A DNA stretch of 64,000 nucleotides from Watersipora subatra (Eukaryota > Bryozoa > Gymnolaemata > Cheilostomatida > Watersiporidae), in assembly GCF_963576615.1 (NCBI RefSeq), contig NC_088715.1:53149959-53213958 (forward strand), in the 5' to 3' direction. The notes under the pieces were generated by a model. It made no database searches. It saw only the letters and a program-made list of their open reading frames with translations, and was not told the origin of the DNA. Of the stretch, positions 1 through 64,000 are shown piece after piece (position 1 is the stretch's first letter; every line of letters begins with the position of its first letter). The translations under genes and the position numbers were made by a program.

Positions 1-573
1 TTATTAGATATAAAATAATACGTCTATGGTATATAGGAGATATTTTAAAGTTTAATAAGAACGAGAATTTATTTATGTTTAAAGTGTACTCTCTATTAAC
101 TTTATTTCTAGATATAAAACTTGTCTTTTTTTGTTTATTCAAACGCTTGATTTTATAAATTGGTTTTTATTCAAAACAATTATTTACTCAATTTTTATTA
201 CGTACAAAAAATCATATTAATTATTAAAAATATTAATATTATATATATTATATTAATATTAAAAATTATAAAATTTGTGCATACAATGTGGATGTGGTTG
301 TAAGTTGAGGTTTTATTTCACAACACATTCAACATGACTTATTAGTTGAGATTTTGAGAGTTAGTCAAGTACCAGTGCTTTAAACTCTCAACAAGATATA
401 GATGACCAAATTAACTAAATATTGCGGTAAATTGAAATGAAAAGAAAATGTGACCAGACTTTCAAAGTAGTAAGCAGCTTGGGTCGTTTAAACGATCTAC
501 TATCTTAAGCTAATGACTTGCGGCATAAGAATAAACTTGAGGTTCCTCCAAATGAAAACTTACTGCGTCGAAC
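1..573. other. AT-rich sequence without recognised gene
   Basis: No convincing exon, RNA gene or repeat structure was seen. The stretch is AT-rich, with short runs of alternating ATT/TTA around 180-260. Confidence 0.4.
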
Positions 574-793
574 TGGCAACTCACTTGTTGGCAGAGAGTT
601 GACTCCATAGATGACGCAGTAGAAAAAAAAATCAATAACAAAAATGTGAGAAGCTGGCAGTATTTCATTGATTTATGACAATACTTTTGTCACAAAAGCT
701 ATGTAATTAGCAATATGAAGTGACAAGCTGTGCGTTTGTATCTCTTTAAAAATTCTATTGCAAACAGATAATCCCGGAAACTAGGGTAAACCT
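574..793 (+). repeat. Left copy of a direct repeat flanking a microsatellite
   Basis: This roughly 220-base segment is repeated in the same orientation at 1028-1266 with point changes and small indels. Shared landmarks in order are TTGTTGGCAGA, GTTGACTCCATAGAT, AATCAATAACAAAA, TTTCATTGATT and GAAGTGACAAGC. The two copies bracket a TACATA-type microsatellite, which suggests an old tandem duplication that the array expanded between. Confidence 0.7.
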
Positions 794-1027
794 GTATGCA
801 CGTACATATGTACATATGTATGTACATATGTATGTACATATGTACGTATGTATGTATGTACATACATACGTATGTACATAGGAATGTATGTATGCGTGTA
901 ATGTATGTACATACATACGTATGTACATACATATGTACATACATATGTATGTACATATGTACATGTGTACCTATGTATCTATGTACATACGCACAGGTGT
1001 ACGTATGTACACACGTATCTATGTATG
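794..1027. repeat. Self-complementary TACATA/GTATGTAC microsatellite
   Basis: About 230 bases made of GTACATAC, ATGTACAT and TACGTATG words. Nearly every word is the reverse complement of a neighbour, so either strand can fold into many alternative hairpins. The array has no in-frame stops over long stretches on both strands, giving spurious Met/Tyr/His/Val-rich reading frames that are not genes. Confidence 0.85.
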
Positions 1028-1266
1028 TTGCCAACTCGCTTGTTGACAGATAGCTGACCCATTTGTTGGCAGATAGTTGACTCCATAGATAAAACAGTTG
1101 AGGAAACAAATCAATAACAAAAGTGAGAAACTTTGTTATTTCATTGATTATGAGAATATTTTTGGCACAAAGGCTATGCAATTGGCAATGTGAAGTGACA
1201 AGCCATGTGTTTATGTCTCTTTGAAAATTCTATAGCAAACAGATAATTCTTGAAACTAGGTTAAAG
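1028..1266 (+). repeat. Right copy of the flanking direct repeat
   Basis: Diverged copy of 574-793, in the same orientation. A short extra repeat of the TTGTTGGCAGATAG motif lies near its left end. Confidence 0.7.
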
Positions 1267-2440
1267 TTAATCTGAATTAAAGCTTTTCTCTGCAACCGAA
1301 GGTGAAACCCGATACGGTGTTGTTTGACAGTTCTAGAATGAACCCTGTGGAGAGATTGATCATAGAAATAACTATATTCATTGCTCTTGCAGCTGAAAAG
1401 GCTAATTTTATTGTATGTTTAGCACTTTGAAAACTGTTGTTTGATAACACCACCATGATATTGGCTTCTACAAAGGTTATTGCAAGAGAAACCAGACAAT
1501 ATTTTTGATTACTACTTCAATATGTCAAGAACCTTTGTATAGTGAATACCACTTGACATCACGCTTTGCTTCGCAGATATTGCATAAATATGTCTGCCAT
1601 CAGGGCATTGTTAGGGTGGCACCAGATGTATATTATGACATATAACAAGTCATTGTGAGGTTTGGAAATATCTATTATTGCAGAATGATATCCAGTCATA
1701 TATAAGAAATGACAAAAAGACTAAATGTTTCATACTAGTATTCATAAGACTAGCTGAAGCAAGTGATTATAGGTGTACAATATCAACATTAGCACACTAC
1801 AATGAACACAGAGTAAATAGATGAATAAACCACAAAACCGGTAAATAAACTATGTATGTAACTTTGAGTTATTCAATGAGTTATGTCCTCCTGACTCTTG
1901 GTGACTTTGACACAGTCTTAGTAAAACTCATCTCAAATACGCTTACATTTTCATGCAGTAATCTATACTGAACACTTAAATTATGCCTGGTTTGAAAGTT
2001 TAATGTTAATAATATATTAAAAAGGCAATGTTAGCCATAATGAAAAGGACTGAAGTGTAGTTTCCTTCAATCAACTTTAACATGCAGTCTTCTAATTAGA
2101 CACAGTAAATATACAGATCAACAGTTCTTATGTATGCATTAGGTAGATTCCTTGGGTAGTCATCCAGATGAATCTGCAATAAAAATATATAAACAACAAC
2201 TATTGACTAAACAGTTTTAAACCTTATATGACTACAGCATGTATTTGCTCAGACTATGGACTTCAAGAACTATACAAGTAGAATATGTGACTAAAGTATT
2301 GTTTATAAGAAGGATAGATGAACCTCATAAGTCTGACTAAAATTAAACACGATTACAGAAAATATGTATTAATATTTTCTACACAATTTATATATTATAT
2401 TAGTATAAAGTGTATTAGTATATAGTAATAATTATGCTAG
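1267..2440. other. Intergenic sequence without recognised feature
   Basis: Only very short reading frames with no protein-like stretch and no splice-consistent exon were found on either strand. Confidence 0.35.
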
Positions 2441-2483
2441 TATATATACACATATATATGTACATGTATATATATATACAATG

Positions 2484-2514
<31 letters not shown>
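2441..2514. repeat. (TA)n microsatellite
   Basis: Alternating TA with occasional GTACATG interruptions, ending directly at the degenerate hammerhead motif that follows. Confidence 0.8.
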
Positions 2515-2580
2515 GTACAACTGCACCTGATGAGTGCATCGCACGAAGAAACTTTGTAGCACAATCACTAGAAGTTTACT
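2513..2580 (+). ncRNA. Degenerate hammerhead ribozyme copy
   Basis: This is a decayed relative of the motif at 51956-52019. It keeps the CTGATGA core (2527-2533) and stem II GTGC/GCAC with an ATC loop (2534-2544). The second core strand is GAAG instead of GAAA (2545-2548), so the base corresponding to A15.1 is mutated, and two of the first stem I pairs are broken. The final core dinucleotide TA is at 2557-2558. It also shares the AAGTTTACTTT sequence downstream. Self-cleavage is not expected. Confidence 0.55.
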
Positions 2581-2689
2581 TTCTTCTAAATATTTTTTTA
2601 AAATATTACATACTCCACCAATTATCTTATAGGTTTTAAGTGTGGAGTTCTCTTTTTATATGCTTTTGTCCCTGCTTTTAGTTGCTACA

Positions 2690-2700
2690 TCTATATATAT

Positions 2701-2765
<65 letters not shown>

Positions 2766-2800
2766 CATGTATATATATATACATGTATATATATAAATAT
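2690..2800. repeat. (TA)n microsatellite
   Basis: Roughly 110 bases of alternating TA with TACATG interruptions. Confidence 0.85.
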
Positions 2801-2810
2801 ATATTACATA

Positions 2811-2930
2811 AACTTTTAAGTTTATAAGGCTTTAAAGTTTGTCTTATATAAATATATATATATATAAGTATATATATATATACTTATATAAGACAAACTT
2901 TAAAGCCTTAAATTATAAACTTCAAAAGTT
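2811..2930. repeat. Large imperfect palindrome
   Basis: The left arm, starting AACTTTTAAG and containing GGCTTTAAAGTTTGTCTTAT, is the reverse complement of the right arm apart from a few bases. The centre is itself a palindrome of TATATAAGTATATA type. It could extrude a cruciform of about 120 bases. Confidence 0.75.
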
Positions 2931-4166
2931 ATTTGAAGTTTATAAATTTAATAAGATAATGTAATTCTATCTATATATACATTTCTCAAAGTATGTAAAT
3001 TTGTGTGAATATAAGAGAGTGAGGAATAACTAATACTTGTAATCTTACATGATAAGTTTTACAGTAAATCTCACAGATAATCTAACAGATTACAGTAATC
3101 TTACAAATGTTTGTTGTAAAATGTGAAATTTATTACAAATTACTAATTGATTAAGTTTAAAATAAAAAATGTAAAGACTAATACACAAAGCGAGCGCTTA
3201 TAGGAACATACAAACAAAGATGTTTTAATTTGAACTAAAAGAAATAACGTAAAAATATTGTTCAAACAAAATGTTTATTCTTGTTGAATGATGGTGGAGC
3301 GCAAGGTAGCAAATCAAAATTCAAAAACCATACTGTAGCTGGAAAAAAGTATTCTGAGCAGCTGGAATAAAAAAGTAGAGAACTAAATGAAGATGTAAAA
3401 TAAATAGCAAGTATGTAAACTATGAAACATATTATTTGGTAATGATACAAATAATACAAAGTGCAAGAAACCAAAAATTTTATGACTAAATGAGAAGCAC
3501 TACAACAGTCGCCAAATATTTATTTTGAGAGGGAAATGTTTGTTGATAAGGTTTGGCAAAAAGTATCGTGTTTTATGGGGCCATAATGACCTGTGGGCGC
3601 ATTGTATCAATAAATACGTCATTTAGCTTAATTTTATCATTAAATGATCTTATGTTTGCGAAACCCTTTTAATGTAATGAATAATGCTGAACTCGCCATT
3701 GCGAGCAACTTATATTTCTTAATAACATATATAATCAGTACACAATTCGCCAAATTTTAAGTTCGTAGATAATCTATTGTTGATATCGCAAAGCTGAACA
3801 AATTAGCTCTAACGAAATAAAGACAAAGAAGCATCGGGCTGCATATACATAAGTCCCAAAATATTTCTTCCTCACAGCTTCGTAATGTGTGGTCGCTTTG
3901 TTAAAATAATTAGCGTGTGGTTATTATATATCAAATATGATAACGTCATAGATCACAATTTCCTAACCGGGTGTTTGTAATGTGTTGGTGCAATGCTAAA
4001 ATAATTGCTATAGCCAGACAATCAAGCCTACGAATACACATACGATGGCAAACTTTGTGAAACATATATTACACATGTATATATATATATATATATATTT
4101 AATGAGTATATATATATTCACTATATATACGGTATACGAGTATAGTAAATGATGATAGGTACCTGC
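2931..4166. other. Non-coding stretch with a repeat fragment
   Basis: No exon was recognised. The segment around 3545-3660 resembles the 5' part of the Helitron-like element seen on the minus strand near 41580-41650 (shared ATACGTCATTTA and GCGCA landmarks). A short (TA)n run lies at 4078-4100. Confidence 0.35.
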
Positions 4167-4355
4167 CTAAATCAACTCAGCTGACTTATGGGAGTCTCTT
4201 AATTTTGTTGATGAAACATCAAAGTCTATCAACCCAGTTTTCTTCATGTTGTGTGAGAGCAGCGTGAAGAAATGTGTGAAGGCTTGAGTCATTTCCTCAC
4301 TCCAATCTTCTTCCCAAAAATCTTTTATTACGGAGATGAAATGAAAGTAAAATGC
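4167..4355 (-). CDS. Globin-like terminal exon (helices G-H)
   Basis: Acceptor TTTTAG precedes 4355 and the frame runs 62 codons to TAG at 4167-4169. The segment FHFISVIKDFWEEDW fits the G helix and start of H, and MTQAFTHFF plus LLSHNMKKTG fits the rest of H, where most globins have AW and M. A 16-residue tail after the H helix is longer than in myoglobin but common in globin X. It starts in phase 0, matching the end of the upstream exon. Confidence 0.55.
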   Translation of the reverse strand, partial: AFYFHFISVIKDFWEEDWSEEMTQAFTHFFTLLSHNMKKTGLIDFDVSSTKLRDSHKSAELI

Positions 4356-7300
4356 CTAAAACATTGTATAAATATACATTTAGTTATACATGTAGTAATG
4401 TAAAATAAGAAAATAAATTCATTGGAAGCTGTGATGAGTCAGAACTCACCAGAAATCATGAGCACTTTTTAAAAAGCAGTTTTCTGATATAATTGGAAAT
4501 TATCTGCCCCTTCTGGTAAAACTAAACTTTTGATGTATACTAGCATTGATAAAAAATATCAACGGTATACCTGGTAAGTAAAAGATTTAGGGCATTATCT
4601 TTGAAAGGCAAAATGTTAACAAAATTTCACTCGCATTCTACAATAAATTGTCAAATTTTCTCTACTCCTTGAATGTGTAAACCCATATTTTGAGTTATCT
4701 CCACTATTCAGTAAAAGAAATATTTAATCAATTGATTTGAATACATTTAGATTAAAGCAAATTAGTATAATGAGTAGGCAACTCCGTATCATTGTGGATG
4801 CGAAGAAATTACGGTATGTAGAGCCTAGATCTTGGATTGATATGAACTCTTATAGTATCTAAAAGCTGGTTCACACTACATCGCCGAATCTCGGCATTGA
4901 TGCCACAATACTTTGGTGATCGTCGATGATAGCAATGTTCACACTATCACAAACCTATCCCGTTTGCATCAGGAAGTACTCTGTGACGTAGTGTTTTCAT
5001 TCTTCTGTTTAAATTGTCACCAAGAAACCTCTTTGTTTTCACATGCTGGAATCAAATACTAGTCCCCCAGCGACTATCATAAACGGAAATGAATAAATCA
5101 CGCTATCCGCAACCGCGAATTACTATTGCTGAAATGGTTCACATTTGAAAGGTGGCCATCAAAGCTAAATTAAGGACTGCCTTTCAAATGTGAACCATTT
5201 CGGCAATGGTAATTCGCGGTTGCGAATAGCTTGATTTATTCACTTCTATTTATGGTAACACCATAGACACGGAGAGAAAGTATGCAGCTGTCCAACTTTT
5301 CCTACGTGTCCATACATGTTCACTGAAGCACAGATGTGTGAAACTTGAAATCACTATAAAACCTTTGCTACTTACTTTTCCATCAGCTGTGCCACTTACC
5401 TTACCATTAGCTATGTTACTTACCTTACCATTAGCTGTGCTACTTACTTTACCAATAGCTATGTTACTTAACTTACCATTAGCTATGTCACTTAGCTTAC
5501 CATTAACTATGTTACTTACCTTACCATTAGCTATGTTACTTACCTTACCATTAGCTATCTTACTTATTTTACTATTAGCTATGCTACTCAGTTTACCATT
5601 AGCTATGTTACTTACCTTACCATTAACTATGTTACTTATTTTACCATTAAATATGTTACCTACCTTACCATTAGCTATGTTACTTACCTTACTATTAGCT
5701 ATTTTGCTCAACTTACCTTTAGCTATGTTACTTACCTTACTATTAACTGTGTTACCTACCTTACCATTAGCTATGTTACTTACCTTACCATTAGCTATGT
5801 TACTTACCTCACCATGAGCTATGTTATTTACTCTACCATTGTCTATGTTACCTACCTCACCATGAGCTATTTTACTTACTCTACCATTAGCGATGTTATT
5901 TACCTTACTATTAGCTATGTTACATACCTTGCTATAAAGTTATCAAGACCGCAATAGCTATGTGATAATATATATAATAAGCCAAAAGTTGTAAAAGTTA
6001 AAAGTTTGAATAGGGTGTAGACTCATTCTGACAACACATAGCCTTAGTACTTTTGGAAAAGCAAGCGCCCCCTATATTTTACTTACTTCTACAGTCGACT
6101 CGCTGCAAGGCAGGCCTTGATCTTCTGAATCTCGTAACACTTGTAGCATTTCAGCTTCATCCTCTATGCAAGGAACAAGTTTCCTTACAAGGTTCAGAAT
6201 GCTGAGTCCACGTATTGAAATTTCTGCAGATGTGTAATCTTGAAAAAACGTATTCGTGGTTCTGACTGGCGGCAGAGCTTCTTTTTCTACCACTGCAGCA
6301 CCCAATAAACTACATACAGAACAATGCACCAAATAAACTACATTTATAACAACTCAATTAAATGTCATTAAAACAGAAAACAAACTGCTGGCCAAATGGC
6401 ATAAAGGCAGGTAATTCCGCAAATACATGTAGTTCATGAGCACAATTGCTTGAAAAAAACTATTTAAAGCATTTATCTCTACTTGTTTCATACACCAAAG
6501 TTTGCTCATTTTATAAAGCTTTTCAAAAAAATTGGACTTTCTCATTTATAGCGAGTTTTTGGCTGCCAATTCCGGAGTCTGAAAATTAGGATCTTATTAA
6601 CCAAAAGGAGAGTTTAGTGAATTGAATCCAACAAGCAGTTTACAAACCAGAACGAAAGTTCTTCATATTTATTGTGGCAGCAGTTAGTATAACGCTACAG
6701 CAGCCTAGTTAATAACTAAAGGTTAAATGATTAGAAAGCCTAGTTCTGCTGGCCACTGCACAACAATCTGTGCTTTCTAGTTCTTGAAAGACAGTGATGG
6801 AGGCTAACGTCAGCTTGAAGAGAGCTTGAACTAAAAACAGTCAGCCATCTCCGCAGGCTGCTGATTTCTCCTTTTGTTTGTGAATTAGTAAGTGCTTGCT
6901 TCCCATGTCATCCATCATGCATCTTCTAATAACCGTACTTAAAAGAGTATCTGTGATTGGCTGGTGCTTCTGTGATGTATTTTTTGTGTTAGCCGTGATG
7001 GCAAAATCTCTTCACTCAAGTCACACTGAAGACTATTGCAAGCCCTGTAATAGACTCACTACTTATACAAAAACCAAAAAGTATCTAAAAATGCAAAACA
7101 CTATGAAGAAGAAAAATAACTATAAATAGCTAAAATCGTTGTATAAGATTAGTATAACCAAAGAGGTGAAGAAAAAAAAATTAAACTTTAAGCTTGCGCG
7201 TACACAACGGATATAATCGGACATCTTTTGTTAAAAACATCCTAATAAACTTGAACATACAATCACTCATATACAAGTTACCAATTGGTTATTTTACAAT

Positions 7301-8233
7301 AATCAATTAGTAGAGACAAACAATCCCTTCTCTTACAAGCAATTATCTTCAAAGCTACAGGCATATACCAGACATAAATCTTGACATCTTCATAGAAAGC
7401 ATAGCAGAGATCATCGAAGCCTTCTTACTAATAGCAACAGTTGCGATCTCAGCTGTTTAAACCATGTTTAGCTTGACATTTTAATTTAGAATGCTCAGGA
7501 TTACTAACAGAGATTACTAACAGAGATACAACATGGTAAACTGACTTTGGTAAAGGAATATTAAAATTAAAAAATAATGAAAATTGGCCCACTTGAAGTA
7601 GGTGAGGGGGCCAATCAGCTGAACCTTGAATTCTATTTCAAGCTATGCTTTTCTTATCAGAGCCTTCTCAGAGACAGAGAGAGAGATAGCGGACTGTGTC
7701 TATCCAAGCTGTTGGGAGCATCTTTCTTTGACCTTCCTTTACTTTGCTTTTCTTGTAGACTAAGCTGTAACTTCCCAGTTTTCCTTGTAACAAAGCATAA
7801 TCAAATATAGCAAATGTGTTCAAGTTGGAAGGCTTCAGCTTGCTTTTAGTTAGAGATGTGTGCTCAGTGACAAGTAACCATTAATCTATTTAGTAAATAT
7901 TTTGGTCTCATTTTACATAAAAAAGGTTTATTCCCATGATTCTGGTTATTTAGAGCTATATGCTTGTTTTAGTCAAGAAAGATGGTCTCAAATGAAATTA
8001 GTAAATTAACTGTAAACGTCAGATATCATTGTTGTCTTGAAATTAACTAGCTAGCATTGCCGCCCAGTTTACTTGATCCGTTAGGTCAGTCTGCTCTCAA
8101 CTTCCTTGATCTCTTTAAAATCTGAATCAAAGTTTATAAAAAAACAAACCTACCATGCCACAGCCAGGGATTGTCTGGTCAGCAACCTTGTTATTTTATT
8201 ACCATTCGGTAGACAGCTGATTTCTCCACCCAT
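4167..8233 (-). CDS. Probable globin-X-like gene (three exons seen, middle exon not found)
   Basis: Three minus-strand exons fit one globin-fold gene: 8233-8154, 6292-6087 and 4355-4167. The first starts MGGEISC, which fits an N-myristoylation signal (Gly2, Ser6) with a neighbouring Cys for palmitoylation, as known for membrane-bound globin X proteins. It continues into an A-helix-like LLTRQSLAVAW. The second covers helices E-F and the third helices G-H with the family pattern DW, AF and NMKKTG. The last intron is phase 0 at the site that matches the conserved globin G7.0 intron. The first exon ends in phase 2 but the second begins in phase 1, so a B/C-helix exon must lie in 6293-8153; I could not locate it. 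No histidine falls at the distal (E7) or proximal (F8) position, so ordinary heme binding is doubtful. The globin assignment rests on pattern and gene structure only, not on a database search. Confidence 0.45.
5079..5253. mobile_element. Foldback (MITE-like) element
   Basis: Two 74-base arms, 5079-5152 and 5180-5253, are about 90% complementary and are separated by 27 bases. Landmarks are CAACCGCGAATTAC and GGTTCACATTTGAAAGG. It lies in the last intron of the globin-like gene. Sequence at 4863-4990 with GGTTCACACT motifs may belong to the same family. Confidence 0.75.
5370..5937. repeat. 24-bp minisatellite, about 23 copies
   Basis: The unit is close to TTACCATTAGCTATGTTACT plus TACC. Because 24 is divisible by three and the unit has open frames, both strands show long repetitive reading frames (LTLPLAML-type on plus, NIANGKVS-type on minus). 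These are by-products of the repeat, which sits within the last intron of the globin-like gene. Confidence 0.9.
6087..6292 (-). CDS. Globin-like internal exon (helices CD to F)
   Basis: Acceptor CTGCAG is followed by 206 bases ending at GAA, then donor GTAAGT. It starts in phase 1 and ends in phase 0. The core IRGLSILNLVRKLV then IEDEAEMLQVL fits helices E and F of neuroglobin/globin X, including the acidic ED turn. A gap-free alignment to the family pattern puts Arg at E7 and Gly (next to Gln) at F8; there is no His in the whole exon. The exon could instead belong to an unrelated helical protein, but its phase and spacing match the terminal exon at 4167-4355. Confidence 0.5.
8154..8233 (-). 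CDS. Globin-like first exon with N-myristoylation motif
   Basis: ATG at 8233-8231 opens 26 codons plus two bases before donor GTAGGT. The product begins MGGEISC and ends TRQSLAVAW. Gly2 with Ser6 fits the N-myristoyltransferase consensus, and Cys7 could be palmitoylated. The end resembles the globin A helix, where a Trp follows a charged amphipathic turn. The codon for that Trp is split by the intron (phase 2). It is short, so on its own it would be weak evidence. Confidence 0.45.
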
Positions 8234-8526
8234 TGCTGTTTTTGCACCAAAATGATTTTGTACCAACACTACCAATGTCAGAAAAGTGGGTTCCTTTACC
8301 AAACTGCAAATCGAACTGATGTCAACTAAAGGGAGCTTATATAGTGATATATTCTAGTCCCAATAACAAGCAAGGCATAGTGAGCTCTGTAATTAATATT
8401 TATATATAAACCAAATGCAAAGGATGATGTGGGGCTATACGTCTTTCTGAGAACTGATATATATAATTATTTTTGCATCAGCAATTACATTGTTAGCAAG
8501 GTAACAAACCATTCATAGACGAACAT

Positions 8527-8745
8527 CTAGTATATATATACACATTTCTCAAAGTTTGTTGTCTGTCTATTGTCTGTTTCTGTTGTCCGCTTTTGGCATG
8601 TCCAGCTATTGCTTGTAAAAATTAGGAGCTAAAACTACCCACTTTGCTGAAGAGTTTTACTCCAGCACTCCCTACCCACGAAGATCGAAAACGCAGTTTG
8701 CTAATCCAGCGCATTAACCAGAAGACCACGGAAACTCTTCCCATT
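8527..8745 (-). mobile_element. tRNA-derived SINE copy
   Basis: Read on the minus strand, the head has a tRNA-like A box (TGGTCTTCTGGTTAATGCGC) and a B box (TTTTCGATCTTCG) about 40 bases later. The body carries ATAGCTGGACA and ends in an AAACTTTGAGAAAT plus TATATATA tail. The same body and tail recur at 41690-41860 and in part at 42637-42830. Confidence 0.6.
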
Positions 8746-8796
8746 GCTGGCTCTTAGTACTTAACGTATACATCCATTTTTGTTCTAACACCAGAA

Positions 8797-8960
8797 GGAC
8801 GAATTAATTTAAAATCTATGAACTCTTAGCTCTATGACGCGCGATGATTTTCCATCCTTTCCGTTTTAGGGCTAATTTGTTTTAGGCAAAACAGTATCAA
8901 CAATAGATTTTCTCGAAAATAAAACTTGGCAATTGCTGTACTGATTAGCACGAAATAACG
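8797..8960 (+). repeat. Partial copy of the Helitron-like element
   Basis: This segment aligns in direct orientation with 9168-9330, the 5' part of the following element (shared CTATGAA and TTTCTCGAAAATAAAA-like landmarks). Confidence 0.4.
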
Positions 8961-9145
8961 ATTTTTATTGGGTTTTCTCAGCTTGTATCAATTACATCAT
9001 TAAAAAATCATCTGTTTCATAGTTTATATACTTGGCATTTACTTCACATCTACACTTACTTGCTCTCCTAATTTATTTCTGCTTCTCCGAAGACTTTTTC
9101 CCAGCCACGTTACATTTTCTTAATTCCGATAATAGCGTAATAAAT

Positions 9146-10099
9146 TATAAGTATTTCAATGCCAAATGACGCATTAATTGAAATTCTATGAATTCTATTA
9201 CCTCTTTTGGTTTTTATTAATGTTTTTTACGTTTTCATGGTACTAGAGATAATTCGTTTTCTGCAAATTGGTATCAAGATTAATTTTTCTCAAAATTAAA
9301 AATTGGTGATTATATCTCAGTTCAGCATCATCCGTTGTTGCAAAACCGTTTGCAAACAGATGACAAACTGATAAAATTTTAGTTAGAAGTTTACTAAAAT
9401 GCATGTGAAAACTTTTTTCAAGTATGTTTTTAGTGAGCTAAATTCATATAAGTTAGATTCAGGGTTTATGTTACTCGTCTGCCTTGAAGGTAAAAACTCT
9501 CGTGTAAAAGATTGTAACGTTACATTTTTTGCAGATCATACCCAAAAATGCACCAAAGTTACTGTAGGCATCTATAGCTACTAAAATGGTTTTGCTACTA
9601 TTTTTAATGATGATGATTTTAAACAGACAGTAATGGCATTATATAATTACCATAAGTTTTTATACCATTCTATACGTATATACGATATTTTCACCTTATG
9701 ATGCCAAGGCTGAAAGGACCTAAAATCACATAATCGTGTAACAAACAATTGTTCATCATAATCATAGCAAAACCAATTATATTTAGCCATTACTTGCTAA
9801 TGAACTCACATCTACATTTAAACACATCTGCAGTTATATTTCTCTTCCTAGTTTATTTCACCAAAACACATTTTTCATGATATGAAATTTAAAAGTTGTA
9901 GTTGTTTGAAAAAGTTCGAAAACTTTTAAAGTTTTCTCTTTCCTCTTAATTCATTTGAACTGCTTAACAATATTTTCTAATGATATGAAGTTTTAAAGTT
10001 AGAATGGTAAATTTTGTATACGGTATGTTAAATAAAAATCAATTTTCTGTCTAAAGATTTTTTTATTACCTAGGCAACGCCGGGCATTACAGCTGCTAG
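9146..10099 (+). mobile_element. Non-autonomous Helitron-like element
   Basis: About 950 bases. The 3' end reads CCTAGGCAACGCCGGGC, which can form a short GC hairpin, followed 10 bases later by CTAG and then T, the hallmark of a Helitron 3' end inserted between A and T. Related copies occur at 13620-14151 (plus), 40575-41650 (minus), 41851-42235 (minus) and in part near 36870-37140. It encodes nothing; the reading frame at 9399-9584 lies inside the repeat. The 5' end is approximate. Confidence 0.55.
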
Positions 10100-11919
10100 T
10101 CTTAACTAAATGGTAGTCTGTCCCTGTGACAAATGTGGTGACTGACTCATCCCTTCCATTACCTCAACATGCTAGCAACAAAAGCATGAGATCGGTGCTG
10201 CTTATACTGTCTGCTAGAGGAGAGGCTAGCAAAATCTACACACGGTATTAGTAATATTGTCAACTGGACAATATTACCAATACAAGGAAGGAACTTAGCA
10301 GTCTGTCTTCTTACCTGCTAGTTAATATTTAACAATCCATATCAGCTGTTCAAATCAATAACAACAATCTTCAAAAATCAAGTCCAAAGATATGGAGGAA
10401 GTGGTAAAACTGTCCAGTTTTTTGGCAACCAGTCACCGGATTTTTAATATTTTTTATGGACAAAAAAGAAATATTTTACTAGCTTACTGCGCCATAATTT
10501 TGCAGCCATCATAGGAAGGAAAGGGCAAACATGCAATACGCTCTGTCATGCAAATGAAAATGGCAACTTATTTATTGCAGTTATTTATGTAATATTTTTG
10601 CCAGTGCATCAATTTATTTTGATAAAACTATATATTATAAGATTACCACAAGATTGTTCATTTTATATTACAGATCTCATTTTGAGACTGTAATTAGGAA
10701 AATATTACGCATCATAAACAACTTAATATTAAACCTTAGTCCAAATAATATTACTCCTAAACCACCAATGATATTTCTAAATCTTAGTAATGTAAATGGC
10801 AGAGACATTGCTACTGTAATGTTGGAGCATCGTAATGAAATTTGGTTTACTTTCCCTTATTTACAAGCCTAATCAGACTATGAGGCAGGTCTGATATTAT
10901 TAGTAATTTGTTTTTTACTCAAAAGTTAGTCTGGTCTTTCACTCAAATATAAATGGGTTTTATTTTACAAAATGAAATTTTCCTTGCTTATTCATATTAA
11001 AAAGACGGATGAACTTGCAGGCTATGATAAGTTGAACTTATATAATGAAGCAATCTTTTTGTAGTGCCTATTCACTCAAGTTGGTTAGTGCATTAACAGC
11101 GTCTCAAAAGACTTTTTCTAAAAAGCACACTCAGTGGAGTGTTTGTTCAATACTGGTAGAGTGCTCTATGTGAATGCATTATAAGTTTTTGGAAAAAGCT
11201 AATTTCGGAACAATATTTGTAACCCGATTTGTCGAGTTTATTAATATTTATGTTTTCAAAGACTAATAGCTATAAATAATACTAATAACTGCATGTTTTA
11301 TAATTGCCGGTTTGAAAAAAGAAAGATTGATTATAACCATTCTACTCACATTCGTGTTGTTGCGATAAACTGACTTTAAACAAAATATGTGTTTAAAAAG
11401 CTTTTTTAAAGTCAAGTTAAACATCATATTCTTTAGTACTACAAATAGTAGAAATGGTTCTTAATTCTTGTAGTTTGATATGTTTTTCTAATATAGCATT
11501 AAATATTTGTCTGTTCAGAAGTTAACTGTATAGAATCGTTGAATATGTATTTATAGTTTAAACATGTGAATAGTTTATAATGTGTAGAATTTTTCTAATT
11601 GGTTAAATTTGCTTAAATACCATGGGAACAGATGCTAATTCTTTATAAGGCCAAATTTTAACCTCTTTAAGTTGTTATCAGTGCAAGCATCAGAAACAGG
11701 AAGTTATCTTGACACTTGTTGAAAGGTCTTACAGTCGTTGGGTTGGTAACAACTCCGCTATATTTTAAAGCATGCAGTTAAACATAAATCAGCCCACCAT
11801 GTCAGAGTATAGCTTGATAAACTATTGAAGGTCGTAATCCTTGCTAACCACATGGATACTTATGCTAACCATAAAGTAACTGACATAAAATAGGGTCTCC
11901 ATTTTCTTACTAGCTCAAC
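10100..11919. other. Upstream region of transporter copy A
   Basis: AT-rich sequence with no recognised exon. The 140 bases before the ATG at 11920 resemble the sequence before the decayed exon at 39612, so the 5' flank was part of the duplicated unit. No clear TATA box or initiator could be chosen. Confidence 0.35.
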
Positions 11920-12204
11920 ATGCATAGAGATCATTCAGATAACTTTGAAGAATATGAATCACTTTTTTCCGAAGTTACTGAATCTGGTTCAACTGAAGAA
12001 CTACCACCAGCTAAAGATAAGCATAATTCTATGCTTATAATTGTCGTAGCTTTGATATTCTTATCGTTTTGTATTGACACTCTTCTCGTTCCATTTTTTC
12101 CTGATGTCGCTCTTAAGCATGGTTTGCTACTAGCCGAGGTGGGAGTTGTCTTTTCCGCATTCGACTTTGCTAGATTTGTGACAGCTCCAATCGCTGGATC
12201 AATG
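11920..12204 (+). CDS. Copy A exon 1
   Basis: Residues 1-95: acidic N-terminal tail, TM1 and the start of TM2, ending AGSM before donor GTGAGT (phase 0). The ATG is the first in frame, and its context is conserved in the decayed copy at 39612. Confidence 0.85.
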
Positions 12205-15200
12205 GTGAGTCACTATGTAATTAGTTCATTAAAGCAGTTAGTTGTACACGTAAACAAACTGAATACTATTAAAACTAAACACAGTAACTATAAATAAAGC
12301 AGAGCATTTGAAGTTGATTAACAGTATCCTTTTTGCTGCTATTGTGGCGGACGCCGGGCCATAACATAGTAATTCGTGTAGATACTTGCACATGTTATAT
12401 CTTGCATGCCGCGTTGTTCTTTTTACTATACCGTTATTGATTTGTCCATATTTTATATCGCTATTTATCGCTGTATTATAACCATGCCAACGAGTTAACG
12501 ATTCTGTTTATTACTAATGTTATACGGTTTTTGCTCGGTTCCGTTAGCCGGAACGGGCGAGTTTATTGTATAAAGAAGCGCGGTCAGTCAGTCGGGCAAT
12601 GCAAATGGCTGTACGCTCTTTGACTAGTGGACTTTCCTTCTCTAATAAAAAATTGAACAAAACCACACGCAATTTATTTCTTTATAAAATAGTCTAGATT
12701 GTGCCAAGTAAAGGCTGGCAAACTCCTTTACACTGAGAGGAAAAACGACTTAAAACTGCTTAAAATTTAGAGTATACACATTCTGCATGCAGTTAAGGTA
12801 ATACAATAACTCAACTATTCAACCAGCATTTGGCAAGCTTTCACAGATTAAGTTGAGTAATGAAGAAGCTAAAGGTAATTTTTCATTTCAGTCTGACATT
12901 AAAACTAAATTTTAGTAAACCTGATTCGAGTATATCAAAAATATGAGAAAATAGGAACTTTTTAATTTGGTGTAATTTAGTGCTTATTTAATTCTCTACT
13001 TTAGCTCTCATGATCCGGACGTGCATTTTAAAGTTTTGTTGCAGTTCTGACTTTTGAAAAACCATGTTGTTTATAGAGTTGTTTTTATTAAATGAAGAAT
13101 ATTATATTTTTTAAAAAGCAGTTGACACGAGTTCATTAGAATGAAAAAATTGAATCTGCGATCTGCTACAGTACAACCAGAATATGGAACCTTGAGTAGT
13201 AGATCAGCTGTAACCCTTCATTGCTCCACAATGAAACAAACCAAATTGAGCATAAATGGCAATATATATATTTTTTGCGAGTTTTCAACAAAATACAGTC
13301 AATTTAGGTAAAATGAGCAACTGCATGCATATAAGAAGGCTTTTCTGTAATTTTCCAACCGATGCTCACAGGACTTCTTAAATGTCGTTTGCATTGGTAG
13401 TCTCAGCCTTTTTTCGGAAAAGCTGACTCGATGGCCGGTCAGTCGTTTTTTTTTTAGCTGGCTTGGTAGCAGGTCATCCTTTTAGTGCCAGATCGGCAGT
13501 AGATTGGATCTTCTTTTGCTAGCTCGACAGTCAGTAGTCAGTTCATGTGCCACTCTCGGTTGGTCGTTCAGCTATCCTTACGTGCTAACGGCTGGTAAGC
13601 CGTACTCGTGGGCCGGGTCGAGAATTTAGTAAGCTAAATTCTTTTAGAAAAGATCAATTTTTTAAGTCAATGATATATGTATGTCTCGAAGGTAAAATCT
13701 TCCTATGGTATGCACTGCACGTAGTATATTGTAATGTAACATCTTCTTACTGATCATAACCACTAAATGCATTTAAGTTACTCAGAGAAACTATAGTCAT
13801 TAAGGTTAACATACAACTTTTTACTAAGTTTTAATACGTGCAACACCTATTTACAATTTACACGTGCAAACACATTTACAATTTAATATTTCTCTTGATT
13901 TGTTTTAGCAAAACAAACTTCTTTCAAAAGAAACTTATTTCACGTTATAAAATTTAAAGACTAAAGTTTTTTGAAAGGTTTGAACACCTTTACAGTCGTT
14001 TTAATTTTTTTTTAACTTTATTTAAACTGCACAAACACTTTTCTCGTAAAGTTTAAAAGTAGGAATGGTAACTTTTGTTATATGTTAAACAAAAATAAAT
14101 TTCCTGTGTAAACCTTTTTTATTACCATAGCAACATTGAGCATTTACCTAGTTACTTATAAATAGGATTTAATAACCAATAGAATTTAGCAGCAGTTGTA
14201 ATTTTTCTATTCACAGCTGCTTGATTAGGATACTTAAAATAATTGTTGCAATTTTAAGTTAAATGTTTATGGTGGCAAAGCCATTATTTAAATGCTCTCA
14301 ATTGTCTATTCAGTTTAGTAGATGCCACCCAAAAAAACTGTGCGCTATAGGAGCAACAGCTGCTGGAGCAGCGTGCATCTCCTTTGGGTAAGTTTCTATT
14401 ATTAATTGATCATTGATAATTTTATAAACTGAGGTAAAGTTTTCGTGTATACTACTGTGAAATGTTTTATAAAATACTAAAGAGGTGACTGAATTTTTAT
14501 TTACTTGTTTCCCAGTCATCCATTGATAACTGTATTTCAGCACATCTTTAAATCTACCTAAGAAGGAACCGAACGATGTAAACGTATTCTAGGTACCTTC
14601 CTTCTGTCAGATTTTCACTAACATGCTTTGTAAGGGTCTCATGCTTTGTTTTTATTCTTCATAGAATGTCTTTTAAAAATGACAAATATCTTTCACAGGA
14701 TAGACTAGATAGAGAGCTAACTACAAACTTTGCTTTCAAAATAAATTGTCATAGCACTGGTGAATTCAAGGCAAAATTCTGATCAACAGGGTTTAATTTT
14801 TAGTCAGGTTATCAAGTTTTTTAATTTAAACCCTACCTACCTACACAGTTTATAGTCTGCATTCTGCATATCAGAATATTTGGTTTGTTCAAACTTTGTT
14901 ATTTTGGAGTTACAGGCCACATTTAAAATCTTTTACAAACAGAGTAATCTGTTTGGCTCACTATCATTTATTCACATTATTATTATAAACCCTCTTCAAC
15001 TGAATGCTTAGGAAATTGATAGTGTGTGCTTTATTATAGTTTACTTCCCATTTTTTAGTCTTCAATAGTTTTCCGACTGAAATAATGATCATCAAACTTT
15101 TACTTACAAGTAATTCTGTTGTTTCACTAGTTAAGCCAACTTGGGGAATCAATACAAAATATTAGATTATTTCTAAAATAAAGAGTAACTAGCATCACAG

Positions 15201-18200
15201 TAGATGATACCTTGCTGTAAAACCACTCAGTTTTTTTTTTCTGGAAAACTTTTAATATAATTGTTGCATACATTGTGCATATTTAAAAAAGTTGGAAAGA
15301 TAATATAGTTATAATATTTCACATTAAATTTTCTAGTGAAACTTTTTTACTAGCAAATGTTTTATTGCTTAAAGCAATGTTTCCACTTTCCAATAAGCTG
15401 GGAAGTTTTGCTTAAGCCTCTAACATGTGACAAATTTCAAGTTCCTCCAATTTTAAGATAATTTTTCAGTTGCGACAACTAAGTAGAGACGAGCATTTAC
15501 AGTTACTGTATATTTTTTTAATGTATTATGGCACACATTGCCTATAATCTCATCAACTGAATAAACTGGTGACTGATATTCAATAGACAAATTAATATGA
15601 TCATCATTCTTACAGCTTGTTAGCTTGTGACATGTTCCAATGTAAGTGACATCGTCACTCACATTGGAACATGTAACAAGAATGTAACAAGCATGTCACT
15701 CACACAATAAAGCAGTGTGAGTGGCATTGTCACTCACACTGCTTTATTGTCTATCAATAAAGATAAGTATACCAGCATCAGCACAGTTATTATTCAATGA
15801 TAAATGACTGGTAAATAGTTTATTGGTGTCAATGTTAAAATCCTGGTCTATCAAATCGAAGTCCAGAGTTTTAATCTCGTATGACGAACTAGTGTCTACC
15901 AACTTTTTTCATGCTTGGAGCATTACCTTGGTTAGTTAGGAATGGCTCAGTTAGCTATTTTTATTGTAAAGAAGGTTAGCTCATGCTACCATACTTAGCA
16001 TTAGATTGTTTGCTCAACACTAAACTTGCTCAGATTGGTCGGCTGACTGAATGCTGAAATATACTTGTCAACTAGAAGATTTGTTGCATTGCCCAAGTTC
16101 AAAATGCAGGAAAGGTTAGAAGGCACTCTCGGAGAGACCCCCTTTTATATATAGTGTTACAAACCTGAAAAGGTCATATTCTGGTATAGTTTGTGGAGAC
16201 AAATCCAATGATATACTTGGTTTGTTCACCAGACAAACGGTTCTCATTTTATGAATCAGAATGTGGTTTCAAAGTCATGTTTCTCATGCAAAATATCTAG
16301 ATGAAAGTCTTAGTGTATTCACTTTAAAAGTAGTTATTATACTGCCAAACAGTGTATATCGTGACAATATGGGAGCAGAATTTTCAATTACAATTTTTAT
16401 TCAGGTAAAAAGAGACAAAAAGACACATATGCGAAATCAGGTTGGAGTTTGGATCGTAGGTCGGACCCCCTACACAGAGAAAAAAATTTTGAGCCTATAA
16501 ATGCATCAGTTAGGTTTCAAGGATTAGCCATACAAAATTTCAAGTCGATATCTTTAAAATTGACAAAATGACAGCATTTTAAAGATTGAAAACACTGACA
16601 AAAAGCAAATAATTAGCAAACGCTGCCTAAAGATTGGTAATAGAAAACGGAGGATTTCTTTATAGTTATTGACAGCTGGATTGTCTCATACCCTTTTAAA
16701 ACCCTCCACTTGAATATGTATTACCATATGGTGCAGCTGGCCTTTTGTTTGCCTTCCTAGCAGCAATTACCACAGGTTCAGCTGCCTTGTTTCCACGTAC
16801 AACCCGCAGCGATCAATATCTCTGGCCTTTTGTCTCTGGAAGTGGCCCACATTCAGTCCAAGTTATGAGTGTTTTAAAGGGATTTGACATACTTTTTAGT
16901 GGCAGCAATGGAAAGAGCACACAGGAGTTATATAGGAAGCGTGTTTTTCTTGAAAATAATTTTTTTGAAAAGAAAACTATTTTGAGGGTGCCTTCAAACC
17001 ATCATTTTTAACCATTCTAACCGAATCATTTTAAAACTTTTTTGGTCATCTGCAGTTAAATGCATTCCAATAGTTGATCAATAGGATTTTGACTAGTTTT
17101 TGGATCTGTTTACACACGATTGGATACAAAGAGTTTTGTTGGCTGAACAGATGAGTCATCATTCATTTGTCAGTCAAATAGTTAGTACCTACAATTTGTA
17201 ATTTATCCATCCTAGTTTAAGCAAACTACAATGTTATTACCTGGTGATTCTGCTACAGGATTACCAGCTCCATCAACTCCACAACTATCTTCTTTATTAG
17301 CTGCTTAGCTATTAGATGTGTGGCAGGTATGGGATCAGCCATGTTGAATGTCTCTGGGACTAGCCTATTAATGAAGGCTTCAGGCTATGAATCTTCTACT
17401 ATTGTGGTAAGCCACATATCTATCTAGCAGAATTTATTTAAAAAATATTTCAGCTACAATAATTAGTTTTTTTAAATTGTATTTTTGAGTAAAATGTCTA
17501 AGTCAAAAGCATTCATGGTTTTTTCTTGGGTATTTTTTCTTTACAGATGTTTACCTATTTTCACAATAGTTCTGTTACGCTTGACTTTGCATGGCAAGTG
17601 ATTTAAGGTTGGAAGAAGAGGAATGCATAGGTTTACTTAATTTTTTTAGATAGAGTTCAAACAGATACCACAAGTTCGGTGTTGACCTTATTTACATATT
17701 CATGAGTTTACAAATTTAAAAGCATGACACGTTTCATTTAGTTTTTTACTAAAAAGCAAATTCTAGCACAAAGGCCAATACATGTAGTTGCAACAAAATT
17801 CAGAAAACAGCTTGTTGTTTAGGATAGGTCTTCAAGCAAAGGTCAGCTTTTTGTTTAAGGTATGAAAATCTTTAAGCAGATGTAGACGGGCCTTATACAT
17901 GTGTGTTGTTGACACCAGAAGAAATTGAAAGTCATGGTGATAATCAAATTTGTAGTAAACTTCACAACTCTAATTTTTTTCAAAAGTATACATGTGCTAA
18001 CCAGTAATTAAAATGTTTTATTTTACTGATATATTGGTTTCATAATAGCATAATGCTCTGACAACTGATAAATTAGGTACGCTCTAAAAATATATATCTT
18101 AGATTAAAATATATGAAATTTTGTGTGGAAGCAGTATTAATTACATGCACCTCAAATAATAAATCAAAATCGTTTTCATAATAATGTTTGCACTAGTGCC

Positions 18201-21200
18201 ATCAACATTTTAAACATGTTACTTCATATTAGTTTTTATTACTACTTCGATTTCTAATTCAAGATAGTTGCAAATTTATTTTAGGAAAAATTTTGTAAAT
18301 CAAGTAATTCTACTGATAGCCAACTTCTGTTAGAGCGAATGAATGATTAACTTTAAAAAGACACTCATATGGCCCTAGACTCTCTGGCATGCACCTTCAT
18401 GACCTCATTCATTACCAGTGCCGGTACCGGTATCGGTATCGGTACCGGTACCGGTACCGGTACCGGTACCGGGACTAGTACTAGTACTAGTACTGGTACA
18501 GGTACTAGTACTAGTACCTGTACTAGTACCTGTACTAGTACCAGTACTAGTACCAGTACTAGTACCAGTACTAGTACTATTACCAGTACCAGCACTAGTA
18601 CCAGTACTCGTACTAGTATCGGTACCGGCACCAATACTAGTGCCGGTGCCAGTACCCGTGAGCTCATGTAGGTAAATTAAACTGAGTAACAGTTGTCTCT
18701 CAGCTCTTTGATGGTGTGTCACACAAGTTAAGTTTCCCTCTCATTACCTTTGATCACATTTAGATCTTTAGGTGGAATTATTTACTTACAGGCTTTTGTG
18801 GAAACAGCAAATATGGTTGGATATGCGCTAGGCCCTGCTTTAGGTGCTTTTCTCTATCAAGTAAGCCTAAAAAACTGCAGTATCTGTTAATAGCGCATAT
18901 AAAAGTTTGTTGTTTCATAGATTCTTATTCTTGAAAGGTTTTCAGTGGCTAACCAAACCTGTACTCAACATCTGCTTTGTATTAATGAAACTGACAAATC
19001 ATCATAATTACCCATGCTTCACTGATTCAGAAACAACTATTTCAATTTGTAGATGGTAGGCTACACATACATGTTCTGTATTTCTGGAGCCTGTCTCTTG
19101 ATTCTACTACCAGTCTTTTGTTGCATTGTTCCTAAAGTTGGTAAGTGGAAATCATACAAGATTACTTGTAACTGTGACTGTTACGAATTATGTCATAATG
19201 TCCCTAATATAATACTATATACAAATCTATCTTATTCTTGCCAGAGTGTAGTATTAGGTTGATTGTTTTAAATCTGATATATGAAACTACCAAATATACG
19301 ATATAAACAACTAATTTTATTTTAGACTGCTAAAATGGACTTTTAGCCAATGTTGTGGCATCACAATTTTATGGGTAAAAAGTGTCATATTTAATAGATC
19401 TGCTTGTGCTAATGGTATTTTGCTAATTATTTCACAAAGAGTTAGGCTAAGATCAGCATCATTGATGCAGAAATGATATAGTCTATTTTAAATTAACTTT
19501 GTTTTACATATGGTAAAACAACCTGAGCTGTAAAACTTTTTACCATTCAGCAAAATAAATATTAGGCAGTGTGCTAGTTTGTTAGGTAGTTATATAAAAT
19601 AGTGTAACAAAAAGGGATAGCTGGACCCAAAATTTAGGGGAGCCTTTACGACCTTGAACTTTTCTTTGTTTTAACTTTAGCCATTAAACTTTTGTTTATG
19701 TACAAACTTCCAGAATAATGCCTGTAATACATAACAACATGTTTTGAAAACTACAAGCAATACAGTAGCAGCTGCATTTATACAAATCTAAAAAAACTTG
19801 CCAAAGTTGCGCGTAAATCAAATGGTCGTTTGAAAGTTTTAGAGTCAAAAAAACTTCGTAAAACGCATAATTATTTTTACCGTTCATTAATATTATATAA
19901 CTAAAGTACAGAGTAGATGTTGCTAGCTGGATTAGAATTTACATAGCTTTTTACCACTTTGAAAATCTGCAAAAATGTGTAAATTTTCAAATTTTGACAC
20001 GTTTTTGTTGGTTTTTACAGAAGAAGAAAGTAAAAGTTCAAGTAGAGACTTTTTATCATTGCTTAAAATTCCTGGACTGTTTATAATGTTCCTCAGCTGG
20101 GTCACCATAAAGTTATCCGAGACCTCCCGAACCACTGAACTCACAACATTTTATCACATATCTGTAAGTGACTACAGAACTCAGTTGTAAATACATCAGT
20201 TTTGTCCTTGTTCTATTTTCTACCTAATTAAATGCTGTAATTTATTTGTCTGTTTAACTTCTTCTTAGAAAATTTGCATCAAAGTTTAAAAACCTTTGTT
20301 TTATAGCTTTCCAATTTTAGTTTACCAGCTTTTAATCTGTTCATAAAATACAGAATATGTAAAATGTAAAATAAAGAAATATAATTTGATTAAATTTTAA
20401 TGGCACATCTAAATAAAAGCTAGTTAGTGGCTAAAACTGCTTTATCTGCAGAAAGACATCTTAAGTCAAATGATGTTTTTATTAAACATTAACTACTTAG
20501 ATGCCTCAAGTAATAAAGTGATAATTCAAAGCGTTAGGAAGTGCAACCAAATTATTCTTGAAGATATTTTTCTAATGGCAGTAGCAATGAAAAGATCTCG
20601 TATTTATGTAGTTTTATTTTAATGTAATAATGTTAAGTATTTTTACGGTAATATCACAAGCATCTTTTTAGGCAATAAAAACTATTAAGTTTCTACTTGT
20701 AGAGCCTTTTTTAACTACAATCACGATGCAGCTAATCTGGTGCTTCTAAAGAAGTATTATGCCATCTTATGTAAAAAGATAGTAACAACTTGTTCATGCA
20801 TGTTAGTACCAAAACAAGAATTGTTTTTGTTTCATATCAAATCTTATTCACTCTGATTAACAGTGCTACTCTTTATAAAATTTGGCCACGCGAGCCCAAT
20901 TTGCATTAAATAAGATTTTGGGACCAACTTTATTGTGTCAGAAAAGTAACGAATATGAGACATTTTTTTAACATCAATTACAATATATCTCTAGTTGTAA
21001 GCTTTCAATAATCTACTAACCTGTGTTATTTTACTCATTTGTCAGTGCCTGGTGTATGTGATCTTTGCTAATCCTTGCAGTTATTTATGACCTTGAAACA
21101 TTCAGACCACACTTTGACAGATAATCTCTTCTTTAAGTGCCCGACTAGCATAAACAAGCTATGAATAGAAGCGATATACATATGAGACCTCAACCATGAC

Positions 21201-24200
21201 AGGTCTTTGAGCTGAAACATTTTTTCTTACTAGCACGTTGAATTGCTCTCAAATATTTTGACAAACACTTCTGAAAATTTTTTAAACAGGTTTTATTAAA
21301 CCTGTTGGTTTTCCTTCCTTAATAATGTTGCTTAAAACTACCATTTTTGGATTTTTCTAGCTGACTTTTATGCTGAGAAAAACTGAATTAGTTTTGAGTG
21401 GTAGCTGACTCTACTAAATCAAATATACTTGCTGATTTTACATTACAGTTTGGTACATCTCCAACGACCATTGGTATACTTTATGCCATATGGTCATTAC
21501 TGTGTACTGTTGGTCTAGTGGGTGGCGCAAAGTTTGCAAATAAGGTAAGTCAACTCCTTGCTGTTTTTTTCTAAATAGTCCAATGTAGCAATACAAAAAG
21601 AGATAAACTCTTTGATGTGAAATGAAGTTTATGATGCATAAGCAATAAAATTATTTGCAATGTTTGCAAAGCTACATAGTATAAGGGCAGTCGAAAACTG
21701 TGTAGTGTGATTGAAACATTGCTGTAAGTGTTCTTGTGTAATAATAAAGTTTTATTTTATTTGTTGTAGAAATTCACACCATATCTATTGTTGACATCAT
21801 GGATAGTTTTTATTCCAATTTGCCTATCTGTGCTGCCGTCTCCACCTGTAAGCTACATCTTTGGCGGTAGAAGGTTAGTAGGCCTATAGACTATGGTAAG
21901 GAGTTACAGGACTAATGTAGTCTAATTTTCTTGATAAAAAGCTGAAAAGTTTTGCTGTATTGTTTAAAATATACAACTATTAGTGATTACGATAATTTAC
22001 TAAATCTTAGTTCTTTTTTGGGAATGTCATAAAAAGTATCGATATTAATGCTGGACAACAATTAAGGATAGCCAAACGCTTGTCATATAACAATGGCGTT
22101 TGGTCAAAGCCAAAATCGTTGTGCTAACTATTTTCACTGGTCATCAATCAATTAATTAACACACCTCTTGTCATATCACTGAAACTAAAAATTTAAAAGA
22201 TAACTTCTGTGTTATGAACTTAAGTTAGAATATGTTTGTGCCTGGCTCCGCATTTTATTTCCACATCAATATTTTTTTGCATTCTCTTTTTCCTTTTTCG
22301 CACTTTTGGTTGTTCTGTACTAACTATCTGTGCTAAATCAAAACCCTAACACCAGAACAATTCTATCTTGTTTGGCAAAGTTCACAAATGTTGATTATAT
22401 TACAATATTTTAGCTCACCAGGATTGTTAGAAAAAATATAAGCTGTATAGTGATAAAGACTACCAGTCAATACAATACTAGCATCACTAATGTTATAAGG
22501 GGTTGTACTAATCTAATAGTGACTGAATAAATTTTTAGTTCAAAAGATGATTTTTAACAGAATATAAAACGTACACTTTTAATAGTGTTGTTAAAATCTA
22601 AATATAATTTCAAAATTAGAACAAAGATTAACTTTAAAACACCATCAATAAGTACTTTTTAAAAACACCCACTCCATTTGGTGAAATGTATGAACAGCAA
22701 ATTGACTGGACCAAAAAACTGGGATGCAGCTTACTATAACAAAAACTGCTGAAACCATTAGTTTTGATGACCATCATGATAAATAACTGCAATAAGTTCA
22801 ATGAATCAATCATTCAATAGCTCTGATGCATAGATTACTTACTCATGAAACTCTATAGCGAGTGTTTTCATACATGGAATGATCTTTTATAATGTTGTAA
22901 GTTTGTTATAGAGGTAGCAGGTTTCTCATAGATTTGATGAGTTGCTGAAAAAGTTAACATCTGTTTTTCATAGGTACCATGAGTTTTTTTAAAAGTGCTG
23001 AGTGTGTCAGATGTGATGAATTTTTCAGATGCAATGAGTTTGGTGTAGCGGTGATCAGTTTTTCATGTACATGTGAGTGATGAGTATGTTATAAACGATT
23101 TTGCCATAGACAAAATGAGTTCATCATAAATATTATAAGTTTGCCAAAGTTGTTATGTTTTTTAAGTTAGTTAAAACTAACAAGTCTATTTTTTACTAGC
23201 GTTTCCAATTTTCCTACAGAAATGTTTTAAAACAATCTATTTTAATAACAAATCATTAAAACAAATAGTTTCGATACTGAATGCTTTTAAAAGCACTAAA
23301 TGCAATCAATTCTAAACATTTAAAGTTTCAAATAGTTAAATCAGGTAATCAGTACCTTGAGCATGAAGTTTGTCTGCTATCTTAAGTAATATATGTTTAC
23401 TTTTCTTTCTAGGTACTTCCTGCTGACTTCTATAGCAATGTCAATCTTGGCAATATTTGCTAGCTCCTTCTACATCTTTCCTTTCTCTATTGCACATCAG
23501 CTAGTTCGGTAAGAACCTTCCATCCATTTTGTTGGACTGTGTCAAAACATGATAAGTTTTCTGTCTACAATTTTAAAACAGATTTAAACGTGAAAAGGCT
23601 ATGTGCTTTTAGTATTGAAATATCACAAAAAATGTTTCGAAACACCTTCAACAGGACAATCAAATTTGGTTGGTAAATTCATGATGCTAACAAATGGTGC
23701 TTGTGAAATGCTTTTGCAAACACTTGACCTTTTATGTTGCATTCAGTCTTAATTTTTAACATGAAAAGATAACCTTTTTTAAATTACATTACAAAACATC
23801 ACATTTTCTTTACATTTTATAGCATGAAAGAGTAAAAAGATGCTTAAATTATTTGCACTGATAATTATTCATTGACATACAATGTGACAATCAAATCATC
23901 ATTCAAGCTGCAATTAAATATGCATCTTTTTCAATTTACACACAAGAACTTTGACTTATCTGAAATAAGTCTCAAATCAAATAACACAAGTCATTTCGTA
24001 CTTTTGAGGCTCTGTTATTCCGTGAACCAACCATTGTTATTGAAGCTAAATCTTTTGTACAATTTAATAGGTTTGTTAGAACTCCTTATAAAAGGAATGA
24101 ATTCCAAGCTGGTAGAATTCTAAAATTGAATAAAGCAAATTAAATGCTATTTAAAATGAATTGGAAAAAATTCTTTTAACATTTATTAAATACAACTATT

Positions 24201-27200
24201 AATCACTTTTAGTCATCACTATTAATCGGCTTGATTGACTGAAGTTGAAACTTGCAACTGATTCTGGAATGAATATTTCAGAATCAGTCGCAGAGTTCAT
24301 ATTAGGTAATCCCACGACCAAACAAACGGATGCGAAGTTTGAGAGTTTTTATGATAAATACATGTGCACACAACTTACGAAATTTATTCATTGATGAATA
24401 GACAAACTCTTGTCTCAAAATCTCAAGAAATTTCACCATCATTTTGTAGAGTCGTCAAAGTATAACATTGATACAAAACACATATAAGCCTATTCAAATA
24501 TGTTACCAAGTCTTTGTAAATTGTCGAAATTCTCTTAAAACTTACCCATCTGAACGGATTATCCACAAATAGACAAATTAATTTGGCTAAAATTCTTCAC
24601 AAAATGCTTGACAAGCTTGGTTAAATAAAAGTTAAGACCGGAAATTGAAACGCTGAGCGACAGAGAATAGAACGATTAAGTTGTGCGCATTTCACGGAAA
24701 AATAACGTGCACATTTCACCAATCTTTAACATTGTCGAATTACCGAAGGTTTATGTAATTAACATAGGAGTACTGAAATCGTTTCATTTCTGCCGATTTC
24801 AAAGTAACTGACATTTTAGACACTTAGTACTTTGGTATTCTAACTGATGTCCAACGCAGTGTAAGTAAAAGAAATGACGATGATTTTTTCTAACGATCCT
24901 CAAGAGGCTATTACAATATTTAATTATCAGTTTTGATGACTACAGAACAATGACTCCTTAGTAAAGATTTTTGAAAAATCTATATAAATATCACAACTTC
25001 TTGACATATATTGCTAGCTATGACGTTTTGCAATGTCAACAAAATTGTGCATTGGTTTCATACTACTATATCATATTACTATATTAATAATATTGGTTAT
25101 TCTAATAATACCAGTGCATTATATTTCTAATATTGGCCAATAGTGCATTTTTCCTATTGCAGAGGGACAGATATAAACATATAATATTTTCCTTTTATTA
25201 TTGCTATTTGTTGTACATAATAACACCCAGTACACTACAGCTACCATTGCAGTTATCCTATTGCACTGCAGTGCCACTTGACTGCTAATATTGCATTTCT
25301 CAACCATCAGTACCCTTTCTTTGTTCCAATATCTCTTTGGTCGTGGGCTGTATGACAGTGGAATTTCTAGTATATGCTAATTTAGATGACTCATATTTGT
25401 CTAGTTTAGTTATCCCTGTATCAGCCTTAAGGCTGGCTGTCTGAAGTCATCAAATATTTTGGAATGCCATCTTCTAACTAGCTCTGTTAATATTCTGATT
25501 AGCTTTGATAAATACTTAGTAAGATTGTGAGCTTTGAAAAAGTAATGAATGATTGAAATGCTTAGCCGTTTGGTTCTAGACAGAGCCTCAAGAAAAATAT
25601 CAACAAAAGAGATTTCACTGACACAAATTTACATCATATTTTCCACAACTAGGCAGCATTGCAGCGCTGTCTACAAAATGTGTAAAAAGTAGCTTGTATA
25701 TACTTGATAGAGGCAGAGATGCTGGACAAACAGAGCAGCGTTGTCCCTGCTGAATTAACTAACACATGTGTGTGTTTAAGTAGCAATTCGAATGCCGTAA
25801 ATTGTGCAGTGCAGCTTTAGTGTGACTTATAAGACATGTGCATTTTAGTGTAACATGTCAATACACATATTGACCTGTTACATCAATAATCAGAGGCACA
25901 AAAATGGTTGAAACATGCTGAGTAAGTCTACACAACATGAATTTACAATGAAACATAAAATAAAAAGTCTTTTACATAATTGAGCTACATTAAATTTAAA
26001 TATGGTTAAATTTTTTCTAAAACTGCTAATTTTAGGAAATGAGCTGACAGCCTTTTCATTGCTAAACTCACAGATAACTTGTATAGACTGATTAACTTGA
26101 AAGTCATACCAAGCTTCCTTCCAAGAAAAGGATACTACGCCTGCTTCGTTGAACACTTTCTAAATACAAAATGGGTTGCAAAATTCTCTAGCTAAACTGA
26201 CTAAAAACTTGGAAGCAAAGACTACTGCCCATAGCACTCATTTCTAGAAGTATGCTATATATCAGTGGTTTTTCTGTAATGACAAACAATGTTCTCTTAA
26301 AAAAGCACAAAATTCTAAAATGATTAGCTAATGCCATATTCTTCTGCTGCTATTAGCAAATTACATACTTATAAAAATTGTCAAAACTAAGATTGTCTTG
26401 GAGACAGACTGTTAAATTTATTACCTCAAAATATAAGTTAGCTTAAATTATTTTAAAATGTTCAGATTAAATAAATCAAACACTTTGTTTACGATTGCCT
26501 TTCTATAACATAATGAACAGTTTTTGTTGCTTTTGCAGCATAAATGGCTACCCTGAAAACAGCCTACATACCTATGGATTGCTGACTGGACTCATGAACA
26601 GTGGTCTCTGTTTAGGCAGCACTGTGGGTCCTATTCTCTCTGGAGTCATTGTAGACAATTTTGGTTTTGAGTGGACTCAAACTGTAGTTGCATCTATCAT
26701 TACTTTAATGGTTGGTATAAATTGCTCAAAAAGAGTATTTATTTGTAAGTCAAATAACAGTTTTACGAATTTTTAAGTGACTTGAATGAGATTGGCTATT
26801 TAGCTATTTTATTTTGGAATTCCAATTTTCTAAACATTGAGAACAATATATAAATTGTTTACTGTACTTTAAAAAGCAACAATCATGTGAATTTTTTTTA
26901 TTAGTTAGCAAATTTTTAATTAAACCTTACTTTTTAAAACCTAAACTTTAAGGTTCATAATATTATTAAAAAACTAAATCTTAGAAAACAAAGTAACATC
27001 GTAGTGTTTTTTCAATAGTATAACAACTCCTGTATTATATAAAGCAGTGTGCCTCAACCTTTGCTAATATATAACAAAATATATTTACAGGCAATTCTGT
27101 TTGGAAGTTATCTATTACATCTCAAGTGTACCAACCAGCTCTCAGCACTTTTCAGGGAAGAGAACACAACTGCTGATACCATATATGAAAGCAGCAAACA

Positions 27201-27321
27201 ACAAAAAACTGAGCAGATAGCTGAAGCCTGTTCAGAGAGAATGAAGCTTTGTCTACAGGAACCAATAATATGTACTAAAGTTCAACTCCAACCAGGTGCT
27301 GAGCTTACAACCATGAAGTAG
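11920..27321 (+). CDS. SLC18B1-like MFS transporter, copy A (11 exons, 501 aa)
   Basis: A complete 12-helix major facilitator gene. Eleven exons (11920-12204, 14314-14387, 17259-17406, 18792-18860, 19053-19140, 20021-20163, 21449-21544, 21770-21873, 23413-23508, 26539-26710, 27091-27321) sum to 1506 bases and join with matching phases (0,2,0,0,1,0,0,2,2,0) to a TAG. Residues 1-45 are an acidic cytosolic tail; TM1 starts near LIIVVALIFL. The motif-A-like loop reads FSRCHPKK after TM2. VAGMGSAML and ALGPALGAFL fit TM4-TM5, and NGYPENSL then LGSTVGPILSG and GFEWTQ fit the C-terminal half of SLC18B1, a relative of vesicular monoamine transporters reported to handle polyamines. The length suits the family (about 450-500 residues). 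Substrate specificity cannot be read from sequence. All donors are GT; the exon 10 donor GTTGGT is the weakest. Confidence 0.88.
12341..12720 (+). mobile_element. Possible solo LTR
   Basis: A locally GC-richer block in intron 1 begins TGTGGCGGACG, has TATAAAGAAGCG near 12573 followed by a GTCAGTCAGTCGGG stretch, and AATAAAA near 12643, an order like an LTR promoter and polyadenylation region. No second LTR, gag/pol sequence or clear target duplication was found, and the right end is uncertain. Confidence 0.3.
13620..14151 (+). mobile_element. Helitron-like element, decayed copy
   Basis: Homologous to about 9420-10099, with shared AGTAAGCTAAATTC, GAAGGTAAAA and AAGTTTAAAAGT landmarks. The 3' end TTACCTAG followed by T retains CTAG, but the GC hairpin has decayed (ATAGCAACATTGAGC). 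It lies in intron 1 of copy A. Confidence 0.5.
14314..14387 (+). CDS. Copy A exon 2
   Basis: Encodes FSRCHPKKLCAIGATAAGA and onward: the cytosolic loop after TM2 and TM3. Acceptor ATTCAG, donor GTAAGT, entry phase 0 and exit phase 2. Confidence 0.85.
15630..15674. repeat. Hairpin 1 of a tandem pair
   Basis: A 21-base arm containing ACATGTTCCAATGT pairs with its complement across a three-base ATC loop, with one mismatch. It lies in intron 2 of copy A. Confidence 0.8.
15704..15750. repeat. Hairpin 2 of a tandem pair
   Basis: A perfect 20-base stem (ACAATAAAGCAGTGTGAGTG at 15704-15723 against 15731-15750) with a seven-base loop. Both hairpins share GTGAGTG/CACTCAC sequence at their loop-proximal ends, which suggests related origin. 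Confidence 0.85.
16702..17011 (+). other. Open frame with a membrane-helix-like segment
   Basis: From CCTCCACTTGAA the frame reads EYVLPYGAAGLLFAFLAAI, a convincing hydrophobic helix, then a Ser/Thr- and aromatic-rich stretch, staying open to 17011. It sits inside intron 2 of copy A on the same strand, but the copy A phases join without it. It could be a fragment of another gene, a nested exon or chance. No splice sites stand out. Confidence 0.2.
17259..17406 (+). CDS. Copy A exon 3
   Basis: Begins in phase 2 and encodes TM4 with RCVAGMGSAMLNVSGTSLL, then LMKASGYESSTIV, ending in phase 0 before GTAAGC. The Arg-x3-Gly-x-Gly pattern is typical of TM4 in this MFS branch. Confidence 0.85.
18416..18660. 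repeat. Palindromic GTAC hexamer array
   Basis: About 41 six-base units with GTAC or GTAT at constant phase; the variable flanks give GGTACC/ACCGGT units on the left and ACTAGT units on the right. Every unit is its own reverse complement or nearly so. It is in intron 3, 130 bases before exon 4 of copy A. Thr/Gly/Ser- and Val/Leu/Pro-rich frames on both strands are artefacts of it. Confidence 0.9.
18792..18860 (+). CDS. Copy A exon 4
   Basis: Encodes AFVETANMVGYALGPALGAF then LYQ, the TM5 segment with the GPxLG motif (antiporter-type motif C position). Phase 0 at both ends; acceptor TTACAG, donor GTAAGC. Confidence 0.85.
19053..19140 (+). CDS. Copy A exon 5
   Basis: Encodes MVGYTYMFCISGACLLILL and onward, TM6, ending in phase 1 before GTAAGT. 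Confidence 0.85.
20021..20163 (+). CDS. Copy A exon 6
   Basis: Encodes the charged central cytosolic loop (EEESKSSSRDFLSLLKI) and TM7 with FIMFLSWVTIKLSE. Acceptor TTACAG, donor GTAAGT, exit phase 0. Confidence 0.85.
21449..21544 (+). CDS. Copy A exon 7
   Basis: Encodes FGTSPTTIGILYAIWSLL and GLVGGAKFANK: TM8 and the following loop. Phase 0 at both ends. Confidence 0.85.
21770..21873 (+). CDS. Copy A exon 8
   Basis: Encodes KFTPYLLLTSWIVFIPICLS and the PSPPVSYIFGGRR loop: TM9. Exit phase 2 before GTTAGT. Copy B has an exon of the same 104-base length at 51468-51571. Confidence 0.85.
22830..23160. repeat. Degenerate short tandem repeat in intron 8
   Basis: Loose recurrence, roughly every 28-45 bases, of GATGAGTTTTTCATAG-like words (for example GATGAATTTTTCAGATG and GATCAGTTTTTCATG). 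The copies are too diverged to give an exact unit. Confidence 0.35.
23413..23508 (+). CDS. Copy A exon 9
   Basis: Encodes YFLLTSIAMSILAIFASSF and FPFSIAHQLVR: TM10. Enters and leaves in phase 2. The copy B exon at 50529-50624 has the same length. Confidence 0.85.
24311..25347 (+). mobile_element. 1.04-kb element with inverted CCCACGACCAAA ends, copy 1
   Basis: The ends are perfect 12-base inverted repeats (CCCACGACCAAA at 24311, TTTGGTCGTGGG at 25336). The whole segment is repeated in opposite orientation at 38300-39343 with about 70-85% identity by eye. Homology runs a few tens of bases past the right end, so the true border may be further out. It encodes nothing convincing and lies in intron 9 of copy A. 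Confidence 0.65.
26539..26710 (+). CDS. Copy A exon 10
   Basis: Encodes NGYPENSLHTYGLLTGLMNS, LGSTVGPILSG and GFEWTQ: TM11 and the start of TM12, the most conserved block of SLC18B1-like proteins. Copy B matches it at 45 of 56 residues by my count. Donor GTTGGT is non-consensus, but the copy B donor GTTAGT sits at the same place. Confidence 0.85.
27091..27321 (+). CDS. Copy A exon 11 (last)
   Basis: Encodes the end of TM12 (AILFGSYLLHLK) and a cytosolic tail with IAEACSERMKLCL, a motif also kept in copy B, ending at TAG 27319-27321. The last 81 bases also belong to the tandem duplication that begins at 27241. Confidence 0.85.
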   Translation, partial: AILFGSYLLHLKCTNQLSALFREENTTADTIYESSKQQKTEQIAEACSERMKLCLQEPIICTKVQLQPGAELTTMK

Positions 27322-28677
27322 TTATTATCTGATACTATTCAATTCTGAAGAATGTTAAATGATGTGAGTTTATCATTACATCAAGCAGGTAATATAAATA
27401 TTTTATGAGCTCATTTAACAATACCTATGCTTTGTATATTTATGTTTCTGCATGGTTTTTATTGACCAATTGTACTTGAAACTTCATTAGAAGTTTTTTA
27501 TCTTTTGTCTACATGTTTACTCATGCTATAAAGGGCTGTAAATCTGTATTAACAGATTGTCTTAATTGTATAATTGCTTACAGAAAAACATGATGTCAAA
27601 ATTATACAACTAGATACATGTAAATTTGAATAAGAACTGAATTGTACAAAACCAAAAAAAGACATACTGGCAATCAATATTAAAAAAAAACTCTTTAAAA
27701 CTAACTTTTGAACCAGAGCTTGACTGATTGTAACTATAAAAATTTCAACACTAGACAATGTCTAAGTGAGTCTAGCTATTTGCTCATGACACATCGCTTG
27801 TAGCATAGTAGCTAATACGACTTCCTAAAACTGAAGAAACCTAAAAATCATTAGAATAGGCGTCAATAGCTTCAAATATTGTACAGTATTTAATATTACA
27901 ATAATCTCATTTAAAAATGATTTGTCATTTGTTTTTTAATCTTGTATATACATATAAAGTATTTTGCGTTAGACACAGTGTAGGAAAGTCAATCTGTAGA
28001 AACTAATGAACTGCAAAGATACTTTTTATTTTTGTGAGTTTATAGCTTACAACTAAATTAAAGTGACTTCAATTGTTTTTTAAGGCTGTCAAGATATTTA
28101 CATTAAATATTTCCACGACTGCACGTGACATATGAAGTTTGACCAGAATGAAAATTCCTGCTTTGTTTAAAAATAAAGATTCTCATGAAAGCTCATTAAT
28201 TATGGAAAACAATTTGGTTAATCCATCAAATATTTTGTGTACAAAGGTATTTATTTATAAAAGTGCATCTCTACATTATTATAGAATATTGATGTGTGTT
28301 AAAGAGCTATTTGAGTTGAGAGTCTGGTTTTCTAGAGGTTACTTGTAAAGCAAAGGCGGTATTAACCAAACCCAAAATAATGTTTTTGGCAAAAAATCTT
28401 TTCAACGAATCATAATGCTTTCTTCTGCTTCCGTAAAATTTACCTAAATTTTAAAAAACTCGCTTAATCATCTAACCGAAACTATTATCTAAAACCTGAA
28501 TGCCATCAGTCCAATTGAAATAAACCACTCAGCAAATTGCTGTGTCTCTTTCATCACAAAATATCTTTCAAATTTGCAACTAACTTTTAAGAATTGATTT
28601 GTGCGCGTCTAAGCCTTCTTTTTAGTTTGTGGATACAGATAACCGAAATAGAACAAAAGAGATTAATATACTTTTTA

Positions 28678-29650
28678 ATCAATGTACTCGATGTACTCAA
28701 TGTACTCAATGCACTCAATGCACTCAATGTACTCAATGTACTCAATGTACTCAATGTACTCAATGCACTCAATGCACTCAATGTACTCAATGTACTCAAT
28801 GTACTCAATGTACTCAATGTACTCAATGTACTCAATGTACTCAATGTACTCAATGTACTCAATGCACTCAATGTAATCAATGTACTCAAAGTACTCGATG
28901 CACTCGATGTACTCGATGCACTCGATGTACTCGATGTACTCGATGTACTCGATGTACTCGATGTACTCGATGTACTCGATGTACTCGATGTACTCGATGT
29001 ACTCGATGTACTCGATGTACTCGATGTACTCGATGTACTCGATGCACTCGATGCACTCGATGCACTCGATGCACTCGATGCACTCGATGCACTCGATGCA
29101 CTCGATGCACTCGATGTACTCGATGTACTCGATGTACTCGATGTACTCGATGTACTCGAAGTACTCGATGTACTCGATGTACTCAATGTACTCAATGCAC
29201 TCAATGTAATCAATGTACTCAAAGTACTCGATGTACTCGATGTACTCGATGTACTCAATGTACTCAATGTACTCAATGTACTCAATGTACTCAATGTAAT
29301 CAATGTAATCAATGTACTCAAAGTACTCGATGTACTCGATGTACTCGATGTACTCGATGTACTCGATGTACTCGATGTACTCGATGTACTCGATGTACTC
29401 GATGTACTCGATGTACTCGATGTACTCGATGTACTCGATGTACTCGATGTACTCGATGTACTCGATGCACTCGATGCACTCGATGCACTCGATGCACTCG
29501 ATGCACTCGATGCACTCGATGCACTCGATGTACTCGATGTACTCGATGTACTCGATGTACTCAAAGTACTCAATGTACTCAATGTACTGAATGCACTCCA
29601 TATACTCAATATAGCCATGTACTTAATGCACACAATGTTTGCAATGTAGT
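28678..29650. repeat. 9-bp minisatellite, TACTCAATG/TACTCGATG type (unit 1)
   Basis: Over 100 copies of a nine-base unit in blocks of variants: TACTCAATG, GCACTCAATG-type, TACTCGATG and GCACTCGATG-type, with TAATCAATG and TACTCAAAG marking block borders. Because nine is divisible by three and the unit lacks stops, all reading frames on both strands stay open, giving spurious MYS, CTQ, VLN, STL, VHR and EYI repeat proteins. Confidence 0.95.
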
Positions 29651-30470
29651 CAATGTACGCGATGTACTCAACGTACTTGACGTACGCGACTTACACGATG
29701 TTTTTGACGCACTCGACATATTCCACGCACTCTACGCAGACTACGCACCCTAAGCACTCCACACACTCCACGCACATCACAAACTCCACGCACTCTACGT
29801 ACTCTATGCACTCTACACACTCCATGCACTCTACGCACTCTACGCACTCTACACACTATACGCACCCTAAGCGCTTTAAGCGCTCTACACGCTCTACGCG
29901 CTCAACGCACTCTACGCACCTCACGCACTGTAAGCACTCTACCCACTCTACGCACCCTAAGCACTCTAAGCACTCTACGCACTCTACGCACTCTACGCAC
30001 TCTACGCACTCTAAGCACTCTAAGCACTCTAAACACTCCAAGCACTATAAGCACTCTACGCACTCTACGCACTCCACGCACTCTAAGCACTCTAAGCACT
30101 CTACGCACCCCACGCACTGTAAGCATTCTAAGCATTTAACGCACCCTAAGCACTCTAAGCACTCTACTCACCCTAAGCACTCTAAGCACTCTAAGCACTC
30201 TAAACACTCCAAGCACTCTAAGCACTCTACGCACTCTACGCACTCCACGCACTCCACGCACTCTAAGCACTCTAAGCACTCTACGCACCCCACGCACTGT
30301 AAGCACTCTAAGCACTCTACACACCCTAAGCACTCTAAGCACTCTACGCAATCTACGCACTGTAAGCATTCTAAGCACTCTACGCACTCTAAGGGATCTA
30401 AGCGCTCCACGCCCTTCACGCACTTCAGGCGCTCCATGCGTTCCATGCACTCCACGTACTCTATGTAATC
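29651..30470. repeat. 9-bp minisatellite, CTCTACGCA/CTCTAAGCA type (unit 1)
   Basis: About 90 copies of a related nine-base unit (ACTCTACGC, ACTCTAAGC, ACTCCACGC). It runs straight on from the TACTCGATG array in the same nine-base register, through transitional units with CGTACTTGACGTACGCG, then returns to AATGTACT at its right edge. Confidence 0.9.
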
Positions 30471-31541
30471 AATGTACTTTTATTCAATGCACCAAACAAA
30501 CTATTAAAAATTATATATATCCTAGCATTTTGTTATTGGAGAATCACAAATTGCCGTCACACTAATTGAATAAGAGGTAAGGTTTTTGAAGGTAAACTTT
30601 ATTAAAGAGATTAGTTCTCTCACCTAGTAATATGATTATTGCATAGAACTACTGCTACAAAGTAGTAAAGGATGTGACTTTAGTACTAGTTAGTAGAGAT
30701 CATTTGAATGAATAACCTTTATTCGTTGTCAAGTTCGTTTGACAAAACAGGGTAGACGGAATACTTAGAATCCAAGACAAAATGAGCTATAAAAATGCCA
30801 CTGACAATGTGTAGAACTTTATTCACACCAGCTGACCACTTAAAAAACACCCAACTATTATTGTTAGATAGTAACATTGGTACCCTAATGAACTTACATT
30901 TGTACAAAAACAAAAACCATTGCCAAATTGCGACACATGGAAAGTACAACACAACACATGATTCTTTAATTACTTTTTAAAGAAGAACTATGCTACTGGT
31001 TAAATATTGGCTAAAATTGAAATATGTTTTGAAGCGATTATAAGTTTAGGTAATTAACTTCAGCTGTGTTTTTTGCTCAACAACCATTTGTTATAACATA
31101 CACATTTATACAAACTGTTGCAAAAAGAATGCTTATGCCTTTTTTCACGGTAATTTTAATAACATTTTCATGTGTAGCTGGTCATAAAGCTTATGCAATG
31201 GTCAGTCATAATAGTCTCTATAGATGTATGATGAACCTTAAATTACATTTTGACAACCAGCAGTTTATTAAAAGTAAACGGGTTAACTAGAAGTGCATTA
31301 TTGTCAAAAAATAGCCGTATGCGCTAAATCAGTAACCACTTATTAATGTACATTTTTTATAAATTTGCTCAACAAAATGTTGATATCTCTCAGAAGTTTT
31401 AATAAATGAACCATCAATCAGTTTCAAAAGATTACCAGGGTGTTACTTTTTGTTTAAAATTTAGCTGAAAATTGAACCACCTGCTTATTTACCTTTCAGT
31501 CTCACCATGTTGCTTTGAGTAAAATTGTGTACCATCCATTC

Positions 31542-31622
31542 ATGAAGCTTTGTCTACAGGAACCAATAATATGTACTAAAGTTCAACTCCAACCAGGTGC
31601 TGAGCTTACAACCATGAAGTAG
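31542..31622 (+). pseudogene. Duplicated 3' end of copy A last exon
   Basis: An 81-base copy of 27241-27321 including the stop, cut off at its 5' side by the duplication junction. Confidence 0.85.
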
Positions 31623-32967
31623 TTATTATCTGATATTATTCAATTCTGAAGAATGTTAAATGATGTGAGTTTATCATTACATCAAGCAGGTAATATAAAT
31701 ATTTTATGAACTCATTTAACAATACCTATGCTTTGTATATTTGTTTCTGCATGGTTTTTATTGACCTATTGACCTATTGTACTTGAAACTGTATTAGAAG
31801 TTTTTTTCTTTTGTCTACATGTTTACTCATATAAAGGACTGTAAATCTGTTTTAATATATTGTTTTAATTGTATAATTGCTTAACAAAAAACATGACGTC
31901 AAAATTATACAACTAGATACATGTGAATTTGAATAAGAACTGAATTGTACAAAACCAAAAAAAGACATACTGGCAATCAATATTTAAAAAAACTCTTTAA
32001 AACTAACTTTTGAACCAGAGCTTGACTGATTGTAACCATAAAAATTTCAACACTAGACTATGTCTAAGTGAGTCTAGCTATTTGCTCATGACACATCGCT
32101 TGTAGCATAGTAGCTAATACGACTTCCTAAAACTGAAGAAACCTAAAATCATTAGAATAGGCGTCAATAGCTTCAAATATTGTACAGTATTTAATATTAC
32201 AATAATCTCATTTAAAAATGATTTGTCATTTGTTTTTTAATCTTGTATATACATATAAAGTATTTTGCGTTAGACACAGTGTAGGAAAGTCAATCTGTAG
32301 AAACTAATGAACTGCAAAGATACTTTTTATTTTTGTGAGTTTATAGCTTACAACTAAATAAAAGTGACTTCAATTGTTTTTTAAGGCTGTCAAGATATTT
32401 ACATTAAATATTTCCAAGACTGAGAGTTTGACCAGAGTGAAAATTCCTGCTTTGTTTAAAAATAAAGATTCTCATGAAAGCTCATTAATTATGGAAAACA
32501 ATTTGGTTAATCCATCAAATATTTTGTGTACAAAGGTATTTATTTATAAAAGTGCATCTCTACATTATTATAGAATATTGATGTGTGTTAAAGAGCTATT
32601 TGAGTTGAGAATCTGGTTTTCTAGAGGTTACTTGTAAAGCAAAGGCGGTATTAACCAAACCCAAAATAATGTTTTTGGCAAAAAATCTTTTCAACGAATC
32701 ATAATGCTTTCTTCTGCTTCCGTAAAATTTACCTAAATTTTAAAAAACTCGCTTAATCATCTAACAGAAACTATTATCTAAAACCTGAATGCCATCAGTC
32801 CAATTGAAATAAACCACTCAGCAAATTGCTGTGTCTCTTTCATCACAAAATATCTTTCAAATTTGCAACTAACTTTTAAGAATTGATTTGTGCACGTCTA
32901 AGCCTTCTTTTTAGTTTGTGGATACAGATAACCGAAATAGAACAAAAGAGATTAATATACTTTTTAA

Positions 32968-34320
32968 TCAATGTACTCGATGTACTCAATGTACTCTATG
33001 TACTCAATGTACTCAATGTACTCAATGTACTCAATGTACTCAATGTACTCAATGCACTCAATGTACTCAATGTACTCGATGTACTCGATGTACTCGATGT
33101 ACTCGATGCACTCGATGTACTCGATGTACTCGATGTACTCGATGCACTCGATGCACTCGATGCACTCGATGCACTCGATGTACTCGATGTACTCGATGTA
33201 CTCGATGTACTCGATGTACTCGATGTACTCGATGTACTCGATGTACTCGATGTACTCGATGTACTCGATGTACTCGATGTACTCGATGTACTCGATGTAC
33301 TCGATGTACTCGATGTACTCGATGTACTCGATGTACTCGATGTACTCGATGTACTCGATGTACTCGATGTACTCGATGTACTCGATGTACTCGATGTACT
33401 CGATGTACTCGATGTACTCGATGTACTCGATGTACTCGATGTACTCGATGTACTCGATGTACTCGATGTACTCGATGTACTCGATGTACTCGATGTACTC
33501 GATGTACTCGATGTACTCGATGTACTCGATGTACTCGATGTACTCGATGTACTCGATGTACTCGATGTACTCGATGTACTCGATGTACTCGAAGTACTCG
33601 AAGTACTCGAAGTACTCAATGTACTCAATGTACTGAATGCACTCCATATACTCAATATAGCCATGTACTTAATGCACACAATGTTTGCAATGTAGTCAAT
33701 GTACTCGATGTACTCAATGTACTGAATGCACTCCATATACTCAATATAGCCATGTACTTAATGCACACAATGTTTGCAATGTAGTCAATGTACTCAATGC
33801 ACTCAATGTACTCAATGTACTCAATGTACTTGATGTACTCAATGTACTCAAAGTACTCAATGTACTCAATGTACTCAATGTACTGAATGCACTCCATATA
33901 CTCAATATAGCCATGTACTTAATGCACACAATGTTTGCAATGTACTCAATGTACTCAATGCACTCAATGTACTCAATGTACTCAATGTACTCAATGTACT
34001 CAATGTACTCAAAGTACTCAATGTACTCAATGTACTGAATGCACTCCATATACTCAATATAGCCATGTACTTAATGCACACAATGTTTGCAATGTAGTCA
34101 ATGTACTCGATGTACTCAATGTACTCAATGTACTCAATGTACTCAATGTACTCAATGCACTCAATGTACTCAATGTACTCAATGTACTCAATGTACTCAA
34201 TGTACTCAATGTACTCAATGTACTCAAAGTACTCAATGTACTCAATGTGCTGAATGCACTCCATATACTCAATATAGCCATGTACTTAATGCACACAATG
34301 TTTGCAATGTAGTCAATGTA
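32968..34320. repeat. 9-bp minisatellite, TACTCGATG type (unit 2)
   Basis: The same family as 28678-29650 but differently arranged: a long homogeneous TACTCGATG block (about 33070-33590), then TACTCAATG blocks interrupted by a higher-order unit. Confidence 0.95.
33632..34312. repeat. Higher-order repeat within the minisatellite
   Basis: A segment beginning ACTGAATGCACTCCATATAC, continuing through ATAGCCATGTACTTAATGCAC and ending GTTTGCAATGTA occurs five times in unit 2 (starting near 33632, 33720, 33884, 34034 and 34248) but once in unit 1 (near 29585). It is separated by blocks of TACTCAATG of different length, so this region expanded after the tandem duplication. Confidence 0.9.
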
Positions 34321-34720
34321 CGCGATGTACTCAACGTACTTGACGTGCGCGACTTACACGATGTTTTTGACGCACCCAACATATTCCACGCACTCCACGC
34401 ACTCCACGCACGCTAAGCACTCTACGCACTCCACACACTCCACGCACTTCACACACTCCACGCACTCTACGTACTCTATGCACTCTACACACTCCATGCA
34501 CTCTACGCACTCTACGCGCTCTACACGCTCTACGCGCTCCACGCACTCTACGCACCCCACGCACTGTAAGCACTCTACGCACCCCACGCACTGTAAGCAC
34601 TCTACGCACTCTACGCACCCCACGCACTGTAAGCACTCTAAGCATTTAATGCACCCTAAGCACTCTAAGCACTCTAAGCATTCTATGCACCCTAAACACT
34701 GTACTGTATTCCACTGTACT
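34321..34720. repeat. 9-bp minisatellite, CTCTACGCA type (unit 2)
   Basis: About 40 copies of the second unit class, roughly half the length of the matching array in unit 1. Confidence 0.85.
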
Positions 34721-36416
34721 GTATAGCACAGTATTCCAATCAATGTACTTTTATTCAATGCACCAAACAAACTATTAAAAATTATATATTTCCTAGCATT
34801 TTATTATTGGAGAATCACAAATTGCCGTCACACTAATTGAATAAGAGGTAAGGTTTTTGAAGGTAAACTTTATTAAAGAGATTAGTTCTCTCACCTAGTA
34901 ATATGATTATTGCATAGAACTACTGCTACAAAGTAGTAAAGGATGTGACTTTAGTACTAGTTAGTAGAGATCATTTGAATGAATAACCTTTATTCGTTGT
35001 CAAGTTCGTTAGAAAAAACAGGGTAGACGGATTACTTAGAATCCAAGACAAAATGAGCTATGAAAATGCCACTGACAATGTGTAGAACTTTATTCACACC
35101 AGCTGACCACATAAAAAACACCCAACTATTATTGTTAGATAGTACATTGGTACCCTAATGAACTTACATTTGTACAAAAACAAAAACCATTGCCATATTG
35201 CGACACATGGAAAGTACAACACAACACATGATTCTTTAATTACTTTTTGAAGAAGAACTATGCTCCTGGTTAAATATTGGCTAAAATTGAAATATGTTTT
35301 TAAGCGATTATAAGTTTAGGTAATTAACTTCAGCTGTGTTTTTTGCTCAACAACCATTTGTTATAACATACGCATTTATACAAACTGTTGCAAAAAGAAT
35401 GCTTATGCCTTTTTTCACGGTAATTTTAATAACATTTTCATGTGTAGCTGGTCATAAAGCTTATGCAATGGTCAGTCATAATAGTCTCTATAGATGTATG
35501 ATGAACCTTAAATTACATTTTGACAACCAGCAGTTTATTAAAAGTAAACGGGTTAACTAGAAGTGCATTATTGTCAAAAAATAGCCGTATGAGCTAAATC
35601 AGTAACCACTTATTAATGTACATTTTTTTAAAATTTGCTCAACAAAATGTTGATATCTCTCAGAAGTTTTAATAAATGAACCATCAATCAGTTTCAAAAG
35701 ATTACCAGGGTGTTACTTTTTGTTTAAAATTTAGCTGAAGATTGAACCACCTGCTTATTTACCTTTCAGTCTCACCATGTTGCTTTGAGTAAAATTGTGT
35801 ACCATCCATTCTTTGACATCGATTGTCAATAACTAAAACTTTTGTTACTGTTTAAAAGTTTATTTCTTTGACTAAAATAGAGTAAAAAGCGCTTCAATTT
35901 TACAATGACTTGAAAAAATTGAACTTTTCTTGGCATATAGCATAAAAGATAAAAAAAATTTTTCACTAAAAGAAAGAGATAGATGAAGAAGAAAGAAGAG
36001 AATGATTGAAAGAATTCAAATAGGTAATGTAACTCAGGCATGCATTTCAGTATCACGTTAGCTACACAAATGCTAGTCACTCTCTAACACAGTTAGATCC
36101 ATAGAGTTATCTCCCCCTAGAGTGATAACTGTGCCTTCAACAGCACAGGCGTTTCCGGTGCCAACAAGAAGCGTTTAAGCCACGCCTTTTTTTGTGCTCG
36201 TCAATCGTAGTGATTGACAGAACCATAACATCGGGCATGAGAATGATCATGAATTTCCACAGTTAAGATAGTAATTATTGCTCATATTAAAGAAATGATG
36301 ATTATAGTTTATTACTCTAATATATGCTTATTATTTAAAGCAATTCAATACCTACATGCCTTGCAAAGTCACTGAATAGATAGTGTTAAGTGAGTGAGTT
36401 AATGTAATCAGTTACT

Positions 36417-36460
36417 CCAATGATATACAGCCCCCAAACATGGGGGCTGTATATCATTGG
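36417..36460. repeat. Perfect 19-bp hairpin inside the Mutator-like element
   Basis: CCAATGATATACAGCCCCC is followed by a six-base loop (AAACAT) and its exact complement. It resembles a bidirectional terminator hairpin, but there is no flanking gene. Confidence 0.85.
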
Positions 36461-36656
36461 TTACTCATAGATAAGATAGATAGTCATACTGGGGTTGTAT
36501 AACATTGGTGTGATGGGAAGCTAATCGACTGCCATCAACTGAAAGTATTGACATTGTATGGTGGTATAGTGATTCATTGACACCACAGTTCACAAACAGC
36601 CCTTGCATGTAATATTAGATTTCAATACATATCAATAAAATACATAGACTAGCTTG

Positions 36657-36694
36657 AAGCAAAGATGTCCACTAGTTAGTGGACATCTTTGCTT
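36657..36694. repeat. Perfect 18-bp hairpin inside the Mutator-like element
   Basis: AAGCAAAGATGTCCACTA pairs exactly with 36677-36694 across a two-base GT gap, effectively a palindrome. Confidence 0.85.
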
Positions 36695-37269
36695 GATGTA
36701 AGCAAGCAAAAAGTTTGAAAGTGGCAAATATTGAGAGTGGCAAATGTTGTTATAGGCCTATGTTAAATAAAAATAAATTAGACTTAATTATACTAAATTA
36801 TAATTATTCAGAAATAAAATAGACTTTTTTATTACTTTATTTGCTAAATAATTGTTTATTTTAATAATAGCTAAACAGATTATATTTAGCCATTACTTGC
36901 TATTTATTTCACATTTACATTTAAACACATTTGCAGTTTCATTTTTCTTCCTAATTCATTACAACAAAAAACTTTTTTCATGATATGAAGTTTAAAAATT
37001 GTAGTTGGTTGAAAAAGCTTGAAAAAATTTACAGTTGTTTTTATTTTCTCTCTTCTCTTCATTTATTTCAATTACACAAAACACTTCTCACGATTTGTAG
37101 TTTGAAAGTTAAAGTGGCAAATGTTGTTATATGTTAAATAAAAATAAATTATACTTAATTATACTGAATTATAATTATATAAAAATAAAATAGACTGTTT
37201 TGTTATTTTATTTATTTAATATTTTTTCATTGTAATTATAGCTAAACAGATTATATTTATTTACATAAT

Positions 37270-37500
37270 TCATTTCCATATGATTTTCGTTTCCATACCA
37301 TTTCCCTACTTCATTTCCATATTATTTCCATATTATTTCCGTTTCCATAACATATCCATAACATTTCTATTCACTTCCATATTATTTCCATTTCTATACC
37401 ATTTCCATATTTCTAAAATAAAATTTCCATATGCATTTCCGTAAAATTATGGAAATATTTATGTTTATGGAAATGGATATGGAAAAGTAAACATTTCCAT
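37270..37500. repeat. TTTCCATA-rich degenerate microsatellite
   Basis: Repeated ATTTCCAT words. At its right end the inverse (ATGGAAAT) appears, allowing foldback. Confidence 0.75.
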
Positions 37501-37799
37501 AATTATGTTTAGCGATCCCTGGTAGGTATTGAATTGCTTTAAATAATAAGCATATATTAGAGTAATAAACTATAATCATCATTTCTTTAATATGAGCATT
37601 AATAACTATCTTAACTGTGGAAATTCATGATCATTGTTTAACCATTCTCATGGCTGATGTTATTGAGCTAGTCAATCACAACGATTGACTAGCACAAAAA
37701 GGGCGCGGCCTAAACGCTCCTTGTTGGCACCGGAACCGCTCGTGTAGTTATCACTCTAGGGGGAGAAAACTTTATGGTTAGATCCCTTTGATTAAGAAG

Positions 37800-38290
37800 C
37801 GAAAAGTGAAATTATAACTAACGGATTACAGTGTAAGCCACTATTAAGTATTATTTTATGAATCATAAACAAATATTAATATTTCAACGTTATAGTTATG
37901 TGGATGTAGCATTACTGCACTATTTGTATGTTACAAAATGAACTATATATGATAGCTCATTGTTCATAAAAGTATGTTACAATGCTAGAACAGAACTACC
38001 AGGCTTGTTTGTACCAATATAGCTTTATTCATTATATACTAAAACCAATTAATGATTTTTGAAATTGTTGCGTATAACTTACTGTGACTGACTTACAAAC
38101 CTTTAGTTAACTATTTTGAATTATAAATGTTTACAGAGAGTTTTAAGTTTTAATTTATCACTGTAACATTATTTTGGTTTTCAATGGATTAATTTTTGCT
38201 GCAACATATACATGTTTCAACAATCAGCTTGTGACTTAGTTATTTAAGTGTTTCTCTAAATTTATGTTATTATTTACTAAAAGTTCCACT
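37800..38290. other. Non-coding sequence without recognised feature
   Basis: AT-rich; no exon or repeat structure recognised between the Mutator-like element and the inverted-end element. Confidence 0.35.
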
Positions 38291-38299
38291 GTCATACAG

Positions 38300-39343
38300 C
38301 CCGCGACCAAAGTGATATTGGAAAAAAGAAAGGATACTGATGGTTGAGAAATGCAATATTAGCAGTCAAATGACACTGCAGTGCAATAGGATAACTGCAA
38401 TGGTAGCTTTAATGTACTGGGTGTGGGTGTTATTATATACAACAAATAGCAATAATGAAAGGAAAAGATTATAGGTTTATATCTCTCCCCTGCAATAGGA
38501 GAAATGCAATATTGGTCATTATTAGAAGTAAAATGCACTGATATTATTAGAATAACCAATATTATTAACATAGTAATAATATAAAACCAATGAACAAATT
38601 TGTTTACATTTCAAAACGTCATAGCTAACAATATCACAAAGTTGTGATATTTATACAGATTTTTAGAAATTCTGTGCTACGTAGTCATTGTTCTGTAGTG
38701 ATCCAAACTTATAATTAGTTACTGTAATAATCTCATAAGAACCGTTAGAGAAAATATCCTCGTCATTTTTCTACTTACACTGCGTTGGACATCAGTTAGG
38801 ATACCAAAGTACTCCAAATTGTTTAAAATGTCAGTTACTTTTAAATCGGCAAAAATGAAACAATTTCAGTACTCTTAACTTAATTACAGAAACCTTCGGC
38901 AATTCGACAATGCTATAGACTGGTGAAACGTGCACGTTATTTTTTTTCGTGAAATGCGCACGATTTAATCGTTCTATTCTCTGTCGCTCGGCGTTTTAAT
39001 TTCCGGTCTTAACTTTGATAAAAGTGAGGTTTAGCAAGTTTTAATAACGATTTTCGGCCAAATAAATCTGTCTATTTATGTATATTTCAATCAGATGGGT
39101 TAGTTTTAGGAATTTGCGGTAACCTTTCAAAGGCTTGGTAACATATTTAAATAGGTGTATATGCGTTTTTTATCATTATTATACTTAAACGACTTTACTG
39201 AAAAATACTTAAATTTGTTGATAAGATTTTGTTACAAGGGTTTGGTGACGGCCATTAACGGATACTTTTTCGGGAGTTGTGTGCACATGTGCATTTATCA
39301 AAAATCTCCCAAACCAATCGCTTCGCCTGTGTTTGGTCGTCAG
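38300..39343 (-). mobile_element. 1.04-kb element with inverted CCCGCGACCAAA ends, copy 2
   Basis: Inverted copy of 24311-25347. Ends are CCCGCGACCAAA (38300) and TTTGGTCGTCAG (39332). Landmarks shared with copy 1 include AGAAATGCAATATTAGCAGTC, GTTGGACATCAGTTAG and CGGCAATTCGACAATG-like sequence. The two copies lie in and near copies of the transporter gene. Confidence 0.65.
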
Positions 39344-39474
39344 ACAACAGAAACAGCATTGTTAATTTGCTGTAAAGCAAATATTTAGTTATTTAAATTT
39401 CATGACACAAAGTATCACAAAGTATAAAATTGTTGCTAGTAGAGACATTGCTATAACTTAGAAGTATGTGGCGG

Positions 39475-39830
39475 AGCATAAATCAGCCAACCGTATCAAA
39501 TTATAACTCAATAAATTATCTAAGTTTTAATGCTCATTAATAGTGTGAATACTTATATGAATCATGAGTACCTAACATGAAGTAGGGTCTTCATTTACTT
39601 ACTAACTCAACATGCATAGATATGACTCAGATAACATAGAAGAATATGAAAGACAACTGAGATTACTGAATCTGATTCAATTGCAAAATTACCACCAGTT
39701 TAAAATAAACACAATTTTGTGCTTCTAATTGTTTTAGCTTTGATATTCTTGTTGCGTTGTATTGACATTTATTGTTTCAATTTTCTTTCTTGTTATTCCT
39801 TGTAGCATTCGGTGCTACAAGTAGTTCAAT
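39475..39830 (+). pseudogene. Decayed copy of transporter exon 1 and its 5' flank
   Basis: From about 39475 the sequence follows the 5' flank of copy A (CATAAATCAGCC, GTAGGGTCT, CTCAACATGCATAGA). The frame at 39612 starts MHRYDSDNIEEYE, matching MHRDHSDNFEEYE, then several small deletions shift it and TAA stops it at codon 39. The homology continues through AGCTTTGATATTCTTG and fades near 39830. No later exons were found after it. Confidence 0.8.
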
Positions 39831-39849
39831 ATTTTATTCCATTCTAAAT

Positions 39850-40570
39850 TTGAAGGCATATTTTTATTTTATCACCATACTTATTCGTGCTGAAAAAAAG
39901 CTCATTGCACTCGTCAATATGTTTGCTACAGTTTTGCAGGTAAAGCTGCGGTATGCTTATCAAACACTTAGTAAGCACAAGTCACTAGTACTTTTATTCA
40001 CTATCAAAGGGCAACTGAACTTTTAGTGCATGTAAATAGTCTCACACAAGGTCATTGTGTCCAGCATAAAGTAATGTAAGCATTGCATTGCAATAGGCTG
40101 TGTATACATAAAGGGAACAGACTGTACAATATCAAATCAATGCCATAGTTAAAATGTGGCAAATAAATTCTACAAACACTAGTTTTTTATGTGCACTAGA
40201 AAAAGCATTATGAGCGTCGATCTATTGTAGGCCATGTTAAGATAACCGCAAGGATGCTATAAAATAATATGCTATAAATCTGCAAATTTATAAGTTATAG
40301 AAAGATATTTGATCAAATGCTACGAATATGTATACTTATGAACAAGTGACACAAGTGACAGAATCAGGTGCATTATTTTTCAACTCTTCTCTCAGGGTGG
40401 CGGTCAGTTAGATGTGGCATTAAAATAGAGGTAGCTTTCTGCTAGAGGCTTCAGGGTATATATGAATACATGTACATGTTATCAATGTGTGTGCATTATT
40501 ATGAAACACATGCAAAGAGACTGCCAGCTATTTCTGTCTTCCTCTGCACATATGAACTCTTTATATATTA
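39850..40570. other. Non-coding sequence without recognised feature
   Basis: No exon, RNA or repeat structure was recognised. Confidence 0.3.
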
Positions 40571-40574
40571 CAAA

Positions 40575-41650
40575 CTAGATGAGCGCCCGGCGTCGCCCTA
40601 GTAATACAAAATTCTTTACACTGAAAACTTATTTTTATTTAACATATACAATATTTCCAATTTTAACTTTTAAACTTCAAATCATTTGAAAAGTGTTTTT
40701 CTGCAGTTCAAAGGAAGGAAGAGAAAAAAGAGAAAAACTGTAAAGGATTGTAAACTTTTTCAAAGAACTGTAACTTTAAATTTCATATTATGAAGGGCGT
40801 TTTTTCTAAAACAATTAAGGAGAAAAAATAAAATTGTAAGGATGTTTAAATGTAAATGTGAAAACTTACCAAGTGATGGCTAAATATAGTCTGTCTTGTT
40901 ACGATTACCAAGTGATGGCTAAATATAGTCTGTCTTGCTACGATTACCAAGTGATGGCTAAATATAGTCTGTCTTGCTACGATTACCAAGAAAAAATATT
41001 TAGTATACAATTATATGATTTTAGTTTGCTTTAATGTTGGCAACTTAAGACAAAAATATAGTATAGATGTATAGAGTGGTATAGAAACCCATAGTAATTA
41101 TCTAATGCAATCACTGGAAAAAAATCATCAAAACCATCATCATTAAAGATAATAACAAAGCAATATGCTAACCTTAGTAACTGCAGTTACCTACAATAAC
41201 TTTAGTGCTTTTTGTGAATATGATCTGCAAGAAAATGTAACAATACAATGTACTATGTGCAGAGTTTTTTCCTTCAAGACAGACGCGTAACATAAACGCT
41301 GAATTCATCATAAATGCATCTAGCTTACTAAAACATACTTGAAAGAAGTTTTAGTATGTACTTTAGTAAATTTTTAACTAAAGTTTTTAACACTCATCTG
41401 GTTAAAAATTTGTTTTGGTCCTAACCAATTCACTAACAGATAACGCATACCAATTGGCAGTTTAATTTTGAAAGAAATTATTGTTGAAATAGGATGGCAG
41501 AAAACGAATTCGCTCTAGTACCGCAAGGACAAAAAGCTTCATGTTTCATAAAGTCGGGCGAAAACTATTTTATAACAGCTGCATTGTAATCCCTGAGCGC
41601 AATGGATCAATTAATACGTCATTTAACATGTGCAATTGAGAAAAGCGTAT
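40575..41650 (-). mobile_element. Helitron-like element, longest copy
   Basis: Read on the minus strand it runs about 1.08 kb and ends GGCGACGCCGGGCGCTCATCTAG followed by T in shortened form: hairpin GGC-GAC-GCC, then CTAG. It aligns along its length with 9146-10099. A 39-base block is present three times in tandem at 40869-40985 (ACCAAGTGATGGCTAAATAT and onward). The 5' end is approximate. Confidence 0.55.
40869..40985. repeat. 39-bp triplicate
   Basis: Three nearly identical 39-base copies starting at 40869, 40908 and 40947, differing by one base (GTTACG/GCTACG), inside the Helitron-like element. Confidence 0.9.
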
Positions 41651-41689
41651 ACGGTATATGATAAGTCCGATAGAATTCTAAGGACTGTG

Positions 41690-41850
41690 TAACTCAGTTG
41701 TTGGAAACTTGCGGTTGCAATCTCCGTAAGTTAAATCCAACACGAAACAAGCTTTTCATCCCAAGATTTTAGTAACTATAGCTGGACAGATTGATTCACA
41801 GAATAACAGACGACGACACACAAACTTTGAGATTTACATAGGTAGATATA
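41690..41850 (+). mobile_element. tRNA-derived SINE copy
   Basis: Degenerate A box (TGTAACTCAGTTGTTGG) and B box (GTAAGTTAAATCC), then the family body TATAGCTGGACAGATTGATT and tail AAACTTTGAGATTTACATA. It abuts the next Helitron-like copy. Confidence 0.55.
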
Positions 41851-42235
41851 CTAGCTGTACTACCGAGCATTGCTCAGGTAATAGAAAGTCTGCACAGAAA
41901 ATTGATTTGTATTTAACCTATAACAAAATTTGCCATTCTACCCTTTAAACTACATATTATGGGAAAGTATCATGTTTTATGTAGTTGAAATAATTTAAGA
42001 GAAAATAAAAACAACTGTAAAGGTTTTCAAACTTTGTCAAACAACTGTAACTTTCAAACTTCGTAGCATGAGGAAAATGCTTTGTGCAGGTTAATTAAAT
42101 TAAAAAAAAGCAACTATATAGAGGTTTGATGTAAATGTAAAATAATAGGCAAGTAGTAGCTAAATTAAATTGGTTTTGCTACGATTAAAATACATGTATT
42201 TGACGATTTGGTAATAATACAATTAATATGAACTG
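41851..42235 (-). mobile_element. Helitron-like element, short copy
   Basis: On the minus strand it ends CCTGAGCAATGCTCGG, ten bases, then CTAG followed by T. The hairpin arms GAGC/GCTC differ from the GGC/GCC arms of other copies yet still pair. The body matches 9880-10099. Confidence 0.55.
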
Positions 42236-42636
42236 AGAAAACAAAAAATAAAAATCCTGAGTATGTAGAATTAATAATTACAATTCTTGCATAGAAGTGT
42301 GTGTGTATAAAAGCTTTATTGTTCTACCAAACAGCATCAATCAAAACATTGTAAACAACAATACTAGTATGTTTCATTACTGGGACAAATGTAAAATTGA
42401 AATATTGTACTGTCTTTGTCTGACCAAATGGAGAGAGAATTTCGAGGCTCTTTACATAGAGATAATGAATTTGTCCGCGCAAAAAAAATTGGCTATGACT
42501 CCAGATATAATAATAGAACCTTACACAAAGTATTTTTTAACAAGGGCATTGCAACGCATGGGCACATTGCTAAAATGAGTGGTTATCAAGTGCATAGGCC
42601 TACGATATAGGGAAAAATGATAACAGTATTGATGAA

Positions 42637-42797
42637 TATACTTTATGTAGCTCAGTGCTAGAGCGCTTGTATAAAAAACCTTGCTGAATCGTCGTGCGTT
42701 TGAATCCACATATATTGAATTTTAAATCTAAGATCTTAATAGCTATAGCTGGACACGCATACACACATATACACATACATACATACAACCAACTTTG

Positions 42798-42830
<33 letters not shown>
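42637..42830 (+). mobile_element. tRNA-derived SINE copy with intact promoter boxes
   Basis: The head reads TGTAGCTCAGTGCTAGAGCG (A box) and GCGTTTGAATCCACAT (B box), followed by AGCTATAGCTGGACA and an AT microsatellite. It does not fold as a full tRNA, so it is a SINE head rather than a tRNA gene. A pol III promoter of this kind could be active. Confidence 0.6.
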
Positions 42831-42853
<23 letters not shown>

Positions 42854-42862
42854 TATATATTA
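42800..42862. repeat. (TA)n microsatellite
   Basis: About 60 bases of alternating TA; another run lies at 42980-43006. Confidence 0.85.
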
Positions 42863-42902
42863 AGGCATTTCATGTACTATGAAATGTACAATTCTGCATT
42901 TC

Positions 42903-42976
42903 TGCCTTGAGGCTTTTAGGCTCAAAGGAAAAGTTGTTTACCCAGTTCTAACTAGCAAAGCAAGAGTGAACAAATC

Positions 42977-42980
<4 letters not shown>
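42903..42980 (+). repeat. Dispersed 78-base repeat, copy 1
   Basis: Starts GCCTTGAGGCTTTTAGGCT and ends GTGAACAAATCTTAA; repeated in the same orientation at 45279-45355 with few changes. The start holds a small inverted repeat (CCTTGAG/CTCAAAGG). Confidence 0.75.
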
Positions 42981-43011
<31 letters not shown>

Positions 43012-45278
43012 GTAGATAAGCATATGTATATAGTTTGTGTGTGTGTTTAACAATCATTAGATATGGATTGTTAAAAATAGACAAAAGAACAATTTTGATT
43101 CCACCACTGATCTCCTAAATCACTGCAAAGTAATAAAAAAGTTGCAAACACGATGCTTCTACAGAAGGAGTCTTATTGTCAAGGGAGATAAATCCACAAA
43201 CATAATTTCATCAACTTTTTCACAGAAGTGGGAATAGCAGCAGCGGCAACTCTTCAGTTTTAAATTCTACATACCCGAATCAGCGTCAATCATTGTGGAA
43301 ATTTCCACTAGAAAGAGGTGCCAACCGAAATTTATTTCTAAAGCTCTTCTGTCTGCTCAGGCTGAAGCCTATTTAGCTCTATACTGGTGTTGAGCGCTCC
43401 TTATTGACTTTACTTAGCTAATTATATTTTAACTGTGTTCTTTTTTGTTACCAACCCTATATCCGCGCCCGCACCGCTATACATATAGCAATGTCAGATC
43501 GCAGATATGACACATATATAGATTAACACATATTGCTATTTAGCTTGCAGCCTTAGAGGATGCATACTGAATCTCAGCAAAGTAAGAGTAATAGCTCCAT
43601 TTAACCACAATTATCTTTTTCTAATAATAAGCTATGAAACATTCATTTAATCCTTTTACTCTCTCAACCATTTGCATATAGGCTAAATGAGCTTGTGTTG
43701 TTGTCTGCACTCACTGAGCAGCACAGTAACTTACTAGCTTTGTAGTTTGTAACAACTCTCTAGCCATGGGAACAATCTTTGGCGTTTAGTCACTTAATGG
43801 TACTGTCAGTACTCTGGGTGACAAATCTTAGCAGCAAAATTATTTGAGTATCAGAGAAATTTGTCATTTAATTATTTTAAAACATTTAAGAAGATTTGCT
43901 CAATTTTCACAATAATATATTCATTGGTATATTCTTCACACTTTGCTGCTTCGATGTAAAAGCACTTCTATAGTCTATGCTTTTTATACATAGCTTACAT
44001 GTTTTGTATACAAAGCTCTAGAGAGTGATGGTCTTGTTATAACGGACTACCAGCATTTCAAACTCATCATCTGTTGAGTAATACTTGAAAATTTGATATC
44101 AACACAATATAGTTTATACTTACTTAAAAACTTAATAAAGGATGTTAGTAAATTTATTCACCAGCTAGTTTTTACTAGTTTAACACAACAACTCTACTTT
44201 ATCACAGTGACGGTCAGTTTAGGCAAATCTCGATAACATATAATCAGATTCAGCATATACAAATGTCATTAATACTATTTTTACCAAGTGTGGTATAAAA
44301 AACTTTTTCTTAGTTATTGATCTCCTTTTACTTTTAAATTATAACACTTAATTTTGAATTGTAAGCGCCACCAAAAAGTGGAAAAATTTGAGTGTTTCAG
44401 AATAATTTATGTATTATCTGCGCTAAAAACTTTCAAACAAATGTTTTGCTTCGTTTTTATTGTGCAAAAAGTCAATTTTCGCAACTGTTTTAACATTCTG
44501 CTTTTATAAACGCTAGGATTACAGAATGACTGCACATATAAACACATATAAACACGTCGAAACACAGATAAGCACATATAAACACTGCTACATAAACACA
44601 GATAAACAGGAATTCGTTATGTTCATTTCTGCCTTTACTTGACCATGTATTAAGTTTAAACACATCAAACAGAGATTCAACTGTCATTAAACTCATTTTT
44701 TACAATTGTTGCTGCATTAAGTATCGTTTTATTCTTTTTTTGTGTTTGGTATAAGTAGGGAGCTGTTCTACCTCACAACACACACACTGGCTGTATATAA
44801 AGATGTTTAGTAACTAGTACATGTATAACAAATTTATTTATGTTGAAGTAAATGTTAAAACAATGCAGCATAACTTCGAAGACAGTACTTCCTTTAATAT
44901 GTGATAGAAAGTTTAATTAAAAGCTGGTCAGTCTAAATACTCTAGGGTAACCTGCACTTTGATATTTTCATAGAAAGTAATTATTTTAGCAGTTTGTAAC
45001 TTTCACTCAGTTTTTGCTGTAAACTCTGAAAGAAAAAGTAGGTTGCTATAAAGATAAAATAATTAAAAACTGAAAAAATTCTTCAAGTGTTGTATTTTTG
45101 CAATGCTCAAAAACGGAACAATTATAAACGACATCAGTAATTTTAAAAGAAGATTCTCAAAGCAATCTAAACGCTTGCAGAACTTTTGGGTTCCTTAATA
45201 ACATGCGTCCAGTGTTGCTAATCACTCATAAATAGTTGTAAATAATTTTTTATTGAGCTTCAGCTAGCACAAATGTGA
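42981..45278. other. Non-coding sequence without recognised gene
   Basis: No convincing exon on either strand. A short array of AAACACATATAAACAC-type words is present at 44530-44610. Confidence 0.3.
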
Positions 45279-45355
45279 GCCTTGAGGCTTTTAGGCTTAA
45301 AGGAATAGTTGTTTACCCAGTTCTAACTAGCACAGCAAGAGTGAACAAATCTTAA
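45279..45355 (+). repeat. Dispersed 78-base repeat, copy 2
   Basis: Close copy of 42903-42980. Confidence 0.75.
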
Positions 45356-46185
45356 CAGTCAGTATTTAATTCAAGATCACACACTTTCAGCTCATAATTA
45401 TTGCAATCAGGTATGCTGCTATTTTGCTGGTGTTTTGAGTTAATCTACTTAATTGACACACCAGTCATATTCAAACTTGCTATAAGGCAAGTCTAAACTC
45501 ATTTAGCAAACGTTTCTTTACCGGTTGAAAAACAAAAACTAAGATATAGGTGAGTGAATGTAAATAACATAACAAATTTTCAAAAAAAATAATAGCCTTT
45601 TGGTGCATTCAAAAACAAAATTTCAATCTAGTTTGGTCCACTCTGATGTTTAAAATGGTCAACTTCGGAAAATGCGCAGACTGTTATAACAAACTAATCA
45701 TGCTTTTAAACCGAGAGATGCCACGCGGGTGAGTTTGTTATATAATCTAACAAACGCATAGGCAGAATGTTCATATCTATTTTCCTGCAATAAAAATGCA
45801 GACAAAACACTATGATTAGCATTAAAGAAGATGGTAGTCATATTTCAACACAAAAGTCAGAGCTCCCTTACCGTATGAAGGCTGTAAGTTTAGCATAATT
45901 ATATATACTTTTGACCTCAAAAAATATTTTTAAATTTTATTCAATAATAAAGCAATAATGTACATGGATAAATGTGGTTTTTGTTTATACCGCTTATTTG
46001 TAAAAATACTGCACCACAGTATTATTTTATTATGGCAGCATAGAGAAGGCAAGAAAAAACAAACCTATCTATCGGCAGCCCGCTGCGGCAAGATAGCATC
46101 GTTGAGCAGTCTTGACCAATTTTTGTTAATTTGAAAGAGCGCAAAAGATGGCAGTAGCTAGAAACAACAAAAGAACAAAAAACAA

Positions 46186-46690
46186 GAAAGAGTAAGAAAG
46201 CAAAAGAAAAGAACCCGACAGACAAAAAGAAAAGGAGAGAAAGAGAATGATAGACTGACAAAAAGAAAGCAAAAGAAAGTGAGAAAGAGAAAGAGAGAGC
46301 GAGAGAAAGAGAGCAAAAGAGAAAAATAGAGAAAGCGAGAGAGCAAGAGAGAGGGAGAAAGAGAGAGAACAAGAGAGCGCAAGTGCGAGAGAGAGCGCAC
46401 ACAAGTGAATGAGAGAGTGAAAGAGCGAAAAAGCGAAAGAGCATGGAGTGAGAGAGCGAGAGCAAGAACAATTGAGCAAGAACGAAATCAAAAGAGGGAG
46501 AGAAAGAGAGCGAGAGAGAAAGAGAGCGAGAGAAAAAGAGCGAGAGAGAAAGAGAGTGAGAGAGAAAGAGAGCGAGAGTATGAGAAAAAGAAAGATAAAG
46601 AGAGAGAAAAAGAAAGAGTGAAAGAGAAAGAGAAAACGAAAGAGAGAGTGAAAGAGATAGAAAGAGAGTGAGATTAAAATTGAGAGGGAG
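46186..46690. repeat. Polypurine (GA-rich) tract
   Basis: About 500 bases almost purely purine on the plus strand, built of GAGAGAGAAA and GAGAGCGAGA words, with mirror symmetry that could support triplex (H-DNA). Arg/Glu/Lys-rich plus-strand frames and Leu/Ser/Phe-rich minus-strand frames are by-products. Confidence 0.9.
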
Positions 46691-47159
46691 AGAGTGTGAG
46701 TGAGAGACGGCACGATGCCGAGCTAGAGAGAATCGAGATTAAGAGACAGCGAGATGGTAAAAAAACAAGATGGAAACCGAGCAAAAAAACAAGAGGGTTA
46801 AACAGAGTAAAAAAGCAGCAAGAAGACAAGAGGAAAGTGAAACTGAAAAGGAATTTGGGCGGTAAGGCGAGTGAACGAGAGTGAGGGAACAACAGAGTGA
46901 AATACTTAGAAAGCGAAGTCTCACTGCAAGCTTTTTTTTGGATTAAAGATTACAACTTAACGTTAATTGTTAATGGTATTAAATGAAAGCTTAGGTAAAT
47001 GAAAGTAGCTCCATTCTAATAAAACTCTACCAACCTCATAATTGGTGAGTAATAAAAAAAGTGTCATTTATATAACCGATTTAAATTGATCGCTAGATGG
47101 TGAATAAATTATCAGCAAAGTTTTAATGTTGTGCGTGGTGTTTGCAACATGTTTGATTA

Positions 47160-47640
47160 GTGCAAAATGTCTGGTGAGTTTGGTTTATGTCACGTATTTG
47201 GTGTGTGTACGCACATGCATGATGGCAGGTTGCGTGCAGTGTGCATGTGTTTTGGGTGTGTGTTTTGTCTGGGTTATTTGGGTGTGCATTTTGTAGGTGT
47301 GTTTTGTGTGCGTGTTTTGTGTGTGTGTTTGGTGTACGTGTTTTGCGAGTGTGTTTTGCGTGTGTGTTTTGCGTGTGTGTTTTGCGTGTGTGTTTTGCGT
47401 GTGTGTTTTGCCTATGATGTGCGCATGCATAGTGTGTGTGGTGTGTGCGGTGTGCAGTGTGTGCGTGTTGTCTGGTGTGTGTGGTATGTGTGTGTGTTTG
47501 GTGTGTGTGTGGCGTGGGTGGTATGTGTGTGTGTGTGTGGTAAGTGTGTGGTATGTGTGTGGTGCTTGTGTGGTGTGTGTGGCAAGTGTGTGTGTGGAGT
47601 GTGTCGTGTGTGTAACCTTTGTTTTGTGTTTTGAGTATGT
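47160..47640. repeat. GT-rich tract with a 13-bp tandem unit
   Basis: About 480 bases of GTGTGTG on the plus strand. At 47330-47410 a unit GTGTGTGTTTTGC repeats in tandem. Cys/Val-rich and His/Thr-rich frames arise from it and are not genes. Alternating GT could adopt Z-DNA. Confidence 0.9.
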
Positions 47641-47649
47641 GCATGTGTG

Positions 47650-48644
47650 TCTGTCGTATTTGCTCTTTAGCACTGCTATGTTTGTTCACATTTTTGACCT
47701 ATATCATGCGAGCGCCTCCTGCATATGTTCTTTGCCTTCTACAAGGTTCCAAAACTATTTGATGTCAACGTTCTGTCTCATTCCTGGGAACCCCCCTTTT
47801 CAAACATTCATCTGATTAGAACTCAAGGTTAGCCTTTAAATGCATGAGGGACAGTTGCCCTCAGTAAATGTGTTACTGTATTGTTGCCATCCAAACAGCA
47901 ATGCAATTTGCATGCTGTAGGCAGGTTGATTAAAAATGAAATAAATTAAGTTCAACACTAGGTTTACCGCTATCGTTAATTTACAATTTAAATAATGTAA
48001 TAATTTTTATCTGTAATGAAAATGTGCACTAATATTTACGGTCATTGATTTATCAAAATTTTATGAAATGCAACCCATAACAACTACTAACTATAAATAG
48101 AATTCAAAATTACCGAACTGTCTAGCTATTGGCACTCTCACGGCTAATTGAGTGAGCTACTGTAATCAAAACTATTTTTTTAACTTTCTCTGGAAATATG
48201 GCATTCACTGTGTAATGCAATGAAACGATTGATTAAGATATTTCAAAATTATTTCGGTAATTGGTCTTGTAAACTACATTTTTCCGCAAAATTATAAGTT
48301 GTTACAGTCAAGAATATACCTGCTTTTCGAAAGCAAAAATTTGAAACAGTGTTTGGTGATCATGTTTGGGTCATTAAATTTATTAAAATTGAAGCAAAAA
48401 TTGAAGCAACAATAGTTTATAAAAAATTCTAATAAAATGTTGTTTTATTATGTACATAATTATTGAATTTTAAAGGATATTTTTTCACTTTATTAAGGTG
48501 TCAAAAGCTCTATGTAAAAATACTAAGTGTGTCACTTATAGTGATTTTTTATTTCACACAAAGAATCCTTTGGGCGACTTGTTTTATTCTTTTACGAGGA
48601 GTTCAACTATTCTATTTGAATAAACTTTTTTTAAATCCTTAAAA
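47650..48644. other. 3' flank of transporter copy B
   Basis: No gene recognised. It lies downstream of the stop of copy B on the minus strand. Confidence 0.4.
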
Positions 48645-48875
48645 TTAATTATCAGAACTAAGGTCTTGCTCTAAGTCTGGCTGTGGCTGAACCTCTGTGT
48701 AGACTGGGGACTCATCTAAGCAAGCTTTCATGCGTTCAGAGCAGGCCTCTGCTACCTGACTAGCTACACTGTGTTCACTATCTTCAGTGTCAGCAGCTTT
48801 ATCGTTTTTTCCTAATAATGTTGATAGCTGATTCGTAAACTTCAGATAGAGGAGAAAACTTGCAAGTAGTATCAC
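48645..48875 (-). CDS. Copy B last exon (matches exon 11)
   Basis: Acceptor TTACAG, then VILLASFLLYLKFTNQLSTL and an acidic tail ending SSDN before TAA at 48647-48645. It is 231 bases, as in copy A. Confidence 0.82.
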   Translation of the reverse strand: MILLASFLLYLKFTNQLSTLLGKNDKAADTEDSEHSVASQVAEACSERMKACLDESPVYTEVQPQPDLEQDLSSDN

Positions 48876-51571
48876 CTGTAACATTAGAAACTATGTGTGA
48901 GATGCAATTTTTTGCAGACATTATCAGATAACCTGCTAATAATAAACTGTTTCACATTCCTAATTTTGTTGTAGGTATCATAGATTATAATACATAGAAT
49001 ATTGTCACATATAAAGTTGATCTTAATTTTATCAATAAATTCATTTGCAACGAAAGGTTGACAAAATCTTTTTAGCCTAGTAATATACTTTGTACCTGAA
49101 AAAAACGTAATTTAACTATTACATTTTAAACATTGAGATGCAGCAAATGGCAAAATGATGTTAACTGTAAAGCTTTCAATGTTGGTTGGCAAAAGGTTAG
49201 GATGCATATAAATTTTCATCTAAGACTAACTTTTCTAGCGTTTCTTATCCTATAAGCATTACCAACTTTTTGTACTTGTTACTCTTTGTAAATTATTTAT
49301 TAAGATTGCTTGTTCATTAGAGTTTGAGCAAGAGCAACTGGGGTCGAATTTCTCTTTAACAGCGCCAAAACTCTGTGTGTAATTCAATCAACCACTTAAT
49401 AATTATGTATAAGTTGGTGAGCTAAATACAGAATAAATGGAAAGAGGCAGCTTTCAAGTTATAGTAAGAATAAAATGGAGTAAATTGTATTATACTAACC
49501 ATGAGTGTATATAAAGAGGCATTTACAGTTTGAGTCCATTCAAATCCAGAATAATCAGTGATGATTCCAGCTAAGACTGGACCAATTGTGCTGCCTAAGC
49601 AGAGACCACTGTTCATGAGTCCAGTCAGCAAGCCATAAGTGTAGAGACTGTTTTCAGGGTAGCCATTCATCCTGAAGAACAGCATAAGAGATGTCACATT
49701 CAGCTCATAAAAGAGCAAGGTTTTTTTAATGAGCTACCCGGAGACATCAGTATAATGGTTGTTTAAGGGTCACAAATTATGTCTCTAAAATGATACTTTG
49801 AACACAGAATTAAGAAAATTGCCATACGTTTTCTATTTTGCTGAAGAAACTAGCTGGCCCCCTAAGCAAACCAGTCGGTTTATAGACAGAAATATTTAGA
49901 AATGACCTAACCTGCTGGGTAGTGACTAGCGGGCCATTGTGAAACAAAGGGGTGTAGCAAAAGACAAAAAGGACTTTGGTGCCTTTACTCAAACAGTTGC
50001 TGACAGCAGAGTGAGAGAAAGCAACAAAAAGACACATTTGCTTATGTTATAATTAGGTTTTTTTTGAAGCGTGATACCTTTGAATTACTAAATAAGTATT
50101 TTTAATAACCTCAAAAGTGCTGGTTCTTATAGCAAAGAGAAGTGGAAGATCAAATGATATATTATACAATATTTTCAAGCAAGAAAAATCTTGAGAAAAA
50201 AGGTAAGATAAATCTTCAGAACTGGACAAAAAATTTACTTTTAATTTGAAAATTTTTTAATTTTTTAATTTCATCTAGCAACCAATCAAAGTCTTATATA
50301 CTCACCACCCTAAATACCTTTGTTCAATGTTTTAAGTGTTATCTCTTAACAATTGTTCAACCCTTTTTTTACACTTGAAAAATTTATCTCTTTATGGAGG
50401 CAAAGTTTAGCTGCAATAAAAAGTCCACAATCACCAAATTAGGTTATTAACACACCCTAAATAAAATTGAACTTTAAATTGGCTGAATTATTTAATTCCA
50501 ACAAGAAAAATGAGACAAAATGGCTTACCAAGCTAGACGAAGTGCCACAGAAAAGCAAAGTATATGAAGAAAGCCAACAAACCATGCAAGGAGGGCAAGC
50601 ATGACCACAGATAAAGGAAGGAATCTAAAATATGAATACCAAAATAATGCTATTGTAAAGAAAACTGTTAATCTCTTAATTCATTGGCAGATAGTTGAAG
50701 AGAAAAAATTGGTGGCCATTTCTTTAGAGTTTGTGTACCACAAAATTTTGGAACCAAAAACTGTAATGTTAGAACAAATAATTTGTATAAATGAACTTTC
50801 CAAACAAAAGTTCATGAGAATTTTTTAGAGCAGGATGAAAGATCAGTTGGCATGATTGTGCTGTAAAAAAGGCAAGTTTAATATGCTTGTAATAAAATAT
50901 TGAAAGAGGTGTTTTAAATTAAGATGTAAAGTCGGTCTGTTATGAAGCACACCAATTTTCTAGCAATTTAAAAAAAATTCAAAGTCTGTTTACATAATCA
51001 ACTTGATTTGACTTAGCCATCAGCAAAAAAAAGTTGTTTAGCTATATAAATAAAGTAAGCAGAGAAAATGCTAATATTTGCACCATGCAGCTCAATACTT
51101 TAAAATTTGATTAAAGTAATGATGTTACTGTATGTTCCCTATAATCCTGCTCAAAAAACAATTGACCCCTGAAATGCACGGTCATGTTTCAGTGATTAGG
51201 GCACTGGCTTATAGTCAGTATGTCAATGGTTCGAATCACACAGAGACTATGGTGGTGTGAGGAAGGGCATTCAGCCACAACTGCTCCTGGTCAAAATCTC
51301 ATGAACAGAGAGTCACACTATATTTAGTTCTAGAATAACTCTGGGTTAAAATAAAGTGTCATACATGCAGCAGAAAAGCAGTAAATGTTGAAAATAGAAA
51401 CTGATTGTCGTTTTATGTTTTATCATAAGCAAAAGTTCGTGGATCAACTTTAGTTTTCTAAACTAACCTTTTGCCGCCAAATAGATAACTGATGGGTGGT
51501 GAAGGTATTGCTAGCAATAGAACTGGAACAAACATGGTCCAGACAATCAGCAAAATATATGGCGCATATTT
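48645..51571 (-). CDS. SLC18B1-like MFS transporter, copy B (last four exons)
   Basis: Four minus-strand exons (51571-51468, 50624-50529, 49671-49500, 48875-48645) encode 200 residues that match exons 8-11 of copy A with identical lengths (104, 96, 172, 231) and phases. TM9-TM12 are complete: YAPYILLIVWTMFVPVLLL, the PSPPISYLFGGKR loop, NGYPENSLYTYGLLTGLMNS and GFEWTQ. The tail keeps VAEACSERMKACL. No stop or frameshift interrupts it. Counterparts of exons 1-7 were not found between 51572 and 64000, so the 5' part is beyond the window, too diverged to see, or missing. A 203-bp satellite lies just upstream of the first visible exon. Confidence 0.8.
49500..49671 (-). CDS. Copy B exon matching exon 10
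   Basis: A 172-base exon with acceptor TTCAG and donor GTTAGT. It encodes MNGYPENSLYTYGLLTGLMN, LGSTIGPVLAG and GFEWTQ. Confidence 0.85.
50529..50624 (-). CDS. Copy B exon matching exon 9
   Basis: A 96-base exon with acceptor TTTTAG and donor GTAAGC, phase 2 at both ends. It encodes FLPLSVVMLALLAWFVGFL and FSVALRLAW: TM10, diverged from copy A but with the same hydrophobic pattern. Confidence 0.78.
51177..51360 (+). mobile_element. tRNA-derived SINE of a second family
   Basis: The head has A box TTTCAGTGATTAGGGC and B box GGTTCGAATCAC, 30 bases apart. The body contains GAGGAAGGGCATTCAGCC and CTGCTCC, like conserved central domains of SINEs known from molluscs and other invertebrates. It lies in a copy B intron, opposite to that gene. 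Confidence 0.6.
51468..51571 (-). CDS. Copy B exon matching exon 8
   Basis: A 104-base exon with acceptor TTGTAG and donor GTTAGT, entry phase 0 and exit phase 2. It encodes TM9 and the loop PSPPISYLFGGKR. Confidence 0.82.
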
Positions 51572-51779
51572 CTACAAAAAGCAGTGATTATGATTTTCAT
51601 TTCAAAATGCAGAACAGGTTAACTTAGTAAATCATTTATGAGACATCATTCAATAGCTAATAATATTGTTCACGTAAGCGGATAGCTTCCTACTTACATA
51701 CATACTTACTAACACATGCAAAAATATACATTTATACAACTAAAAATATAAATAAAGGTATACTTTATACTTATAGACA

Positions 51780-51860
51780 AATGTGTATATATACATATAT
51801 ATATACATATATATGTATACATACATACATACATATATATATATATATATGTATAGATCA
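51780..51860. repeat. (TA)n/(TACA)n microsatellite
   Basis: Alternating TA and ATAC words; a further run, with CCATT words, continues to 51955. Confidence 0.85.
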
Positions 51861-51955
51861 CAATATCAACAGTTATAAAAACCACCCCATAAAAAAGTTA
51901 TAATTCCATATATATATTATATTCCATTCCATTCCAATTCCATTATATATATATA

Positions 51956-52019
51956 TTTTAGTACAATTGCGTCTGAGGAGTGCTTCGCACGAAACAGATT
52001 TGTAACGCAAATACTAAAA
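51956..52019 (+). ncRNA. Type I hammerhead ribozyme, intact core
   Basis: All parts of a self-cleaving hammerhead are present in order: stem I 5' strand TTTTAGTA (51956-51963), CAA internal loop, TTGCGT (51967-51972); core CTGAGGA (51973-51979, fits CUGANGA); stem II GTGC-TTC-GCAC (51980-51990); core GAAA (51991-51994); a two-pair stem III CA-GATT-TG (51995-52002); core TA (52003-52004, cleavage expected after 52004); stem I 3' strand ACGCAA (52005-52010), one A, then TACTAAAA (52012-52019). Both stem I segments pair perfectly. A minimal stem III with open stem I is the form known in metazoan retroelements (Penelope-like elements, retrozymes). No reverse transcriptase is nearby. Confidence 0.8.
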
Positions 52020-52045
52020 GTTTACTTTTTTCGCAATAATTTTTT

Positions 52046-52049
<4 letters not shown>

Positions 52050-52081
<32 letters not shown>
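52050..52081. repeat. (TA)n microsatellite
   Basis: Alternating TA directly downstream of the hammerhead, as in the degenerate copy at 2513, where the run is upstream. Confidence 0.85.
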
Positions 52082-52083
<2 letters not shown>

Positions 52084-52429
52084 CATATTTCAGAGTTAGG
52101 AGTTGAATAAATATATACCAGTTAGGAGGTTTCGGAATATAAGGGATTAGGAGTTAACGCAAATATATATGGGTAAGCCTCCTATATGGTCTAATTTATC
52201 TACATTGTAGATATATATATATTTATTCGCCTCCTAATTATTATATATTTTTATGGAAATTTTAGGAGAATATGGTATCATACAATATATATTCATCGCC
52301 TTATCATACTTTGTATATATGCATTCTAGAAAAACTGTCAAAACTTGGAGAATGTCTAGATGGTTGTTGTAAATTACATATCAATTTGAAGGTAAAATAA
52401 TTCATACATCAATGAGTAAGCAAAAATAA

Positions 52430-54625
52430 TGATTACCAGTTAGCAGATTGCTACAACTTACACATAAAATAGAATGTTACCATTGTAACTTATGTAATAG
52501 TCACAATGGAAACATTACATAGCATGGCACAGTTTACCTACCCTTTAGTAAAATCTATATCATTTAGGAGTTTGCTATAACTTGTTTGTTTGAGAGGCTG
52601 CTCTGATTTACATATAATAAAGTATGTTGCTATAACTTATAGATCACTTGAGAAAATTCTATAATTTGAATTTCACATAGTTGGTAGCAATTATCTATAT
52701 ATCAGTGAGAAGGCTGCTATAAGTTATATATTATTTAGGAGGCTGCTGCTATTTATAAATTGTTTTGGAGGTTGCTATAACTTACATATCATTGCAGAGG
52801 CTGCTATGAGTTACATATGGTTTAGGATGTAGCTATCACTTATAGATCACATAAGACCTTGCTATAATTTGAATTTTCCATAGTTGATAGCTATTATTTA
52901 TATATCAGTTAGGAGGCTGCTATCGATTATATATTAATTAGGAGGCTGCTGATATTTATATATCATTTAGGAGGTTGCTATAACTTACATATCACTGCAG
53001 AGGCGGCTATGAGTTACATATAATTTAGGATGTTGCTATCACTTATAGATCACGTATGACCTTGCTATAATTTGAATTTTCCATAGTTGATAGCTATTAT
53101 TTATATATCAGTTAGGAGGCTGCTATGGATTATATATTAATTAGGAGGCTGCTGATATTTATATATCATTTAGGAGGTTGCTATAACTTACATATCATTG
53201 CAGAGGCTGCTATGAGTTAGATATAATTTAGGATGATGCTGTCACTCATAGATCAACTAAGACCTTGCTATAACTTGAATTTTCCATAGTGCATAGCTAT
53301 TATTTATATATCAGTTAGGAGGCTGCTATGGATTATATATTAATTAGGAGGCTGCTGATATTTATATATCATTTAGGAGTTTGCTATAACTTGTTTGTTT
53401 GAGAGGCTGCTCTGATTTACATATAATAAAGTATGTTGCTATAACTTATAGATCACTTGAGAAAATTCTATAATTTGAATTTCACATAGTTGGTAGCGAT
53501 TATCTATATATCAGTTAGGAGGCTGCTATGAATTATATATTAATTAGGAGGCTGCTGCTATTTATATATTAATTAGGAGGTTGCTATAACTTACATATCA
53601 TTGCAGAGGCTGCTATGAGTTACATATAATTTAGGATGTTGCAATCACTTATAGATCACCTAAGACCTTGCTATAACTTGAATTTTCCATAGTTGATAGT
53701 TATTATCTATATATCAGTTAGAAGGCTGCTATGAATTATATATTAATTAGCAGGCTGCTGATATTTATATATCATTTAGGAGGTTGCTATAATTTACATA
53801 TCATTGCAGAGGCTGCTATAAGTTACATATAATTTAGGATGTTGCTATCACTTATAGATCACCTAAGACCTTGCTATAATTTGAATTTCCCATAGTTGAT
53901 AGCTAGTATTTATATATCATTTAGTAGGCTGCAATGAATTATATATAAATTAGGAGGCTGCTGCTATTTTTAAATCATTTAGGAGGTTGCTATAACTTAC
54001 ATATCATTGCAGAGGTTGCTATTAGTTACATAGAATTTAGGATGCTGCTATGACTTATAGATCACATAATAGTTTACTATAATTTGAATTTCATATAGTT
54101 GGTAGCTACTATTTATATATCAGTTAGGAGGCTGCAATGAATTATATATTAATTAGGAGGCTGCTGCTATTTATATATCATTTAAGAGGTTTCTATAACT
54201 TATATATCATTGCAGAGGCTGCTATGGGTTACATATAATTTAGGATGTAGCTATCACTTATAGATCACCTAAGACCTTGCTATAATTTGTATTTCCCATA
54301 GTTGATAGCTATTATTTATATATCATTTAGTAGGCTGCAATGAATTATATATAAATTAGGAGGCTGCTGCTATTTTTACATCATTTAGGAGGTTGCTATA
54401 ACTTACATATCATTGCAGAGGTTGCTATGAGTTACATAGAATTTAGGATGATGCTATGACTTATAGATCACGTAAGAGTTTACTGTAATTTGAATTTCAT
54501 ATAGTTGGTAGCTACTATTTATACATCAGTTAGGAGGCTGCAATGAATTATATATTAATTAGGAGGCTGCTGCTATTTATATATCATTTAAGAGGTTTCT
54601 ATAACTTACATATCATTGCTAACTT
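52430..54625. repeat. 203-bp satellite array with 40-bp subunits
   Basis: About ten copies of a 203-base unit; the landmark AGGAGGCTGC recurs at 52920, 53123, 53326, 53526, 53729, 53932, 54135, 54338 and 54541 (one interval is 200). Each unit is made of about five 40-base subunits sharing TTAGGAGGCTGCTAT and TTATATATCA. The last four units alternate two types, giving a 406-base dimer. It is AT-rich with no sustained frame. Confidence 0.9.
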
Positions 54626-54629
54626 TCTG

Positions 54630-55785
54630 CTCACTAAACTAAATGAATAATGTAACTCAATATTTATAAATATGGTCTATGTTATAGTTTCTTATTCAGT
54701 CACATATCACTGCTGCACTGCATACAAAAACTTAAAAAAATTAGTTGGTAACAATGCATGGACGCAACTCAGTTACTGTGATTGCTAAAATGAAACACAC
54801 ACATCTTTGCTTGCTGTGCATATTATCTACAGTAATAATATGAACTACTTGCACAACATACTTAGTTACTCAATCTAACATACAATAACAGCAATGTCTT
54901 TCTATTCATCTTAAGCCACTCTTAGAACGTTAAGTAAAAACATTTTCCCACTCGGGAATGGAGTGTCAGGTTGCAAAACCTGCGCAATACCACAGCACCA
55001 TAAATTGGGTAGATTCCAAACAAGCCCATTGTGCCTATGTAGAACCCAGGGAAACACTTAATGTCACATAGAGAGCCAATAAAAATACAATAACATTCTA
55101 TCTTGAGGGCATTTTCGCTTTTCAAAACTTCTTTCTTACTGCAATTTATCGTTAGCAATGATCAGTCGGGCTGGACCCAGCACAGTACCAAATTTGTTCT
55201 AACTTTAGATCTCTTGACTTTGGGTGGTTTTATTGATCAATAGTAATACTGAGTGCTATTATTCACATGTTACCAGTAATAATAATGCCCTGAACTGTCA
55301 AGAAATTGATAGAACATTCTACTCAGACACATTCACTTAAATTTGGAAAATGACCCAAAAAGATATATTTCTCATTGTGTAGTGAATTTCTGATTGTTTT
55401 TAGTCAAGCACAGCGTTCTAAGTAATTTTTTGGGCTTGTCGGTTTGACAGTAAGTTGTCAGTAGACTGGCTGCTGCGGCATATTTTCTTATATTTGGTTT
55501 TTCTTTAAAAGAATTATTATAATTTATCTTAGAGCTTGTTGCTTGAATAATACATCATAGTGTACAGTGCAGTACAACAGATAATATCTATTGTCGGTAT
55601 TGTATTATCTATCATAGTCATTGTTTATGCACATTTTCTGTACATAAAATAATAGCTAAGACTGCTTGATACAAAAAAACTATTCAAGTGCATTACTGCG
55701 GAGTTGGTCTCTTTTAGTCTTCAAAAAGAGCACATTCATTGACAAATACAACGCAATGATAATAAGAAGGTTCAACAACATAAAA
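54630..55785. other. Sequence without a firm feature
   Basis: A minus-strand open frame at 55158-54922 has a hydrophobic centre (FYIGTMGLFGIYPIYGAVVL) but no recognised family, homologous copy or splice context. Nothing else stands out. Confidence 0.3.
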
Positions 55786-55788
55786 AAT

Positions 55789-55955
55789 TCAGCTGGCATT
55801 TTTTCTCGCAGCCTTCTTTAGCAAGTTGTTGGCTCGAGCCCGAATCACTATAACACTTCTGTTAGGCAGCGTTGAGTGTATAGCATCCAACACTGATCTT
55901 GTTGGCAGTTTGCCTGATTTTTCAGTCCAATGCTTGTCAAATTCTGCTATTTCCT
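55789..55955 (-). CDS. Possible terminal exon of an unrecognised gene
   Basis: Behind acceptor GTGCAG, a phase-1 start opens 54 codons to TGA at 55791-55789. The product has protein-like composition: EFDKHWTEKSGKLPTRSVLD in the first half and NNLLKKAARKNAS at the basic C-terminus. I do not recognise the family. It may belong with the Tudor-like exon at 58563-58643 on the same strand, but no connecting exons were found. Confidence 0.3.
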
Positions 55956-57739
55956 CTGCACTTTACCGTTTTCTGCTGACTGAAATAGTAAATAATGTGA
56001 ATTATCATTTATAAAAATCTGATAAGCTATGGCTTTGATGAATCACATATCATTGCTCAGCTCCATTCAAAAGTTAAATAAGCTGGTTTATGTGCGGCAA
56101 GTCAAAACAGAATTGACGGTTTCTCAGATACAAAGGAACAATAAGGACATTAATGCTCGTTAGTGTCATTTCTCATTTAGTAATATAATACTTAACCAAT
56201 GTATTGTTATTCAAAACACACATACACTGTAGAAGGTACTTTGATGACCACTTCTATATACTACTTTAGTAGCTAATTATGAAACTAAATGGTGTGCCAC
56301 TTGTGTGCATGCGATAGAGCAGTTTGGATTTCTATTTGCTTCAAACTATTAGAGAAATGATCAGGATTAACATTCATTGAGCAGTCTCAATGGCCAGTGT
56401 TCAGAACGATTGCTGCTAAGCTTAGTGTGACCTGACTGGGTAGCTATTCATTGAGTCATTAATTAGGCTAATACTTGACCTATGGGGTCAACCACTGTGG
56501 TTAAACACGCATTGTTCAGGTCTTCCTTGAAACCACTAATGCCTAGATTGCTCTAGATACCTAAATGTCTCTGACTAGGAGAGCTATGTTTTGTAACCTG
56601 ACAGCAGCAGAACACAAAGACTAGTGTCAGCATTTATGTAGGCAACGAATTTGACTGAAATACTTGAAAAGTTAGACACCTTTATTTTTTCTACTGCATT
56701 TGAGCTACAGCAAAATAATCACGCTTGGTTCCCATGTACATTGTGTTAGTTTAAAGCCACTTATCATAGCATCACCCACATTTAATCTGATGTCTGAAAA
56801 TCACTCTTCGGTGTTGATAATCCATGTATGTCACTCTGCACTTATTTAAAATCAATGCATTTTTGATTAGATGCTACTGCACAAAGAGAAATATACCCTT
56901 GGGTTCTTTTTTTAAATTCATGCATTAGTGATTTGCAAATATATGAAAGCAGAGCCTTATTTAAAACTAAAACCTTTTTGCGTCGTTATTTGCAAAGTTA
57001 TGCTTGCTATTTTAACCTTGACCCAAAACTCCAATATTATAACATTCTGAAATACAGCTAAATTGACATAAGGTAGAATCTTAATTTGAAGGCCATGTTC
57101 ATTTGAGTGCTACTCTAGAAGTGTTGAAAACTAGAGTGTCACCTTTTAATTGACAACCACTTCCAGCTGACTGCGACTTCAACATTCTTTGATCTTTCGA
57201 TCCGATTTTGGACAGGATGGATAGAAAAATGTTGACAAATTTTTACTAACAATGACTCAGTTACAACAATAGCAATTAATACTTTTGTCAATGCATATTG
57301 AAGCGAGTTTTCTAACTTCTAAGCTTTACAGTGTTTTCGTTAAAGCTTTGAAAGCAGCACCGTGGAAATAATTAATAATTCTATCAGGCTGATAATAATT
57401 TTATTGTTTAAGCGGCCTTGATAGTTCGGCATATATGAAAAAACGGTTTAGCAAATATGATGAAATCTGTACTACTATTTGAGGCTAAAATTTCTTGCAC
57501 ATGCTACAGCATTAGAATAAGCAGTTAACGATGGCATTTTGCAAGCTCAACGCCCAGTGTATATGTTAACACTGGATCACAGCTTAGTTTGTGTGTTATA
57601 TAGTTTTTATGTGTTTTTTTCAAAAGAAGTAACGTTCACTTGAACGGTGGCGTTTTATCTTTAACCGTCATCTATTATAGTACAGGTCTAGTAGAGGGGC
57701 GTTTAAATGAATGGGGATTCAATTAGAGATTACATAATA

Positions 57740-58400
57740 TTTTATTAACCCTTTCACCGCTGCATGCACATTTAGGCGAAATCAATGGACGACCGGCATA
57801 TGTGCATGTTGCGAATTTCCTGGCAATTGCGTAGTAACTTAATTTTATTATTCGTTGACAACATAACTAACAGTCTTTAAGACTTTTTATGGTATTGACA
57901 GTGTTGTCCAAAAGTTTCCCTGTAAAATTACCCTAAACTCACGAAGCAATTTTAAATTTTTGTTTAGGACTTTTCAACATAAAAAGAAACATTTGTTCTT
58001 TCTGATTTTTGAAATATTTAGTGCTATTATAGCTTTCGCAAGTACATACAGAATTGAAAACAGATAATTACTTATGTTGATAACATTATTGATGATTGTT
58101 GATGACTGACGGATTAAGATTTTAGTGATTACACATATAATTAAAGTAGCAGCTCCAATAGTGACTCCAATGGTGGTCAAAGTAATAGTTTCGTAAGAGT
58201 AAGGAACATGGTAGAGCATTGTTTTTCGAGATTCGAAGGGATCGTAGCTTCACATAGCATTAGCAATGCATGAAGTAGGAATGCATTAAGTTTTTTGAAT
58301 AGTACTATTTTTTGACGTGTTGGAAAAATAAAATCTATAACAAAAAGGTTTTAGATAGAGTTGAAGCTAATAAAGATTGAACATATATTATAAAGCACAA
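57740..58400 (-). repeat. Inverted duplication, arm 1
   Basis: Read on the minus strand it matches 62785-63375 over at least 600 bases at perhaps 70-75%. Landmarks are GCTATGTGAAGCTAC, ATGCTCTAC, ACTTTAATTAT and CACTGTCAATACCAT. The arms are 4.4 kb apart. Confidence 0.65.
58084..58219 (-). other. Possible first exon with a membrane helix
   Basis: Within the inverted duplication, ATG at 58219 starts MLYHVPYSYETI and a strong hydrophobic segment (TIGVTIGAATLIICVI), with a possible donor GTAATT near 58080. The opposite arm (62941) has the same start but a stop after eight codons. It could be a gene end captured in a repeat, or chance. Confidence 0.25.
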
Positions 58401-58562
58401 TCGACAATTTTTGCCACTATAATTGGAAGGGTTAAAAAATGCAGTGCCATGGCATTCAAACATAGATTTTATAGTAATATTATTTCTTATAAATTTTTTG
58501 AAATAAAACTTTTATTAATTTGGCACGCTCTTGTGGAAATTAACCGTTAATCAGCAACATAC

Positions 58563-58643
58563 CCCCTTCAAGAAAGCGTCCAGCTGTGCTTCGTACCATT
58601 TTCCATCTGGTGGATATAGTGCTTGGATGCGGTGACCAGGTTT
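58563..58643 (-). CDS. Possible Tudor-domain exon
   Basis: Flanked by acceptor TTGGTAG and donor GTATGT, this 27-codon exon (phase 0 at both ends) reads KPGHRIQALYPPDGKW then YEAQLDAFLKG. The pattern of a small basic start, ALY, a DGKWYEA turn and a hydrophobic strand is that of the first two beta strands of SMN/TDRD3-type Tudor domains, which bind methylated arginine or lysine. The remaining strands would be in the next exon, which I did not find, so the gene model is incomplete. Confidence 0.45.
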
Positions 58644-58978
58644 CTACCAAAATAAGCAAAACAATTTTAATAGCCCAAACAGATGTTATGCAGATTAAAA
58701 ATTGATGCAAAAGATGCCTGATGTTTTTAGGTTTTTCAGCAAATCCGTGTCCCTACCTCCCATTACTAAAATTCTATGAAGCAGTAATATTTTTATCTCT
58801 TGCGATATTCTTCTACAAAATTGAAACATAGATTTTAAAGCTTCAGCAATTTAAAGGATTTCATTTACTCCAGTCACTTACTTATGACTCAGCCTGTAGT
58901 TTAAATCCGTATCAAATTACGACTAAAATGCATCAATTTGTTAATTACAATGAAAATAATACATTATCATAACTTTAT

Positions 58979-60114
58979 ACTGCCCTAAGCAAGCAAAACG
59001 CCCTATCTGACAAGTTTTTCAAAATTCACTTTTTTGTGCTTATATGTAATTTAGGTTGAGATCTAACATGTCTCAAAATTTCATATATCTGAGACCACCA
59101 GAAATAGCACTTTTCACAATGTGCAAAATGCCCTATCCACATTTACCACACATAAAGTGGCAATCAAAGCTCTCTATCTGCAGATACAGCGTTTTGATTG
59201 GCCTGAACATACACAAAGTTGAACATTATGAGCAGCATTATGTAATCAAAGAGTATATAAACAAAGGGAAGCGAAACTGAAGCATATATATTTGGTTGTT
59301 TTAAGGCAGCTCATACAAGCTAGTGCACTTCTAAGTGCTCATCTTATTGCTATATTTTTTATCATAATATATTTATTATGACAGGACGATATCTAAGTGA
59401 CAAAAGTCTCGATTTAAAGATCCGACTCAGAGATTTGATGAAAAATTTGTTTTAATTACATGTCCATTGGAAGTTTTTGCTTTTTTAAAATACTGACATT
59501 ATTGCACTCAGTTGTTTGCTCTAAATTATTTTCAATAAAAGCTTTTGATCTTTTTTAAACTACTATTTTACTTACTCCTTTCATTTCATGACATCAGGTT
59601 TGAAGGATACCTAGATCTTTGATCATCTCTTAACTTTTGAGCTAAATATGGCTATTACAGGACTTTAATCCATGTGTTGACTGGATGAGTAATAGGAATT
59701 GCAACATATATCATTTTGTTGACTAATTGCGGGTTAATATCAGAATTTAAACTTGTAATCCTTTGATAATCCACACATGGCAAATGGTCTTGTGGCAAAC
59801 TAACAATGAGAAACCAGTCCAATTATGCAATCAAAAGGCCCTATCTGCAGTGATAGGGCGTTTTGATTGCCTAGTGCCAGCTTAGTAAATTGTCAATTTA
59901 AGCAAACAAAATGCCCTAAGTGAAATAACTCCTTTGATTTTAAAGTTTCACGAAAAAAAATTCGGTAAAGATTGTTGAATATCTCACCATAATAAATAAA
60001 AAAAACAACCAAAATACTGCTAATACTGATGCCAGGCTTGACCAAAACGCGTTTGTGCTTGTGCTGAACAATTTACAAATATCAAGATACAGTGTTTTGC
60101 TTGCTCAGGGCAGT
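58979..60114. mobile_element. TIR element with ACTGCCCTRAGCAAGC ends
   Basis: The left end ACTGCCCTAAGCAAGCAAAA (58979) and the right end TTTTGCTTGCTCAGGGCAGT (ending 60114) are inverted repeats of about 29 bases with few mismatches. The interior has several more copies of the motif AATCAAAACGCCCTATC in both orientations (near 59190, 59830, 59860 and 59905), so it looks like nested insertions of one family. No transposase frame was seen. Confidence 0.6.
59827..59870. repeat. 19-bp hairpin within the TIR element
   Basis: GCAATCAAAAGGCCCTATC, a six-base loop (TGCAGT) and the complementary arm with a single mismatch. It probably represents two element ends placed head to head. Confidence 0.8.
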
Positions 60115-62784
60115 AAAGTATAGGCTACTAATAATTCTGCCTGTTTGGTGCTATCAATCAGCTAACACTACTAATCAGAATAAAAAGCATCCATAATTAT
60201 TTTAATGCTTTTTAAAAAGTTACAAAAGTTAGGAGCATCGACAGAGTCACAGATATTCATCAATTGCTGGCTACTGTGCTATATGTTACCATAACTATTT
60301 TAATGTGTGTCGGTTAATCTCACAAAGCTACCCTCGTGAATAATTACAAAGTTATCATTTTATGAAAATTAGTAATAATTTCATTCTTTTAGTATTATAA
60401 AGTTGGGGTTTCTTGACCTTTTTAACTTGACAATATTACGATCTTGCAATTAAGGCAGTAAAATCCAAATCCAAATTAGCTGCGAAAACCTATGCATTGT
60501 TGTTTGCCGTCGCAATTTGATGACATGAGTAAGTTGCTTTGATATAGTATTTAAAGTGGCTCGCCCTACAGGTCAAAAATGGCCACTACCAGTCTAACCT
60601 TTTGCATTGGTATTGAGGCGAAGTAAAATACTTTTTCAAGATGCCTTTTCACCATAATATGGTACAATTAAATCAATGACAAAATTGGCAAAAGTAATAT
60701 AAAACAATTGTGACAAACAAATATACCAATTGTGACATGATTAGTCTGTTCTTCTGCTGCTGCAAAACCCTAAATGGCTAGATGCGTGAAAAAAGCAAAA
60801 TGTTTAGCGGCTACAATCTCGCTAGAAGGTTGAACTTATGTGATAAGTCTTTAGGTTGTGTAGGAGTGAGAGGTTGGCTTGTTTCTTACAATCTATTTAA
60901 TCAATTGACTAGCATGCAAGAAGATAGCAAGCCATGCCACATTAGGAGAATGAGTCACTTTAAGCACAAACCACAATAGCATAAGTACATAGGTCATTTC
61001 TGCTAGTGAGAAGACCTTGGAGAATAAGACCACATTATGCAATTCTGTGAAGATTTTATTACTGCAGTTATACTTGTGCTGGAATACTTTTAATAGAGTG
61101 AAAAGCAAATGAGCTGCCCAACCACAACCTCCTTCATTATAAAGTTACAAAGAATAGGAATAACAACAATAGCTTTCATTCGGAGGCTGAGGCTATTGAG
61201 AAGTAGAAAGTGAATTAGCTAAGCAGGCAATAGTAGAACACACATAATAAGAGCATAGGCATCATGATTGACATGTATGCAGGCAATGAATTTATGTACA
61301 ATTTCACTACCAAATTTTTTAGTAAAGCTAGACACCTTTGGCTAAAGAGTGCTAGCTATAGGTCAAAACAAGCCAGTGACAAATCTCATGTTATGCATCC
61401 TTGTTTGGACACTTTATTTCTAAAGTGTTTAATGCATTGGAAGTTTAACATAAAAGTGTGCCAAGAATGCACAAAGAACATTGACAGCAATAACTGCATA
61501 GTACTGACAGCAATAACTGAATAGAACATAATGTTTAATTAAAATGTAACATAAAAATAAACGTTTTATTTTGTTTTGGTAAGCTTGCAGCAAAAATGTT
61601 TGCTGTGCACATAAAATATTGTTTTGCTCCAAATACTTTACAAACAAGTAATAATAACTTTATTGATGCAAATTGTACTGAAATTATATTTGCTACGAGC
61701 ACCAATGGAAGTCAAAATAAGTAATACAATTCTTACAGACCTTTTAAAAACAATGGCCTTTGCTGCTACAGAAAAGTGAGTAGACCCATAGGAAGAGAAG
61801 TATATGTTCTTATACTGCTAAAACTACCTTTGGTTCAGAAATCAGATTTGAAAAGAGCAATGAATTATTATAAGCATTGGCAAAATGTTTGGGATGGATA
61901 GGAAACAAAGCTGGGTATTGCACATGCTGGTAATTTAGCTAATTTAAATAGATTTCCTACACTACCTAATTGAAAGCATCAATGCAAAATCTAAAAACAT
62001 GTAAATACTTACTAGTCATAGTACAGAGTGACCGTTTATTGTTTGTCAACATAACATCCGTACCGCTTTGAGCATCTTGAAATTATATTAAAGTTGCTTT
62101 CATTATGAGCTCCCTTTGACATTTTAAAGTATTAAAATGGGCAAATACAAGTTGCATTTTCAGAGAACTTTTAAATTCAAGTCAGATGCCACAAAAAGTT
62201 CCTCTGAGTTGTTTGTAGTATATTCTAAAAGTGCTAACACTACATTTGTTTTCAATTTTAAAGTTGACACAAATAATTGAGCAAATTATGTAGCTTATTA
62301 GTAAAACTTTTGTTAACATCAGCAAACAAACTGCATACATGCTGCCCGATACCGAAGGCCAAAAATAATAATATATATTGCTATTTATATTTTAACCAAT
62401 AGTTTTGCAGTTTTGTTATTGTATAGCAATTTGTATAAAACCTACTGTATTTCAGGTTTGAGTAACTATGAGTTTTAGTAGTGTTCTGGCCCTTCCTATC
62501 GCGTGTTTTCAACATTTTGAGGTAATAATTAAAAGCCATGAGTTGAATTGCGCAACTTCAGCAGCATCTTATACATATATATCATTCGCCAAACTCATTG
62601 TCTTGAATCATCAAAGTTCACTAAATCATTCAAAAGGAAATACATACACTTGTATCTCTAATTCTGTTATAGCTTTACCCTTTTACTGCCACCCATGTAC
62701 AAACTAAGCTACCGGCCTACCGCCAGCCATTTCACCGAAAATTGCCAATTTAGCTTCATGATATGTACATGAAGCATGTATACA
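60115..62784. other. Sequence without recognised gene
   Basis: Only short frames lacking splice context. A stretch near 61264-61340 resembles 56630-56690 (GCAGGCAATGAATTT and GCTAGACACCTTT landmarks), pointing to another dispersed repeat. Confidence 0.3.
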
Positions 62785-63375
62785 ATTTTGTTTCAACTTC
62801 AAAGTTTATCTAGAAACTTTTTGTAATATATTTTATTTTGCTAAAATGTTAACATATAGTGCTATGCAAAAATCAATGTACCTTCACTTTGTGCATTGCT
62901 AAAGCTATGTGAAGCTACAATCGCTACGAAGCTAAAACGATGCTCTACAATGTCCCTTACACTTAAAAAACTATTATTTTCACTATCATCAGAGTCACTG
63001 CTGCTACTTTAATTATCTGTGTAATCACAAAAATCTGAATTTGAATTGGCTATAGTGTCATCAACATACATGTAAGTAATTATATGTTTTCTGACTTGCG
63101 CGATACTTAACAAAACTTACACAAAAATGTCCATTTTTATTTTGGAAATTCTCAATAAAAAATTTGAAACTGCTTGGTTATCTTAGACTAATCTATTAGA
63201 GAAATATTCCAACCACACTGACAATACCATCAAAGTTTTAAAATCATCCGTTATGTTTTTAACGGATAATAAAATTAGGTGACCACGCAATTGTTGGAAA
63301 ATTCGCAAAAATGTGCATACGGCAGTTGCTGATAGATTTAGCATAAATTCGCATACGGTAGGGTAAGAGTAAAAA
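62785..63375 (+). repeat. Inverted duplication, arm 2
   Basis: Partner of 57740-58400. The frame equivalent to that at 58219 is broken by a stop and indels. Confidence 0.65.
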
Positions 63376-64000
63376 CCAACAAAATATTTGTCAATCTCCT
63401 GCCTCTAAACATGATATCTCAAATCTGATAATTACTCTCAGTGTTGACTGAGTAACTAAAAGTGGTAATGAGTAACCAATGGAAAACTATTCACTTTATA
63501 TAATTATGCAAGTGCTCAGCATTTGCAACGATGACTCATAAAAACTAAGAAGAGCAATACTAAATCTCTTTGCTATGCTACATTCCTTTGATTGGTTTGC
63601 GCTATTTATATTATGTAATCTGCCAATAATAGATGAATAGAACACAAAAGTGGCATAATGGTTTATGTAAGCATTTGAAATAATACAATGCCTGTAAAAA
63701 TTTACAACTTTTCTTACTGAAGCTATGGTTATATCAAATTATCACACTAATTTTTGGCTCGCATGTATAATGTGCTAGTTGACAGCAACTTATTGCAATA
63801 TCGCATACCTTTAATTTTATGTCTGCAAATCAGTCTTTGGTGTGGGCCATCAATGCTTCTCATCCAGCAGTTATCTATAACTAATTGATTAATTTGATTA
63901 TGAAGCGTCATTGACTATTTGCAACTATACAAAGAAAAACTAATTTTGGGCATGCTGTTACATTCTTACGTCAGGTATACATTTGCTAGTTACAGTAAAA
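63376..64000. other. Sequence without recognised gene
   Basis: AT-rich, with no supported feature. It may hold more upstream sequence of copy B, but no transporter exon was seen. Confidence 0.3.

Follow-up and report, generated by a model that had tools for sequence, protein, structure and literature searches.

A probable hammerhead-only insertion of a Penelope-like retrotransposon family, with copy ends at the ribozyme's first base and predicted cut site

We propose that a 98-bp insertion in the genome of Watersipora subatra is a 5′-truncated, hammerhead-only copy of a retrotransposon family of the Penelope-like element (PLE) type, formed by the mechanism set out below, and we give this reading a probability of about 0.78. 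The insertion lies on contig C8 of the 784-Mb genome searched, within the 64,000-nucleotide stretch of DNA analysed here (the window). Ribozyme and carrier are both of known kind, and the wider interest lies instead in the pattern of copy ends. With hundreds of close copies that end at the presumed RNA start and at the cut site, the question of an in vivo role becomes answerable from genome data and one RNA-end experiment. A 2020 review, in the part of it available to us, states that the in vivo activity and role of PLE hammerheads 'are still a mystery' (PMC7761336).

The hammerhead in the window

The core, stems and cleavage site of a hammerhead ribozyme are all present between 51956 and 52019, and direct reading confirms that this is a real hammerhead motif (Table 1). 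The type I core CUGANGA...GAAA...UH occurs here with three stems and an open stem I, and the assignment to type I, with open stem I and minimal stem III, is supported. The original prediction had named CTGAGGA, a GTGC/GCAC stem II, GAAA and TA in the correct order, together with a two-part stem I and this same architecture, all of which the sequence bears out: the inner 6 and outer 8 bp of stem I are fully paired, giving the 14 bp claimed, and the predicted cut after 52004 agrees with the motif layout, in which TA occupies 52003-52004. Within the stem III stretch (CAGATTTG, 51995-52002), C-G and A-T pairs enclose a 4-nt loop and adjoin the A51994-U52003 pair. If transcribed, the window copy would be expected to cleave itself.

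Table 1. Positions of the insertion, its parts and a second copy in the window
Feature	Position	Strand	Basis or remark
Solo 98-bp insertion: hammerhead and 3′ tail, (TA)n on both sides	51955..52052	+	whole-genome search
Stem I, 5′ strand: outer 51956-51963, internal loop CAA 51964-51966, inner 51967-51972	51956..51972	+	
CUGAGGA core	51973..51979	+	sequence reading
Stem II: GUGC 51980-51983 / GCAC 51987-51990, loop UUC	51980..51990	+	
GAAA core segment	51991..51994	+	sequence reading
Minimal stem III: CA/UG, loop GAUU	51995..52002	+	sequence CAGATTTG
Predicted cleavage site UA^A, between 52004 and 52005	52003..52005	+	motif position
Stem I, 3′ strand: inner 52005-52010, outer 52012-52019	52005..52019	+	sequence reading
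Tail to internal 3′ end site 1 (...TTTCAAATAT, then TA run)	52020..52052	+	
Decayed second copy, other subfamily, longer form	2511..2690	+	ends near internal site 2 (...GCTACAT, then TA run)

The limits of the insertion come from comparison with its relatives. In a whole-genome search, the best matches to other copies span 51955 to 52052 or continue into the next TA run, and a few begin some bases before 51955, inside the TA run. The window copy runs from the hammerhead's first base to internal site 1, and is set inside a (TA)n tract. No element domain was found by Pfam in the three plus-strand frames across about 5 kb on each side (one match had E = 0.9), as expected of a solo copy.

Besides this copy, the window contains one further hammerhead-like place, 49 kb away. 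It lies at 2511-2690, has a core disturbed after GAA and shares 80.7% identity with the intact copy over 109 alignment columns. The tail word alone occurs 75 times in the window and 67.5 times in shuffles at three mismatches, and is not commoner than in shuffled sequence.

The check set by the original prediction, a scan with the Rfam type I model, did not come out in its favour. RF00163 (Hammerhead_1) gave the window copy 16.5 bits against a gathering cut-off of 34 (E = 0.09), and because the score falls under the cut-off the copy is not filed as a member of that family. A gathering-score search of the window found nothing; at a permissive E-value the sole match was the sub-threshold type I hit at this insertion, with none at the 2511-2690 copy. 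Genome-wide, none of the 73 candidates scored, from 61,516, rose over the RF00163 cut-off. The highest of these scores, 24.8 bits at G000:C1:30284399-30284440 and likewise under the cut-off, possibly belongs to another hammerhead family. For the window copy, the other evidence for a hammerhead outweighs the low Rfam score.

Energy models give the hammerhead core no credit. For the window copy, a fold other than the hammerhead has the minimum energy: the core's UCUG is paired to CAGA in stem III, so that part of the core is closed, at -16.8 kcal/mol against -13.4 kcal/mol for the hammerhead when its non-canonical core is left uncredited. In a sister subfamily carrying CAAAUUUG the competing helix is impossible, and the minimum-energy fold is the hammerhead. 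The hammerhead stretch of the second family has a folding stability that is not unusual (z = -0.97).

Copies in the genome and covariation

Close relatives of the window copy are abundant. A 53-nt core has 287 genome copies within three mismatches, against 0 for the reversed control, and 65 of the 100 matches listed (of 287) are exact. The architecture CTGANGA-GTGC...GCAC-GAAA-CANNNNTG-TH occurs 725 times (control 0), and tails within three mismatches number 597. Searches of viral contigs gave no match. The single prokaryote match, in Coprococcus, has no stem I on reading and was treated as chance.

Pairing was assessed in an alignment of 24 distinct hammerheads, found by a core-based pattern in the fetched loci. 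The core columns are invariant apart from the first two positions and the free N7; GAAA is invariant in 24/24, having been required by the collecting search. All stem II pair cells are paired, as are 84% of those in stem I. Overall, 92.6% of 312 pair cells hold standard pairs, compared with 84.2% after shuffling. Cells in which both bases have changed number 22 against a shuffled mean of 7.0 (reached in 0/500 shuffles) and at most 5 in slid controls, and the covariation score of 0.222, against 0.102 shuffled, is also reached in 0/500. All 22 double changes sit in stem I and support it by covariation; 5 of its 6 pairs carry a double change, a pair count that 140/500 shuffles reach. Stems II and III hardly vary, too little for covariation. 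Inner stem I differs on both sides between families, the second family having a different stem I that still pairs. The double changes mostly separate two clades and therefore represent few independent events, and related sequences can exceed shuffles without any structure.

The stem III stretch has a further property. In family A its 8 nt are self-complementary, fully in CAAAUUUG and with two wobbles in CAGAUUUG. Positions 51995-52002 are self-complementary over 8 bp with two G-U pairs, so a longer stem between two ribozymes is possible. Two CAAAUUUG copies are predicted to pair through this stretch, while the pairing predicted for two window copies is a different one. It has been proposed that PLE hammerheads may act as dimers (PMC7761336, in the part available), and the predicted pairing of self-complementary CAAAUUUG stem III stretches fits that idea.

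The parent element and its protein

Elsewhere in the genome, the same hammerhead stands at both ends of elements of about 2.4 kb with an open frame of about 700 aa, arranged as hammerhead, tail, 5′ region, ORF, hammerhead and tail; solo copies hold the hammerhead and tail only. In locus L010, an ORF of 702 aa lies between two identical hammerheads spaced 2461 bp apart, the first of which ends about 220 nt before the ORF. The left unit there is preceded by a 5′-truncated copy of the same element, producing a perfect direct repeat of 1107 bp. Among the 63 protein matches scored, from 5740 candidates, at least eight span residues 1-702 without a stop, and at least three belong to a second family with 58% protein identity and open frames. 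In all three fetched loci of the second family the hammerheads lie 2400 bp apart. The same scan found no hammerhead at L053, the locus of a decayed copy at 68%.

Several blocks of the protein (FDV...FYPSI, MGS.DGAE, YRDDG and a C-terminal Y...YIG block) resemble what we take to be the reverse transcriptase and GIY-YIG endonuclease of PLEs. The Pfam reverse transcriptase family RVT_1 matches a fragment covering FDV and YRDDG with E = 0.018 (15.2 bits against a cut-off of 29.6), and has no match with the whole ORF protein. GIY-YIG has no Pfam match in the ORF, as a whole protein or in fragments, while Y, YIG, R, N, H and E residues of the C-terminal block are common to the two families compared. 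Whole-protein searches of Pfam, PHROGs, NCBIfam and PDB returned no clear relative.

The repeats speak for the same kind of carrier. Direct and inverted terminal repeats (pseudo-LTRs) are present, the hammerhead lies within them, and the layout as a whole (terminal repeats in both orientations, tail, AT-rich targets and solo repeats) agrees with published PLEs as far as the available portions of their descriptions go (PMC3846280, PMC11167929). The ORF-bearing elements look like PLEs. PLEs and retrozymes had both been named in advance as carriers of such hammerheads: whole copies in the genome favour the first, and the second finds no short tandem arrays among the 100 of 725 matches listed.

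Where copies begin and end

Among 67 distinct hammerhead contexts in the fetched loci, a set biased toward close copies because loci were chosen for resemblance to the finding or to the ORF, 52 have the element's 3′ region upstream. Thirteen of the other 15 begin at the hammerhead's first bases, (A)TTTTAGT, and 9 of those 13 are arms of head-to-head pairs. TATA stands directly before TTTTAGT in five exact cases, the window copy among them. Full elements have TTC (family A) or GCC (family 2) before the start, which gives a YYA that we take to be initiator-like. Among solo starts in TA context, the base before the first A is G in three and A or C in one. An extra G of this kind was noted before the first A of some solo copies (L003, L005, L007, L019 and L024); as a trace of a copied cap it is a hint only, since the counts are too few.

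The 3′ ends concentrate at two places. At site 1, where the window copy ends, 29 of 55 distinct tail contexts stop and give way to a TA run; another 24 read on into the body of the element, and 2 do otherwise. At site 2, 23 of the 31 contexts that reach it stop there. Both are UA-containing places followed by (TA)n, and ends of this kind would be expected if a TA-rich primer initiated synthesis internally.

Neighbouring copies are arranged in a characteristic way. Among the 100 of 725 matches listed (contig C1, and C2 up to 54.2 Mb), neighbouring pairs within 300 bp are head-to-head without exception (16 of 16), and at distances up to 5 kb 28 of 32 pairs diverge (P < 1e-9 against equal chances). 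Three head-to-head hammerhead pairs (G000:C2:50886611, 52480956 and 53157637) share a spacing of 1139 bp and are probably copies of one duplicated insertion.

Copies that begin at the predicted cut site

A second 5′ boundary lies inside the hammerhead. We searched for footprints consisting of a TA run followed by the tail within 30 nt, a design that catches copies truncated anywhere inside the hammerhead. In a narrower search (12 rows merged to 7 loci), 6 of the 7 loci hold a copy whose first base is the one following the predicted cut (ACGCAAATACT or variants); without merging of duplicates, 7 of 9 places fit. The probability of 6/7 is 5e-6 with three of 31 positions allowed, which covers the TA ambiguity, or 1e-4 with five allowed, on the unproven assumptions that starts are uniform and independent. 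In a wider search, 52 rows became 17 loci after merging shifted matches, head-to-head partners and duplicated places (two on C3, and two inverted places 1.9 kb apart on C8). Eleven of the 17 fit the cleavage site, nine read from the letters and two inferred from match length; two misfit, and the remaining four could be assigned neither way.

In the second family, two of five loci begin exactly at the cut (P = 0.01 on the same assumptions), and one of these starts is apparently followed by a template jump. Two loci that fit the cleavage site have a head-to-head partner with a different start (+2 in one, about +6 in the other). For the reverse case, a copy whose 3′ end falls at the cut, the fetched loci offered three candidate rows, and none of them convinced. 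Locus L054 (2108-2150 and about 4035) has a start at the cleavage site with a further short piece ahead of it on one side; this piece, too, begins ACGCAAATAC, which resembles a jump of cDNA between templates. The two places of L054 look like mutual inverted copies.

The concentration of starts at one base suggests that the ribozyme may cleave in vivo and that cut RNA may serve as template some of the time. Our searches turned up no description of insertions ending at the cut site of a PLE hammerhead in the open-licence literature, a body that leaves Cervera and de la Pena 2014 outside it. That hammerhead cleavage preprocesses templates was suggested earlier (PMC6431247, part of text).

A proposed mechanism

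In the mechanism that we favour, transcription would start at the hammerhead's first base, the initiator-like YYA, and so place the ribozyme at the extreme 5′ end of the RNA. The element protein would open AT-rich DNA, and the TA-rich target end would prime reverse transcription inside the RNA, at either of two sites that contain UA and lie shortly after the 5′ hammerhead. cDNA running to the RNA's 5′ end would then yield a 98-bp solo copy from site 1 or a copy of about 187 bp from site 2, while long copies would stem from initiation at the downstream hammerhead copy. If both target strands can be primed, head-to-head pairs would result. Part of the RNA may already have cleaved itself at the hammerhead, and those templates would give the insertions that start at the cleavage site.

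A bolder extension, for and against which we see even odds, is that the genome holds a base-level record of the ribozyme's work in vivo. Solo copies would start either at the RNA's first base or at the exact cut, so that self-cleaved RNAs with a 5′ hydroxyl would have been reverse-transcribed and integrated, and the self-complementary stem III loop hints at an active dimer formed by pairing of the 5′ and 3′ hammerheads, in one RNA or between two.

Alternative explanations

Two readings of the motif and its carrier can largely be set aside. A chance motif in AT-rich DNA could draw on the low Rfam score and on a loose core pattern expected 0.39 times per window, but the full motif is expected at only 0.005 per 64 kb (200 second-order Markov sequences of the same length, both strands; stem I >=5, stem II >=4, stem III >=2), the paired double changes in stem I stand against it, and 725 copies with a control of 0 speak decisively, leaving a negligible probability. 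A non-autonomous retrozyme, made of short (170-400 bp) tandem hammerhead repeats spread via circular RNA, has precedent in the type I retrozymes reported from cnidarians, molluscs and amphibians (PMC7229834, in the part available). It is nevertheless very improbable here: the only two hammerhead-like places in the window are far apart, the nearby 203-bp satellite (52556-54619) contains none, and units of about 2.4 kb, each with an ORF, have hammerheads at their ends. Of the 32 pairs within 5 kb among the 100 of 725 matches listed, only 3 share an orientation, none of them within 300 bp. Tandem units of 150-450 bp, each with a hammerhead and without an ORF, were not found; listed neighbours are inverted or more than 1 kb apart, save one plus-minus pair of two different families at 384 bp.

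The alternatives to individual steps of the mechanism carry more weight, and we regard both as unlikely. Cleavage-site starts might arise from microhomology or from stalling of the reverse transcriptase, with the hammerhead passive and possibly inactive. TA precedes the cleavage site in family A and matches the TA target, and microhomology at GTA^ACGC could explain three of the nine letter-read loci, the same three of the six fitting loci of the narrower search; the window copy's minimum-energy fold is not catalytic, and hammerhead mutants of the Anolis PLE left insertion in vitro unaffected (PMC11167929, available part). Yet for the other TA searched, AATA^CT, the tally is a single near case among locus starts (C6:37435488) plus a filler piece (C7:15428167), against the 11/17 at the cleavage site, a non-matching base precedes some of the cleavage-site starts (C6:5306779, C8:23842060), the second family has no TA there and still shows its 2/5, and stem I is mostly paired across families. 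Head-to-head pairs might similarly come from self-priming on an antisense template, as proposed for the Penelope elements of bdelloid rotifers, and the junctions are palindromic, as in A. vaga (PMC3846280, available part). In L016, L017, L062 and L063, however, one arm stops at a different internal site from the other. This sits uneasily with one arm having been copied from its partner and suggests two separate initiations. Both strands are also cut and extended by the protein of the Anolis PLE (PMC11167929, in the part available). Internal priming of both target strands remains our preferred account of the pairs, and self-cleaved templates that of the cut-site starts.

Comparison with known systems

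The closest published systems, compared here through those portions of the papers available to us, each share part of this picture. PLE hammerheads (Cervera and de la Pena 2014, as cited in later papers) are, according to the review PMC7761336, also minimal type I motifs with little or no stem III, lie in terminal repeats and have many dispersed copies; here, in addition, most of the solo copies read have their 5′ limit at the hammerhead's first base, with the cleavage site as a second such limit. The Poseidon PLE of Anolis carolinensis (PAc), the first PLE shown to be active in vitro, where it inserted without cleavage, has a hammerhead near the ORF start, initiates reverse transcription internally, prefers AT-rich DNA, extends both strands and leaves insertion ends at initiation sites (PMC11167929). 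Its hammerhead reaches into the ORF, whereas that of the present element stops short of it. The available text reports no RNA-seq reads at the PAc cut site, the place where insertions start here.

The Penelope element of the bdelloid Adineta vaga has direct and inverted pseudo-LTRs, head-to-head palindromes, a 3′ tail and solo pseudo-LTRs, and its repeat carries an initiator-like TCACT, a feature shared with the initiator-like YYA of the present family (PMC3846280). The available part of its description mentions no hammerhead; in the present family, copies sit in TA runs, where target duplications cannot be assessed. A giant PLE-related element likewise carries a hammerhead, and template preparation by cleavage has already been proposed in print for it (PMC6431247). 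The present family differs in its junction evidence at the cut site, in its unit of about 2.4 kb and in the lack, among the copies read, of telomeric repeats next to the tail. Metazoan non-LTR retrozymes have in common a type I hammerhead in a repeat family (PMC7229834), whereas here no short tandem units were seen and an ORF lies between the hammerheads.

Other repeats in the window

Several unrelated repeats share the window. About 500 bp downstream of the insertion, a satellite at 52556-54619 comprises about ten 203-bp units with a 29-bp sub-repeat, and gives no match to the core pattern or the full-motif scan. Two long 9-bp minisatellite arrays (ATGTACTCG, ACGCACTCT, TCAATGTAC) occupy 28682-30391 and 32968-34694; their left flanks encode the same peptide, which suggests a duplicated block. 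A repeat of roughly 1 kb is present as two inverted copies (24423-25387 and 38260-39221), with pieces 79-90% alike. Finally, 114-bp inverted repeats at 36242-36355 and 37522-37635 are 98% complementary and 1.2 kb apart, an arrangement that looks like a DNA transposon with terminal inverted repeats.
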